Positions 1 to 64,000 of a DNA stretch of 64,000 nt are shown one piece after another (the first letter of the stretch is position 1; each line of letters begins with the position of its first letter). The stretch is from Hippasteria phrygiana (taxonomy: Eukaryota; Echinodermata; Asteroidea; Valvatida; Goniasteridae). A program made the position numbers and the translations under genes. The notes below the pieces were generated by a model that saw only the letters and a list, made by a program, of their open reading frames with translations, was not told the DNA's origin and made no database searches. The stretch is taken from contig JAZGUH010000152.1 in NCBI GenBank assembly GCA_037893225.1, forward strand, positions 496,001 through 560,000, written 5' to 3'.

Positions 1-339
1 CGAAACTCGCCGATCAAGTTTTTCACGCGTCGGCTGCAATTGCATGCCGCACCGGTAAAAAGTTGCACGCAAAGCACGCTGGTGTTTTACGTGCGGCGAT
101 TGATATTATAAACTACCCGATCGACATTCTTTGAATGCGCCTGTTGTATCAAGATCATTACGGGACGTATAACAAGAAACCAAACTCCAGACTGCGTTTA
201 TGTCGGGGTTTTTTTCAGACGGGAACAATAAACCTCCGTCCACAAAAAGTTACCGTCAACAAAAATGCTACATTTGACATTGCTAAGCACCATAACTTTT
301 CTATTAAAATAGCATCAGAGTCATATCTGTACGGGGCAT

Positions 340-408
340 ATATATTTTTTTTCGAATATTCGAACCGGCAAAAAGGTATTTAAATATTCGGTATATTCGG
401 GACAGCCC
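340..408. mobile_element. End fragment of an hAT-like element
   Basis: The reverse strand begins GTAGGGCTGTCCCGAATATA and is followed by AT-rich TTCGAATATTCG-type sequence. A YAGGG start with TTCGAAT repeats is a common hAT-end pattern. The other end is not visible, so the fragment is incomplete or truncated. The rest of 1-430 holds no recognisable gene. Confidence 0.3.
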
Positions 409-438
409 TACAAAAGGCAGAACAATAAAGAGAGTTAA

Positions 439-940
439 AGAGCAACTCCAACGATTCCCAACTTTTCTTAGGTTTAGATTTAATTGAGAAGAGCTATGTC
501 AAATAGAACAAGATACTTGTCAAGATCCCCATCTTTGATGCGGTTTTTAGGTTGAAAAAATTCATTTTTGGTGCCTTTCTTTCCACGAGTCTATCCCAGT
601 TTTGTGAAAATGAGCGTGACGTCAAAGCTCATTTACATCTAATGAATATTCATTTCTGACGTATTACCGGTGAGCATGCAACAACGCGACACGTTTGTAC
701 ACATGCATATAACATCGCATGCAGGTTTCTACGGTATGACATCATTTTTTTGCATTTCTCAACAGCACCACCAGCGGCTAATTTGTGGAAAGTTTTCATA
801 AACTCGAAAGAAAATGGTAATGATTTCTCGCAAAATCAGACAACATTGAGATGCAAAAACAAAAAGGTTTTGTAATTTATTATATATTGAACACAATAAC
901 ATTTAATTCTTACACTTTTCAAAACCGTTAGAGTTGCTCT
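439..940. mobile_element. TTAA-flanked non-autonomous DNA transposon (502 bp)
   Basis: The 15-bp terminal inverted repeats are AGAGCAACTCCAACG on the left and its complement with one mismatch on the right. TTAA lies directly outside both ends (435-438 and 941-944), as in piggyBac or Kolobok insertions. No coding sequence was seen inside. The right end of the same element survives in copy B at about 48190, where the Penelope-like fragment abuts it. Confidence 0.72.
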
Positions 941-1024
941 TTAACATTTTTTAACAGCCTTGTAGTCCACCTCATCTAAGTCTGTTATGCCAAGCTTGCA
1001 TCCGGCTCAAGTCTGATTACAATT

Positions 1025-1350
1025 CAGGGTTCTTACGGGTCATGGAAAATCCTGGAAAATCCTGGAAAAAAAGTTGCCCTGGAAAGTCATGGAAAAGTCA
1101 TGGAAATCAAGATCATGCAATGGTTATTTTTGATGGACCGCTTTTGATGTGAGGAGGAGGCCATTATTAATTAAAACTTATTTTCAAAAGCTAACAAATG
1201 GTTAGCCCAACATCAGCGGTTCATCAGTATCATAATACCAAACAACTTTTCTCTGCAAAATGGCGTTAAATGTCATGGAAATTGTCCTATTTTAGTCCTG
1301 GAAAGTCCTGAGTCATGGAATTTGGTTTTCAAATTTTTGTGGGAATCCTG
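1025..1350. mobile_element. hAT-like MITE with internal GTCATGGAAA repeats
   Basis: The left end is CAGGGTTCTTACGGG and the right end GTGGGAATCCTG, which are imperfect inverted repeats. CAATT flanks both sides (1020-1024 and 1351-1355), a 5-bp target duplication. The left part is made of repeated CCTGGAAAA/TCATGGAAA words. A copy with cleaner ends is at 48225-48545. CAG..CTG ends indicate hAT; a 5-bp duplication would fit the hAT5 group. Confidence 0.65.
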
Positions 1351-1567
1351 CAATTGTTCAAATCCAATCCAAGCCAAGCCCAACCAGTTGAAATTCACTT
1401 CCAGAATGACTTGTGGTGCCATTTGTCTAAAAGTCGTTGCTTTGGGGAGCAAAACAAATCGTAAAAATATGACATAAAACAGAGATTTGACTAAACAAAA
1501 GGGGACTCCTTGTTATGACGTTATGTTCATCTGTCAGTAATCTTTAATATGCTACTTTATTTCTTAG

Positions 1568-1678
1568 GTTACCACCTATTCCTGGCGCCCCGCTACTACG
1601 CAGTACCACCGAACTCTGGAGTCTTTCTGCGTACCCCACCCCCAGGGGCTCCCCCACCGTATTTGTCGCAGTCGCCTG
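1568..1678 (+). CDS. Internal coding exon, proline-rich protein, copy A
   Basis: This 111-bp open segment is bordered by a pyrimidine-rich acceptor ending TTTCTTAG and by a consensus donor GTGAGT at 1679. It encodes about 36 residues rich in Pro and Tyr (YHLFLAPRYYAVPP at the start, PPPGAPPPYLSQSP near the end). It starts with two bases of a split codon and ends with one, which joins in phase with the exon at 3840. The same exon with the same borders is at 48764-48874, with one visible amino-acid change (PPPY to PQPY). It looks like the disordered C-terminal region of a larger protein whose upstream exons lie left of the window. I do not recognise the family. Confidence 0.62.
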
Positions 1679-2204
1679 GTGAGTGTTTGAGTGTGTATCT
1701 GAAATTTACTAAAAAGGAAAGACGCCAACAAATCAAATGCCAAATGTTCTATGATATGAAGTGAAATCATCAACATTATCTGCTTTTGATAAATACAAGC
1801 TTAAACCCCCCTAGGTATTTTTACTAGGAGGCTTCCTCAACCTGTCAAAATCCAACACTGTGCAGTATACCTATGGCACATTCTTTGGACGTAGACAAAT
1901 TGGGGCATCATAGCTCCATGTAAAGTAATGGTGCCAAGGCCCTGCAGTACTGAACCCATCAAAACTTGACAAAACCTGCTGTTGGAGTTTGCAAGGCTTG
2001 TGGTAGTTAGGGTTAAAGATATACTGTTCCTGCTCTTCTCAAAAAATAATTAAAAAGAATTCTAGAGATAGAAAAAGAGTTTGCACCGTCTTCCAATCAT
2101 ACGAAGAGCTTGTGTGATCTGCTGATCTCACAAGTTCTTCTCCGGGCGTTGGGGGTATTCAAACCGTAGATGAAAAATGTTGCAGAACAAAAGATATCAA
2201 TATC

Positions 2205-2335
2205 GTCCGCGATTCCCAGCAGACGTCCGCGATTCCCAGCAGACGTCCGCGATTCCCAGCAGACGTCCGCGATTCCCAGCAGACGTCCGCGATTCCCAGC
2301 AGCCGTCCGCGATTCCCAGCAGACGTCCGCGATTG
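2205..2335. repeat. 20-bp minisatellite in the intron of copy A
   Basis: About six and a half units of GATTCCCAGCAGACGTCCGC lie between the two coding exons; one unit has CAGCCG in place of CAGACG. Short reading frames here are only translations of the repeat. The equivalent site in copy B (49376-49441) has about half as many units. Confidence 0.9.
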
Positions 2336-2439
2336 GGAGTGTGTACAAAACCTATTGAGTTCTTCCGAAAAAGTTAAAGTACAAACAAAAGAGGGAACAA
2401 TAGGACGTCCACGTTGGGAGGTCGATACACGTTTGACTA

Positions 2440-2564
2440 AGGCCCTGTCCGAATGACTTGGCTACGGCTGGATGTTACACACATGTCTATGGTAACGGCT
2501 GCAGCCACTTCCCATAGACTCGTGTGTAATTTCAAGCCGTAGCCAAGTAATTCGGACACGGCCT
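2440..2564. mobile_element. 125-bp hairpin MITE, absent from copy B
   Basis: AGGCCCTGTCCGAATGACTT on the left pairs with the complement of AAGTAATTCGGACACGGCCT on the right, and the arms continue inward for about 50 bp. Copy B reads straight through at about 49544, which defines the insertion. The target duplication is unclear (at most CT). Confidence 0.72.
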
Positions 2565-3010
2565 GAGTGTGATCAGTCGATTGCAAACTATGTTTCTATG
2601 TGATTGACTGATTGCACAATCTGTTCCTGCATGATCGGCCGATCGCGCAAACCCATTTCGTGCACGATCTATCAATCGCACAACTTTTGCCCTGCGCAGT
2701 TGATCAGTAGATCGGCCAAAATCTTCTGTGCGTGACTGGCTGATGTTTGTGCGATTGACCGATGCTTGTGCGAACAATAGATAGCGTGAAAGCACAGCAT
2801 AATCGCCTGATGGCACAGATCCTTCAATCTTGACCAACATTCATACTAACCTCTCGAATACGGACAACGGCCTTGGCCGCATTTGAAGACAAAAAAAGAC
2901 CACCTGGCTGGTCATCGTCTATATGCTCTCTCTTCCGTGTACTCAATCCATTGTGTGCATTACGCTTAGGTGCACAAGCCCGTATTGGCGTAGGGGTTAA
3001 GCACTAATGG

Positions 3011-3794
3011 CAGGGCTCGAAATTCCCCCAAAAATGTGCTTGCGCTTTGCGCAAGTTGGCATTTGAAGCAGCTTGCGCTAACAAAATTTAACTTGCGCTA
3101 ATTTTTGTAATTCAATGTATGTATGACATATGAAATAAAGGCAAAGCTTCGGATGCCGGCCGCTTACTTTTGAAGAAAGAAAGCAGACTTTTCTGCTTCG
3201 GTGGTGAACGTTTCATGATGATCGGAAACCCCAAAATGCAAGAAAAAAGTGTCACAAAATATCTCACTTCTCCGTCATTTAAAAGCCGATCAGTGCGCGA
3301 AACGATGTCAACAACGTTTACGTGTAAAATCCCCGCTCCACGCAACGCACGCTCGCACCCGGCGGTTTCAGTTACATTCAACGACTGACTTGTATTAATG
3401 GGAGCGAGGTTACACATCGCCCAGCAGCATGTCTGGTCCCCAACGCAAGACATGCATAAAAAGGCAATGATGTACTGTACGTGCAGTCTGCACCGTTCTA
3501 TGTACATTAACATTGCACGGATTTCGTTCCGATCTGCATGCAGGGATTGTGCGAGCGCTATGATCATGAGTAGCTGCTAGGCCGGGACAGACGGACAGAA
3601 AAGCTACAGTAAAACATGTTTGTTAAACTTATTGTTTTAATCAAATCATACAGGTTATCATTGTGAAATATCAGTAGACAAAAACCGGTACTTTTCCAAC
3701 TTGCGCAAAACGCAAGCTTGAGTCGAGGATAACTTGCGTTCGGGTATTTTTCACTTGCGTTGCGCAAGCACTACAATGGTAATTTCGAGCCCTG
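3011..3794. mobile_element. 784-bp hAT-like element with AATGG duplication
   Basis: The ends are CAGGGCTCGAAATTCCC and, on the right, GTAATTTCGAGCCCTG: inverted repeats of the hAT CAG..CTG type. AATGG flanks both sides (3006-3010 and 3795-3799), and copy B has one AATGG with no insert (50501-50505). Subterminal GCGCAAG/CTTGCGC words occur at both ends. A 5-bp duplication matches what is described for hAT5 elements. It lies in the intron of the proline-rich gene. Confidence 0.8.
3112..3216 (-). pseudogene. Remnant of a transposase N-terminus inside the hAT-like element
   Basis: A short reading frame (34 residues) starts MKRSPPKQKSLLSFFKSKRP and then stops. A basic leader with a 'SLLSFF' motif is typical of N-termini of hAT transposases related to ZNF862/ZMYM-type host proteins, as known from those families. 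No zinc finger or catalytic domain follows, so this is a leftover first exon of a deleted element. The segment QKSLLSFF fits the PCNA-interaction consensus QxxLxxFF; any function is inference. An upstream extension of the frame exists but resembles nothing known to me. Confidence 0.4.
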
Positions 3795-3839
3795 AATGGT
3801 TAATTTTTTTCTACTTTCTTGTTGATTTTGTTCCTTCAG

Positions 3840-3973
3840 CTTACCAGCAGAGTCCTTACCAGACGACCTTTGATACCTCACTAAGACACCGTACACAACA
3901 ACAGCAGCGCTCCCCCACCAAGCTATGGAGCACAGCCTACAGCCCGCAAGAAGGTGCTAGTCCACAGTATTAA
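3840..3973 (+). CDS. Terminal coding exon, proline-rich protein, copy A
   Basis: The acceptor is TTGTTCCTTCAG ending at 3839. The first two bases complete the codon begun at 1678, giving Ala; the frame then reads YQQSPYQTTFDTSLRHRTQQ, continues with a QQ/RSPTK stretch and ends EGASPQY before TAA at 3971-3973. The exon is 134 bp with the stop. Copy B (50546-50679) encodes the same peptide. Glutamine, serine and proline dominate, with no recognisable domain, so it is probably a disordered C-terminus. The intron from 1679 to 3839 carries the minisatellite, the hairpin MITE and the hAT-like element. Confidence 0.65.
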
Positions 3974-4212
3974 CCCTGGCGTAAATGTATATTCTGCATT
4001 CCGATCCCTCTTAATCATGTCTAGTCAGGGATCATGTGACCCGCTCTACAAAAAAGGATATTATGTCGCACTATGTGAAAACACACACAGGGCTGTTCTA
4101 TGTGAAGCGGGCGAAAAAATCTGAACCTAAGTGATTTGTTTTGTTTTTGGTTTGTTGGCTTCTGTTAGATCTATATTTTCATAATTTATTTTCAGAAACA
4201 ATAATATTGATG

Positions 4213-4218
4213 AATAAA
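4213..4218 (+). promoter_or_regulatory. Possible polyadenylation signal
   Basis: AATAAA lies about 240 bases after the stop of the proline-rich gene, in AT-rich DNA, and is conserved in copy B (50930-50935). No transcript evidence is available. Confidence 0.4.
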
Positions 4219-4676
4219 GATGAAAAAATAATTTCTTGGCACTTTTGATGTTTAAAGGCCTATATCTCTAAACGCACTTCTGTTAAATTTGAAAATAGGA
4301 GTATACAAATGTCAAGATATCTCGAGAACACAGAATGCCACAGGGGTCAAACATACACCAAATTATAGCTTAGGATGTGGCAAATTCAACTATATAACTC
4401 ATTTTTCAAATTTTGCGACGACATATCCCTTTTTTGCAGAGCTGGTCACGTATTGTCTGAAAGCGGTTATCGATTGCTGTTTTGTTTGTTTGTATGATAC
4501 CGCCCAGCTGGCTGATATAATGAGCTCATTCTATATGCAGGGCCCAATTTCATGGCTCTGCTTACCGTTAGCGAAAAAGCGGCGAAAAATCCCCGCTTAC
4601 TATAGTAGAAAATTCTGTGGTTACGGCAAGCGTATTTCACACGTTTCCAGCTGAAAATTGTTGGAAAACTGCCCTG

Positions 4677-4792
4677 TAGCCTTTAGTCAAGGCGCGCATG
4701 GCTACCCGGACGAGTGGCGCGCCCCGGACATGCTGGCATTCGGGGCGCGTCACGCGTCCAGGTAACCACGTGCACGCCTTGATTAAAGGCTA
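4677..4792. repeat. GC-rich hairpin element
   Basis: TAGCCTTTAGTCAAGGCGCG on the left pairs with the end of the segment (GCCTTGATTAAAGGCTA), and pairing continues to a centre around GCGCCCCGGACATGCTGGC. Arms are about 55 bp with few mismatches. The copy B version at 51702-51817 pairs even better. It looks like a foldback MITE. Confidence 0.75.
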
Positions 4793-5254
4793 TCATCCGC
4801 CCGACGGTTAAAAACGAGTGCCGTTTTTCTCTCGCTTTTTTCGTCATCCAACAACGCAAAACTTTGAACAGGTCAGTGAACGATATTTCCTATAAAATAC
4901 CAACACCCAAATCCGCCCATTTCTGAAAATTGCAACAATGACCAATCATGTACACTACCTTTAAACATTCCTTGCAGCAAGACCTCCACTAATAGGGTTC
5001 TGTGTCCATGGTCTGACCGCTGTAAACTAGAAATCTTTGACAAGCCGACTGGGCTTTAATGAGCTCCAAGCTCCAGTTTTGACCTCATGATTATTCAGTT
5101 ATTCAAGCCGCCTGGCTTCCCATTCATCCAGCAAGGTTTGAGGTAAAGGAACGCGGAGCCGGAAAGAAAAACAGCGGTACCGCATCTGGACAATATGAAA
5201 AGCTCCCTTACCCGCCAAATGCTGTATTTTAGAAATGAAGTCCAATATCAGCCG

Positions 5255-5368
5255 TGCGTTCCACTCACGCGAACAAATGCAAACGTTCGCCAATTTTGTG
5301 TGCACATCCAATGGAAAATTGTTCGTGTAGTTGGCGAACGTTCGCGTTGTTCGCGTGAGTGTAACGCG
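5255..5368. repeat. Hairpin MITE of the GCGTTCCACTC family, long form
   Basis: The left arm begins TGCGTTCCACTCACGCGAAC and the right arm ends TTCGCGTGAGTGTAACGCG; AACGTTCGCCAA and its complement pair further in. A shorter relative is at 16268-16339, with copy B partners at 52280-52393 and 59867-59938. No coding content. Confidence 0.75.
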
Positions 5369-6127
5369 CCCCGGGAGTCTACAGGTTCTTGCCTTGAATG
5401 TCATTGCACAAGTGGCTGTGACTTTGGTACGGTGTCTGATCTGCAAAGCAAATGTTTAACTTGTTTATTGCAGTTGAAGAAAATTCACAAGGTGCTAGGC
5501 ACCAGTCTACATTTTCCCAAATGGCAACAGAATCCTGAACAAATGGCTATGGCTATGCCTCGTGTCTGGTATTAACTTGAACTCTCTATTTGAAATTATG
5601 GTTTATTGGTTTTTGTTTAAGTTTGATAGTCTGTTGATGATTGAGAGCTATGCAATGATAAAAATCAGGAAGAGAGTTTTGTATTGGGCCAAAATATTAA
5701 AGTTGGTTTTTGAGGGTATTTAAGTTTTCCTAATTTGATTAAATTATCAAGTATTATCGGTTGCTGGTCAAATTACTTTCGTACGAAAATTGTTTGGACT
5801 TAAGGAAAGGAATTCACGTGTATTAAAAATGACATGCGACGTGTGTTACTGTTGCGTAGGTTTATACAGAGCTGCCAACCAGTATGGATTTTTCGAACGG
5901 AAATTCACAAAAAAATACGGAAGTATGAGTTTTTGTTTGTAAATACGGATTTTGTGAAATCCGACCACAATAATGTTTTGTCATGTATATTATGCTATTA
6001 TACTGCGCGTGTACTGGCTTATTGCGATCCCAACTGAACGGATGCAACTTTAGCTTTGAAAACACAAAAATAAGGAGACGGTCCATCCAGCGCGTGGGTT
6101 CGTTAAACTCACCAGGCACACGGTGTA

Positions 6128-6496
6128 CAGTGGAACGCCGCTATTCCGAACACCGCTTTACTTGGCTCCAAAATTTTGTGTACAAAACTTACCAAACATT
6201 GTTGTTGAAAAAATAGGCAACGGATTAAAAAAATGTACTGGGCTTTTGGGCTGTTTGAAATTTCCAAACGGCTGCAGCTTTATGTTGAAGAGTGACAGGT
6301 GGCTATTATTTCCCCAAGGAATAGAAGGGAAAAGAAAACTGTAATTCAGTAAGCGTAGAAAGTATGAACACGTAATTACATGATTCAATGGCCGGCACAT
6401 GTTTAAAGTAGTCCTTAAGTATACCGGCGGCTGAAAATTGCTATACCGAACAAAATCTGTGGATCCTGAAATGTTCATTATAGCGGCCTTCCACTG
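6128..6496. mobile_element. Tc1/mariner-pogo-like MITE (369 bp)
   Basis: CAGTGGAACGCCGCTAT at the left pairs with ATAGCGGCCTTCCACTG at the right (one mismatch). TA flanks both ends (6126-6127 and 6497-6498). TA targets and CAGTGGAA-type ends fit pogo/Tigger-like elements. No transposase is readable. In copy B only its first about 88 bp remain (53124-53211), cut by a large deletion. Confidence 0.75.
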
Positions 6497-7142
6497 TATA
6501 GCAGGAGCTCAGAAAAACAACCTAATTTCCAGATAAAGTTTAAATTTCATCAAAAATAAAGATATTCTGTGCAAATACTGAAATGAGTTTGAAAAAGGTT
6601 GGCAGTTGTGGTTGAACGGCACAAATATTTGTGAACCTGTACAGTTTGACCTTTATATAACAGTGCCTCACGACATTTCAAATGGAGGTTGTTTGCTGGT
6701 CTTGTTTAGGCATGTTTCCTTCGTAAGTGTTACCTCTGCTCGACTCAATATTGTAAATTCATAAATGCCTCAGCGAGTTTCACTATCCCTATTGGTCGAG
6801 AGCCTGTCCCGTGGGTGTGTTTAAACGGTTGTTTAAACCCGGCCGGAAGTTGTTTAAACACGGTGCGTCATAACCAGCTGTTCTCAGCCGATACGCAACA
6901 GGGAGAGCGTAGTAGGTGCGCGCACAAGATGTACTGAACTTCATAATGTAAGACAACGCTAATGCACACGTATAAAACGCTGCATCTCGTGCATGTGCGC
7001 ACGTGACAGACAGGCGCGGAGCGCCTTCACGCGCATGTGTTTTGTACTGAGCAAATGGGAGAAAAAGTAGGGTGAAAAAGCTTCGCATTTTGTCCTTTTT
7101 ACGGGAGGTTTTTGCATTTTTCGTAAGAAGGCATTTATGGAT

Positions 7143-7303
7143 GGGGATACAAATGTGATGACCCGGTCTTTACCAGTCAATAATAACCTTGAAGGGTCGT
7201 GACCGCTGTTAATGGACCTCGCCTTCGGCTCGGTCCATTAACAGCGGTCACGCCCTTCGGTTATTATTGACGTGGTAAAGACCGGGTGATCACTTTTATC
7301 CCC
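7143..7303. repeat. Almost loop-free palindrome of about 160 bp
   Basis: GGGGATACAAATGTGATGAC at the left pairs with the complement at the right, and the arms run through GGTCTTTACC, TCAATAATAACC and GACCGCTGTTAATGGACC to a centre at CGCCTTCGGC, with few mismatches and no spacer. The region is deleted in copy B. It could be a foldback element or a recent inverted duplication. Confidence 0.85.
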
Positions 7304-7532
7304 TTATTTGACCGCTTCGCTGGAGCATTCCATCAAGGTCCATTTGTTAGGGAATGTTCCCCAACAGAGTACCGAAGTCTGACGTCAGTTGGCGCGACAA
7401 CTGGCTCCAAACAAATTCATTCGTCAAAATCATGTATAATTACCACTCCCAAAACAATAGGTTTTCCAACCTTGTTCCCAAGATCTACATGGACTTTAAT
7501 CCTCGTTTTCATTACATAGAGATAAGCAGTAA

Positions 7533-7795
7533 AATGGGAGTGGTATTATGGCAGCTACAAGCTTCATTTTCTTGTACAGTGTGCAATCACCAATGAACTA
7601 TCCAACTCACATAGATATCAGTGCCTACAAATGCTACCAGGGCGCCATTATATTTTTATGGGAGTGGTAATATGGCAGCTACATGTACTAGCTTCATTTA
7701 CTTGTACAGTGCGCAATGACCAATCAACTGTCCAATTCACATAGATATCAGTGCCTACAAACCCCACCAGGGCACCATTTTATTTGTTATGGAAG
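7533..7795. repeat. Two-copy tandem duplication, about 135 bp each
   Basis: GGGAGTGGTATTATGGCAGC begins the first unit and GGGAGTGGTAATATGGCAGC the second. Both continue through TTGTACAGTG..GCAAT and CACATAGATATCAGTGCCTA. The copies are diverged, so this is an old duplication. No gene seen. Confidence 0.75.
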
Positions 7796-8531
7796 TCGCC
7801 CAATACAAGGCTAATGGCCACTCTAGGTAAAGGGCTACAACAGAGGTGGTGGGGTTGGCTACATTTTAGGTTGCCAGCCCCCTGGGTCCAGATCTCAATA
7901 GAGGATAAATCTTCAATAAATACCAAAGAAATTGTTCCAATTTTCAGACCAACAGACCGAGGTGGAGTATAACTTCCACCATTGATCAGACCAACTCTCC
8001 TCCTCCTGAGACCAACTCGCCTCCCATTTTACAGAGTATGATGACAAAATACACAGAGGAGACGACCCCAGACTGTTTTTTGTAGCTCAAGTAACATGTT
8101 TCTTTTCACACATCAAGCCAAAGTGTGAGTTAACATGTATTATTTATGTAGCAACTTCAGTATGTGACATGTGGTTTGTTTGCCCTTAAAGAAGGCAAAT
8201 GGTGCCAAACCAGTGTTTGTACATATTGCCAACCACTCTAAGGGTGTAGATTGTACAGTTTTAAGAATAATTGCTGTTTTGTGGATACTTGGGGCATTTC
8301 TCAAACTCTGGCTTGGGCTCGGGCTTCGGCTTCGTGTAATTTTATGTCCCTAGATTTGGCAGTTTTTGTTATACATGTATGTACATCAAAATCTTATATT
8401 AATCCAGAGCCTGTTTATTTATCTATGTATTGAAGGCTTCAGATTGGCAATGGGGCTGTGGAATAGCTGGAGACGAAGCCCAAGCCAGGGTTTGAGAAAC
8501 GCCCTTAGTCCAGGCCACTGATTTTCAATTT

Positions 8532-8737
8532 CAGAACGTCAATTTGTCATTTGTACAAAAATCATGAATTGTTTTCTCTCGCCGGAAAAGTGTATAAAAC
8601 CTTCATTGTGTGTACTCATTGTGTGTACTCAATTGTGTCGTGGAAATTCAGATTCAGAACATCCACTTTTTCCATTTGTCCAAAAATCATGAATTGTTTT
8701 CACTCCGTAGAGAAGTGTACAAAACTCCGTTTTGTGA
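8532..8737. repeat. Two-copy diverged tandem repeat
   Basis: The segment with CAAAAATCATGAATTGTTTT occurs twice, near 8557 and 8683, each followed by GAAGTGTA(C/T)AAAAC-like sequence. Non-coding. Confidence 0.65.
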
Positions 8738-8912
8738 ACTCAGAGCTGGTGTGATAACCAAAGCTCCGGTGATCTTTTTTTCGGTATCGAACATGATTTT
8801 ATGGCAGTTATGTTGTAGGACACACACACATACAAAAATACATCCGATAATATTATGTGCCTAACTCTAAAGGGCCGGTGTCATATGAATATCCGACTCC
8901 CATGAAATATTG

Positions 8913-9184
8913 TGTTGTCCCGAGAGATTGTTTGGAAAAAATCACTCTGGTGGGACTCGTCGGTGAAGGGCAAAACCCAATATTAAATTCGCATTATACC
9001 GACGCAAAATTCCATCTGATGAATAGTTTGGCTGCGGTACATGCCGCTATATCTGATTTAAACCAGCCAACCTACTCCGACTAGCTCGGTGGTCGAGTGG
9101 TAAGACATCTGCACTAGAAAGCAGGAGGTCGTGGGTTCGAGTCCCACCCGAGTGATTTTTTCCAAACAATCTCTCGGGACAACA
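8913..9184. mobile_element. Foldback element whose arm contains a tRNA 3' half
   Basis: A 47-bp segment at 8913-8959 is repeated inverted at 9138-9184 with one mismatch. The right arm covers the T-arm and acceptor strand of the tRNA-like sequence 9083-9154. A direct repeat of about 64 bp (CGGTGAAGGGCAAAACCCAA near 8960, a CGGTGACGGG version near 9210) overlaps the structure. Copy B (about 53385-53520) keeps one arm and one direct-repeat unit, as expected if the middle was lost by recombination between the direct repeats. Confidence 0.7.
9083..9154 (+). other. tRNA-like sequence (Ser-AGA-like) with pol III boxes
   Basis: The A box TGGTCGAGTGG and B box GGTTCGAGTCC are both good. The T-arm is perfect (GTGGG, 7-nt loop, CCCAC). 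The acceptor stem pairs at six of seven positions including one G-U, and the first pair fails. The anticodon arm (TCTGC, ACTAGAAA, GCAGG) has an eight-base loop, and there is no long variable arm as a real tRNA-Ser would have. Because it sits in a foldback element and its 3' half is copied inverted, a tRNA-derived SINE or mobile tRNA pseudogene is more likely than a working tRNA. Confidence 0.6.
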
Positions 9185-10650
9185 CTGAGTGTACAGTGTT
9201 TATGAAATACGTCGGTGACGGGCAAAACCCAATATTGAATTTACATCATCCCGACGCAAAATTCCATCTTATGAATCTTGACATTGTTCCGCAACCTATA
9301 AATTTACATCCAGAATTTTAGCTTGCGTGTTCTCGTTGTTTGTGGACAATGTTTCTGCTGTGTGCTCAACGAGTCCAAGTTTAATGCTAAAGTGGTTGCA
9401 TAGTGCAATCTTTAGTGTTGTTCATATTGTATTGTTTTGGGTTTTCTTTTATTGGAAGTTCGGAATCATCATTCCATATTGTAACATTCCTTTGTAGTTT
9501 AGGCTGTTTTTGAGGTCAGAAATGTCAATAAAATGTAACTAGAAAATCAATTCAATCATGTAAAAGTGTGTTTGTTTTTTGTTTTGTTTTGTTTGTTTGG
9601 TCTAATTTGCCAATACAATGACATTACGAATACTACAAATTGATTGGGAGCCCAATCGAAGATAAACTGACAGAAATATCGCAATATTTCCATAATTTTG
9701 AAAATATTAAATATAAAAAAATATTTATCAAAAACCTATTAATCCTAGACATCTGAAATTGCAAAGATGAAGTCTCCATTTCATGCCATATCTGTGCTCA
9801 AGTTTTACAGGAAACTTTTTACTTGACCTATTAAAAAATGACAACTCGTACTTTTTTGTCCATTTTGTCAAAAAAAATGACATTTTCCAAATCTGATTGA
9901 AATGGACTCGGGACCTAATTTCGAGCGTAATCAAAGACGGCAATATCGCAATATTTTAATAATTTGTGAAATCAAACTTTTCAAGATTTTGGGAAAAATA
10001 TGAAAAATTAAAGTTCATAACTAATAAGATTATAGTTGATCCAAGACATCTGAAATTGCACATCTGCCATCTTCATTCCATTCTCTATCTATTCGACAGT
10101 TTGAAGGCAACCTATTTTTTTTTACCTGAACAAAATGGCAATTGCCATTTTTGTCTATTTTGGACCAAAATGACATTTTCCAATTTTACCATAGTCGATT
10201 CTAGAGAACTGTGATAGTGGCAGAAACCCATTTGGAGAGTGATGAAATCATATCTGATAGAACAAAAATTTACTTTTTCAAGATTTTCGGAAAATATGAA
10301 AAATTTAAATGCATACCCAATAAAATTATGGTTGATCCAAGACATATGAAATTGCACATCTGACATTCCATTCTCTGTCTTTATTACATGTATCTTATCA
10401 ATATAATTACATTAATGTATATATGTTGATATGTTACAACGTAATGTTATTAGACAGTTACTACTGTAAAATATTTTTAATTATTGCAACTGTTTTTATC
10501 GTGTACAGTATAAATTACTTTGATGTTTATTTTGCCTTGCACATGGCACAGATAATAGATTTATAAAGCTTAAAGGTAGTATGCACGATTAGATAGAAAT
10601 AAATAGATTAGGGGGTTAGTATTTTTTAGCGTGGTAGTAAATACTGTAGT

Positions 10651-10730
10651 AGTCTGGTTCCCTGACCATACTTTAGACAAAACGGAGCAATTTATAGAGA
10701 CGTGGAATTATCAGGTCGGGGAACGAGACT
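10651..10730. repeat. 80-bp hairpin MITE, AGTCTGGTTCCC family
   Basis: AGTCTGGTTCCCTGACC at the left pairs with GGTCGGGGAACGAGACT at the right. Relatives are at 12498-12579, 40880-41124, 54891-54970 and 56099-56180, but the copy C equivalent near 23330 lacks it, so insertion after C diverged or loss from C is possible. Confidence 0.75.
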
Positions 10731-11736
10731 ATTTCCAACGATTGTCGGCTGACAATCATTGGAAAAACGATATAAATTTCCACTTTTCTTGAAAACGACA
10801 GCACACATGGTGCCATGATTTCACAGGATGCCCGAGACTGCTATTTAATACAGTCTAGTACGGTATTTCGTAATAATTCAGTAGTTTTGTTTTTTGATGT
10901 TTGCAAATGTTGTATACTACCTTTAATACCTTCCATCTAATAAATCTGTGCCTTCCTTGAAATAGAAAACCTGTGTGTTTACACTGAAACTACAGCAAGC
11001 TGAAAAGGTCGACTTTGTTGGATAACGGTGAATTTCCCTGAGTGTTGTAGTACTTGTACTCATAATCGAGTTGACTATATTTTTACTACACGCATTCATC
11101 TGGGTCTAATTTCACGGAGCTGCTAAGCATACATATTTCCTTAGCACCAAAATGTCTTGCTTAGTTAAAACAGTTTACCAGCAAAAGGCCATGGCATTTT
11201 CATGCTTGGCAAACAACAGCCGATAAAAAAAAACCCGCCCCCATAAAAAATCGTCACCCCCCAGTTTCCCCCACCCCCACTGAAAATTTCGCAAACGGAG
11301 AAAATAACAGTATTATTAAGAAAAATACTGTGAGTGCCCCCCCCCCCCCCCCCACACTGTAACATCCACCTATGGAGTGAGCCTTGGCTACACCACTCCC
11401 CCACCACACCCCACCACACCCCACCCACAGATTGTCTGTGTACTTCATGACCAACTTTTTACCACACTCATGACACAACTATTCTTAAAACGCTAATTGT
11501 AAACTGTCGATGTTCATGCCCCGTTTTGAAGATGTAGAATGAGAAATCTTGTGTGAAATCGATTACCTGTAATTAGTCCCCAACTTCGCCCAAAATTAGA
11601 CATGTATTCAAAACCAGGAAAACGACATTTAAAGATAACATAACATTTCCAAACATAAAAACAAACAAAAAACTACTGAATAATTATGATAAAAACAATT
11701 AATAGTCTCAGGCAGACTGTAAAATCATGGCACCTG

Positions 11737-12368
11737 GGCCCATGTGCATAAAAGGCTACTAGTTTAGCTGCCAACTAGTGCTTAGTAAGATTATAAATTC
11801 CCTAGTTTATACCTACGGAGTTGGCAACTAATTTGTGTTGCATAAAACCTCACTAGGCACATTGCTTACTAGTTGCATACTAGGACAATTTGGTTTGTAA
11901 CTGATTTGGGTGCTATGGCCTTGGAGAGGAGGTGATTATGTCAGATACAATAGGCTTGTAGACAAGTTTATTGTGTTTGAGCTTCGAATCACATTCCAAA
12001 TTAGCATAACTCCTTTCTAAAGGTCTTTGTAACATTGCATTACTGTCCAGTACTTACATTTTGTAGAACTACATAAATTCTCTATACAAGGTTGCTACAG
12101 CTAGTACATAAAGTTACAACTACAACCATGAGTCTCAAGCGTGAAAGAAAAATTAATTTTACCCAAGACGAAAACCTATTTTGGGCTAGTTGTCATCTAG
12201 TGACTTAGAGGTACCCCAGATCAACTCTAACTTTTGCCAGAATTTTAGAATGTTACTATATCTAGTTGGGTTTTATGCATCACAATTAGTAATCAACTAG
12301 GCTTAGTAAGCAACTTAAGTCCATTTTAGTTGCCAACTAGGCCTAGTAGCCTTTTATGCACATGGGCC
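11737..12368. mobile_element. 632-bp non-autonomous element with CTG duplication
   Basis: The ends are GGCCCATGTGCATAAAAGGC and its exact complement, continuing through CTACTAG (about 26 bp of inverted repeat). CTG flanks both sides (11734-11736 and 12369-12371). Copy B reads GGCACCTGGTGTGCTG across the empty site (CTG at 55946-55948). A 3-bp duplication suggests PIF/Harbinger, though those usually use TWA. No transposase frame inside. Confidence 0.8.
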
Positions 12369-12497
12369 CTGGTGTGCTGTCATTTTCAAGAAAAGTGGGC
12401 TTTTGTATCAATTTGTAGTGATGGTCGACCAACCATCTTTTGAAAAATATGACTTAAAAAAAAGAAAACCGCCCCATTTTACGGGTGCAAGTCCGCC

Positions 12498-12579
12498 AGT
12501 CTAGTTCCCCGACCTGGCAATTCCCTGGTGTGTATAAATTGCTGCTTTTTTGTCTGAAGTAGGGTCAGGGAACCAGACT
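12498..12579. repeat. Hairpin MITE, AGTCTGGTTCCC family
   Basis: AGTCTAGTTCCCCGACC pairs with GGTCAGGGAACCAGACT. The interior is short and AT-rich. The copy B partner is 56099-56180. Confidence 0.72.
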
Positions 12580-13283
12580 ACAAGAACAGCATTTCTTTGT
12601 GTTTTTCCCCAGCATCTATGCACACAAAACTTTAAACAGGTCTGTGTTACAGTATTTGCTAACCCCCAAATCCATTCATTTCTGAAAATTACAGCAAAAG
12701 CAAATCTTGTTTACTGCCTTTAAAAATAGACGTGTTGTCTTGCGGGATTGATCAAAACACTTGAGATCAACACTGTCCATTAATTCAACTCCGAACAAAG
12801 GACGACGATGAGGTGTTTTTTGTCATAATTTGTTACAATTTCTTCAAATTGTTGATATCTTGCGTCGGTGGTGCATCCTTGTCTTTGGTCCGTGGGGCAG
12901 AATATGTAATTTTTTTAGCGCATGGGTGGGGGTAATTCTGGTTGTGAAATAGTAGGCCTTTGAATTATATAAAGGGAATATGTCCCCCAGGGTGGGGATG
13001 TCCCGCAATAGTTTCCTTCAGTGATGCATTCAGGAAAATCATCACTTGAGCCTTTGCATACGTTTTAGTAAAACTGCTGTCTGAAAAACGTATTTTGAAC
13101 AGTTAAGAATTAAACAAATACAATCTTACCTAAGATTTTTTTTCTCACGAAGTTAAAGTTTACATTGTCCAGAATACCGGAAGATTTCAAGCCGTAATTG
13201 GGCAAGTCTGTTTCGAATTAGCCGCTTGATCTGTGTCACACTGTTTCCATGGTTACGCTGACGAGTGTGTAAAATAGAATTAT

Positions 13284-13773
13284 TCTCCGAATTTCTTTTA
13301 TTTTTGTTGCAACTTAAAAAGGAACTGCGTCTTAAATTGTCCGCTATCATTAGTCCACGAGATTTTTACGAAGTGGAATGATGGTAAACGTGGCCGCTCG
13401 TGGAAAGCGTGCTGTTCTCTGACCAAAAAAAAAAAACACTTCCGAGCATCAAAATGTGTGGTTCAATGTCTTCTGACTAAAATTATGTGTGCATATACAG
13501 GGTGAGAGAAAAAAAACCGAACCAATGTTTTCTCCGAATTTCTTTTATTTTTGTTGCAACTTAAAAAAGAACTGCGTCTTAAATTGTCCGCTATCATTAG
13601 TCCACGAGATTTTTACGAAGTGGAATGATGGTAAACGTGGCTGCTCGTGGAAAGCGTGCTGTTCTCTGACCAAAAAAAAACACTTCCGAGCATCAAAATG
13701 TGTGGTTCAATGTCTTCTGACTAAAATTATGTGTGCATATACAGGGTGAGAGAAAAATAAACCGAACCAATGT
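13284..13773. repeat. Tandem duplication of a 243-247 bp unit
   Basis: The two units start at about 13284 and 13531 with TCTCCGAATTTCTTTTATTT and each end with GGTGAGAGAAAAA..CCGAACCAATG. Copy B has the same two units (56887-57373), copy C only one (about 24311-24555). The duplication therefore happened before A and B split but after, or apart from, C. Confidence 0.88.
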
Positions 13774-15511
13774 TTTCTTCGTATTTCTTTTTACGATATG
13801 ATAACTTGTTTGCACTGACAGGCCCCGATGGTGTTAACCATTAATGGCTTAAGTTTCTACATTCCGCTAGTTTTACGCCTCAGTTCGCAAGATCTGCCAT
13901 GCGGAACTCAATCATTCTACATTAATTTTTCGTTTGAATAAATGTAAGTGGAGTTTTCCGTTCAGGGGGCTCATGTAATATCTCATTGGAAAACTAATAA
14001 TTTTAATACTGCTAGAAAATCAGCTATTTAATTTTAAAATGTTTCGGGTGCCATGAGCAAAATGTAAGGACATAGCAACTGTAATCTTATTTTACGATAT
14101 TGGAAATTGGGGCCTCGTATGGGCCCTCCCCTCTCCCAGTCACAAAGTGGGGGGTATTTTCCTCACCCCACCCCTCCCAGATATACACCTATGTGTGACA
14201 TGTTATCGGCTTATTTGTTTCAACTTTATTGTCAAAACGGGTGAATCCGGGAAGTTTTGCGGGGCTAGTTCGGAGGTAGAAAAAAGTCTACAAAATAATT
14301 TGCCAAACAAACTTGACCCCCAACACATTTCCCGTCGGTAAAATAATTTGACAGGCGAGGGTGGGGTGTTTGGGAGGGTGGGGGCTGGATGGTACTCTTT
14401 CTGACGTTGGTGGCGCCATGTAACCCCATAATCTCCCAGTAAATGCGCTGTACTGAACCCGATGGAATCTTTTCTTACCCGTAAATTTTACCCACTAAAT
14501 AAAAGACCAAAGAACAGTGGCCGATTTGAGTCTATAAGCTAAACCCCCCAACCCCCCAAAAATGACACAGCAAGGGGGTTTAGACCCCTCTCCCGGATCC
14601 GCCCCTGAAAGTGCAGCGGGAGAGTGAATTGTGAAATACGGGAAATGCGTCAAAGAATACTCTGTTTCAGTATCGCCTTGCTTGCACCGGGAACTGTAGA
14701 AGTTAGATATGATTGACCAAAATATAACCGAAATCTGTGACACGGTTTTGTTTTTACAATCTTGAATGTTAATCAACCAACCACCAGAACAGTTTCGTTT
14801 ATTCTTGCATAAACGCAGGAAAATAGAATTTGGGCGGCTAGGATTATCGGGAACTTTATAAGCGATGTTCCAAAAGGTATTACAGGCATGAACCTGACCA
14901 CAATGCTAATAATTAACCATAATAAATTAACCATGTTGCGTTTTTTCATCGACTTGTATCGATAATTATGCGCCTGTTTAAATTCTTCTTTTTTGGTGAA
15001 AGAAAGAGGGAAAAAAATAATTAATTCCCAGGGACCAGGAAATAGGTCAGAGATTTGTTTCAGTTTAAGCATCTACTACAGTGATACCGAAAGACCCCTG
15101 TAAAACGGAAAGACGTCTTTTTATCTATGGAAACTAAGAAAAACATCTTTAATATCTGAGTTTCTGTCACGCATGATAGTTTATCTCGGAAACGTGGGTG
15201 GTCACTTTTAGTTTCCATGCGTTCATGATCTATCTAAAATTAAAATCAAACTGCGGACGCATAATAACAAAATAGTGTCGTGTCGTTTAAAAGGAAGGCG
15301 GATGCCTCTTTTTAACTTTGATTTTTATATCATGCCGGCCAATATTTTCCAAGATGACCGCCTAATTTTTTGTTCATGATTTTGGCATTTTTTCAAGAGC
15401 TTTCGGTGGCATTGCAGTCCCCAAATCTATTCGAAAGATGTAACAGATCAACTATGACGTATTTTCCCTCTTCCCTTTGCATTTTTGTGGATTTTGGTTT
15501 TGGAGAGCAAA

Positions 15512-15558
15512 CAACAAACAAACAAACAAACAAACAAACAAACAAACAAACAAACAAA
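15512..15558. repeat. (ACAA)n microsatellite
   Basis: About eleven AACA units in copy A; copy B has a shorter tract near 59116-59140. Slippage explains the difference. Confidence 0.9.
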
Positions 15559-16267
15559 ACCCAAAACAAGGCAACACTCTAAAAAAGAGGCGGGCGGAAT
15601 GCGTTTTTTTTATTTTGCCTCAGTGAACTTGTACACGAAGATAAAGATTTAATGTTGAGCCAACAACCAATTTTGGATTATGGAAGTATATAAATAATGA
15701 TAATGGAAGTCTGTGTATCTGTAAATATCTTAAATTAAATCAATGATGATCAATTGAATAAAACATCTTGTAAGATTCACATGCATGCATCAAAAGGGTG
15801 TTTTAAAATAATAAATAATAAATACCGGCCAACATATCACTGGAACGTGGAAATTTACTGACAATTTACTTTGAGCATTTGAATTTCAGCTGTAGTAAAC
15901 TATAGGCACTTTCTCTTGGAAAGTTTAGACGCATCTTATTAGGGGGCCAATGGGCTATATTGCAGGTAACTAATATTTTGTAGGTAACTAATGACAATCG
16001 GCAGTTCACAATGAACGTATTTTTTGTTCTTAAAGGGAGAGAAATTTTATTTCTGTTTGTTTATTTATGTATTTTTATAGGAAGGTTAAACGCAGTGTTG
16101 TTTATCCGTGTCTCAATATCGGGGACGGGGTGATTCTTTTTTTCCCAACACAAAAAGTACCCCTCAAAATGTTCCGTTATTGGTGCCGGTAGAATTTTAT
16201 GACAAACTTGGAGCGCTGTTCAAAAGTTATGCCATTTTACATATGCATTTTGAACACCTGCCAGGGC

Positions 16268-16339
16268 TGCGTTCCACTCACGCGATCAATGCAAACGTTC
16301 GCCAACGCTTTTTCGCGTTGTTTGCGCGAGTGGAACGCA
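16268..16339. repeat. Hairpin MITE of the GCGTTCCACTC family, short form
   Basis: TGCGTTCCACTCACGCGATC pairs with the right arm ending GCGCGAGTGGAACGCA. The arms share the AACGTTCGCCAACG interior with the 114-bp form at 5255-5368. Confidence 0.75.
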
Positions 16340-16414
16340 TCAAATTATGTTGCGGTTTCTTTTATGGCAAATTCTGAAAGGGGATCGGACGCCAACCCCC
16401 CCCCCTCCCCCAGA

Positions 16415-16428
16415 CAGTGGCGTAACTA

Positions 16429-16470
<42 letters not shown>

Positions 16471-16479
16471 GGGGGGCAC

Positions 16480-16513
<34 letters not shown>

Positions 16514-16659
16514 ACCGAAGGTCCGTGCCCCCGGGTGCACCCCATTTGAAATTTCGAATTGCACACAAACAATACATCTGTTGCCATTCGGTGGCCCCCT
16601 TAAAAAATTGGTGCATCCCCAGGTTCCCCCCTACAAATTCAACCCTAGTTACGCCGCTG
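16415..16659. mobile_element. hAT MITE with a G38..C30 core
   Basis: CAGTGGCGTAACTA at the left and TAGTTACGCCGCTG at the right are inverted repeats. A perfect 8-bp duplication CCCCCAGA flanks the element (16407-16414 and 16660-16667), which is diagnostic for hAT. The core has 38 G (16430-16467), a CAC-G6-CACGTG link and 30 C (16483-16512). Run lengths may be unreliable. The copy B version is 60010-60222, and copy D near 46084-46115 resembles the empty site. Confidence 0.88.
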
Positions 16660-17343
16660 CCCCCAGACCTGCCATGTTATTTATCTCCACTTGACTGAAA
16701 AAAATAGTAGAATGAAATGGTTGGATATAGAAAAGGAGGACCCCAAGAGGCGGATTTTAAGCAGGCGAAACTCTTTTAATAGAGTTGCTTCCAGTCGTTC
16801 TATTTTCTTTTCAATGAAAAAGGCTTTGCGTTTGGATGTCCCGTTCCCCCGTGTCCCATCATGCCCCAGTATACCCTACTGTCCGTCCAAGATTTTGGTA
16901 GTGTATTTTTAGCCGTGGAGTTTTCCCTGGAAATAATCTTGGCAGACAAAAAACTGATATTGTTTTGTAACTTTTTTTAAACAAAGTGACTTTGAAAGAT
17001 ACAAATGAACGTGTTGATTATACCAAATCAAAAAAAAATCGGGGATGCTGTTAATGCATTAGGTTTATGTTGGTTTTTGTTTCGTTTCGTTGCGCTCCGT
17101 TTGGTTTGGTTTGGTTTGGTTTCGTTTCGTGTCGTTCATGTCGAATTTTCAATAAAAAGCGGCTTTAGAGCGCTGTCTTCGTCAGAATCGGAGACTGCGA
17201 CCAGAGGGAGAAGATTGTGATATCAAGTTGATGTGACCATCAACGCCGGTAAAGTTCGTGAAAATAGAACTGTGATTTGCTATTTCTTTATCAACGATTT
17301 GCGCAGTGCACAGCATCCCCGATCACCGGCCACAGAGATTTCC

Positions 17344-18540
17344 ATGAATGCATCATACTCGGCTGTTGAAATGAGTCAAGGAGTAACAGACAGCGACGGA
17401 CTGACAGCCGACGAGAGCCAGTCAGTGGATTTTATGGATGTTCTACAAGCTCAACTGAGAGAACACTTAGACTTGTACAGGTTCCCCATTACAGTAATCG
17501 TACCAATCGGTCTTCTATTGAACTTCATCTTTCTGACTGCAGTGGCTCGGGTGAAATCCATGCGCACCAACATGAACGTCTACCTGTGCAATCTGGCTGT
17601 GGTTGACACCTCTATCCTCACTTTGAGTTTATCGAGAGCGTGGGTTCCAGTGGTTTACGGATCGGGGTGGTACTGGGCTCGTCAGGCTGCTGCTTGGTCA
17701 TTGGGTACGGCCTCTTACTGTATTGTGACCGCCATTGCAGTTGAGAGATTTCGTGCCGTATTCAGTCCAATCGAGTTTCGAGCTCAATCACGAAAGATTA
17801 GAGCGTACAAGATATCGGTTGGTATCTGGATTCTTGCAGTTACCACGGGTATCATTGGCGGACTACAGCCTGGCAGCAACTTCGGTTATTACTGGACAAT
17901 TTGTTATTTACCTTTCATTGCGTGCAATTTTGCAGCGACTCTTTGTTCGTATATCTACATTGTCGTACAAGTTCGCCGTCAAGTGGCTTTTTCACCGAAG
18001 AATAAGGGGCTACATTGGAAGGTTCTCCGCATGCTGGTGATCAACACTGCTGTGTTCTTTTTTCTGAGCTCTGTGCAAGTCATGTTATTTATAATATCGT
18101 TAATTTTGATGTCGATTGAGCTTCATGGACATCGATATTTTATGTTTGTCTGGGCAATACTCGACATGAGACTGATTCAAAGTATTCTGGCTGTGATTAA
18201 CAGTTCCGCAAACCCGATCGTGTATAGCATGACTAACGAGGACTACCGAGCCAACATATGGAAAGCGTTCCCCTTCCTCATCCGCGCTCTTCACTATCTC
18301 CTCCGCCCTCTGCGTCGTCGTCGTCGTCGTCGTCTCCGCCGCCAACGCCGCCACCGCCAGGCAGCCGCCGCCAATTCTCCATCGGAACTGGTAGAAATGG
18401 TGGAGATTCCCAAACGCGAAAGCCCGCCATTGAAAACGTCCCAAGAACTTGCCTCTGACAACAAGACTTTGAAGACAGAGGAGAAAGTCGTGCAGAAGCA
18501 GACAAGCGTTGAAGCGAAGGTTAGACCATTGACTTATTGA
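17344..18540 (+). CDS. Class A (rhodopsin-like) GPCR, copy A
   Basis: An intronless gene encoding 398 residues, a seven-helix plasma-membrane receptor. TM1 lies at about 45-70 (N60), TM2 77-100 (LAVVD, D88), TM3 112-138 ending in ERF (134-136, the DRY position), TM4 155-175 (W162), TM5 184-210, TM6 228-255 and TM7 270-296 with NPIVY (290-294). The tail carries an Arg cluster at 324-338, partly from a CGT repeat, then an acidic Ser/Glu-rich segment. The first in-frame ATG is 17344 (weak context); Met10 has a purine at -3 and is an alternative. It is atypical: no Cys at the usual TM3 start (counting from R135 it is Tyr110) and no Pro in TM6, so CWxP is absent. Ligand unknown; an orphan or peptide-type receptor is most likely. 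Confidence 0.85.
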   Translation: MNASYSAVEMSQGVTDSDGLTADESQSVDFMDVLQAQLREHLDLYRFPITVIVPIGLLLNFIFLTAVARVKSMRTNMNVYLCNLAVVDTSILTLSLSRAWVPVVYGSGWYWARQAAAWSLGTASYCIVTAIAVERFRAVFSPIEFRAQSRKIRAYKISVGIWILAVTTGIIGGLQPGSNFGYYWTICYLPFIACNFAATLCSYIYIVVQVRRQVAFSPKNKGLHWKVLRMLVINTAVFFFLSSVQVMLFIISLILMSIELHGHRYFMFVWAILDMRLIQSILAVINSSANPIVYSMTNEDYRANIWKAFPFLIRALHYLLRPLRRRRRRRLRRQRRHRQAAAANSPSELVEMVEIPKRESPPLKTSQELASDNKTLKTEEKVVQKQTSVEAKVRPLTY

Positions 18541-19834
18541 CCGTTTATACTCTTTTCACATGACGTCACCAGTCCATATTGGACCGCCTACTGTTGTATT
18601 ATGATGGTGGCGATTGTGTAGTGTAGGGCCCCTCTATTTTTTAGTTTTGATCAATATAGAGTCAAGGTTTTTTTTTCTCATGGCAAAATGACTTTTTCAA
18701 GCCAAAACAGACTTCTCTTAATTCTATTGACATTTTTGTTGTTGTAATTTTGAATAGTTTATTGCGGTAAAAAAATGCCATTTACTTATGCGCCTTAGGG
18801 CAGTTACCATGTGAATTAATGCGGTTTTGCGTGTTTGATGTGCATCGCATTGAGCGCCATCTATATTTTCGTGTTGCGTTTTGTCGTCTTTCCCTCAAAA
18901 ACTAAAACCCTGCCCTTTATCTACGGCATACCTGTTGGTTTGTAATGTCACTAACTAGTTTGGCAATTCCAATAAACCTAAAAGTAGATTTCTGTTCCCT
19001 TAGGAACAGGCCTAGCTGGGGCCCTACACTACACAATCGCCATTATGGTAATTTGAATAGTACTTATTGGAATAAACCAGTCCAGCATGCCACGTGGTTT
19101 AACCTGCCCCATACTGTACATGTACTACAAGGCGGTCCATACGTTGTTGCATTATTTATATCTGGCCACGTGGGTGAAAATGGTCTATACACAGTATTGC
19201 ATTTTCTTATAATTTTAAGTTTCTCCCAGATTTGGTTGTCAAGAATGGCATAAGTAAGGGTGTGTACTCAACTGAGGTGGGTGTCCCATTCAGATTTTTT
19301 TGAGAGACAAAAATATGGTCCAATTTGAGGCTCCAGTTTTACAATATTTCGTCATAGGTGAATTAGCTTTCAATTTCCTCCCAAACACAATTCATTTAGG
19401 AAATGTGTGCTCGCCAGTGTCTTAATAAATTGGACCCTAGTCTACGCCACTCTTTGTCGAGCAAGATTATTTGTACTTTTACTCGACAACTGTCGAAAAT
19501 ATTTAAGGCGGGAACATTTGTTTGTGTTTAAAAATATGACAATATACGTGGAGTATTTCTTCCCTTTGCTGGTATTAGGGGTGTGCATTCACCGGTAGTA
19601 TGGGAATCGGTACCCGATTGAAAAAAGCATGGGTACCCAGGTACGTGTTAAAGAAAGCCAATCCCAAAAAGTAAATCTTGGAAATTGATGTTTATATTGT
19701 TCGTAAAGGTCGGCATTTTTAATACTACCACATCGGTGCATCAATCAAAGTGGGCTCTATAGCTTTATGGTGTATGAATCACATTTGCTCAAGCATCATA
19801 AAATATGTGGTTTTCTTTTATTTCTAAATTGCAG
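18541..19834. other. GPCR 3' flank, no gene seen
   Basis: This AT-rich non-coding stretch matches copy C (from 18795 on, at 25790-26760) and copy B (63651 on). AATAAA at 18971-18976 could be a polyadenylation signal for the GPCR. At about 19576 begins TAGGGGTGTGCAT, the left end of the hAT-like element seen whole in copy C, here cut off near 19800. Confidence 0.5.
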
Positions 19835-19914
19835 GGTCCGACCACTCGGAGGCAGAGAAGAAACGAGGGGACAAAGATTGTGTCAAAATCCAGCACAATT
19901 CATCCTCCATAACG
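19835..19914 (+). CDS. Putative internal exon of an unrecognised gene
   Basis: An 80-bp segment lies between an acceptor (TTTCTAAATTGCAG) and a perfect donor (GTGAGT at 19915). One frame is open throughout and reads SDHSEAEKKRGDKDCVKIQH followed by NSSSIT: charged, with no recognisable domain. Copy C has the same segment with both splice sites (31194-31275) but 2 bp longer, which breaks the frame. No partner exons were identified, so it could also be an exon-like relic. Confidence 0.35.
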
Positions 19915-20084
19915 GTGAGTTATCCCATAGCCACACTCAGGAAAATAATGTACACTTGGCTGCAGACATTCATGTTGTAATAAATGATGGAGTAGGTCTA
20001 TAGTTATAGTTTGATTTTTTTGGTTATCTTTTTACAAAGTTATTTACAATGTAAGCTGCACGTACTAGTGTGGTTTCTAGTGGT

Positions 20085-20172
20085 TTGGTATCCAGGGTAC
20101 CATTGAAGATCGTCTCCATATCCTTATGGTAGGATGATCCTCAAGTGTAGCTTGGAAACCATACCCCTGGGG
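20085..20172. repeat. Short inverted repeat family with a CCCCTGGGG core, split in copy A
   Basis: GGTATCCAGGGTACCATTGA is followed by a partly palindromic GAGGATC..GATCCTC stem and CTTGGAAACCATACCCCTGG. In copy A it is split by the element at 20173-21574, and its end (GGGGAGTACCCTGG) resumes at 21580. Intact relatives are at about 29312-29398 and 31450-31545. It resembles a small MITE. Confidence 0.6.
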
Positions 20173-20198
20173 GCTTTACGGTCGCTTCGTCCTCAACC

Positions 20199-20375
20199 AC
20201 TTCGCCCAAATGCCACTTCGCCCAATTACCCCTTCGCCCAAACGCCACTTCGCCCAATTACCCCTTCGCCCAATTACCCCTTCGCCCAATTACCCCTTCG
20301 CCCAATTACCCCTTCGCCCAAACGCCACTAATTCGCCCAAATGCCACTTCGCCCAAAAACCACTTCGCCCATGCC
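20199..20375. repeat. Left array of the CACTTCGCCCA minisatellite
   Basis: About 11 units of 15-17 bp such as CCTTCGCCCAATTACC and ACTTCGCCCAAATGCC. Short open frames here are only repeat translations. Confidence 0.9.
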
Positions 20376-21235
20376 CGATCTGTATGCCCTATTTTCATTT
20401 CATTTAATAGTTCGTTACATCCCTCATATCAGTTAAGATGTTACATTATAAATGTTTTTAGAAATTACATTATATATTTTACGAAATTTTTATATAAACC
20501 TCTGGGAAAATATATCAATTAAAAAAATCTTAATAATTTAAATGACCACTTGATGAAAATGATTGCCCAGAAACTAATAAGAAAAGAAAAGCATGGTCAA
20601 CGTCATAATTATGCACACCGACGTTCGCTATTAAATTTGAATGCTTCAACCGTCAAAGGATGTCACTGACAAAACTCAATATAAGAACGCAACAAATAAA
20701 GTCTTGAATGCACCATCAAAACGAAATAGAATGTCCCTAAATGAAAACGAACATTAGGAACAAAATCTTCGGTGCTTGCAAATTGAAATTGAATGCCCAA
20801 ACAGCGAAAAAGAAACCTTAATTTGATCAGTTGTGTATAAACCACGCGAATTTGAATGACCAATAACGAAAACGGCAAATTGGCCGCCAGGAAAACCTAT
20901 TACAAACACGACTACATGTGTACATGGCACTATTAATATTTACACGCATACAAATACCAGTATACCAGCGCTTGAAGTCTTCATAAGGTTTTAAATATTC
21001 CAGTAAAAGTTTTTTTGTCATGATTCCTGCTTTACCGTAAGGGCGAACAAAAACCCGTGAAAAAGAACTATAGTAAGTTGGGGAAAACGCAGTCATTTCG
21101 TACTTTGGAAAAACACGGATAGGCCCTATCCTTTTTTTGGCTTAAAACTCTTCCAGGAAAAAGGGCAGTGGCGTTGTCATTTTTCTCAAAAAGTCTCAGT
21201 AACATTCAGTTAGAATACACTGGTAAGTGGTTTTG

Positions 21236-21540
21236 GGGCAAAGTGGCGTCTGGGCGAAGTGGCGTCTGGGCGAAGTGGCGTCTGGGCGAAGTGGCGTCTG
21301 GGCGAAATGGAAATTGGGCTAAGTGGGGTCTGGGCGAAGTGGCGTCAGGGCGAAGTGGCGTCTGGGCGAAGTGGCGTCTGGGCGAAGTGGAAATTGGGCA
21401 AAGTGGCGTCTGGGCGAAATGGAAATTGGGCGAAATGGAAATTGGGCTAAGTGGGGTTTGGGCGAAGTGGGGTTTGGGCGAAGTGGGGTTTGGGCGAAGT
21501 GGGGTTTGGGCGAAGTGGGGTTTGGGCGAAGTGGTTGAGG
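21236..21540. repeat. Right array of the same minisatellite, inverted
   Basis: About 19 units of 16 bp such as GGGCGAAGTGGCGTCT, with variants GGGCGAAATGGAAATT and GGGCGAAGTGGGGTTT grouped in blocks. It is the reverse complement of the left array's unit. The 184-residue open frame across it is repeat translation, kept open because no stop occurs in the unit. Confidence 0.92.
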
Positions 21541-21934
21541 GCGCAAAGTGGATTTTTGGCGAAGTGACCGACAACCCCTGGGGAGTACCCTGGTATAAAA
21601 CAACACCTCCTTTTGTTGTACCTATAGTTACAATAGGACACCAACTCCTTGTGCAGATATTTTCTTTCATAATCTGGGTAATTTGTGTTCAACCAAATCA
21701 TAACATTATCAGCACTACTTAGGCAATTATTTGGATTCCAACTGCAAGTAAATTCACTTTTCCAGTTTTCTTTGTTCACAAAATTCAGTCAAAATTACCT
21801 TGGGGTTTGTTTGACGGTTATAAAGTTGTATCCTCTCTGAGTGATCCTCACAATGTCGTTTCCGAAGTTGTATTGTGAGTTGGGGCGTGATCCCTGGCTA
21901 TACGGCATTATGGGTTTATGACTTCTGATTAGTG

Positions 21935-21995
21935 CCCCCCCACCCCCACCCCCACCCCCACCCCCACCCCCCACCCCCACCCCCCACCCCCACCT
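21935..21995. repeat. (CCCCCA)n simple repeat
   Basis: CACCCC and CACCCCC words run for about 60 bp at the right end of the copy A homology. Confidence 0.9.
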
Positions 21996-22104
21996 ATGCG
22001 CAGCTATGCACTGTTTTGTGAAATGGGTCGCAAGGATGTTGCGCAGCTGTGCAACATTTTTATAGTGTAAGTTCTATGCCATGGCCTAAGTTACGCACTG
22101 TTTT

Positions 22105-22517
22105 GTAAGCTTGGCGTGCAAGCTTGCGGCAGGCTTGCAGGCAGGCAGGCTTGCAGGCAGGCTTGCAGGCTTGCAGGCTTGCAGGCAGGCAGGCAGGCTT
22201 GCAGGCTTGCAGGCAGGCAGGCAGCTAGGCTTGCAGGCAGGCAGCTAGGCTTGCAGGCAGGCAGCTAGGCTTGCAGGCAGGCAGCTAGGCTTGCAGGCAG
22301 GCAGCTAGGCTTGCAGGCAGGCAGCTAGGCTTGCAGGCAGGCAGCTAGGCTTGCAGGCAGGCAGCTAGGCTTGCAGGCAGGCAGCTAGGCTTGCAGGCAG
22401 GCAGCTAGGCTTGCAGGCAGGCAGCTAGGCTTGCAGGCAGGCAGGCTTGCAGGCAGGCTTGCAGGCAGGCAGGCTTGCAGGCAGGCAGGCTTGCAGGCAG
22501 GCAGGCTTGCAGGCAGG
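22105..22517. repeat. 20-bp minisatellite CTTGCAGGCAGGCAGCTAGG
   Basis: At 22210-22440 there are about eleven near-perfect 20-bp units; irregular CTTGCAGGCAGG words lie on both sides. The array ends exactly where the copy C homology begins (22518), so it marks the A/C junction. Confidence 0.93.
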
Positions 22518-25500
22518 TCGAATTTGGCAATAAAATGACATTACGAATACTACAAATTGATTGGGAGCGTAATCAAAGATAAATTGACAGAAATGTCGCA
22601 ATGTTTCTATAATTTATCTATAATTTATCTATTTTCTATAACTTTTCAAGATTTTGGGAAAAATATTTAAAACAATTTAAGTTCATAACCAATAAAATTA
22701 TAGTTGATCAAAGACATCTGAAATTACACATCTGACATCTTCATTCCATTCTCTATCTATTCGACAGTTTTAAAGGCAACTTATTTTTGACCTGCAAAAA
22801 TGACAAGGGGTACCCCCTTGCCATTTTTGTCGATTTTGGCCAAAAAATGACATTTTCCAATTTTACCAGAAATTGATTCCAGAGAACTGTGATAGTGGCA
22901 GAAACCCATTTGGAGTGATGAAATCATATCTGATAGGACAAAATTAAGTTTTTCAAGATTTTCGGAAAATATGAAAAATTTAAATGCATACCCAATAAAA
23001 TTATGGTTGATCCAAGACATATGAAATTTCACATCTGACATTCCGTTCTCTGTCCTTATTACATGTATCTTATCAATATAATTACATTAATGTATATATG
23101 TTGATATGTTACAACGTAATGTTATTAGACAGTTACTACTGTAAAATATTTTAAATTATTGCAACTGTTTTTATCGTGTACAGTATAAATTACTTTGATG
23201 TGTATTTTGCCTTACACATGGCACAGATAATAGATTTATAAAGCTTAAAGGTAGTATACACGATTTGCTTTTTGCTGTAATTTTCAGAAATAAATAGATT
23301 AGGGGGTTAGTATTTTATAGCGTGGTAGTAAATACTGTAACACTGACCTGTTTAAAGTTGTGTGTTTCTTGAAAACGACAGCACACCAGGTGCCACGATT
23401 TCACAGGATGCCTGAGACTGCTATGTACTTACAGTCTAGTACGGTATTTCGTAATAATTCAGTAGTTTTGTTTTTTGATGTTTGCAAATGGTGTATACTA
23501 TCTTTAATACCATCCATCTAATATATCTGTGCCTTCCTTGAAATAGAAAACCTGTGTGTTTACACTGAAACTACAGCAAGCTGAAAAGGTCGACTTTGTT
23601 GGATAACGGTAAAATAGAAAATTTGTTTTTGAAACCACTGATGCATGCATTGATATCTGATGGAAGAATTTCTCTGAGTGTTGTAGTACTTGTACTCATC
23701 GAGTTGACTATATTTTTACTACACGCATTCATCTGGGTCCAATTTCACGGAGCTGCTAAGCACACAGGTTTCCTTAGCACCAAAATGTCTTGCTTAGTTA
23801 AAACAGGTTACCAGCCAAAGGCCATGGCATTTTCATGCTTGGCAAACAACAGCCGATAAAAGGAATCCACGCCCCCATAAAAAAATCGTCACCCAGTTTC
23901 CCCCACCCCCACTGAAAATATCGCAAACGGAGAAAATAACAGTATTATTAAGAAAAATACTGTGAGTGCCCCCCACACTGTAACATCCACCTATGGAGTC
24001 AGCCTTGGCTACACAACTCCCCCCCCCCACCCCACCCCACCCACAGATTGTCTGTGTATACTTCATGACCAACTTTTAAGACTTTTTAAGAACAGTTAAG
24101 AATTAAGCGAATAAAATCTTACCTCATTTAATTTTTTGTTTTGTTTTGTTTTGTTTTGGGTTTTTTTGCTCACGAAATTAAAGTTTACATTGTCCAGAAT
24201 ACCGGAAGATTTCAAGCCGTATAATTGGGCAAGTCAGTTTCGAATTAGCCGCTTGATCTGTGTCACACTGTTTCCATGGTTACGGTGACGCGTGTGTAAA
24301 ATATAATGTATTTTCGAATTTCTTTCATTTTGTTGCAACTTTAAAAAGAACTGCGTCTTGAATTGTCTGTTAACACTATCATTTTAGTCTACAATATTTT
24401 TACGAAGTGGAATGATGGTAAACATGGCCGCTCGTGGAAAGCGTGCTGTTCCCTGACCAAAAAAAAACCACTTCTGAGCATCAAAATGTGTGGTTCAATG
24501 TGTTCTGACTAAAATTATGTCTGTACATTATACAGGGTGAGAGAAAAAAAACCGAACCCAATTTGTTCTGCACTGACAGGCCCCGATGGTGTCAACCATT
24601 AATGGCTTTATAATAATAAGTTTCTACATTGCACTAGTTTTACGCCTCAGTTCACAAGATTAATTTTTCGTTTAAATAAATGTAAGCGGAGTTTTCCGTT
24701 TAGGGAGCTCATGTAATATCTCATTGGAAAACTAATAATTTGTATACTGCTAGAAAATCAGCTATTTAATTTTAAAATGTTTCGGGTGCCATGAGCAAAA
24801 TGTGAGGACATAGCAACTGTAATCTTATTTTACGGTATTGGAAATTGGGGCCTCGTATGGGCCCTCCCCTCTCCCAGTCACAAAGTGGTAGGTATTTCCC
24901 TCACCCCACCCCTCCCACATCTACACATATGCAAACATGTGTGACATGTTATCAGCTTATTTGTTTCAACTTTATTGTCAAAACGGGTGAATCCGAGAAG
25001 TTTTGCGGGGCTTCGGAGGTAAAACAAAGTCTACAAATTTGCCAAACAAACTTGACCCCCAACACATTTCCCGTCGGTAAAATAATTTGAGAGGCGAGGG
25101 TGGGGTGGTTGGGAGGGGTGGGGGCTGGGTGGTGCTCTTCCTGTCGTTAATGGCGCCATGTAACCCCATAATCTCCCAGTAAATGCGCTATACTGGACAT
25201 GATGGAATCTTTTCTTACCCGTAAATTTTACCCACTAAATATAGAACCAAAGAACAGTGGCTGATTTGAGTCTATAAGCTGAACCCCCCAACCCCCCAAA
25301 AATGACACAGCAAGGGGGTTTAGACCCCTCCCCGAATCCGCCCCTGATTGTGTTTTTTCATCGACTTGTATCGAGAATTATGCGCCTGTTTCAATTTTTC
25401 TTTTTTGGTGAAAGAAAGAGGGAAAAAATAATTAATTCCCAGGGACCAGGAAATAGGTCAGAGATTTGTTCAGTTTAAGCATCTTCTACAGTGATACAGA

Positions 25501-26565
25501 AAGACCCCTGTAAAACGGAAAGACGTCTTTTTATCTATATACATCTACATACCATATACATTTTCCTATTGTTTATACAATGTACTTTAACTTTTTGGGA
25601 AAAACTTCATAGGTTTTGTACACTGGTTGATTTTGAAGGATTGAGGAAATGGGGAACATGCATCAGAACACAAGTCCTAAATTTTAGAGGAATTTGGAGG
25701 ATTGAGGGTGAATGCAACTTTTTTGGGGGAGCAATTGGAGGATTTTGAAGGATTGAGGAAGGTTCCTAGCCAAAAGGGCCTAGTGGGTTAGGCAGTTGCC
25801 ATGTGAATTAATGCGGTTTTGCGTGTTTGCTGTGCGTTGCAGTGATTGCCATCTTTATTTTCGTGTTGCATTTTGTCGTCTTTCCCTGAAAAACTAAAAC
25901 CCTGCCCTTTATCTACGGCATACCTGTTGGTTTGTAATGTCACTAACTATAGTTTGGCAATTCCAATAACCTAAAAGTAGATTTCTGTTCCCTTATAGGG
26001 AACAGGCCTGGGGCCCTACACTACACAATCGCCATTATGGCAATTCGAATAGTACTTATTGGAATAAACCAGTCCAGCATGCCACGTGGTTTAACCTGCC
26101 CCATACTGTACATGTACTACAAGGCGGTCCATACGTTGTTGCATTATTTATATCTGGCCACGTGGGTGACAATGGTCTATACACAGTATTGCATTTTCTT
26201 ATAATTTTAAGTTTCCCCAGATTTGGTTGTCAAGAATGGCATAAGTAAGGGTGTGTACTCAACTGAGGTGGGTGTGTCCCATTCAGATTTGTTTGAGAGA
26301 CAAAAATATGGTCCAATTTGAGGCTCCAGTTTTACAATATTTTGTCATAGGTGAAGCTTTCAATTTCCTCCCAAACACAATTCATTTAGGAAATGTGTGC
26401 TCGCCAGTGTCTTAATAAATTGGAGCCTAGTCTACGCTCTTTGTCGAGCAAGATTATTTGTACTTTTACTCAACAACTGTCGAAAATATTTAAGGCGGGA
26501 ACATTTGTTTGTGTTTAAAAATATGACAATATACGTGGAGTATTTCTTCCCTTTGCTGGTATTAG

Positions 26566-27073
26566 GGGTGTGCATTCACCGGTAGTATGGGAATCGGTAC
26601 CTGATTGAAAAAAAGCATGGGTACCCTGGTACGTGTTAAAGAAAGCCAATCCCAAAAAGTAAATCTTGGAAATTGATGTTTATATTGTTCGTAAAGGTCG
26701 GCATTTTTAATACTACCACATCGGTGCATCAATGCAGCAAGATGCAAGTGTGTACAGTGGGCTCTATAGCTTTATGGTGTAAATCGCATTTGCTCCAAAG
26801 CATCATACACATTAATATGTTTGGTTTTTCCCATGTATCCTGGTTTTCATTTTGAAAATTCCCCACAAATCACATTCAAAAACTTTCTCTTTCATTGTCC
26901 AGAAATTACTGAGTAACATGTTAATCCGGTTATGTGTACTTGATTGCATAATCTGGAACCGGTTCCTGACATAAGCGGCCAGGTACGGTTACCCGGTTAC
27001 CCGGTTACCGGTTAACCGGTTATCCAGTTACCAGTTACCCGGTTATCCGGTTCGATCGGATGCACAGCCCTAC
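26566..27073. mobile_element. hAT-like element with CCGGTTA repeats
   Basis: TAGGGGTGTGCAT at the left and ATGCACAGCCCTA at the right are inverted repeats with one mismatch. Just inside the right end are about eight CCGGTTA/CCGGTTACC words (26985-27055). No clear target duplication and no transposase. Copy A has only the left part (from about 19576). Confidence 0.5.
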
Positions 27074-27190
27074 ATGTAGCTTGTTTATTTTACTTGTGTG
27101 CTGCTCTCAATTGCCTGTTGTATAGTCTTGGGCAAATATTCACTGTTGACCAGACCACTTGGCAAAAGTACATCAGTAAGTGGCTTATTA

Positions 27191-29045
27191 CATAAATGTG
27201 GAGGCCAGTGTACAACATTAGGATCAAATTTTAGAAGTTCTTAAATTAATATGATCTTCACTTGTTTGTGTGGTGGAAGACATGTAATAACCAGATAGAC
27301 AATGATTTTTTCTGTAAATTGGTCGGTTTCACAGTCAGCATCAACTATACACTTGGCACGAGCAAAATTTCACCTGTAACAGTGACACCAAGTTTTAAAC
27401 TTTGACTGCACATGTCTTCTAGTTAGAAATTGATATATTTCAATTTGATAACCATATTAATCCTCCTATGCACCTGGCCAAAATCGACCCAGTTGTTGTA
27501 CAGATCAAAACCTATCAAATGACAGATTGAAACACACACAAACTGTCAGAGTTGGTGTTTAGAGTTTTTGATAGGCTGTGATAGTTATAAGTATAGGAGA
27601 GTTAATTAAATACTTATTCTAAATTTGTGTATATAAAAATATCAACCCTAAACCCTATTACAATTTTAGAAATATCATGTTTAATCATGTACAAAATTGG
27701 CAAATTTTGTAAATTTTGTAAGTCATATCAATAAAATGCATCATATTGATTTAGAAATTCAGTGAATCCACCATCAGGCTCTAAACAGTGTAACAATCAG
27801 GCTTTAAATGAATACACACCACGTCTTGTGGCCCAGATTAGTCACAAAAATAATTTAACTTGCATGTAATATTGTATATAAATGGGAGATTTTGGACTAA
27901 ATTTTGCATGTAACAATGACACCAAATATTGGTGTCCTGTTACAGGTAAAATATTAATTTCTGTACGGTGACAATTATTTGTCTAATATTTGCTTCTAAA
28001 GTGTTAAACTTAAATGGCTAACTTTAAAATGGTACTGTCTAAAAACTTTAAGAGCGCACACATTGTACACATCATTAGCACAGTGCATTTTCTTGATCAT
28101 GCTAGATTTCCAAAAATATGCAGTTCCATAAAAAAAATTGCAATAAAATCTGTATTAATACCAAAATGCTGCTTGCTTCAGAGAATGTAACCATTTTAAA
28201 ATCTAAAACTCAAATATCATTCAAAATAACCACTTATTTCATTAATTATGGCTGGAAATAGACATTTCACCTGTAACGGTGTCAACGCGGACACCAAATA
28301 GTTATTGCCGCATATTTCAAAATTTCAAAATTGAATACAAATTCTTTTTAGATGAGTGTTCTGTACCCATGACTAAGACAAAGAAATGCTAAATTGTTGA
28401 AGAACTACTACTTTATACATAGTCAAAACACAACTGTAAAATATCACTCTGTAACATTTAGTGCTGACACCAAAGTGGTGTGATATATTTTAAAATAGCC
28501 ACATTTGTTGTGTTTTTTAACATTTCATTGTAAGTTGTGTTTAATCTTTTCACAGATTGAAAACACTCATAAAATAACCAGTTCTTTGAAATAATTCACC
28601 TTTTCTCTAGATGCTATACTGAATTATAAATGTCACTCTGTAACATGTTTTTGTTGACACCAAATGTTACAGAGGGATAGTAATTTTATGGCCATCTCGT
28701 AATAAGACTACATCATTACGAATAATGTTATTCAATATTCATGATTACTATGTCTACAATAATCTGGACCCACAAATAGTCCCATTTGTCCTTCGAAAAT
28801 TATATTTAGTTTGACCCATTAAAAATGTCACGCTATTTTGCCTAAAAACACCACATTTTGGCATATTTTGAGTTTAATAAAATACACATTTTAATATTAA
28901 ATTCACAATGTTTGATATCATTTGAAAGCTTGCCATATGCCCTCCACATTTACACCATGATCAATATGAAACCGTTTTTGGTGTTACCAAGGGAACTAAA
29001 TGAATGATCAGACCCTCTGAAATTTGACTGGCCTCCACATTTATG
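27191..29045. mobile_element. 1855-bp TA-flanked element with spaced TGTAAC..GACACCAAA motifs
   Basis: CATAAATGTGGAGGCCAGT at the left has an exact complement at the right end (29027-29045). TA lies outside both (27189-27190 and 29046-29047), as for Tc1/mariner-type insertion. The inside is AT-rich and contains no long open frame on either strand, so it is non-autonomous. A motif of TGTAAC followed by GACACCAAA recurs near 27374, 27909, 28270, 28450 and 28639, with inverted copies near 27930 and 28670. I do not know this family. Confidence 0.65.
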
Positions 29046-29311
29046 TAAACACCCAAATGGAAGTGTTTCACATAGGTTTCCAATTTCCCGGTTGTTGTTT
29101 GTTTTGACTGGGAGATTATAAAGGGAAAAATCCAGCAGTACTGGACATTTAGGAGCCTTTATGTACATTTTAATGCACAATGCTTGAATGAAACCATTTT
29201 GTCTGAGGTACTTTTAGAAAAATCAATTTATCAATCTGTAGGGTGGAGCAGGTCTAGTTATAGGCTGCACTGCATATACATACGTGTACTAACTATGGTT
29301 TCCAACAGGTG

Positions 29312-29398
29312 TGGTATCCAGGGTACCATTGAGGATCTTCTCCATAGAAGATCCTCAAATGTAGCTTGGAAACCATACCCCTGGGGAGTACCCTGGTT
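29312..29398. repeat. Intact member of the CCCCTGGGG inverted repeat family
   Basis: It reads GGTATCCAGGGTACCATTGA, a GAAGATCC-type palindromic centre, then ACCATACCCCTGGGGAGTAC. It is an empty-site reference for the insertion at 20173. A further copy is at 31450-31545. Confidence 0.65.
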
Positions 29399-29449
29399 AA
29401 CAACACCAGTTTATTAACTCCAGTGCAATTCAATTTCTTGTGTAACTTA

Positions 29450-30373
29450 CAGTGAAATCTCGATAATTAGTCAAACCGGTTAACTCGAAAACCTGTTTAA
29501 CTCAAAGTAAACATTTATTCCCCTCAAAATAATAGCAAATCATGTATAAACATGCCCATGCTAACTCGAAATTTCGGACCGACAACTCCAGGTGCAGAAA
29601 TAAACTTGCGTAATTAGGCCACGGAAGAAACGAATCCTTTTGTTAAGTTAAGAAATCTCCCACGATCACATTAAATAAACCCAAACTTAGCCGTATAGAA
29701 AAGCAACAAAGGGCAATTAGCATCCGTACCGTAGTATCGTTGGAGCAGCCTATTCATTGCAGTGCAACTTACAATGATCAAAGCATACCGCCGGTGACCC
29801 GTGCAGGAAGGCCAAAGACGCAAAGCAGCCGCAACGGTTGCCACAATCCTTTGAAAAAGTGCCCAGTACTACACGCAACCACGATGCAGTTGGCAATGAT
29901 TTAAGTGAACTGCTTGGTGACCAATCACACAGTTGCAAGTGCTTGCTGCAGTGACGTATTGCGGGACGTGGCTGGATCGTTTCAAGGCTCCCCGCCGAGA
30001 GAGGGCGCATGCCGTCTCGAGAGAGTGCGCATTCCATCTCGAGAGATGACAGACAAATTGCTGCGCAATGGACTACCCAATGTTTTGGCGGAAGAAACAT
30101 CTTTAACGTCGATGAAAGGGCCTGTTTTATTGTCTCTTCTCGGACCATTCCCTCACACTAAAGGGGGAGACCTGCAATGGCTGAAAGCGAAGCAAAAATC
30201 GCCTAAAAATGCGATGATTTCATGCTCTATTTCACGGCCGTTACATTCGAGATTCGCTTGGTAATATTATTCACGTACGTAATCTTTGGGGAAAAGGGGG
30301 ACCTTTTGTAACTCGAAACTCCGCTTAACTCGGAGTCCATTCCCCTGAGGTTCGACTTATCGAGATTTCACTG
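29450..30373. mobile_element. pogo/Tigger-like element (924 bp)
   Basis: CAGTGAAATCTCGATAA at the left has a perfect complement at the right, with TA on both sides (29448-29449 and 30374-30375). Inside each end are AACTCGAAA and CGAAACTCCGCTTAACTCG words. CAGTGAAAyCTCGATAA ends are a hallmark of Tigger/pogo transposons. Open frames of 119-132 codons inside show no HTH_CENPB or DDE motif that I can recognise, so it is taken as an internally deleted, non-autonomous copy. Confidence 0.8.
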
Positions 30374-30889
30374 TAATTGCCTATTATAATGATAGAACAC
30401 TAAGATTTTGGTGCAATTCCTAGCACGATAATCGTAACCCTAGATGAAAATTAGAGTTGAGGAGTACATCCAGGAATTTCATAATGACATTTGGGCCATG
30501 CACATTACGCTACAGTGTACATGGGTGTAGAGGTCTGGTCTGGTCATATGATTTAAATAATTTAATAAACCAGCATTAAAAACAAGGAGGTTTTTTTTAC
30601 CCACTGATCTCAGTTCAACGAGGCAAAAAAAAATAGTACTGCTTCTGATTACATGGCTTTTGAAAATAGTGTACATGTGTAAGTAGGGGAAAAAAATGTG
30701 CCACCATATGTAGACCTGTGTCTACGTGTAGTCAAGATTTAAATTAGTATTTACAGCATATTTTTTCCCCCAATAAAAAACAATAGGGTAGGGGCCGTTA
30801 AATAGGGTAGGTAAGGTAACCGGAAGCAAAACTGTTTTTTTTTAACCAAACGTATGAATATTATTAACTTTTTCAAAGTGAACAAAGAA

Positions 30890-30925
30890 AACTGGCAGGA
30901 GCGGGATTCGAACCTGTGACCCGGA
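30890..30925 (-). other. tRNA-like B-box fragment
   Basis: Read on the minus strand, CACAGGTTCGAATCCCGCTC gives a canonical B box and T-arm, and TCCTGCC follows as an acceptor strand. No matching 5' half is visible, so it is a truncated tRNA-derived SINE or tRNA fragment. Confidence 0.35.
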
Positions 30926-30998
30926 ATTGTTTGACGAATATTATTAACTGTAACATGTCTGCTTGAATCCAAAGAGTCATGCTACATCACACTGCTAC

Positions 30999-31027
30999 CC
31001 CCCCCCCCCCTCCCCCCCCCCCCCCCC
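30999..31027. repeat. Poly-C tract
   Basis: Two C runs separated by a single T. Exact length is uncertain in such runs. Confidence 0.85.
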
Positions 31028-31193
31028 AAGAAAAAAAGAGTTGTAAATTGTATCAATCTGTCTGCCCCTATTCTTACATTGTAATTCGAGATAAATATCA
31101 AGGTAGCACTTTCAAGACGAACTAAAATTTGTGACGAATTGTGTGACGAATTAAAATTAAAGTAGTTGGTTTTCTTTCATTATTAAATTGCAG

Positions 31194-31275
31194 GGTTCGA
31201 CCACTCAGTGAGGCAGAGAAGAAACGAGGGGACAAAGATTGTGTCAAAATCCAGCATAATTCATCCTCCATAACC
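31194..31275 (+). pseudogene. Copy C version of the 80-bp exon, frame broken
   Basis: It matches 19835-19914 and keeps an AAATTGCAG acceptor and a GTGAGT donor. Near its start CACTCGGAGG is replaced by CACTCAGTGAGG, a net gain of 2 bp. With the same entry phase as copy A, the frame changes and meets a TAA before the donor. Either C is a pseudo-exon or A carries the loss. Confidence 0.35.
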
Positions 31276-31575
31276 GTGAGTTATCCCATAGCCACACTCA
31301 GGAAAATAATGTACACTTGGCTGCAGACATTCATGTTGCAATAAAGGATGGAGTACAATGTAGGTCTATAGTTATAGTTTGATTGTTGGTATTTTTACAA
31401 AGTTATTTACAATGTAAACTGCACGTACTAGTGTGGTTTCCAGTGGTTTGGTATCCAGGGTACCATTGAGGATCTTCTCCATATCCTTATGGTAGGATGA
31501 TCCTCAAGTGTAGCTTGGAAACCATACCCCTGGGGAGTACCCTGGTAAACAACACCTTTTGTTGTACCATAGTTA

Positions 31576-31879
31576 TGCGCCTATCAATTGCTTCCCCCAC
31601 CCCTCCCCCCTGGGGCTGCCCCAAGTCTTATGTGGGGGTTTGGTCACATTTTTCAAGACCCAGGGTGGGGATTTTGGTCACTCATTTTGCTATTGTTTCC
31701 CCATCATCAGAAGTTAAAAACCATGAGGTGGGGGTGCCCCACCGGCCCATGTATATGTCTGGGATTGTCACAAAAATGTTGCCCCATGGGTGGGGATTTG
31801 GTCACTTCAAAAGTGACAATCCCCACATCTTGGGTGGGGCCGCCTGGGGGAAGGGTGGGGGAAGCAATTGATAATCGCA
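31576..31879. mobile_element. 304-bp Harbinger-like MITE with TTA duplication
   Basis: TATCAATTGCTTCCCCCACC near the left end has its complement near the right end, and the outermost bases TGCG/CGCA also pair. TTA flanks both sides (31573-31575 and 31880-31882), while copy A has a single TTA at the same place (21628-21630). TWA targets are typical of PIF/Harbinger. The inside is rich in GGTGGGG words and has no transposase. Confidence 0.8.
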
Positions 31880-32250
31880 TTACAATAGGACACCAACTCC
31901 TTGTGCGGATATTTTCTTTCATAATCTGGGTAATTTGTGTTCAACCCAAATCATACAGCAGAGCTGGTTGACCAAACCGTAACATTATCAGCACTACTTA
32001 GGCATTTATTTGGATTCCAACTGCATGAAGTAAATTAGTCAATTCACTTTTCCAGTTTTCTGTGTTCACATTGAAAATTCAGTCAAGTCAGTTTCCCTTG
32101 GGGTTTGTTTGACGGTTAGAAAGTTGTATCCTCTCTGAGTGATCCTCACAATGCCATTTCCCAGGTTGTATTGTAAGTTGGGGCGTGATCTCTGGCTATA
32201 CGGCATTATGGGTTTGTGACTTCTGATTAGTGCCCACCCCTCCCCCCTAA

Positions 32251-32537
32251 CAGCAGGGGGGGGGGGGGGGGAATTCTCCCCCTGGCAGCATTTGAGGCGT
32301 TATAAAAAGCAAACAGAAATAGTGTTTTTAAGACGGTTTTCAGACGGTTCAGACGTTGTTTCCCCTCCCTGGCACAAAAAGCTGGATATGCCTCTGATCA
32401 GACTCCCTGAAAATCCAACTTGTTGGTTATTCTGCGCATGATCAGTAGGTCCCCGTGTGCTATTTTTTTTTCGTAGACCAGAATTGCCATCATGCATATT
32501 CATGTTTGCAATATCTTATAGTAAGCATCAGACAACG
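32251..32537. other. Unassigned non-coding stretch
   Basis: It starts with a G run (32254-32270) directly after the copy C homology. No gene, RNA or recognisable repeat was seen. Confidence 0.5.
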
Positions 32538-34350
32538 GACCAGTTTCCTAATAAATTCAAATTTATGCACGCATGCGCACAAATGGGACCTGCAGGCAAA
32601 AAGCGAAATCGGCCAATTGAAAATGTACAGGGGTCAAAACAGTTTTGTCATTTTCTCTCAATTTCTCCAAGATTTGTCCCATTTGGCTTTTGAAAAGTCC
32701 CTGAAATCGTCATAGGTATTACTTTCTGGTCTAAGTGGTTTTGTGGGGTACAAAATATAAACTTTAAAAAATGTTTTTGTCCCGTTCGCACGAGGTCAAA
32801 GAATTAGGCAGGGCTCCTTTCCACACGAGTGCCAATAACTAACCGTGTGCTTCGGGGTACCATCCACGTTGCACTTTTTGCCGCTGACAATCGCAGCGTG
32901 ATTTTCGCGTGGGGCAGCCCGGGCTTAACGCACAATCTCCGGTCAACCTGACCGTCTGTGCACGGTGAAATCATTTTGTCCGGCGTGGATGGCTGAAGCA
33001 CATCGTATACTGACGTGTTCAACTGTAATCCTCTCGTGAATGTCATTCTAGTATAACGTTATTTTCACTATTTTGATGGCGAAAAACATCCAGAACAACA
33101 ATGGTTTTAAGCTGTAGCGTGTATGGATGCGAGAGAAAATAAAGAGTTAAGTCCCCCTTCCCCCAAAAACAAAATAAACAATCATAAAAAGAAATAATAA
33201 TATAGTAAATAGAATAGAATAACACATTCGGATTTCTTCAAGAAATTCCCTTTATGTGGCCATTACTAAATTGTAAACAGACATGGTTCTACGAGGGGGC
33301 TCACCCCCCCCCCCCCAAAAAAAAAAAGAGAGAGAGAAAAGAAACAATAGAAATTTACAACCAAAAGCTAAACTTGAAGGTTTTCAAAACTTAAAAAATG
33401 TTATCTTCCCAAGAATAATGTAAGCCCTCAAAATTGGTGTACATGTAAAACCGCCCCTGATGTTGCAGAACTAGTTGAGGATCATTTGCAAATTTGTTTT
33501 TGATTAATAGAATATTTAATTCAGGCCAATGATGTATATTTTGTCCAAATAATTATGAAAAGTCAACAGAAGTTAATGGTGCATGGTGTGTCAAAGTCAT
33601 CGTATAAAAGCTATAGGATATTTTGAGGTCCAAATCATTGTTTGATGAAGGGCTTATTTGCTTGAACACTCTGGAGAAAACATGTCTAATTTAAATGGTG
33701 GTTTAAGAATTGCAATTCTTTAATGACTGTATTACACTACTTTGGTTAAAACAAACTGAACTTTCTGAAGTGATACTTGGCATTAATTAGAGAATGTAAA
33801 TTTTTCTATTCAGCACCAAAATAGTAAAAATACCGTAATACTAGAATGACATTCACGAGAGGATTACAGTTGCACACGTCAGTATACGATGTGCTTCAGC
33901 CATCCACGCCGGACAAAATGATTTCACCGTGCGCAGACTGTCAGGTTGACCGGAGATAGTGCGTTGAGCGCTAAGCCCGGGCCGCCCCACGCGAAAATCA
34001 CGCTGCGATTTTCATAATGTCAGCGGCAAAAGGTGCAACGTGGATGGTACCCCGAAGCACACGGTTAGTTATTGGCACTCGTGTGGAAAGGAGCCCTGCT
34101 TAATTCCTTTGGCTTCGCATTTTTAAAAGTTTTATTTTGTACCTCCAAAAAACCACTTAGACCAGAAAGTAATACCTATGACGATTTCAGGGACTTTTCA
34201 AAAGCCAAATGGGACAAATCTTGGAGAAATTGAGAGAAAATGCCAACTTTTTGGACCCCTGTACATTTTCAATGGGCCAATTTCGCTTTTTGCCTCCAGG
34301 TCCATTTATGCGCATGCGTACATGAATTGGAATTTATTAGGAAACTGGTC
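32538..34350. mobile_element. Large inverted repeat: arms of about 515 bp, spacer of about 780 bp
   Basis: The left arm 32538-33054 (starts GACCAGTTTCCTAATAAATT) and right arm 33838-34350 (ends AATTTATTAGGAAACTGGTC) are reverse complements with roughly one mismatch in ten and small indels. The spacer is AT-rich with a poly-C/poly-A stretch near 33306-33327 and no coding frame. It is either a foldback transposon or an inverted duplication; no target duplication was found. Confidence 0.8.
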
Positions 34351-34391
34351 TACTGTATAAAGGCTGCATTAAACAGATTTGGTCGACCTGC

Positions 34392-34463
34392 TGTTGTGGC
34401 TATATTGGTAGACCGTGGGGCTTTAAAACACGAGGCCTGGGTTTGAATCATTTCCCCTGTTTC
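34392..34463 (+). other. Possible tRNA-derived SINE head
   Basis: TGGCTATATTGGTAGACC resembles an A box region and GGGTTTGAATC a B box, at tRNA-like spacing. Stem pairing is poor. No tail or second copy was seen in the window. Confidence 0.3.
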
Positions 34464-35149
34464 TTTTTCTTGTACTAATGTGGTGTGGAGAATTTTATTT
34501 CAAGGGAAAACAATCCCGAGAACCTGTCTTTCAGCTCCAAGTACACAGAAACACTATGGCAGTTGTGGATTACGAACAAAATTGCCACGTGGCCAATTAA
34601 ATGCCATTTCTCAAAAAAGGGTTTTGGCTCCGTCTCCGGCCAGAGTGCCAGACCCTTCTGTTTTTGAAGCAAAGGTAAAGGCTAGCCTGTGACTTCCTAC
34701 AGACAGCAACAGCTCTGGTATAACCAGACCAAATCGTAGCCTATACATCCAGGGTAAAAACTCATGAAGGCCGAGCTCAAAGCCAAAGCTGATTGGGAAT
34801 AGCCTGAAACTGAAGGACAATGAGTAATTCTTTTTTCACTTTTGGCAACCACGACCACAGAGGTATGATCTTACAGGACCATTTGCACAATTTTTGTAAC
34901 TCATCCAAGATGAATTTCGTTACTGCTGAACGAATTCCGATATGTAAACAAGGTGTTCATATGCTTGTATATAAGGTAATTTTTTATTAAGATATATAAT
35001 ACATGCTCAAGGCACACATTACCATGATAAATCCCCCCAAATTTATTCTCCTTGGTTAGTTATCTAACCTATTTCCAAGGTCTGAGTGTAAAAATTCGAC
35101 CATAATGTGTTATAATACAGAGACATGTGGAAAAACCAAAATCATTGAC
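34464..35149. other. Non-coding spacer between the inverted repeat and the satellite
   Basis: No gene, repeat or RNA that I can support. Confidence 0.5.
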
Positions 35150-38100
35150 GTCCGAACATTCAGACTGGCACCGCACATAGTGCAGCCTGTACGCAACCAA
35201 AGCACCAAGGGCACCACTCTGAATTGACATCCAGTCATTCAGACTGGCGCCGCACATAGTGCATCCTGTACGCAACCAAAGCGCCAAGGGCACCACTCTG
35301 AATTGACATCCAGTCATTCAGACTGGCGCCGCACATATAGTGCATCCTGTACGCAACCAAAGCACCAAGGGCACCACTCCGAATTGACATCCAGTCATTC
35401 AGACTGGCACCGCACATAGTGCATCCTGTACGCAACCAAAGCACCAAGGGCACCACTCCGAATTGACATCCAGTCATTCAGACTGGCACCGCACATAGTG
35501 CATCCTGTACGCAACCAAAGCACCAAGGGCACCACTCTGAATTGACATCCAGTCATTCAGACTGGCGCCGCACATAGTGCATCCTGTACGCAACCAAAGC
35601 GCCAAGGGCACCACTCTGAATTGACATCCAGTCATTCAGACTGGTGCCGCACATAGTGCATCCTGTACGCAACCAAAGCGCCAAGGGCACCACTCTGAAT
35701 TGACATCCAGTCATTCAGACTGGTGCCGCACATAGTGCATCCTGTACGCAACCAAAGCGCCAAGGGCACCACTCTGAATTGACATCCAGTCATTCAGACT
35801 GGTGCCGCACATAGTGCATCCTGTATGCAACCAAAGCGCCAAGGGCACCGCTCTGAATTGACATCCAGTCATTCAGACTGGTGCCGCACATAGTGCATCC
35901 TGTATGCAACCAAAGCGCCAAGGGCACCGCTCTGAATTGACATCCAGTCATTCAGACTGGTGCCGCACATAGTGCATCCTGTATGCAACCAAAGCGCCAA
36001 GGGCACCGCTCTGAATTGACATCCAGTCATTCAGACTGGTGCCGCACATAGTGCATCCTGTACGCAACCAAAGCGCCAAGGGCACCGCTCTGAATTGACA
36101 TCCAGTCATTCAGACTGGTGCCGCACATAGTGCATCCTGTACGCAACCAAAGCGCCAAGGGCACCACTCTGAATTGACATCCAGTCATTCAGACTGGTGC
36201 CGCACATAGTGCATCCTGTACGCAACCAAAGCGCCAAGGGCACCACTCTGAATTGACATCCAGTCATTCAGACTGGTGCCGCACATAGTGCATCCTGTAC
36301 GCAACCAAAGCGCCAAGGGCACCACTCTGAATTGACATCCAGTCATTCAGACTGGTGCCGCACATAGTGCATCCTGTACGCAACCAAAGCGCCAAGGGCA
36401 CCACTCTGAATTGACATCCAGTCATTCAGACTGGCGCCGCACATAGTGCATCCTGTATGCAACCAAAGCGCCAAGGGCACCACTCTGAATTGACATCCAG
36501 TCATTCAGACTGGTGCCGCACATAGTGCATCCTGTACGCAACCAAAGCGCCAAGGGCACCACTCTGAATTGACATCCAGTCATTCAGACTGGTGCCGCAC
36601 ATAGTGCATCCTGTACGCAACCAAAGCGCCAAGGGCACCACTCCGAATTGACATCCAGTCATTCAGACTGGCGCCGCACATATAGTGCATCCTGTACGCA
36701 ACCAAAGCACCAAGGGCACCACTCCGAATTGACATCCAGTCATTCAGACTGGCACCGCACATAGTGCATCCTGTACGCAACCAAAGCACCAAGGGCACCA
36801 CTCTGAATTGACATCCAGTCATTCAGACTGGCGCCGCACATAGTGCATCCTGTACGCAACCAAAGCGCCAAGGGCACCACTCTGAATTGACATCCAGTCA
36901 TTCAGACTGGTGCCGCACATAGTGCATCCTGTACGCAACCAAAGCGCCAAGGGCACCACTCTGAATTGACATCCAGTCATTCAGACTGGTGCCGCACATA
37001 GTGCATCCTGTACGCAACCAAAGCGCCAAGGGCACCACTCTGAATTGACATCCAGTCATTCAGACTGGTGCCGCACATAGTGCATCCTGTACGCAACCAA
37101 AGCGCCAAGGGCACCACTCTGAATTGACATCCAGTCATTCAGACTGGTGCCGCACATAGTGCATCCTGTATGCAACCAAAGCGCCAAGGGCACCGCTCTG
37201 AATTGACATCCAGTCATTCAGACTGGTGCCGCACATAGTGCATCCTGTATGCAACCAAAGCGCCAAGGGCACCGCTCTGAATTGACATCCAGTCATTCAG
37301 ACTGGTGCCGCACATAGTGCATCCTGTATGCAACCAAAGCGCCAAGGGCACCGCTCTGAATTGACATCCAGTCATTCAGACTGGTGCCGCACATAGTGCA
37401 TCCTGTATGCAACCAAAGCGCCAAGGGCACCGCTCTGAATTGACATCCAGTCATTCAGACTGGTGCCGCACATAGTGCATCCTGTAGGCAACCAAAGCGC
37501 CAAGGGCACCGCTCTGAATTGACATCCAGTCATTCAGACTGGCGCCGCACATAGTGCATCCTGTACGCAACCAAAGCGCCAAGGGCACCGCTCTGAATTG
37601 ACATCCAGTCATTCAGACTGGCGCCGCACATAGTGCATCCTGTACGCAACCAAAGCGCCAAGGGCACCGCTCTGAATTGACATCCAGTCATTCAGACTGG
37701 CGCCGCACATAGTGCATCCTGTACGCAACCAAAGCGCCAAGGGCACCGCTCTGAATTGACATCCAGTCATTCAGACTGGCGCCGCACATAGTGCATGCTG
37801 TACGCAACCAAAGCGCCAAGGGCACCGCTCTGAATTGACATCCAGTCATTCAGACTGGCGCCGCACATAGTGCATCCTGTACGCAACCAAAGCGCCAAGG
37901 GCACCGCTCTGAATTGACATCCAGTCATTCAGACTGGCGCCGCACATAGTGCATCCTGTACGCAACCAAAGCGCCAAGGGCACCGCTCTGAATTGACATC
38001 CAGTCATTCAGACTGGCGCCGCACATAGTGCATCCTGTACGCAACCAAAGCGCCAAGGGCACCGCTCTGAATTGACATCCAGTCATTCAGACTGGCGCCG

Positions 38101-39416
38101 CACATAGTGCATCCTGTACGCAACCAAAGCGCCAAGGGCACCGCTCTGAATTGACATCCAGTCATTCAGACTGGCGCCGCACATAGTGCATCCTGTACGC
38201 AACCAAAGCGCCAAGGGCACCGCTCTGAATTGACATCCAGTCATTCAGACTGGTACCGCACATAGTGCATCCTGTACGCAACCAAAGCGCCAAGGGCACC
38301 GCTCTGAATTGACATCCAGTCATTCAGACTGGCGCCGCACATAGTGCATCCTGTATGCAACCAAAGCGCCAAGGGCACCGCTCTGAATTGACATCCAGTC
38401 ATTCAGACTGGCGCCGCACATAGTGCATCCTGTACGCAACCAAAGCGCCAAGGGCACCGCTCTGAATTGACATCCAGTCATTCAGACTGGCGCCGCACAT
38501 AGTGCATCCTGTATGCAACCAAAGCGCCAAGGGCACCGCTCTGAATTGACATCCAGTCATTCAGACTGGTGCCGCACATAGTGCATCCTGTACGCAACCA
38601 AAGCGCCAAGGGCACCCCTCTGAATTGACATCCAGTCATTCAGACTGGTGCCGCACATAGTGCATCCTGTACGCAACCAAAGCGCCAAGGGCACCACTCT
38701 GAATTGACATCCAGTCATTCAGACTGGTGCCGCACATAGTGCATCCTGTACGCAACCAAAGCGCCAAGGGCACCACTCTGAATTGACATCCAGTCATTCA
38801 GACTGGTGCCGCACATAGTGCATCCTGTACGCAACCAAAGCGCCAAGGGCACCACTCTGAATTGACATCCAGTCATTCAGACTGGTGCCGCACATAGTGC
38901 ATCCTGTACGCAACCAAAGCGCCAAGGGCACCACTCTGAATTGACATCCAGTCATTCAGACTGGCGCCGCACATAGTGCATCCTGTATGCAACCAAAGCG
39001 CCAAGGGCACCACTCTGAATTGACATCCAGTCATTCAGACTGGCGCCGCACATAGTGCATCCTGTATGCAACCAAAGCGCCAAGGGCACCACTCTGAATT
39101 GACATCCAGTCATTCAGACTGGTGCCGCACATAGTGCATCCTGTACGCAACCAAAGCGCCAAGGGCACCACTCTGAATTGACATCCAGTCATTCAGACTG
39201 GCGCCGCACATAGTGCATCCTGTATGCAACCAAAGCGCCAAGGGCACCACTCTGAATTGACATCCAGTCATTCAGACTGGCGCCGCACATAGTGCATCCT
39301 GTACGCAACCAAAGCGCCAAGGGCACCACTCTGAATTGACATCCAGTCATTCAGACTGGTGCCGCACATAGTGCATCCTGTACGCAACCAAAGCGCCAAG
39401 GGCACCTCTCTGAATT
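35150..39416. repeat. Satellite array, 54 monomers of 79 bp
   Basis: From the first CAGACTGG (35161) to the last (39352) is 4191 bp, exactly 51 steps of 79 plus 2 of 81. Each monomer contains CCAGTC-ATTCA-GACTGG, a 6-bp hairpin. Variation is confined to few sites: G(C/T/A)(G/A)CC after GACTGG, GTA(C/T)GC, AAGC(G/A)CC and CACC(A/G)CT(C/T)(T/C)G. The 2-bp TA insertion occurs at 35331 and 36676. Period 79 is not a multiple of 3, so the short minus-strand frames are repeat translations. The ends are sharp on both sides. Confidence 0.97.
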
Positions 39417-40232
39417 CCAACGGTCTGACTTTTCCCAACCAAACTGGCGTCTCCGAAATTATTTTCGTCAATGATTTTCAGAAAAAACGTCACCGTGACA
39501 TTTTCAAGGGATGGTCGTGTACATTATTATATCCTACTTTTATATGATCTTTCCAACCATTGCAAATTTAGGCCTCCGGGGTAGTGTGTCCCTTTAAATT
39601 GGAATTAAAGTAGTTTAACTGTTATATTTCAAACATCCATATTACTGCGCTCTTATATCAAACATTATATTCGTACAGAACACGATATCAATGTGTTTAT
39701 AAATACTGCATGTGATAAAGATTGGAACAAGCAAATCCGTATTTTGACAAAGATAGTTTAATACTTATTTTTAACGAATGAAAGTACTATGATAAGTTTC
39801 CGGTATTAGGATGGCAACTGTCAATATCGATAAGGGAATCTTAAACATTTTGGCAGGTTGATCCCTCGCCCTGCATATAGACAGGAGGGTCGGCTTACAT
39901 GTTTTATTTCTTGGTTTAATTTATAAAAACAAAAGGACAAGAGTAGTTTGCTTATTACGCGAAACCATCGTAAGTTTACTTTGGATAGCAGAGGTACTTA
40001 ACTCTGAAGTAAAAAGTTCACGATCTGAAAAGTTGAAAAGTTCATCTGTACTGTAGAAGATGGCTAAGAGAAAATCCGCATTTTTTTTTTAGAAAATGCA
40101 TCCAGCAAACCGTTGTTACGGAAGTAATAATTTCGAAGATTTCTGAAATGAGGGTATGACTTGTTAAGGCAACATAAACAAAATTATGTTTAGCGTCCTT
40201 TCGTTTTCAAAAAAGGAAGGAGGAGGCCCTTT
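39417..40232. other. Non-coding DNA right of the satellite
   Basis: AT-rich, no gene or RNA seen. Confidence 0.5.
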
Positions 40233-40520
40233 GTGTACTTCTATTTTCTGATCATTTCAGGCAATATTTTCCAAAATGGCCGCACCATTTCTTTTTCAAG
40301 ATGGCTTTCTGTGACATTGGAGTCATCAAAAATTATTCAAAACATACAAAGATCGACTGGAAGGCATTCCCTCTCTTCCCTTTACATTATATGGCATTTT
40401 GGGGAAATGAAAACACAAAACCATTTAAAACAAACAAACAAACATATAAAAACGCATGCAGACGCGAAAAAGGAAGCGTGCGGGGACGCTAAACACGTTT
40501 TTTCTTAATTCTGCCTTATA
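40233..40520. repeat. Diverged relative of 15335-15580
   Basis: It shares GGCAATATTTTCCAAAATGG, TTTCAAGATGGCTTTC and CCCTCTTCCCTTT with copies A and B in the same order, then a short ACAA run. It is an older scrap of the duplicated block. Reading frames across it are not conserved. Confidence 0.5.
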
Positions 40521-40879
40521 GTAATTATCCTGAATTTATGTCTTTAAATGATGTATACGCCATGAGTGCCTGTTTAGTATACAGCGGCTGCATAAATGTA
40601 TGGTGATGGTGTCAAGAAATTCTATAAAACTCAAAAAGTAAGACAGAGTTCATATAATTCTGATAGGGAGTCAGAAAAGGAATCAGATTGTGTTGATGTA
40701 ATAGAGTGATCTCTGAAATGTAGTATACAACATTTGTTTTTGCTGTATTTATTTCTTTTTTTTAGAAATGAATGGATTTGGGGGTTAGTATTTTATAGCA
40801 AATACTGTAAAACTGACCTGTTTAAAGTTTTGTGTGCACAGATGCTGGGAAAACAAAGATGAAAAAATGCTGTTATTGT

Positions 40880-41124
40880 AGTCTGGTTCCCTGACCCTGC
40901 AAAACGAGGCAATTGATGGTAAGCACTTATCCAGAACCACCAAAATGACATCGTCATGTATTACTGAAAATGCACAGGCCTTAATTGAATAAGCACAAGG
41001 CCTTATTGAATAGGCACAAGGCGCGATGCGCGCGACGATGTCATTTTGGTGGTTCTGGATACTTTTAAGTGCTTACCGCAATGGATATAGACGTCAGGGA
41101 ATTACCAGGTCGGGAAACTGGACT
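40880..41124. repeat. AGTCTGGTTCCC-family hairpin, interrupted
   Basis: The ends AGTCTGGTTCCCTGACC and CCAGGTCGGGAAACTGGACT match 10651-10730. The middle is split by the nested element at 40918-41077. Confidence 0.7.
40918..41077. mobile_element. 160-bp MITE nested in the hairpin element
   Basis: GGTAAGCACTTATCCAGAAC at the left pairs with GGATACTTTTAAGTGCTTACC at the right, and CACCAAAATGACATCGTC with its complement further in. The flanks GCAATTGAT (40909-40917) and GCAATGGAT (41078-41086) look like a 9-bp duplication with one change, as in Mutator-like insertions. The centre has AAGGCGCGATGCGCGC. Confidence 0.7.
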
Positions 41125-41309
41125 ATTTCCAACGATGCTCGGCTCGAAATTGATACCAAAAAATCCACTTTTCTTGAAAATGACAGCACACCAGGTGCCA
41201 TGATTTCACACAGGATGCTTGAGACGTATTATTTATTGCAGGCACGTAGATGTTTCATAATAATTCAGTAGTTTTGTTGTTTGATGTTTGCAAATGTTGC
41301 ATATTACTT

Positions 41310-41425
41310 TAAGCCCCACCCATTGACGCAGTGACCAATCATTGCTGCGACTATGGTCAGACAAAAGTGACGGACGTGTGACGTACGCGGCTGTGATTGG
41401 TCAGTACGTCACGGGGCGGTGCTTA
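41310..41425. repeat. Hairpin MITE with GACCAATCA arms
   Basis: TAAGCCCCACCCATTGACGC..GTGACCAATCA at the left pairs imperfectly with TGATTGGTCAGTACGTCACG..GGTGCTTA at the right. The CCAAT words could act as NF-Y sites, but that is only inference. Confidence 0.6.
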
Positions 41426-42746
41426 ATGAATCCAGCTTAATGAATCGGTTTATTCAGAGGTAAAGAAACCGCGAAATGGTTACTGTAACATCATTTTCAC
41501 TTTACCATTGATTTTGTTGTCTTCAGAGATGCAGCACCTTACCGTGCACTTTAAGTAGCTATCAAAGAATAAATGATTAAAATGTTTCTTGTGACCGGAT
41601 CCCACGAAATGAGTCTTAAGGTCATCTTTTGACTGGTTAGTATTTTACTTGCATTAGAAAGAGCATACTTGGCTCCTCATTTTGATATATCACTCAGTTT
41701 GACATCCTGATGAATTATGGGTGAAAACCTTGACAGTTCCTATTGATTTCCACTGTATAAGTCATGTTTAAGGGCCTGTAACTCAAAAGTAACTCTGGTG
41801 ATTTGTGACTCATTGTGTTGGGTCGGGTCACAAATGTTTGCAGTGATATCGACAGAGTGTATATAACTTGAGTATTTATTATTCTATCTGAAAAGCTGTC
41901 TTCTTCCTTTTAAATGAACAGATGACAAGAACCTGCTTTCAAGACTTATCGAATATAACACTTTGTATAATCTTCAGAAATGTTTTGTCCTTCTAATAAT
42001 GTCCTTTCCAATCATACCACATTAATTTGAAATCAGATGTATTTGCCGAAAATTGTATTTATCAAATCATTGTATAGTGGAAGTTTATGCAACAGCTATC
42101 GCAAATGGAGGCGTTGTAATGGCTCTTTGTAAAATGTATGTATACATTTAGATATCATTTGTGCATATTAAATTCAGCCTAAATAATCTTTCATTTAGAA
42201 ACGTCCTTTACGTACGTCTTCCATTCTATCAAACAAGGATGCTAGTTTTGTAATGGAAACTTGTCGTACATGACACATTTAATTATCCGTATATATTCCC
42301 TGTGTTGTTCATAAATCATTATAATGCACAAAGTGTATACAGTGATCAGTCATTTAAAGTATTGAATATGATTTATTTGAGTTGTTATACGCTGCGAAAA
42401 CGGTGATTAAGACCATGCAGCATCTGTATTGAATATTTGTTTGTGTATTTATTTTTGCATTTAATAGCAAATATTTTGAGTTCTTTATAAACATATTTTT
42501 ATAATTTGCTGTACATCGAACCGCAATCCGACCTTTTTGGCCGTGAGAGTTGATTTATTAGAAATAACTAAAACAAGGAATGGATGGTTCAATAATAGAT
42601 ACCACATGATGTTAACACCATGGCATTTGTCTGTAGTGTCCGGTTCTGTCATTTCGTCAGTGTACCAAAGCGCTGAAATCCTGACTCTTGATCCTGATTC
42701 TGACATGAATATCCGACTCTTTTATACCCTTGATGGTCTATATTAA
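41426..42746. other. Non-coding, mostly unique stretch
   Basis: No gene, RNA or repeat that I can support across about 1.3 kb. It is one of the few long parts of the window with no match elsewhere in it. Confidence 0.5.
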
Positions 42747-42945
42747 GCATGGGCGGCGATCTCGGGAGGGGGAAGGGGGAAGGGGAACACGTCCCGCCTA
42801 ATATTTTAGGCGGCGGAACGACTATGACAGCCCCCCCCCCCCCCCCCTACCGCCTTTCCCCTTGTCATATACATTCTATGGGTCAATTGGCTTTTAATGC
42901 ACCAGTATGCACCAGAATACACAAAGATCAGCACATATTTTAAAA
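42747..42945. repeat. Repeat starting GGGCGGCGATC, first member
   Basis: It shares the order GGGCGGCGATC, G-rich tract, CACRTCCC, AATAT, C-run, ATGGGTCA, TTGGCTTT and CACCAGAATAC with 43564-43925. The shared order over about 200 bp marks two members of one family. Confidence 0.65.
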
Positions 42946-43563
42946 AATGTCCCAGAAGACGTACACAAGAAACACCGAGTGGAAAACAATTATTGTTGAC
43001 GAGAAATCGCCGGCGCTCCCAGCTCGTTGAGCACACTGATCTCCATGTATAAAAATCTGGATTGCGCATTGGCCGCTGCGCGCTTGGCGCACAAATGTCG
43101 CCAGCATGCCGCCATGTTTCCACTCCCCATTGAACGTAATTGGTTATTTTGAAATAACTGTGCGTGCACGCGCGCGCGCATTTGTTGAACATCCAAAATA
43201 GACATTGTGACGCATCTAGTCCTAGCCATAGCGCGCGCCTGCCTGCCTCCCTGGGCCCTGTGTGCACGTATATGCAGGCTTATACCATGGAGAAATAAGA
43301 CATGCTTATACGTTCTCGTTACGTTTAGGGATACGGCTATGGATGGAGTGGTAATGTGGCGGATGCATCTACAAAGTGCATGGCCAAAGCGCAATCCAGA
43401 TTGTTTTTATAGAGATCAGTGGTCGAGCACAGCGAATGTCAAAGTACCAGACTGACTGTTGATTGGGCATAGCGCCCTCACGATGCCTTCTTTTTTTCCT
43501 TCACAAAAGCCAGAATGGCATTGCATTGGTGATGGCACGATAATGTCCGTCCACACTGCCGTG

Positions 43564-43925
43564 CATGGGCGGCGATCGGGAGGGCGGCGATCCCGAGGGG
43601 GGGGGAGGCGAGGCGAGGCGAGGCGAGGCGAGGCGAGGCGAGGCGAGGCGAGGCGAGGCGAGGCGAGGCGAGGCGAGGCGAGGCGAGGCGAGGCGAGGCG
43701 AGGCGAGGCGAGGCGAGGCGAGGCGAGGCGAGGCGAGGCGAGGGACACATCCCCACCAAATATCTTGGGCAGAGGGGACTCTGCTTTGGCAGTGTCCCCC
43801 CCCCCCCCCCAAAAAAAGAATAATGCACCCGTCATAATAAATTATACATTTTATGGGTCATTGGCTTTTTAACGCACCGGTAGGCCTATTCACCAGAATA
43901 CCAAAAGAACAGCACAGATTTTTAA
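43564..43925. repeat. Repeat starting GGGCGGCGATC, second member with expansion
   Basis: Same element as 42747-42945 but with a GAGGC pentanucleotide array inside and its own C-run at 43796-43810. Confidence 0.65.
43605..43740. repeat. (GAGGC)27 pentanucleotide array
   Basis: About 27 perfect units. It is open in all three plus frames and all three minus frames (period 5), so long overlapping reading frames appear on both strands. None has flanking protein support. Confidence 0.97.
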
Positions 43926-43989
43926 CGTTGACGAGAAATCGGCACAACTGCCTGCGGGAACCTAACAATTGGCGGTACGCCTGGTTCGA

Positions 43990-46570
43990 AGTTTCTAAAT
44001 TAACTTTTCGATTAAATAAATGTACACGGAGTTTACTGTTCAATCTCATTGGAAAGCTGATAATTTTGAATACGTGTTCTGCAACATTATCTATCCAATT
44101 TTAAAATTTAATTCTTCGGGGTGCCACGCCCAAATAGCAAGGACATAGCAACTTTAATCTTATTTTACGGTATTGGAAATCGGGACCTCGTATGGGCCCT
44201 CCCCTCTCCCAGCCACAAAGTGGGGGGGGGGGGGGGTATTTCCCTCACCACACCCCTCCAGATATAGATCTACACCTATCCAAACATGTGTGACATGGTA
44301 TCGGCTTATTTCTTTCAAATTTATTGTCAAAATAGGGGTTGATCCGGGAGGTTTTGCGGGGCTAGGGAGATCAAATAAGTCTACAGTTTTGCCAAACAAA
44401 CTTGACCCCCAACACATTTCCCGTCGGTAAAATAATTTGACAGGCGAGGGTGGGGTGGTTGGGGTGGGGGCTGGGTGGTGCTCTTCCTGACGTTGGTGGC
44501 GCCATTTCAAGCCATAATCTCCCATTGAATCCGCTCCTGGCATGGACCCGATGGAATCTTTTCTATACCCGTTAAATCTTACCCGCTAAATAAAAGACCA
44601 AAGAATATTGGCTGATTTCAGTCAGTAAGCTTACCCCGCCCCATCCCCCCAAAAATGACGCAGAAAGGGGGTTTAGACCCCTCCCCGGATCCGCCCCTGA
44701 AAGGGCAGCGGGAGAGTGAATTGTGAAATACGGGAAATGCGTCAAATAACTTTACTCGGTTTCAGTATCGTCTGGCTTCCATCGGGAACTGTAGAAGTTA
44801 GATATGATCGACCAAAATATATGCGAAATCTGTGACACGGTTTTGTTTTTAAAATCTTGAATGTTATTCAAGCAACCATCAGAACAGTTTTGCTTATTCT
44901 TGCATAAACGCAGGGAAATTAAATTTGGGCGGCTAGGTTTATCGGGAACTCTATTAAGCGATGTTCCAAAAGGTATTACAGGCATGAACCTGACCACAAT
45001 GCTAATAATTAACCATATTAAATTTACCATGTTGCGTTTTTTTCATCGACTTGTATCGAGAATTATGCGCCTGTTTTAATTCTTTTTTGGTGAAAGAAAG
45101 GGGGGAAAAAATAATTAATTCCCAGGGACCAGGAAATAGGTCAGAGATTTTTCCAGTTTAAGCATCTACTACAGTGATACCGAAAGACCCCTGTAAAACG
45201 GAGAAAGACGTCTTTTTATCTATGGAAACTAAGAAAAACATCTTTAATATCTGAGTTTCCTGTCACGCATGATAATTTATCTCGGAAACGTGGGTGGTCA
45301 CTTTTAGTTTCCATGCGTTCATAATCTATTCTAAAATTAAAATCAAACTCAAACTCTTTACGCATAATAAAAAAAATTGTGTCGTGTCGTTTAAAAGGAC
45401 CGGAGGATGCCCCTTTTTAACTTTGATTTTTATGTCATGCCGGGCAATGTTTCCAAGATGACCGCCTATGTTTCTGTTCGAGATTTGGTCATTTTTTCAA
45501 GATGGCTTTCGGTGACATTGCAGTCCCCAAATCGATTCAAAAGATGCAACAGATCATTGATTAACGCAGATGAGTAGAACGCAGTACGAACGTAAACGTG
45601 TCTTAAACACTAGATGGTTAAACGCAGTAGCGTACGTAAATCCGTGTAATGGGAGAGGATGATATAGATTTTTTTTTAATTGATCAGTACCCCTCAAAAT
45701 GTTATGTTGTGGGGACCGCTAGGATTTTCATAAACTTTGGCGCTTTTCAGAATGTACGCTATTTACAAATGTAACATGAACACTTGATGTCAAAGGTTTG
45801 CACATAACAAAATGCTTTCTTGAGATACTATGGATACAGCAGGAGGGCGCTATTTGAGTTGGTTAATCAAAAAAGGGTTTACAGATGCACCATTCTAAAT
45901 TTAGTGTGAAGTTAAACTCCCATTGACCTCAGTGTAAAATCCATTAACTTCACAGTGAAAAAACCTAATTAGCGCCCTCCTATTTTGTCGCCTATAAGCT
46001 CATAAAGATAGAGTTTAAACAGCAGGACAATTATGTAGCGGTTTCTTTTAAACAGTATGTATGGTAAATTCTGAAAGGGGACGCCCCCCCCCCCCCCCCC
46101 CCCCCCCCCGAGACCTCCCATCCCTCAAGGATTGTTAATTACATGTATCTCCACTTCACTGGAAAAAGAAGTATTGTCTGTCTAAGATTTGCCCGTGTAT
46201 GTAAGGTAGGCGGTGGAGTTTTCGCTGGAAATATGTCTTAAACTGATGTTGTTTTGTAACTTCCACGTTTGTTTTGTGAGGCGAAAAACATACAAGATAA
46301 GTATCATGTCATTTTAAATGTCCTTTTACTAATGTGGAAATTGTTCACAGTTTGCCTGCACGCCTTATTTGGGGATAAATGGAGGCTTTGTTTTGGGTAA
46401 TTGATTTTCAGTCAGGATTTTTGATTTCTACTGAAAGGCACATTGTGCTCTTGTATATCTTTTTTAACAAAGTGACTTTGAGAGATACAAAGGAACGTGT
46501 TGATTATACCAAACCAAAAAAATCGGAAATGCTGTTAATGCATTAGGTTTATGTTGGTGTCAGAGGGCTC
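43990..46570. repeat. Duplicated block, copy D (diverged)
   Basis: 43990-45560 matches 13918-15460. After a jump, 45617-45790 matches about 16083-16200 and 46050-46560 matches 16365-17070. The block stops just short of where the GPCR would start. 46084-46115 looks like the empty target of the hAT MITE at 16415. No gene. Confidence 0.8.
45841..45981. repeat. 141-bp hairpin MITE, only in copy D
   Basis: AGGAGGGCGCTA at the left pairs with TAGCGCCCTCCT at the right; GTGAAGTTAA and TTAACTTCAC pair inside. No target duplication is obvious. Confidence 0.7.
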
Positions 46571-48187
46571 CTTGGAAAGCAGTTTTTTTACTGAAATGGA
46601 CTACCCTCTTTAAAGATGACATTAAATTAAAAATAATGATAATAAAACAAAATAATAATGAAAAAGAATGAAACTGCTGCAAACTGCTGACTCGACTGAA
46701 TGGACCCTGAAATATACAAATCAAAAAAATTAGCTGGCCTGACGTTCGAACTTAAGCAAGTCTCTTTCTCAAAGGTGAATGACAGAGTACAAGAAAACAA
46801 ACATGTAGGGAACGCACATGCATGAGGGGTTGGTGGAGAAACACAAAAGAGGGATGCAAAAGAGCATGGCAGATTGGCAGTGGTGGGTAAACATCAAAGG
46901 GAGAAGAAAGGACGGTAAACATCAAAGGGAGAAGAAAGGACAGCCAGGAAGACAGAAACAAAGAGGTGTGATTAGGGTAAGGATGAAGGAGGCGAGGGAT
47001 TAAGATGAAGGTTGAAGCTGGGGAAATGGACAAAGGAGTGTGGTTAGGGGGGGGGGGGGGGGGGGGGGGGGGGTTGAATTAAAGGTGGTAATAGGGCAAG
47101 AAAAGGAACAAAGAGAAGTGGCAAGGATAAACAGGAAATGGAAAGACAACACCATTTGGCCAAGAGACCCCAAGAGGGTTTTGCCAGGAGGATAATCTGT
47201 AAACAAATGACAATGGGGGAAAAATTTAAAGTTAATCATTCCCTTCCTGGATGTTGAGACCATGTGGTTGAATAGTCCGAAGACGTTTCATTCAAACTTT
47301 CTCTCGGCTGAGGCGAACTGAGTCCTTGCGGTGGCAAAGTGATTCTATGCCCTGTAGAATCATATCAGAAATGGAATGGTTAGGCAAGTTGAAGTGATGA
47401 CCAACAGGGGTGTCCATTTTCTTGGTGTTCACAGTCGACCGATGGCCATAGAAACGCTTTTTGAGCGTGTTCTTGGTCTCCCCGACATACTGGATACCAC
47501 AAACCCTGCAAGAAATGAGATATATGACATTAGAGGTGTTGCAAGTGATGTTGCCATTGGTTCTGTGAGTAGTTCCAGATGAATGGCCAGAAAAGGAGTC
47601 GGACTCCTGCATGTGAGTCTGGCAAACAACACACCTGGAATCGCACTTAAAAGTACCATGCTGTATGGGAGGGGATGCAGCCAAGGTGGGGACCTCGGCT
47701 CGAACAATCAGGTCTCGTAGATTGCGGGGGCGCCTATAAGTCAATACTGGGTTGTCAGGGGCGGCACGGGCAAGGCGATCTGAAGTATGAAGGATATGAT
47801 GGTTGTCGTTAGTTATTTTACGAAGGGGAGGCAGACTGGGATGAAAGGTGGTGACCAAGGGAATCTTGGGGTCGGCATTAGTGCTAGGCGTCTTTTTCTT
47901 GAGCGCCAAATCTCTGGTGATAGATTTGGCTCTGGCGATAGCACGTTGAACTTGGCGGGAGCTGTGGCCCCTGGCAACCAAGTTATTCTTCAGTACCTGT
48001 ACATGATGGGAAAAGTCAGAATTATTAGAACAAATCCTTCTGAGTCTAAGTGCCTGGCTGAATGCTATGCCTGTCTTGCAATGCCTGGGGTGACAGCTGG
48101 AGGAGTGGAGGTACTGGTGGGTGTCTGTGGGTTTAGAATACAGATCAGTGGTTACAAGATATACAAGTCAGAAAGGAGGATCACCAC
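46570..48187 (-). mobile_element. 5'-truncated Penelope-like retroelement
   Basis: The minus strand carries the C-terminal half of a Penelope-like protein (47232-48187) followed by about 660 bp of 3' sequence with a C27 tract (G run at 47047-47073). Near 46755 the minus strand reads GAGAAAGAGACTTGC..CGAACGTCAGG, like the 'GAAG..CGAAACGTC' motif common at such 3' ends. The 5' end is cut at about 48187, directly against the TTAA-element remnant of copy B. No full RT domain remains. Confidence 0.8.
47232..48187 (-). pseudogene. Penelope-like RT tail and GIY-YIG endonuclease, decayed
   Basis: Penelope-like elements encode a reverse transcriptase followed by a GIY-YIG endonuclease. Here the minus-strand frame from 48167 begins with the region just past the RT core (TDLYSKPTDTHQYLHSSSCH, then FSQALRLRRICS), continues with a CDSRCVVC cysteine cluster, and then the nuclease: VIYLISCRVCGIQYVGETKN (IY..YVG matching GIY..YIG) and LKKRFYGHR with the conserved Arg. 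An in-frame TGA at 48168-48170 and another at 47292-47294 interrupt it; after the second, the frame resumes to a natural-looking end (GLNIQEGND, stop at 47232-47234). The RT catalytic core is missing. The copy is dead. Confidence 0.82.
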
Positions 48188-48224
48188 TGTTGGAGTTGCT
48201 CTTTAACATTTTTTTAACAGCCTT

Positions 48225-48545
48225 CAGGGTTCCCACGGGTCATGGAAAAGTCATGGAAAATTGGGAAAAATAGAAGTCATGGGAAAAGTCATGGAAATCA
48301 AGATCATGCAATGGTTATTTTTGATGGACCGCTTTTGATGTGAGGAGGAGGCCATTATTAATTAAAACTTATTTTCAAAAGCTAACAAATGGTTAGCCCA
48401 ACATCAGCGGTTCATCAGTATCATAATACCAAACAACTTTTCTCTGCAAAATGGCGTTAAATGTCATGGAAATTGTCATATTTTAGTCCTGGAAAGTCCT
48501 GGAAAAGTCCTGGAATTTGGTTTTCAGATTTTTGTGGGAACCCTG
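48225..48545. mobile_element. hAT-like MITE, copy B partner of 1025-1350
   Basis: The ends CAGGGTTCCCACGGG and TTTGTGGGAACCCTG pair better than in copy A. CAATT follows on the right (48546) but is absent on the left, where about 67 bp of flank are deleted relative to copy A. Confidence 0.7.
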
Positions 48546-48763
48546 CAATTGTTCAAATCCAAGCCAAGCTAAGTCCAACCAGATGAAATTCACTTCCAGA
48601 AAGGATTGTGGTGCCATTTGTCTAAAAGTCGTTGCTTTGGGGAGCCAAAAAAATCGTAAAAATATGACAACACAGAGATTTCACAAAACGTAAGGGGACT
48701 CCTTGTTTATATGACGTTATGTTCATCTGTCAGTAATCTTTAATATGCTACTTTATTTCTTAG

Positions 48764-48874
48764 GTTACCACCTATTCCTGGCGCCCCGCTACTACGCAGT
48801 ACCACCGAACTCTGGAGTCTTTCTGCGTACCCCACCCCCAGGGGCTCCCCAACCGTATTTGTCGCAGTCGCCTG
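48764..48874 (+). CDS. Internal coding exon, proline-rich protein, copy B
   Basis: Same 111-bp exon as 1568-1678, with the TTTCTTAG acceptor and GTGAGT donor. The encoded peptide differs only at one Pro to Gln. Conservation of frame and splice sites in both copies supports a real exon, although a very young duplication could preserve both by chance. Confidence 0.6.
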
Positions 48875-49375
48875 GTGAGTGTTTGAGTGTGTATCTGAAA
48901 TTTACTAAAAAGGAAAGACGCCAACAAATCAAATGCCAAATGTTCTATGATATGAAGTGAAATCATCAACATTATCTGCTTTTGATAAATACAAGCTTAA
49001 ACCCCCCTAGGTATTTTTACTAGGAGGCTTCCTCAACCTGTCAAAATACAACACTGTGCAGTATACCTATGGCACATTCTTTGGACTTGGACAAATTGGG
49101 GCATCATAGCTCCATGTAAAGTAATGGTGTCAAGGCCCTGCAGTACTGAACCCATCAAAACTTGACAAAACCTGCTGTTGGAGTTTGCAAGGCTTGGGGT
49201 AGTTAGGGTTAAAGATATACTGTTCCTGCTCTTCTCAAAAAATAATTTAAAAAAAATTCTAGAAAAAGAGTTTGCACCGTCTTCCAATCACACGCAGAGC
49301 TTGTTCTTCTCCGGGCGTTGGGGTATTCAAACCGTAGACGAAAAATGTTGGAGAACAAAAGAGAACAATATCGTC

Positions 49376-49441
49376 TGCGATTCCCAGCAGATGTCTGCGA
49401 TTCCCAGCAGACGTCCGCGATTCCCAGCAGACGTCTGCGAT
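49376..49441. repeat. 20-bp minisatellite in the intron of copy B
   Basis: Three to four units of GATTCCCAGCAGACGTCYGC, against about six and a half in copy A. Confidence 0.85.
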
Positions 49442-49556
49442 TGGGATTGTGTACAAAGCCTATGGAGGTCTTCCGAAAAAGTTAAAGTACAAACAAAAGA
49501 GGGATAATAGGACGTCTACGTTTATCGGTCGATACACGTTTGACTGAGTGTGATCA

Positions 49557-49934
49557 CAGGGTATCTGCAGGTCTTTAAAAAGTCTTAAAAAGTCTGAAAT
49601 TGACTTTTCTCAATTTAAGGCCTTAAAAAGCATTAAAAAGTATTAAATTGAGTTCTCCAAGGTCTTAAAAAAAATGGCCAAAGCAAGGAATGATTTTTTT
49701 TATCAGCTCGTAAATAACAATCACAGAGCCTGTATAAAAAGTCAGCTATTGGAACCCTTAGCAATTTTTTTCCGGAAAGCTGATTGCACGGGGCAGACAC
49801 ATTGTATTTACCAAGCGTTCCAATCCCGAGATCCAAAATCCACCCATACACCTAGTGTCGGTCTGCGTATTGTTGGTCTTAAAAAGGTCTTAAAAAGTCT
49901 TAAATTTGACGTTCCGAAACATGCAGATACCCTG
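49557..49934. mobile_element. hAT-like MITE with AAAAAGTCTTAAA repeats, only in copy B
   Basis: CAGGGTATCTGCAGGT at the left and ACATGCAGATACCCTG at the right are inverted repeats with one mismatch. Many GTCTTAAAAAG words fill the ends. Copy A has no element here; a clear target duplication is not visible and about 5 bp are lost at the site. Confidence 0.7.
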
Positions 49935-50066
49935 TTTTGCAAACTATGTTCCTATGTGATTGACTGATTGCACAACCTGTTCCTGCATGATCGGCCAATC
50001 ACGCAAACCCAATTGCACAACTTTTGTCCTGCGCAATTGATCAGTAGATCGGCCAAAATCTGTGCA

Positions 50067-50254
50067 TGACCGGCTGATGTTTGTGCGATTGACCGGCTGA
50101 TGTTTGTGCGATTGACCGGCTGATGTTTGTGCGATTGACCGGCTGATGTTTGTGCGATTGACCGGCTGATGTTTGCGCGATTGACCGGCTGATGTTTGCG
50201 CGATTGACCGGCTGATGTTTGTGCGATTGACCGGCTGATGTTTGTGCGATTGAC
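50067..50254. repeat. 23-bp minisatellite in the intron of copy B
   Basis: About eight units of TGACCGGCTGATGTTTGTGC plus GAT. Copy A has only one or two (near 2733-2775). Short overlapping minus-strand frames are repeat translations. Confidence 0.9.
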
Positions 50255-50545
50255 CGACGCTTGTGCGAACAATAGATAGCGTGAAAGCACAGCATAATCG
50301 CCTGATGGCACAGATCCTTCAATCTCGACCAACATTCATACTAACCTCTCGAATACGGACAACGGCCTTGGCCGCATTTGAAGACAAACAAAGACCACCT
50401 GGCTGGTCATCGTCTATATGCGCATTCTTCCGCGTCCTCAATCCATTGTGTGCATTACGCTTGGGTGCACAAGCCCGTATTGGCGTAGGGGTTAAGCACT
50501 AATGGTTAATTTTGTTCTGCTTTCTCCTTGATTTTGTTCCTTCAG

Positions 50546-50679
50546 CTTACCAGCAGAGTCCTTACCAGACGACCTTTGACACCTCACTAAGACACCGTAC
50601 ACAACAACAGCAGCGCTCCCCCACCAAGCTATGGAGCACAGCCTACAGCCCGCAAGAAGGTGCTAGTCCACAGTATTAA
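50546..50679 (+). CDS. Terminal coding exon, proline-rich protein, copy B
   Basis: The acceptor TTGTTCCTTCAG ends at 50545. The frame is the same as 3840-3973 and ends in TAA at 50677-50679, encoding the same peptide ending EGASPQY. The intron here (48875-50545) is 1671 bp against 2161 bp in copy A, mainly because the hAT-like element is absent. AATAAA follows at 50930-50935. Confidence 0.63.
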
Positions 50680-51701
50680 CCCTGGCGTCAATGTATATTC
50701 TGCATTCCGATCCCTCTTTAATCATGTCTAGTCAGGGATCATTTCATATGTGACCCGCTCTACAAAAAAGGATATCATGTCGCACTATGTGAAAACACAC
50801 ACACAGGGCTGTTCTATGTGAAGCGGGCGAAAAAATTCTTAACGTAAGTGATTTTGTTTGTTTTTGGTTTGTTGGCTTCTGTTAGATCTATATTTTCATA
50901 ATTTATTTTCAGAAACAATAATATTGATGAATAAAGATGAAAATATTAATTTTCTTTGCACTTTTGATGTTTAAAGGCCTATATCTCTAAACGCACTTCT
51001 GTTAAATTTGAAAATAGGAGTATACAAATGTCTTGATAACACAAAATGCCACAGGGGTCAAACATACACCAAATTAAAGCTTGGATGTGACAAATTCAAC
51101 TATGTATATAACTCTGTTTTCAAATTTTTTGACATAAAACCTCTTTTTGCAGAGCCGGTCACATATTGTCTGAAAGCGGTATCGATTGCAGTTTTTATTT
51201 GTGGTACCGCCTAGCTGGCTGATATAATGAGCTCATTCTATCCAGGTCAGTGCAAAAATGCAGTTTCGTCACTGCAATATTCATGAGGAGAGTGTGGTCC
51301 TCTGACAGCGAGTGCTTTACAGAGAATCCTATTGCGGCATCACTAAAGGCCGGTCCATTTTTAGCGGTCCTTGGTACGGAAAAGGACACGCAGTGCGTAA
51401 ACAAAGTACGCGCACACATTTTTAAAGTGCAGTCGCACCGAGTGTGAACCGGTCTTAATCCACTGGCTGCCCAGTTAATTCACCTCGGTGGGGAATTCCA
51501 GAGTTTCAAGCCAGCTATTGGTAATCCTCCAATTTCTTTTTACCGAATTATTACAAAATACCTTACTAGACTGTAAGTTAATAGTAGTATCAATCATCTT
51601 GTGAAATTATGGCACCAGGTGTGCTGTCGTTGTCAAGAAAAGTGGAAATTTATATCGTTTTCCAACGATTTCCAGCTGAAAATCGTTGGAAAACTGCCCT
51701 G

Positions 51702-51817
51702 TAGCCTTTAGTCAAGGCGCGCATGGCTACCCGGACGAGTGGCGCGCCCCGGACATGCTGGCATCCGGGGCGCGTCACGCGTCCAGGTAACCACGCGCGC
51801 GCCTTGACTAAAGGCTA
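51702..51817. repeat. GC-rich hairpin element, copy B
   Basis: TAGCCTTTAGTCAAGGCGCG and GCCTTGACTAAAGGCTA pair perfectly at the ends, and the centre CGCGCCCCGGA pairs with TCCGGGGCGCG. It is the better-preserved partner of 4677-4792. Confidence 0.78.
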
Positions 51818-52279
51818 TCATCCGCCCGACGGTTAAAAACGAGTGCCGTTTTTCTCTCGCTTTTTTCGCCATCCAACAACGCCAAACTTTGAACAGGTCA
51901 GTGAACGATATTTCCTATAAAATACCAACACCCAAATCCGCCCATTTCCGAAAATTGCAACAATGACCAATCATGTACACTACCTTTAAACATTCCTTGC
52001 AGCAAGACCTCCACTAAATAGGGTTCTGTGTCCATGGTCTGACCGCTGTAAACTAGAAATCTTTGACAAGCCGACTGGGCTTTAATGAGCTCCAAGCTCC
52101 AGTTTTGACCTCATGATTATTCAGTTATTCAAGCCGCCTGGCTTCCCATTCATCCAGCAAGGTTTGAGGTAAGGAACGCGGAGCCGGAAAGAAAAACAGC
52201 GGTACCGCATCTGGACAATATGAAAAGCTCCCTTACCCGCCAAATGCTGTATTCTGGAAATGAAGTCCAATATCAGCCG

Positions 52280-52393
52280 TGTGTTCCACTCACGCGAACA
52301 AATGCAAATGTTCGCAATTTGTTTGTGCACATCCAATGGAAAATTGTTCGCGTAGTTGGCGAACGTTCGCATTGTTCGCGTGAGTGTAACGCG
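52280..52393. repeat. GCGTTCCACTC hairpin MITE, copy B long form
   Basis: Partner of 5255-5368, with a few substitutions in both arms. Confidence 0.72.
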
Positions 52394-53123
52394 CCCCGGG
52401 AGTCTACAGGTTCTTGCCTTGAATGTCATTGCACAAGTGGCTGTGACTTTGGTACGGTGTCTGATCTGCAAAGCAAATGTTTAACCTGTTTATTGCAGTT
52501 GAAGAAAATTCACAAGGAGCTAGGCACCAGTCTACATTTTCCCAAATGGCAACAGAATCATGAACACATGGCTATGCCCTCGTGTCTGGTAACTTGAACT
52601 CTCCATTTGAAATCACGGTTTATTGGTTTTTGTTTAAGTGTGATAGTCTGTTGATGATTGAGAGCTATGCAATGATAAAAATCAGGAAGAGAGTTTTGTA
52701 TTGGGCCAAAATATTAAAGTTGGTTTTTGAGGGTATTTAAGTTTTCCTAATTTGATTAAATTAACAAGTATTATCGGTTGCTGGTAAAATTACTTTCGTA
52801 CACAATTTGTTTGGACTTAAGGAAAGGAATTCACGTGTATAAAAATGACATGCGACGTGTGTTACTGTTGCGTAGGTTTATACAGACCTGCCAACCAGTA
52901 TGGATTTTTCGAACGGAAATTCACACAAAAATATGGAAGTATGAGTTTTATGAAATCCGACCACAATAATGTTTTGTCAGGTATATTATGCTATTATACT
53001 GCGCGTGTACTGGCTTATTGCGATCCCAACTGAACGGATGCAACTTTAGCTTTGAAGACACAAAAATAAGGAGACGGTCCATCCAGCACGTGGATTCGTT
53101 AAACTCACCAGGCACACGGTGTA

Positions 53124-53211
53124 CAGTGGAACGCCGCTATACTGAACACTGCTTTACTTGGCTCCCAAATTTTGTGTACAAAACTTACCGAACATTGTTG
53201 TTGAAAAAAAA
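53124..53211. mobile_element. Truncated pogo-like MITE at a deletion junction
   Basis: It begins TACAGTGGAACGCCGCTAT like 6126 but after GTTGAAAAAA jumps to sequence equivalent to 8743 (GAGCTGGTGTG). About 2.5 kb of copy A, including the palindrome at 7143, is absent. Confidence 0.8.
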
Positions 53212-53384
53212 GAGCTGGTGTGCTAACCAAAGCTCCGGTGATTTTTTGTTTCGGTATCGAACATGATTTTATGGCAGTTATGTTGTAGGACACACACACA
53301 TACAAAAATACATCCGATAATATTACCGGTATGTGCCAAACTCTAAAGGGCCGGTGTCATATGAATATCCGACTCCCATGAAAT

Positions 53385-53545
53385 ATTGTGTTGTCCCGAG
53401 AGATTGTTTGGAAAAAATCACTCGGGTGGGACTCGTCGGTGGAGGGCAAAACCCAATATTGAATTTACATCATCCCGGTGCAAAATTCCATCTTATGAAT
53501 CTTGACATTGTTCCGCAACCTATAAATTTACATCCAGAATTTTAG
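53385..53545. mobile_element. Collapsed foldback element, copy B
   Basis: It keeps the left arm (TGTTGTCCCGAGAGATTGTT) followed by CACTCGGGTGGGACTCG, the exact complement of the tRNA-like 3' end at 9138-9154, then one direct-repeat unit. The tRNA-like sequence itself is gone. Confidence 0.65.
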
Positions 53546-54890
53546 CTTGCGTGTTCTCGTTGTTTGTGGACAATGGTTCTGCTGTGTGCTCATCAACGAG
53601 TCCAAGTTTAATGCTGAAGTGGTTGCATAGTGCAATCTTTAGTGTTGTTCTTATTGTATTGTTTTGGGGTATGTTTATTGGAAGTTCGGAATCATCATTC
53701 CATATTGTAACATTCCTTTGTAGTTTAGGCTGTTTTTGAGGTAAGAAATGTCAATAAAATGTAACTAGAAAATCAATTCAATCATGTAAAAGTGTTTGTT
53801 TTTTTGTTTTGTTTTGTTTGTTTGGTCTAATTTGCCAATACAATGACATTACGAATACTACAAATTGATTGGGAGCCCAATCGAAGATAAACTGACAGAA
53901 ATATCGCAATATTTCCATAATTTTGAAAATATTAAATATTAAAAAATATTTATCAAAAACCTATTAATCCTAGACATCTGAAATTGCAAAGATGAAGTCT
54001 CCATTTCATGCCATATCTGTGCTCAAGTTTTACAGGAAACTTTTTACTTGACCTATTAAAAAATGACAACTCGTACTTTTTTGTCCATTTTGGCAAACAA
54101 AATGACATTTTCCAAATCTGATTGAAATGGACTCGGGACCTAATTTCGAGCGTAATCAAAGACGGCAATATCGCAATATTTTAATAATTTGTGAAATCAA
54201 ACTTTTCAAGATTTTGGGAAAAATATGAAAAATTAAAGTTCATAAATAATAAGATTATAGTTGATCCAAGACATCTGAAATTGCACATCTGCCATCTTCA
54301 TTCCATTCTCTATCTATTCGACAGTTTGAAGGCAACCTATTTTTTTTACCTGAACAAAATGGCAATTGCCATTTTTGTCTATTTTGGACCAAAATGACAT
54401 TTTCCAATTTTACCATAGTCGATTCTAGAGAACTGTGATAGTGGCAGAAACCCATTTGGAGAGTGATAAAATCATATCTGATAGAACAAAAATTAACTTT
54501 TTCAAGATTTTCGGAAAATATGAAAAATTTAAATGCATACCCAATAAAATTATGGTTGATCCAAGACATATGAAATTGCACATCTGACATTCCATTCTCT
54601 GTCTTTATTACATGTATCTTATCAATATAATTACATTAATGTATATATGTTGATATGTTACAACGTAATGTTATTAGACGGTTACTACTGTAAAATATTT
54701 TAAATTATTGCAACTGTTTTTATCGTGTACAGTATAAATTACTTTGATGTTTATTTTGCCTTGCACATGGCACAGATAATTGATTTATAAAGATTAAAGG
54801 TAGTATGCACGATTTGCTTTTTGCTGTAATTTTCAGAAATAAATAGATTAGGGGGTTAGTATTTTTTAGCGTGGTAGTAAATACTGTAGT

Positions 54891-54970
54891 AGTCTGGTTC
54901 CCTGACCATACTTTAGACAAAACGGAGCAATTTATAGAGACGTGGAATTATCAGGTCGGGGAACGAGACT
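54891..54970. repeat. AGTCTGGTTCCC hairpin MITE, copy B
   Basis: Partner of 10651-10730, near-identical. Confidence 0.72.
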
Positions 54971-56098
54971 ATTTCCAACGATTGTCGGCTGACAATCGTT
55001 GGAAAAACGATATAAATTTCCACTTTTCTTGAAAACGACAGCACACCAGGTGCCATGATTTCACAGGATGCCTGAGACTGCTATTTAATACAGTCTAGTA
55101 CGGTATTTCGTAATAATTCAGTAGTTTTGTTTTTTGATGTTTGCAAATGTTGTATACTACCTTTAATACCTTCCATCTAATAAATCTGTGCCTTCCTTGA
55201 AATAGAAAACCTGTGTGTTTACACTGAAACTACAGCAAGCTGAAAAGGTCGACTTTGTTGGATAACGGTGAATTTCCCTGAGTGTTGTAGTACTTGTACT
55301 CATCGAGTTGACTATATTTTTACTACACGCATTCATCTGGGTCTAATTTCACGGAGCTGCTAAGCACACAGATTTCCTTAGCACCAAAATGTCTTGCTTA
55401 GTTAAAACAGTTTACCAGCAAAAGGCCATGGCATTTTCATGCTTGGCAAACAACAGCCGATAAATAAAAAAATCGCCCCCATAAAAAATCGTCACCCCCC
55501 AGTTTCCCCCACCCCCACTGAAAATTTCGCAAACAGAGAAAATAACAGTATTATTAAGAAAAATACTGTGAGTGCCCCCCACACTGTAACATCCACCTAT
55601 GGAGTCAGCCTTGGCTACACCACTCCCCCCACCCCACCCCACCCCACCCCACCCACAGATTGTCTGTGTACTTCATGACCAACTTTTTTACCATACGCAT
55701 GACACAACTATTCTTAAAACGCTAATTGTAAACTGTCGATGTTCATGCCCCGTTTTGAAGATGTAGAATGAGAAATCTTGTGTGAAATCGATTACCTGTA
55801 ATTAGTCCCCAACTTGTATTCAAAACCAGGAAAACGACATTTAAAGATAACATAACATTTCCAAACATAAAAACAAACAAAAAACTACTGAATAATTATG
55901 ATAAAAACAATTAATAGTCTCAGGCAGACTGTAAAATCATGGCACCTGGTGTGCTGTCATTTTCAAGAAAAGTGGGTTTTTGTATCAATTTGTAGTGATG
56001 GTCGACCAACCATCTTTTGAAAAATATGACTCAAAAAAAAAGAAAACCGCCCCATTTTACCAACTTCAATTTGTCCACATTTTACGGGTGCAAGTCCG

Positions 56099-56180
56099 CC
56101 AGTCTAGTTCCCCGACCTGGCAATTCCCTGGTGTGTATAAATTGCTGCTTTTTTGTCTGAAGTAGGGTCAGGGAACCAGA
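56099..56180. repeat. AGTCTGGTTCCC hairpin MITE, second in copy B
   Basis: Partner of 12498-12579. Confidence 0.7.
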
Positions 56181-56886
56181 CTACAAGAACAGCATTTCTT
56201 TGTGTTTTTCCCCAGCATCTATGCACACAAAACTTTAAACAGGTCTGTGTTACAGTATTTGCTAACCCCCAAATCCATTCATTTCTGAAAATTACAGCAA
56301 AAGCCAATCTTGTTTACTGCCTTTAAAAATAAACGTGTTGTCTTGCGGGATTGATCAAAACATTTGAGATCAACACTGTCCATTAATTCAACTCCGAACA
56401 AAGGACGACGATGAGGTGTTTTTTGTCAGAATTTGTTACAATTTCTTCAAATTGTTGATATCTTGCGTCGGTGGTGCATCCTTGTCTTTGGTCCGTGGGG
56501 CAGAATATGTAATTTTTTTAGCGCATGGGTGGGGGTAATTCTGGTTGTGAAATAGTAGGCCTTTGAATTATATAAAGGGAATATGTCCCCCAGGGTGGGG
56601 ATGTCCCGCAATAGTTTCCTTCAGTGATGCATTCAGGAAAATCATCACTTGAGCCTTTGCATACGTTTTAGTAAAACTGCTGTCTGAAAAACGTATTTTG
56701 AACAGTTAAGAATTAAACAAATACAATCTTACCTAAGATTTTTTTTCTCACGAAGTTAAAGTTTACATTGTCCAGAATACCGGAAGATTTCAAGCCGTAA
56801 TTGGGCAAGTCTGTTTCGAATTAGCCGCTTGATCTGTGTCACACTGTTTCCATGGTTACGCTGACGAGTGTGTAAAATAGAATTAT

Positions 56887-57373
56887 TCTCCGAATTTCTT
56901 TTATTTTTGTTGCAACTTAAAAAGGAACTGCGTCTTAAATTGTCCGCTATCATTAGTCCACGAGATTTTTACGAAGTGGAATGATGGTAAACGTGGCCGC
57001 TCGTGGAAAGCGTGCTGTTCTCTGACCAAAAAAAAACACTTCCGAGCATCAAAATGTGTGGTTCAATGTCTTCTGACTAAAATTATGTGTGCATATACAG
57101 GGTGAGAGAAAAAAAACAGAACCAATGTTTTCTCCGAATTTCTTTTATTTTTGTTGCAACTTAAAAAAGAACTGCGTCTTAAATTGTCCGCTATCATTAG
57201 TCCACGAGATTTTTACGAAGTGGAATGATGGTAAACGTGGCTGCTCGTGGAAAGCGTGCTGTTCTCTGACCAAAAAAAACACTTCCGAGCATCAAAATGT
57301 GTGGTTCAATGTCTTCTGACTAAAATTATGTGTGCATATACAGGGTGAGAGAAAAAAAAACCGAACCAATGTT
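56887..57373. repeat. Tandem duplication of a 243-bp unit, copy B
   Basis: Units begin at about 56887 and 57131, matching the pair at 13284-13773. Confidence 0.88.
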
Positions 57374-59866
57374 TTCTTCGTATTTCTTTTTACGATATGA
57401 TAACTTGTTTGCACTGACAGGCCCCGATGGTGTTAACCATTAATGGCTTAAGTTTCTACATTCCGCTAGTTTTACGCCTCAGTTCGCAAGATCTGCCATG
57501 CGGAACTCAATCATTCTACATTAATTTTTCGTTTAAATAAATGTAAGTGGAGTTTTCCGTTCAGGGGGCTCATGTAATATCTCATTGGAAAACTAATAAT
57601 TTGAATACTGCTAGAAAATCAGCTATTTAATTTTAAAATGTTTCGGGTGCCATGAGCAAAATGTAAGGACATAGCAACTGTAATCTTATTTTACGATATT
57701 GGAAATTGGGGCCTCGTATGGGCCCTCCCCTCTCCCAGTCACAAAGTGGGGGGTATTTTCCTCACCCCACCCCTCCCAGATCTACACCTATGTGTGACAT
57801 GTTATCGGCTTATTTGTTTCAACTTTATTGTCAAAACGGGTGAATCCGGGAAGTTTTGCGGGGCTAGTTCGGAGGTAGAAAAAAGTCTACAAAATAATTT
57901 GCCAAACAAACTTGACCCCCAACACATTTCCCGTCGGTAAAATAATTTGACAGGCGAGGGTGGGGTGTTTGGGAGGGTGGGGGCTGGATGGTACTCTTTC
58001 TGACGTTGGTGGCGCCATGTAACCCCATAATCTCCCAGTAAATGCGCTGTACTGAACCCGATGGAATCTTTTCTTACCCGTAAATTTTACCCACTAAATA
58101 AAAGACCAAAGAACAGTGGCCGATTTGAGTCTATAAGCTAAACCCCCCAACCCCCCAAAAATGACACAGCAAGGGGGTTTAGACCCCTCTCCCGGATCCG
58201 CCCCTGAAAGTGCAGCGGGAGAGTGAATTGTGAAATACGGGAAATGCGTCGAAGAATACTCGTTTTCAGTATCGTCTGGCTTGCACCGGGAACTGTAGAA
58301 GCTTAGATATGATTGACCAAAATATAACCGAAATCTGTGACACCGTTTTGTTTTTACAATCTTGAATGTTAATCAACCAACCACCAGAACAGTTTCGTTT
58401 ATTCTTGCATAAACGCAGGAAAATTGAATTTGGGCGGCTATAGGATTATCGGGAACTTTAAGCGATGTTCCAAAAGGTATTACAGGCATGAACCTGACCA
58501 CAATGCTAATAATTAACCATATTAAATTAACCATGTTGCGTTTTTTCATCGACTTGTATCGAGAATTATGCGCCTGTTTAAATTCTTCTTTTTTGGTGAA
58601 AGAAAGAGGGACAAAAATAATTAATTCCCAGGGACCAGGAAATAGGTCAGAGATTTTTTTCAGTTTAAGCATCTACTACAGTGATACCGAAAGACCCCTG
58701 TAAAACGGAAAGACGTCTTTTTATCTATGGAAACTAAGAAAAACATCTTTAATATCTGAGTTTCTGTCACGTATGATAATTTATCTCGGAAACGTGGGTG
58801 GTCACTTTTAGTTTCTATGCGTTCATGATCTATCTAAAATTAAAATCAAACTGCGGACGCATAATAGAAAAATAGTGTCGTGTCGTTTAAAAGGAAGGCG
58901 GATGCCCCTTTTTAACTTTGATTTTTATATCATGCCGGCCAATATTTTCCAAGATGACCGCCTAATTTTTTGTTCATGATTTTGGCATTTTTTCAAGATG
59001 GCTTTCGGTGACATTGCAGTCCCCAAATCGATTCGAAAGATGTAACAGATCAACTATGACGTATTTTCCCTCTTCCCTTTGCATTTTTGTGGATTTTGGT
59101 TTTGGAGAGCAAACAACAAACAAACAAACAAACAAACAAATAAAACCCAAAACAAGGCAACACCTTAAAAAAGAGGCGGGCGGAATGCATTTTTTTAAAT
59201 TTTGCCTCAGTGAACTTGTACACGAAGATAAAGATTTAATGTTGAGCCACAACCAATTTTGGATTATGGAAGTATAAATAATGATAATGGAAGTATGTGT
59301 ATCTGTAAATATCATAAATTAAATCAATGATGATCAATTGAATAAAACATCTTGTAAGATTCACATGCATGCATCAAAAGGGTGTTTTAAAATAATAAAT
59401 AATAAATACCGGCCAACATATCACTAGAACGTGGACATTTACTGACAATTTACTTTGAGCATTTTCATTTCAGCTGTAGTAAACTATAGGCACTTTGTCT
59501 TGGAAAGTTTGTACGCATCTTATCAGGGGGCCAATGGGCTATATTGCAGGTAACTAATATTTTGTTGGTAACTAATGACAATCGGCAGTTCACAATGAAC
59601 GTATTTTTTGTTCTTAAAGGGAGAGACATTTTAATCCCCTTTTTATTATTTCTGTTTGTTTATTTATGTATTTTTATAGGAAGGTTAAACGCAGTGTTGT
59701 TTATCCGTGTCTCAATATCGGGGGCGGGGTGATTCTTTTTTTCCCAACACAAAAAGTACCCTTCAAAATGTTCCGTTATTGGTGCCGGTAGAATTTTATG
59801 ACAAACTTGGAGCGCTGTTCAAAAGTTATGCCATTTTACATATGCATTTTGAACACCTGCCAGGGC

Positions 59867-59938
59867 TGCGTTCCACTCACGCGATCAATGCAAACGTTCG
59901 CCAACGCTTTTTCGCGTTGTTTGCGTGAGTGGAACGCA
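59867..59938. repeat. GCGTTCCACTC hairpin MITE, copy B short form
   Basis: Partner of 16268-16339. Confidence 0.72.
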
Positions 59939-60009
59939 TCAAATTATGTTGCGGTTTCTTTTATGGCAAAGGGGATCGGACGCCAACCCCCCCCCCCCCC
60001 TCCCCCAGA

Positions 60010-60222
60010 CAGTGGCGTAACTACGGGGGGGGGGGGGGGGGGGAGTGCACGGGGGGCACGTGCCCCCCCCCCCCCCCACCGAAGGTTCGTGCCCCGGGTG
60101 CACCCCATTTGAAATTTTGAATTGCACACAAACAATACATCTGTTGCCATTCGGTGGCCCCCTTAAAAAATTGGTGCATCCCCAGGTTCCCCCCTACAAA
60201 TTCAACCCTAGTTACGCCGCTG
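60010..60222. mobile_element. hAT MITE with G/C-run core, copy B
   Basis: Same ends CAGTGGCGTAACTA and TAGTTACGCCGCTG, and the same CCCCCAGA duplication (60002-60009 and 60223-60230) as 16415-16659. The G and C runs are shorter (about 18 and 15). Confidence 0.87.
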
Positions 60223-60919
60223 CCCCCAGACCTGCCATGTTATTTATCTCCACTTGACTGAAAAAAATAGTAGAATGAAATGGTTGGATATAGAAAAGGA
60301 GGACCCCAAGAGGCGGATTTTAAGCAGGCGAAACTCTTTTAATAGAGTTGCTTCCAGTCGTTCTATTTTCTTTTCAATGAAAAAGGCTTTGCGTTTGGAT
60401 GTCCTGTTTCCCCCGTGTCCCATCATGCCCCAGTATATCCTACTGTCCGTCCAAGATTTTGGTAGTGTATTTTTAGCCGTGGAGTTTTCCCTGGAAATAA
60501 TCTTGGAAGACAAAAAACTGATATTGTTTTGTAACTTTTTTTTAAACAAAGTGACTTTGAAAGATACAAATGAACGTGTTGATTATACCAAATCAAAAAA
60601 AAATCGGGGATGCTTGTTAATGCATTACTTTTTTAGGTTTATGTTGGTTTTTGTTTCGTTCCGTTGCGCTCCGTTTGGTTTGGTTTGGTTTTGTTTCGTT
60701 TGGTGTCGTTCATGTCGAATTTTAAATAAAAAGCGGCTTTAGAGCGCTGTCTTCGTCAGAATCGGAGACTGCGACCAGAGGGAGAAGATTGTAATATCAA
60801 GTTGATGTGACCAACGCCGGTAAAGTTCGTGAAAATAAAACTGTGATTTGCTATTTCTTTAGATTATCAACGATTTGCGCAGTGCACAGCATCCCCGATC
60901 ACCAGCCACAGAGATTTCC

Positions 60920-62287
60920 ATGAATGCATCATACTCGGCTGTTGAAATGAGTCAAGGAGTAACAGACAGCGACGGACTGACAGCCGACGAGAGCCAGTCA
61001 GTGGATCTATGGGATGTTCTACAAGCTCAACAGAGAGAACACTTAGACTTGTACAGGTTCCCCGTTACAGTAATCGCACCAATCGGTATTCTGTTGAACT
61101 TCATCTTTCTGACTGCAGTGGCTCGGGTGAAATCCATGCGCACCAACATGAACGTCTACCTGTGCAATCTGGCTGTGGTTGACACCTCTTTCCTCACTTT
61201 GAAGTTATCGGCAGCGTGGGTTCCATTGGTTTACGGATCGGGGTGGTTCTGGGCTCGTCAGGCTGCTGGTTGGTCATTGCGTACGGCCTCTTACTGTATT
61301 GTGACCGCCATTGCAGTTGAGAGATTTCGTGCCGTATTCAGTCCAATCGAGTTTCGAGCTCAATCACGAAAGATTAGAGCGTACAAGATATCGGTTGGTA
61401 TCTGGATTCTTGCAGTTGCCACGGGTATCATTGGCGGACTACATCCTGGCAGCAACTTCGGTTATTACTGGGTAATTTGTTATTTATCTTTCATTGCGTG
61501 CAATTTTGCAGCGACTCTTTGTTCGTATATCTACATTGTCGTACAAGTTCGCCGTCAAGTGGCTTTTTCACCGAAGAATAAGGGGCTACATTGGAAGGTT
61601 CTCCGCATGCTGGTGATCAACACTGCTGTGTTCTTTTTTCTGAGCTCTGTGCAAGTCATGTTGTTTATAATATCGTTAATTAATATGTCGATTGAGCTTC
61701 ATGGACATCGACTTTTTATGTTCTTCTGGGTTTTACTAGACATAAAACTGATTAGAGGTCTTCTGGATGTGTTTAATAGTTCCGTAAACCCGATCGTGTA
61801 TAGTATGACTAACGAGGAGTACCGAGCCAACATATGGAAAGCGTTCCCCTTCCTCATCCGCGCTCTTCACTATCTCCTCCGCCCTCTGCGTCGTCGTCGT
61901 CGTCGTCGTCTCCGCCGCCAACGCCGCCACCGCCAGGCAGCCGCCGCCAATTCTCCATCGGAACTGGTAGAAATGGTGGAGATTCCCAAACGCGAAAGCC
62001 CGCCATTGAAAACGTCCCAAGAACTTGCCTCTGACAACAAGACTTTGAAGACAGAGGAGAAAGTCGTGCAGAAGCAGACAAGCTGTAACGGGATTAGCGT
62101 TACTTTACAGATTCGGATGACTATAAATGACTCGGGAGACCAAGACGATTATGTTGATTTACATACAATTACGAACTGGTTTAATCACACACATGATCAA
62201 CACATAGGAGCCATCTTGCCAACCAAGGCATGGCATTTCCCATCATGCACTTGTACAAAGTATGGAGTGCAAAAGGACAATAAATGA
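60920..62287 (+). CDS. Class A GPCR, copy B, with LTR-encoded C-terminus
   Basis: A paralogue of the receptor at 17344, intronless, 455 residues. Residues 1-388 align without gaps: ERF after TM3, W in TM4, NPIVY in TM7 and the Arg cluster are kept, and the TM3 Cys and TM6 Pro are again absent. TM5 has YLSF instead of YLPF. Substitutions cluster in TM1, ECL1, ECL2 and especially TM6-ECL3-TM7 (about 61680-61820), while TM3 and the cytoplasmic loops match. From residue 389 the frame enters the LTR at 62084 and reads 67 foreign residues (CNGISVTLQIRMTIND.. to GVQKDNK), replacing VEAKVRPLTY. The stop TGA directly follows an AATAAA in the LTR. It may be functional with an altered tail or on the way to loss. 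Confidence 0.8.
   Translation: MNASYSAVEMSQGVTDSDGLTADESQSVDLWDVLQAQQREHLDLYRFPVTVIAPIGILLNFIFLTAVARVKSMRTNMNVYLCNLAVVDTSFLTLKLSAAWVPLVYGSGWFWARQAAGWSLRTASYCIVTAIAVERFRAVFSPIEFRAQSRKIRAYKISVGIWILAVATGIIGGLHPGSNFGYYWVICYLSFIACNFAATLCSYIYIVVQVRRQVAFSPKNKGLHWKVLRMLVINTAVFFFLSSVQVMLFIISLINMSIELHGHRLFMFFWVLLDIKLIRGLLDVFNSSVNPIVYSMTNEEYRANIWKAFPFLIRALHYLLRPLRRRRRRRLRRQRRHRQAAAANSPSELVEMVEIPKRESPPLKTSQELASDNKTLKTEEKVVQKQTSCNGISVTLQIRMTINDSGDQDDYVDLHTITNWFNHTHDQHIGAILPTKAWHFPSCTCTKYGVQKDNK
62080..62083. other. Target-site duplication AAGC, left
   Basis: AAGC precedes the left LTR and recurs at 63647-63650. Copy A has a single AAGC at the same codons (CAGACAAGCGTTGAAG). Confidence 0.88.
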
Positions 62288-62321
62288 ATATGTACTCAGT
62301 ATGTACATTTATACCGCTACA
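62084..62321 (+). repeat. Left LTR, 238 bp
   Basis: TGTAACGG..CCGCTACA, with TATAAA at 62122-62127 and AATAAA at 62279-62284. Its first 204 bases are in frame with the GPCR. By eye identical to the right LTR. Orientation (plus) is inferred from the TATA and AATAAA order. Confidence 0.88.
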
Positions 62322-63408
62322 CTCCCCCCTCCTATGACGAGACGTGGGAGAATGAAAGTGGATTACATATCTCCAATAAACGATTACAATGTATGTAGTG
62401 TCATACTTTGTAGGATTGTACCCAAGATCATGAGCAAAGGTTCAAACAATGTTTTGTTCCATTTGTCCTATGTATAGAATCTGGTTCTATATATTAATCA
62501 AAATCAAAGTGTTCAAGTTCGGTTTCGGAGGATCCGAACTAAATCCAAACGGACATCAGCAAAATGTTCATTTAACACCAGTGATTTAGTGTTCACATCA
62601 AACGCTCATCTTGACAAATTATTAAACAGTCACAGTCACAAAATCAGAGTCATGGCAGATCAGCATCATCAGAATGATCTGATCATCAGCAGATCAGTCA
62701 CGTCATGGGTTGACATCGTTGGTGATTGGTTGGTTGGAAGGCGAGATGGGTCCCATGAGCTGACCAAGTTCAACAGTTCAAGGGGGCTTGAACAGGACGG
62801 TGCAGATGACGATCATCTTGACATCAACAGGAATACGAAGGGTAGGGGTAGATCAGACCACAGCAACACAGTCAGCGTGACGGGAACAAGGCACCGCGGG
62901 GGAACTCCTTGTTGTCACTCAGCAACACGAATAATGTCTCATCAGGTCATGTGAGAGTAAGGGAACTCCTCACGGGCGTGACGGGCGAGGTTTCTGGGGG
63001 AAACTCCTCTTGCCACAGGTAAACGCTACTCAGCAGCAGCAAAACGTGACGGGAACGTGGCACGTACGGAACGGCTTCCACGTTGTCACCAAAGTCGAAC
63101 ACAGAACAGTCTTGCGAGTCGAACTCACGTACCTATGTTGACGCGTGACTTGATCAACTGTCAACAATACAGCAGAGCAGACGAACTCGTTAACAATGTC
63201 CACAGCAACGTAAACAGATACTTGGAGAACCACAATTACAAGTAGCACAACAGCAGAGTTGAAGAACTTGCACACTGATCCAGTCAGTATGTGTGTTCAA
63301 AGCCGAACTCGCATATGCACGTGTGACATGGGTTTGCCGACACACACAGTTTACAACAGAATCGTCACAAATCTCAGGAATCACAAGTCATCCTGCCGAC
63401 TACGCCAG

Positions 63409-63646
63409 TGTAACGGGATTAGCGTTACTTTACAGATTCGGATGACTATAAATGACTCGGGAGACCAAGACGATTATGTTGATTTACATACAATTACGAA
63501 CTGGTTTAATCACACACATGATCAACACATAGGAGCCATCTTGCCAACCAAGGCATGGCATTTCCCATCATGCACTTGTACAAAGTATGGAGTGCAAAAG
63601 GACAATAAATGAATATGTACTCAGTATGTACATTTATACCGCTACA
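63409..63646 (+). repeat. Right LTR, 238 bp
   Basis: Same sequence as the left LTR, followed by AAGC and then the displaced end of the GPCR (GTTGAAGCGAAGG..). An open frame through it ends at the same in-LTR stop. Confidence 0.88.
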
Positions 63647-63650
63647 AAGC

Positions 63651-64000
63651 GTTGAAGCGAAGGTTAGACCATTGACTTATTGACCGTTTATACTCTTTTT
63701 CACATGACGTCACCAGTCCATATTGGACCGCCTACTGTTGTATTATGATGGTGGCGATTGTGTAGTGTAGGGCCCCTCTATAGTATAGTTTTGATCAATA
63801 TAGAGTCAAGGGTATTTTTTCTCATGGCAAAATGACTTTTTTAAGCCAAAACAGACTTCTCTTAATTCTATTGGCATTTTTTTTGTTCTAATTTTGAATA
63901 GTTTATTGCGGTAAAAAAATGCAATTTACTTAAATGCACTTTACGGCAGTTACCATGTGAATTAATGCGGTTTTGCGTGTTTGCTGTGCGTCGCAGTGAT
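63651..64000. other. Displaced 3' end and flank of the copy B GPCR
   Basis: It begins with the nine original last codons plus stop of the receptor (as at 18514-18540), no longer joined to the gene, and continues as the copy A 3' flank to the window edge. Confidence 0.75.

Follow-up and report, generated by a model that had tools for sequence, protein, structure and literature searches.

A 1.56-kb TRIM-like LTR retrotransposon has entered the coding exon of a chemoreceptor-like GPCR gene of the sea star Hippasteria phrygiana in antisense orientation, ten codons before the stop codon; the gene (here called copy B) belongs to a set of such genes arrayed in tandem and lies in the window analysed, that is, the whole stretch of 64,000 nt at positions 496,001 to 560,000 of contig JAZGUH010000152.1 (C152). 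We consider it probable that a non-autonomous element has exchanged the predicted tail of the receptor and that this exchange is neutral or mildly damaging. That mobile elements add coding sequence or polyadenylation signals to genes is well established and the kind of event is familiar; what copy B offers is a clean, recent case in which such an element has altered how a receptor ends. A literature search limited to top titles yielded no paper that describes a GPCR tail derived from an LTR.

The interrupted receptor gene and its predicted product

Copy B (60920..62287, plus strand) is a reading frame of 455 codons and a stop, composed of 388 receptor codons and 67 codons from the LTR. Its Pfam 7tm_1 match (E 5.7e-16), together with the receptor fold which Foldseek confirmed for the structural model, places it among the rhodopsin-type GPCRs; the best solved relatives of the first 388 codons are the neuromedin-U, TRH, and somatostatin receptors. 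The original prediction had a 238-bp LTR beginning in the codon after residue 388, and this is exactly what is found: the frame opened by the ATG at 60920 runs for 388 codons to 62083 and the LTR starts with codon 389. The LTR insertion is thus real, but the LTR is only one end of an element of 1,563 bp. The 67 open codons and a stop adjoining AATAAA, likewise predicted, are also present; the antisense reading of the LTR (62084..62284, plus strand) leads to the terminal codons GAC AAT AAA TGA, in which AATAAA (62279..62284, plus strand, the antisense strand of the LTR) supplies the codons for Asn-Lys and TGA (62285-62287) follows directly. In codons 122-166, 191-244, and 301-388 the amino acids of copy B are those of copy A, so that ahead of the insertion the receptor seems undamaged.

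Copy A (17344..18540, plus strand; 398 aa) is the paralogue in which the uninterrupted ending had been noticed, rightly: it terminates with VEAKVRPLTY and has the empty site after 18507. In copy B the same ten codons and their stop (33 nt; 63651..63683, plus strand) can be read by eye, intact, 3′ of the element. The predicted protein has therefore lost the conserved last ten residues and gained 67 new ones; the proposal of a gained tail holds in that the predicted C-terminus is changed, but it overlooked that the lost residues are conserved in the family. A search with copy A as the query and a cut-off of at least 80% identity gave 20 close family members, 11 on C152 and nine on five other contigs, and 19 of these 20 matches are without an internal stop. 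The native ending is kept in 17 of the 20, across two subfamilies (eight times exactly VEAKVRPLTY, once VEAKVRLLTY, and eight times VEAKVRPLTFL); the members without it are B, an identical copy B′, and C7, which carries a stop. Since the ending is common to 17 members, the insertion removes something conserved, and the conservation of the replaced residues favours damage or neutrality over gain; losing them may even do harm beyond mild. The 17 sister genes with the native ending are built-in controls for a direct test of what the tail does in such a receptor.

No Pfam domain was found in the 67-residue tail, and a word search of 5.8 billion proteins yielded no candidate homologue with three 5-residue words in common. 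The tail contains a YVDL, which we take to be a tyrosine-type motif, and a DSG, whose meaning we likewise assume; both are short enough to have arisen by chance. The structural model of copy B, computed from 20 sequences (the nine protein relatives, with 11 drawn from the 20 close family members), has a mean pLDDT of 61.6, with block means of about 61-90 in the helical core and values below 50 in residues 347-455. Because of these low values, that stretch, which comprises the shared part of the tail together with the new part, is probably disordered.

The inserted element and its family

The insert is a complete LTR element (62084-63646) lying antisense to copy B. AAGC is found on either side of it as a target-site duplication (62080..62083 and 63647..63650) and is present once at the empty site in copy A. 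LTR1 (62084..62321, minus strand) and LTR2 (63409..63646, minus strand) are identical in 238 of 238 bases, have the ends TG...CA (TGTA...TACA), and enclose an internal region of 1087 bp (62322..63408, minus strand). The primer-binding site (PBS) TGGCGTAGTCGGCAGGAT lies one base inside the 5′ LTR (63390..63407, minus strand) and the polypurine tract (PPT) AGGAGGGGGGAG abuts the 3′ LTR (62322..62333, minus strand). Because both can be read on the minus strand, CTGGCGTAGTCGGCAGGAT next to the 5′ LTR and the PPT next to the 3′ LTR, the element runs from right to left, against the gene, LTR1 being its 3′ and LTR2 its 5′ LTR. Two direct LTRs, a target-site duplication, and the placement of PBS and PPT identify it as an LTR retrotransposon, the PBS of which presumably pairs with tRNA-Ser at its 3′ end. 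Four of the 19 internal and junction frames were searched against Pfam, where nothing above the cut-off and no gag or pol domain was found; two sub-threshold matches (E 0.06-0.07) both fall in one of these four.

From its sequence, the element looks like a representative of a small family that is non-autonomous and resembles TRIMs (terminal-repeat retrotransposons in miniature) apart from its greater length. With TRIMs such as the bivalve biv-TRIM and the ant PbTRIM it shares direct terminal repeats of 100-250 bp, a PBS, a PPT, and a short interior in which no coding domain was found, as well as the occurrence of a tandem locus in the family (PMC6934838 for biv-TRIM). There are differences, too: biv-TRIM is described as having no clear PBS, whereas the element here has one, and TRIMs are limited to <1000 bp as opposed to the 1,563 bp found here (PMC6934838). 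It is this excess in length for which the element is termed TRIM-like and not filed as a TRIM. Animal Helenus elements resemble it in their 4-bp target-site duplication, PBS, and PPT; however, their LTRs are reported to contain a tRNA-like sequence and their length to be 311-1263 bp (PMC10886601), while the element here is longer and an Rfam search of 62084-63646 that admitted matches up to E = 5 yielded none. As no tRNA- or 5S-like sequence was found in this interval, the element stands apart from Helenus and Ajax, which are recognized by LTR sequence derived from tRNA or 5S RNA. Locust Kokol, which has a tRNA-Ser PBS and clusters with the Mag lineage of Ty3/Gypsy (PMC3391268), provides a lead only, no pol gene having been found in the element by which it could be placed.

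In the 944-Mb genome, 40 matches to the LTR were scored out of 62 candidates, and 34 other LTR copies were read at 21 other places. The PBS is at the same place in all 12 other paired loci, and LTR1 is followed by the CTCCCCCCTCC complement of the PPT in the seven of them whose LTR aligns end to end; six of these seven pairs have a 4-bp duplication, L047 being the one without. Four single LTRs also align end to end, two with a 4-bp duplication and two running into internal sequence. For ten copies (L048-L052, L056-L058, L060, and L061) the LTR alignment ends at base 212, so that the count of right ends and duplications refers to the remaining ones. Paired LTRs are spaced by 1.31-1.38 kb among the genome matches listed. 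One locus, L042 (C683:57192-60250), has the tandem form LTR-internal-LTR-internal-LTR.

The antisense frame is open for at least 67 codons in 26 of the 34 other LTR copies (the value of 80 codons for L056 extends into added flank), and AATAAA is present in 31 of the 34; hence, both traits are those of the LTR family. Under a first-order Markov model of the LTR, at least 67 open codons in that single frame occurred in 1.5% of the draws and AATAAA in 11%. The open frame is unusual, yet it is not special to copy B, and the 67-codon frame was rejected as a sign of selection on this gene, given the 26 other open copies and the 1.5% expected by chance for the single frame.

Transcript end, age, and consequences for copy B

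Because the element is antisense to the gene (PBS and PPT lie on the minus strand), the AATAAA at 62279 is not the polyadenylation signal of the LTR itself, and this candidate function was rejected; what remains of the new LTR signal first proposed is the hexamer as such, which could still work as a poly(A) signal from the antisense strand. Its best downstream 20-base T+G fraction is 0.55, as compared to 0.70 for a second AATAAA in the internal region of the element (62375..62380, plus strand), downstream of which the sequence is more T+G-rich. Copy A has its first two AATAAA at 18971 and 19071, with fractions of just 0.60 and 0.55, and by this measure 62279 is therefore neither favoured nor excluded; in the 64-kb window AATAAA occurs about once per kb per strand. 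A simple motif scan, which weak sites may escape, revealed no consensus splice donor at 61800-62320 and no acceptor at 62322-63750. The insertion sits inside an existing coding exon instead of having created one via splice sites, and the "exonisation" of the original prediction is the wrong term; its other half, that the event is very young, agrees with the identical LTRs, the AAGC duplication, and the empty site. In human introns, sense-oriented LTRs are depleted, poly(A) and splice signals being the suspected reason (PMC1794541), and by analogy the antisense orientation would be the better tolerated one. A B2 SINE in mouse Comt is comparable in that a recent mobile element gives a gene a premature poly(A) signal, but it occupies the 3′ UTR and was shown by 3′ RACE (PMC2923157), whereas here the site is in coding sequence and the case is made at the sequence level.

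The divergence of the two LTRs (0 of 238) has a 95% upper bound of 1.25%. The empty site in copy A means that the insertion is later than the split of A and B, between which there are 66 mismatches upstream of the gene (5,050 alignment columns) and 16 downstream of it (316 columns). The insertion is, as judged from these sequences, very recent, and the change in copy B is too young to show selection. In contrast to the 3′ flank with its 16 mismatches, the last 88 codons before the insertion (61820-62083 and, in copy A, 18244-18507) are identical in A and B, silent sites included, for which conversion or constraint could be the reason.

The same gene and element are found again, identical, at C152:1781632 onward (B′; frame 1781632-1782999). 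This second copy, at a distance of 1.22 Mb along the contig, is part of a 42.6-kb tract (C152:546412-588960 vs 1771133-1813756) that holds two receptors, B and C. Over 42,656 alignment columns the two versions of the tract show 54 mismatches and 29 gaps, none of which falls between 548809 and 573667 (about 24.9 kb), and the tract ends about 3.8 kb short of the contig end. It is conceivable, with a chance somewhat short of even, that the insertion is real but that B and B′ represent a single locus, recorded twice as haplotypes or as an assembly duplicate, and not two genes; the unchanged 24.9 kb and the nearness of the contig end are what would be expected then. The edges of the tract diverge, however, and C and its counterpart C′ within it differ by three bases; further, A, B, and C are themselves paralogues with 42-47 differences in the first 388 codons, and 11 copies are present on one contig. 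These differences and copies also led to rejection of the idea that A and B are mere alleles.

According to the scenario we favour, the element would have been primed by what we take to be tRNA-Ser and mobilised in trans by an autonomous partner, and the phase of its insertion happened to open the 67-codon LTR frame. If the mRNA is translated, the product would be an intact seven-helix receptor with its last ten residues exchanged for 67 probably disordered ones; the transcript might end at an AATAAA within the element (62279 or 62375) or at the native signals beyond it, which lie from C152:560117 onward and so a little past the end of the window. In a redundant array the core could still couple while tail-dependent trafficking or desensitisation would be altered, to go by GPCR tails in general. 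By this analogy, a neutral or mildly damaging consequence is the most likely one for copy B, and loss or neutrality is likelier than gain. The alternative that copy B is a dying gene, the product of which is unstable, mistrafficked, or poorly expressed owing to the lost ending, the disordered tail, and early poly(A) signals, appears unlikely but deserves to be taken seriously: large chemoreceptor families commonly hold pseudogenes, C7 of this family already carries a stop, and the lost 10-11 residues are still present in 17 of the 20 close members, spread over two subfamilies. Yet the frame of copy B has no other lesion, and its hypervariable and scaffold codons resemble those of the intact sisters.

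Quite improbable, in our estimation, is that the new tail is functional, that is, that it alters desensitisation or trafficking, was kept, and that the tailed gene was later duplicated to give B and B′. The identical tailed copy at C152:1781632-1782999 and the YVDL and DSG motifs, if their assumed meaning is correct and they are not due to chance, would fit; but B′ is part of a tract of which about 24.9 kb are unchanged, and thus no independent maintenance is demonstrated, the open frame is generic to the LTR, and the word search found no homologue of the tail. The boldest version, according to which a chemoreceptor gained a 67-residue regulatory tail in one recent step from an LTR in antisense, and a second locus already carries a copy of the tailed receptor, is very improbable; if true, it would constitute a natural receptor pair differing from its sisters in the tail as well as the pocket. 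The element might also act mainly as a promoter of antisense RNA, with its 3′ LTR (62321 to 62084) facing the GPCR and the RNA repressing copy B or its sisters. LTR promoters are known to drive readout into neighbouring host sequence, the orientation of the element is suitable, and TATAAA is found at LTR position 9 on the LTR's own strand; this hexamer is weak evidence, though, as the other strand has one too, and we regard such a role as improbable. The exchange of a predicted tail with neutral or mildly damaging effect remains the reading we prefer.

The receptor array and its hypervariable outer half

The receptor array, arguably more interesting than the tail insertion, may matter more. 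Nine protein relatives were found, of which seven are named, six from Patiria miniata (best 41% identity) and one from Acanthaster planci; the tandem array and the single-exon frame are those of echinoderm OR-like chemoreceptors. Among A, B, and C, any two sequences differ by amino acid in 29-31 codons, all within codons 29-300, and silently in 5-6. All 28 pairs formed by eight of the ten sequences of the C152 group have a dN higher than dS (means 0.040 and 0.022), C′ and the copy at 1497k having been left out as near-copies of C. Between the subfamilies, mean dN (0.078) is about equal to mean dS (0.077). Codon statistics are based on 17 of the 20 members (without C7 for its stop, C207 for its inner-start frame, and B′ for its identity to B): in the C152 group, amino-acid-variable outnumber silent-only codons by 53 to 4 in segments 29-57, 91-121, 167-190, and 245-289, as opposed to 8 to 10 elsewhere, and the second subfamily gives 49 to 1 in the four segments and 11 to 10 elsewhere. 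As the four segments were picked by eye from the same data, the Fisher values are descriptive. The inner half and the tail of the receptors (17344-18507, 60920-62083, and L027-L040) are nearly invariant, silent sites included.

If the N-terminus is taken as outside, the hypervariable segments would, on the structural model, fall in the outer loops and at the helix ends on the outer side; the pattern looks like diversification of the ligand pocket on a homogenised scaffold, and by its sequence the family of copy B looks like echinoderm chemoreceptors with hypervariable outer halves. The surreal-GPCRs of sea urchin, the ApORs of Acanthaster, and the OR-like genes of holothurians are likewise rhodopsin-type, tandemly arrayed, and expanded in a lineage-specific manner, the holothurian genes being mostly single-exon as well (PMC5442662, PMC7042368). 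In contrast, the closest relative found, in Patiria, is only 41% identical, and for the holothurian genes the holothurian study among these sources reports purifying selection, while dN > dS applies here. The family tree, which has 19 rows, omits C7, and includes B and B′ with their first 388 codons, is star-like within each subfamily, two of its 14 inner branches being starred and 11 drawn open, which leaves copy B with no close sister. The three bases by which C and C′ differ (C152:580194-580207, L014; C152:1804664-1805857, L024) change codons 91 and 95, both of them hypervariable, which suggests a very short conversion event or a change under selection; the coding sequence of C is found once more, identical, at 1496827.

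Elsewhere in the window, the repeat unit occurs a third time at 22516-26733, as a partial copy from which the receptor-gene stretch is missing. Tandem repeats with a unit length of about 79 bp, as estimated from the spacing of self-matches, form a long array over 35144-39416, and a tRNA-like sequence at 9083-9155, for which ARAGORN left the anticodon unresolved, could be a gene or the head of a SINE. On the minus strand, a frame of 229 codons (47292-47981) encodes a GIY-YIG domain (Pfam E 5e-05), presumably as in Penelope-like elements.
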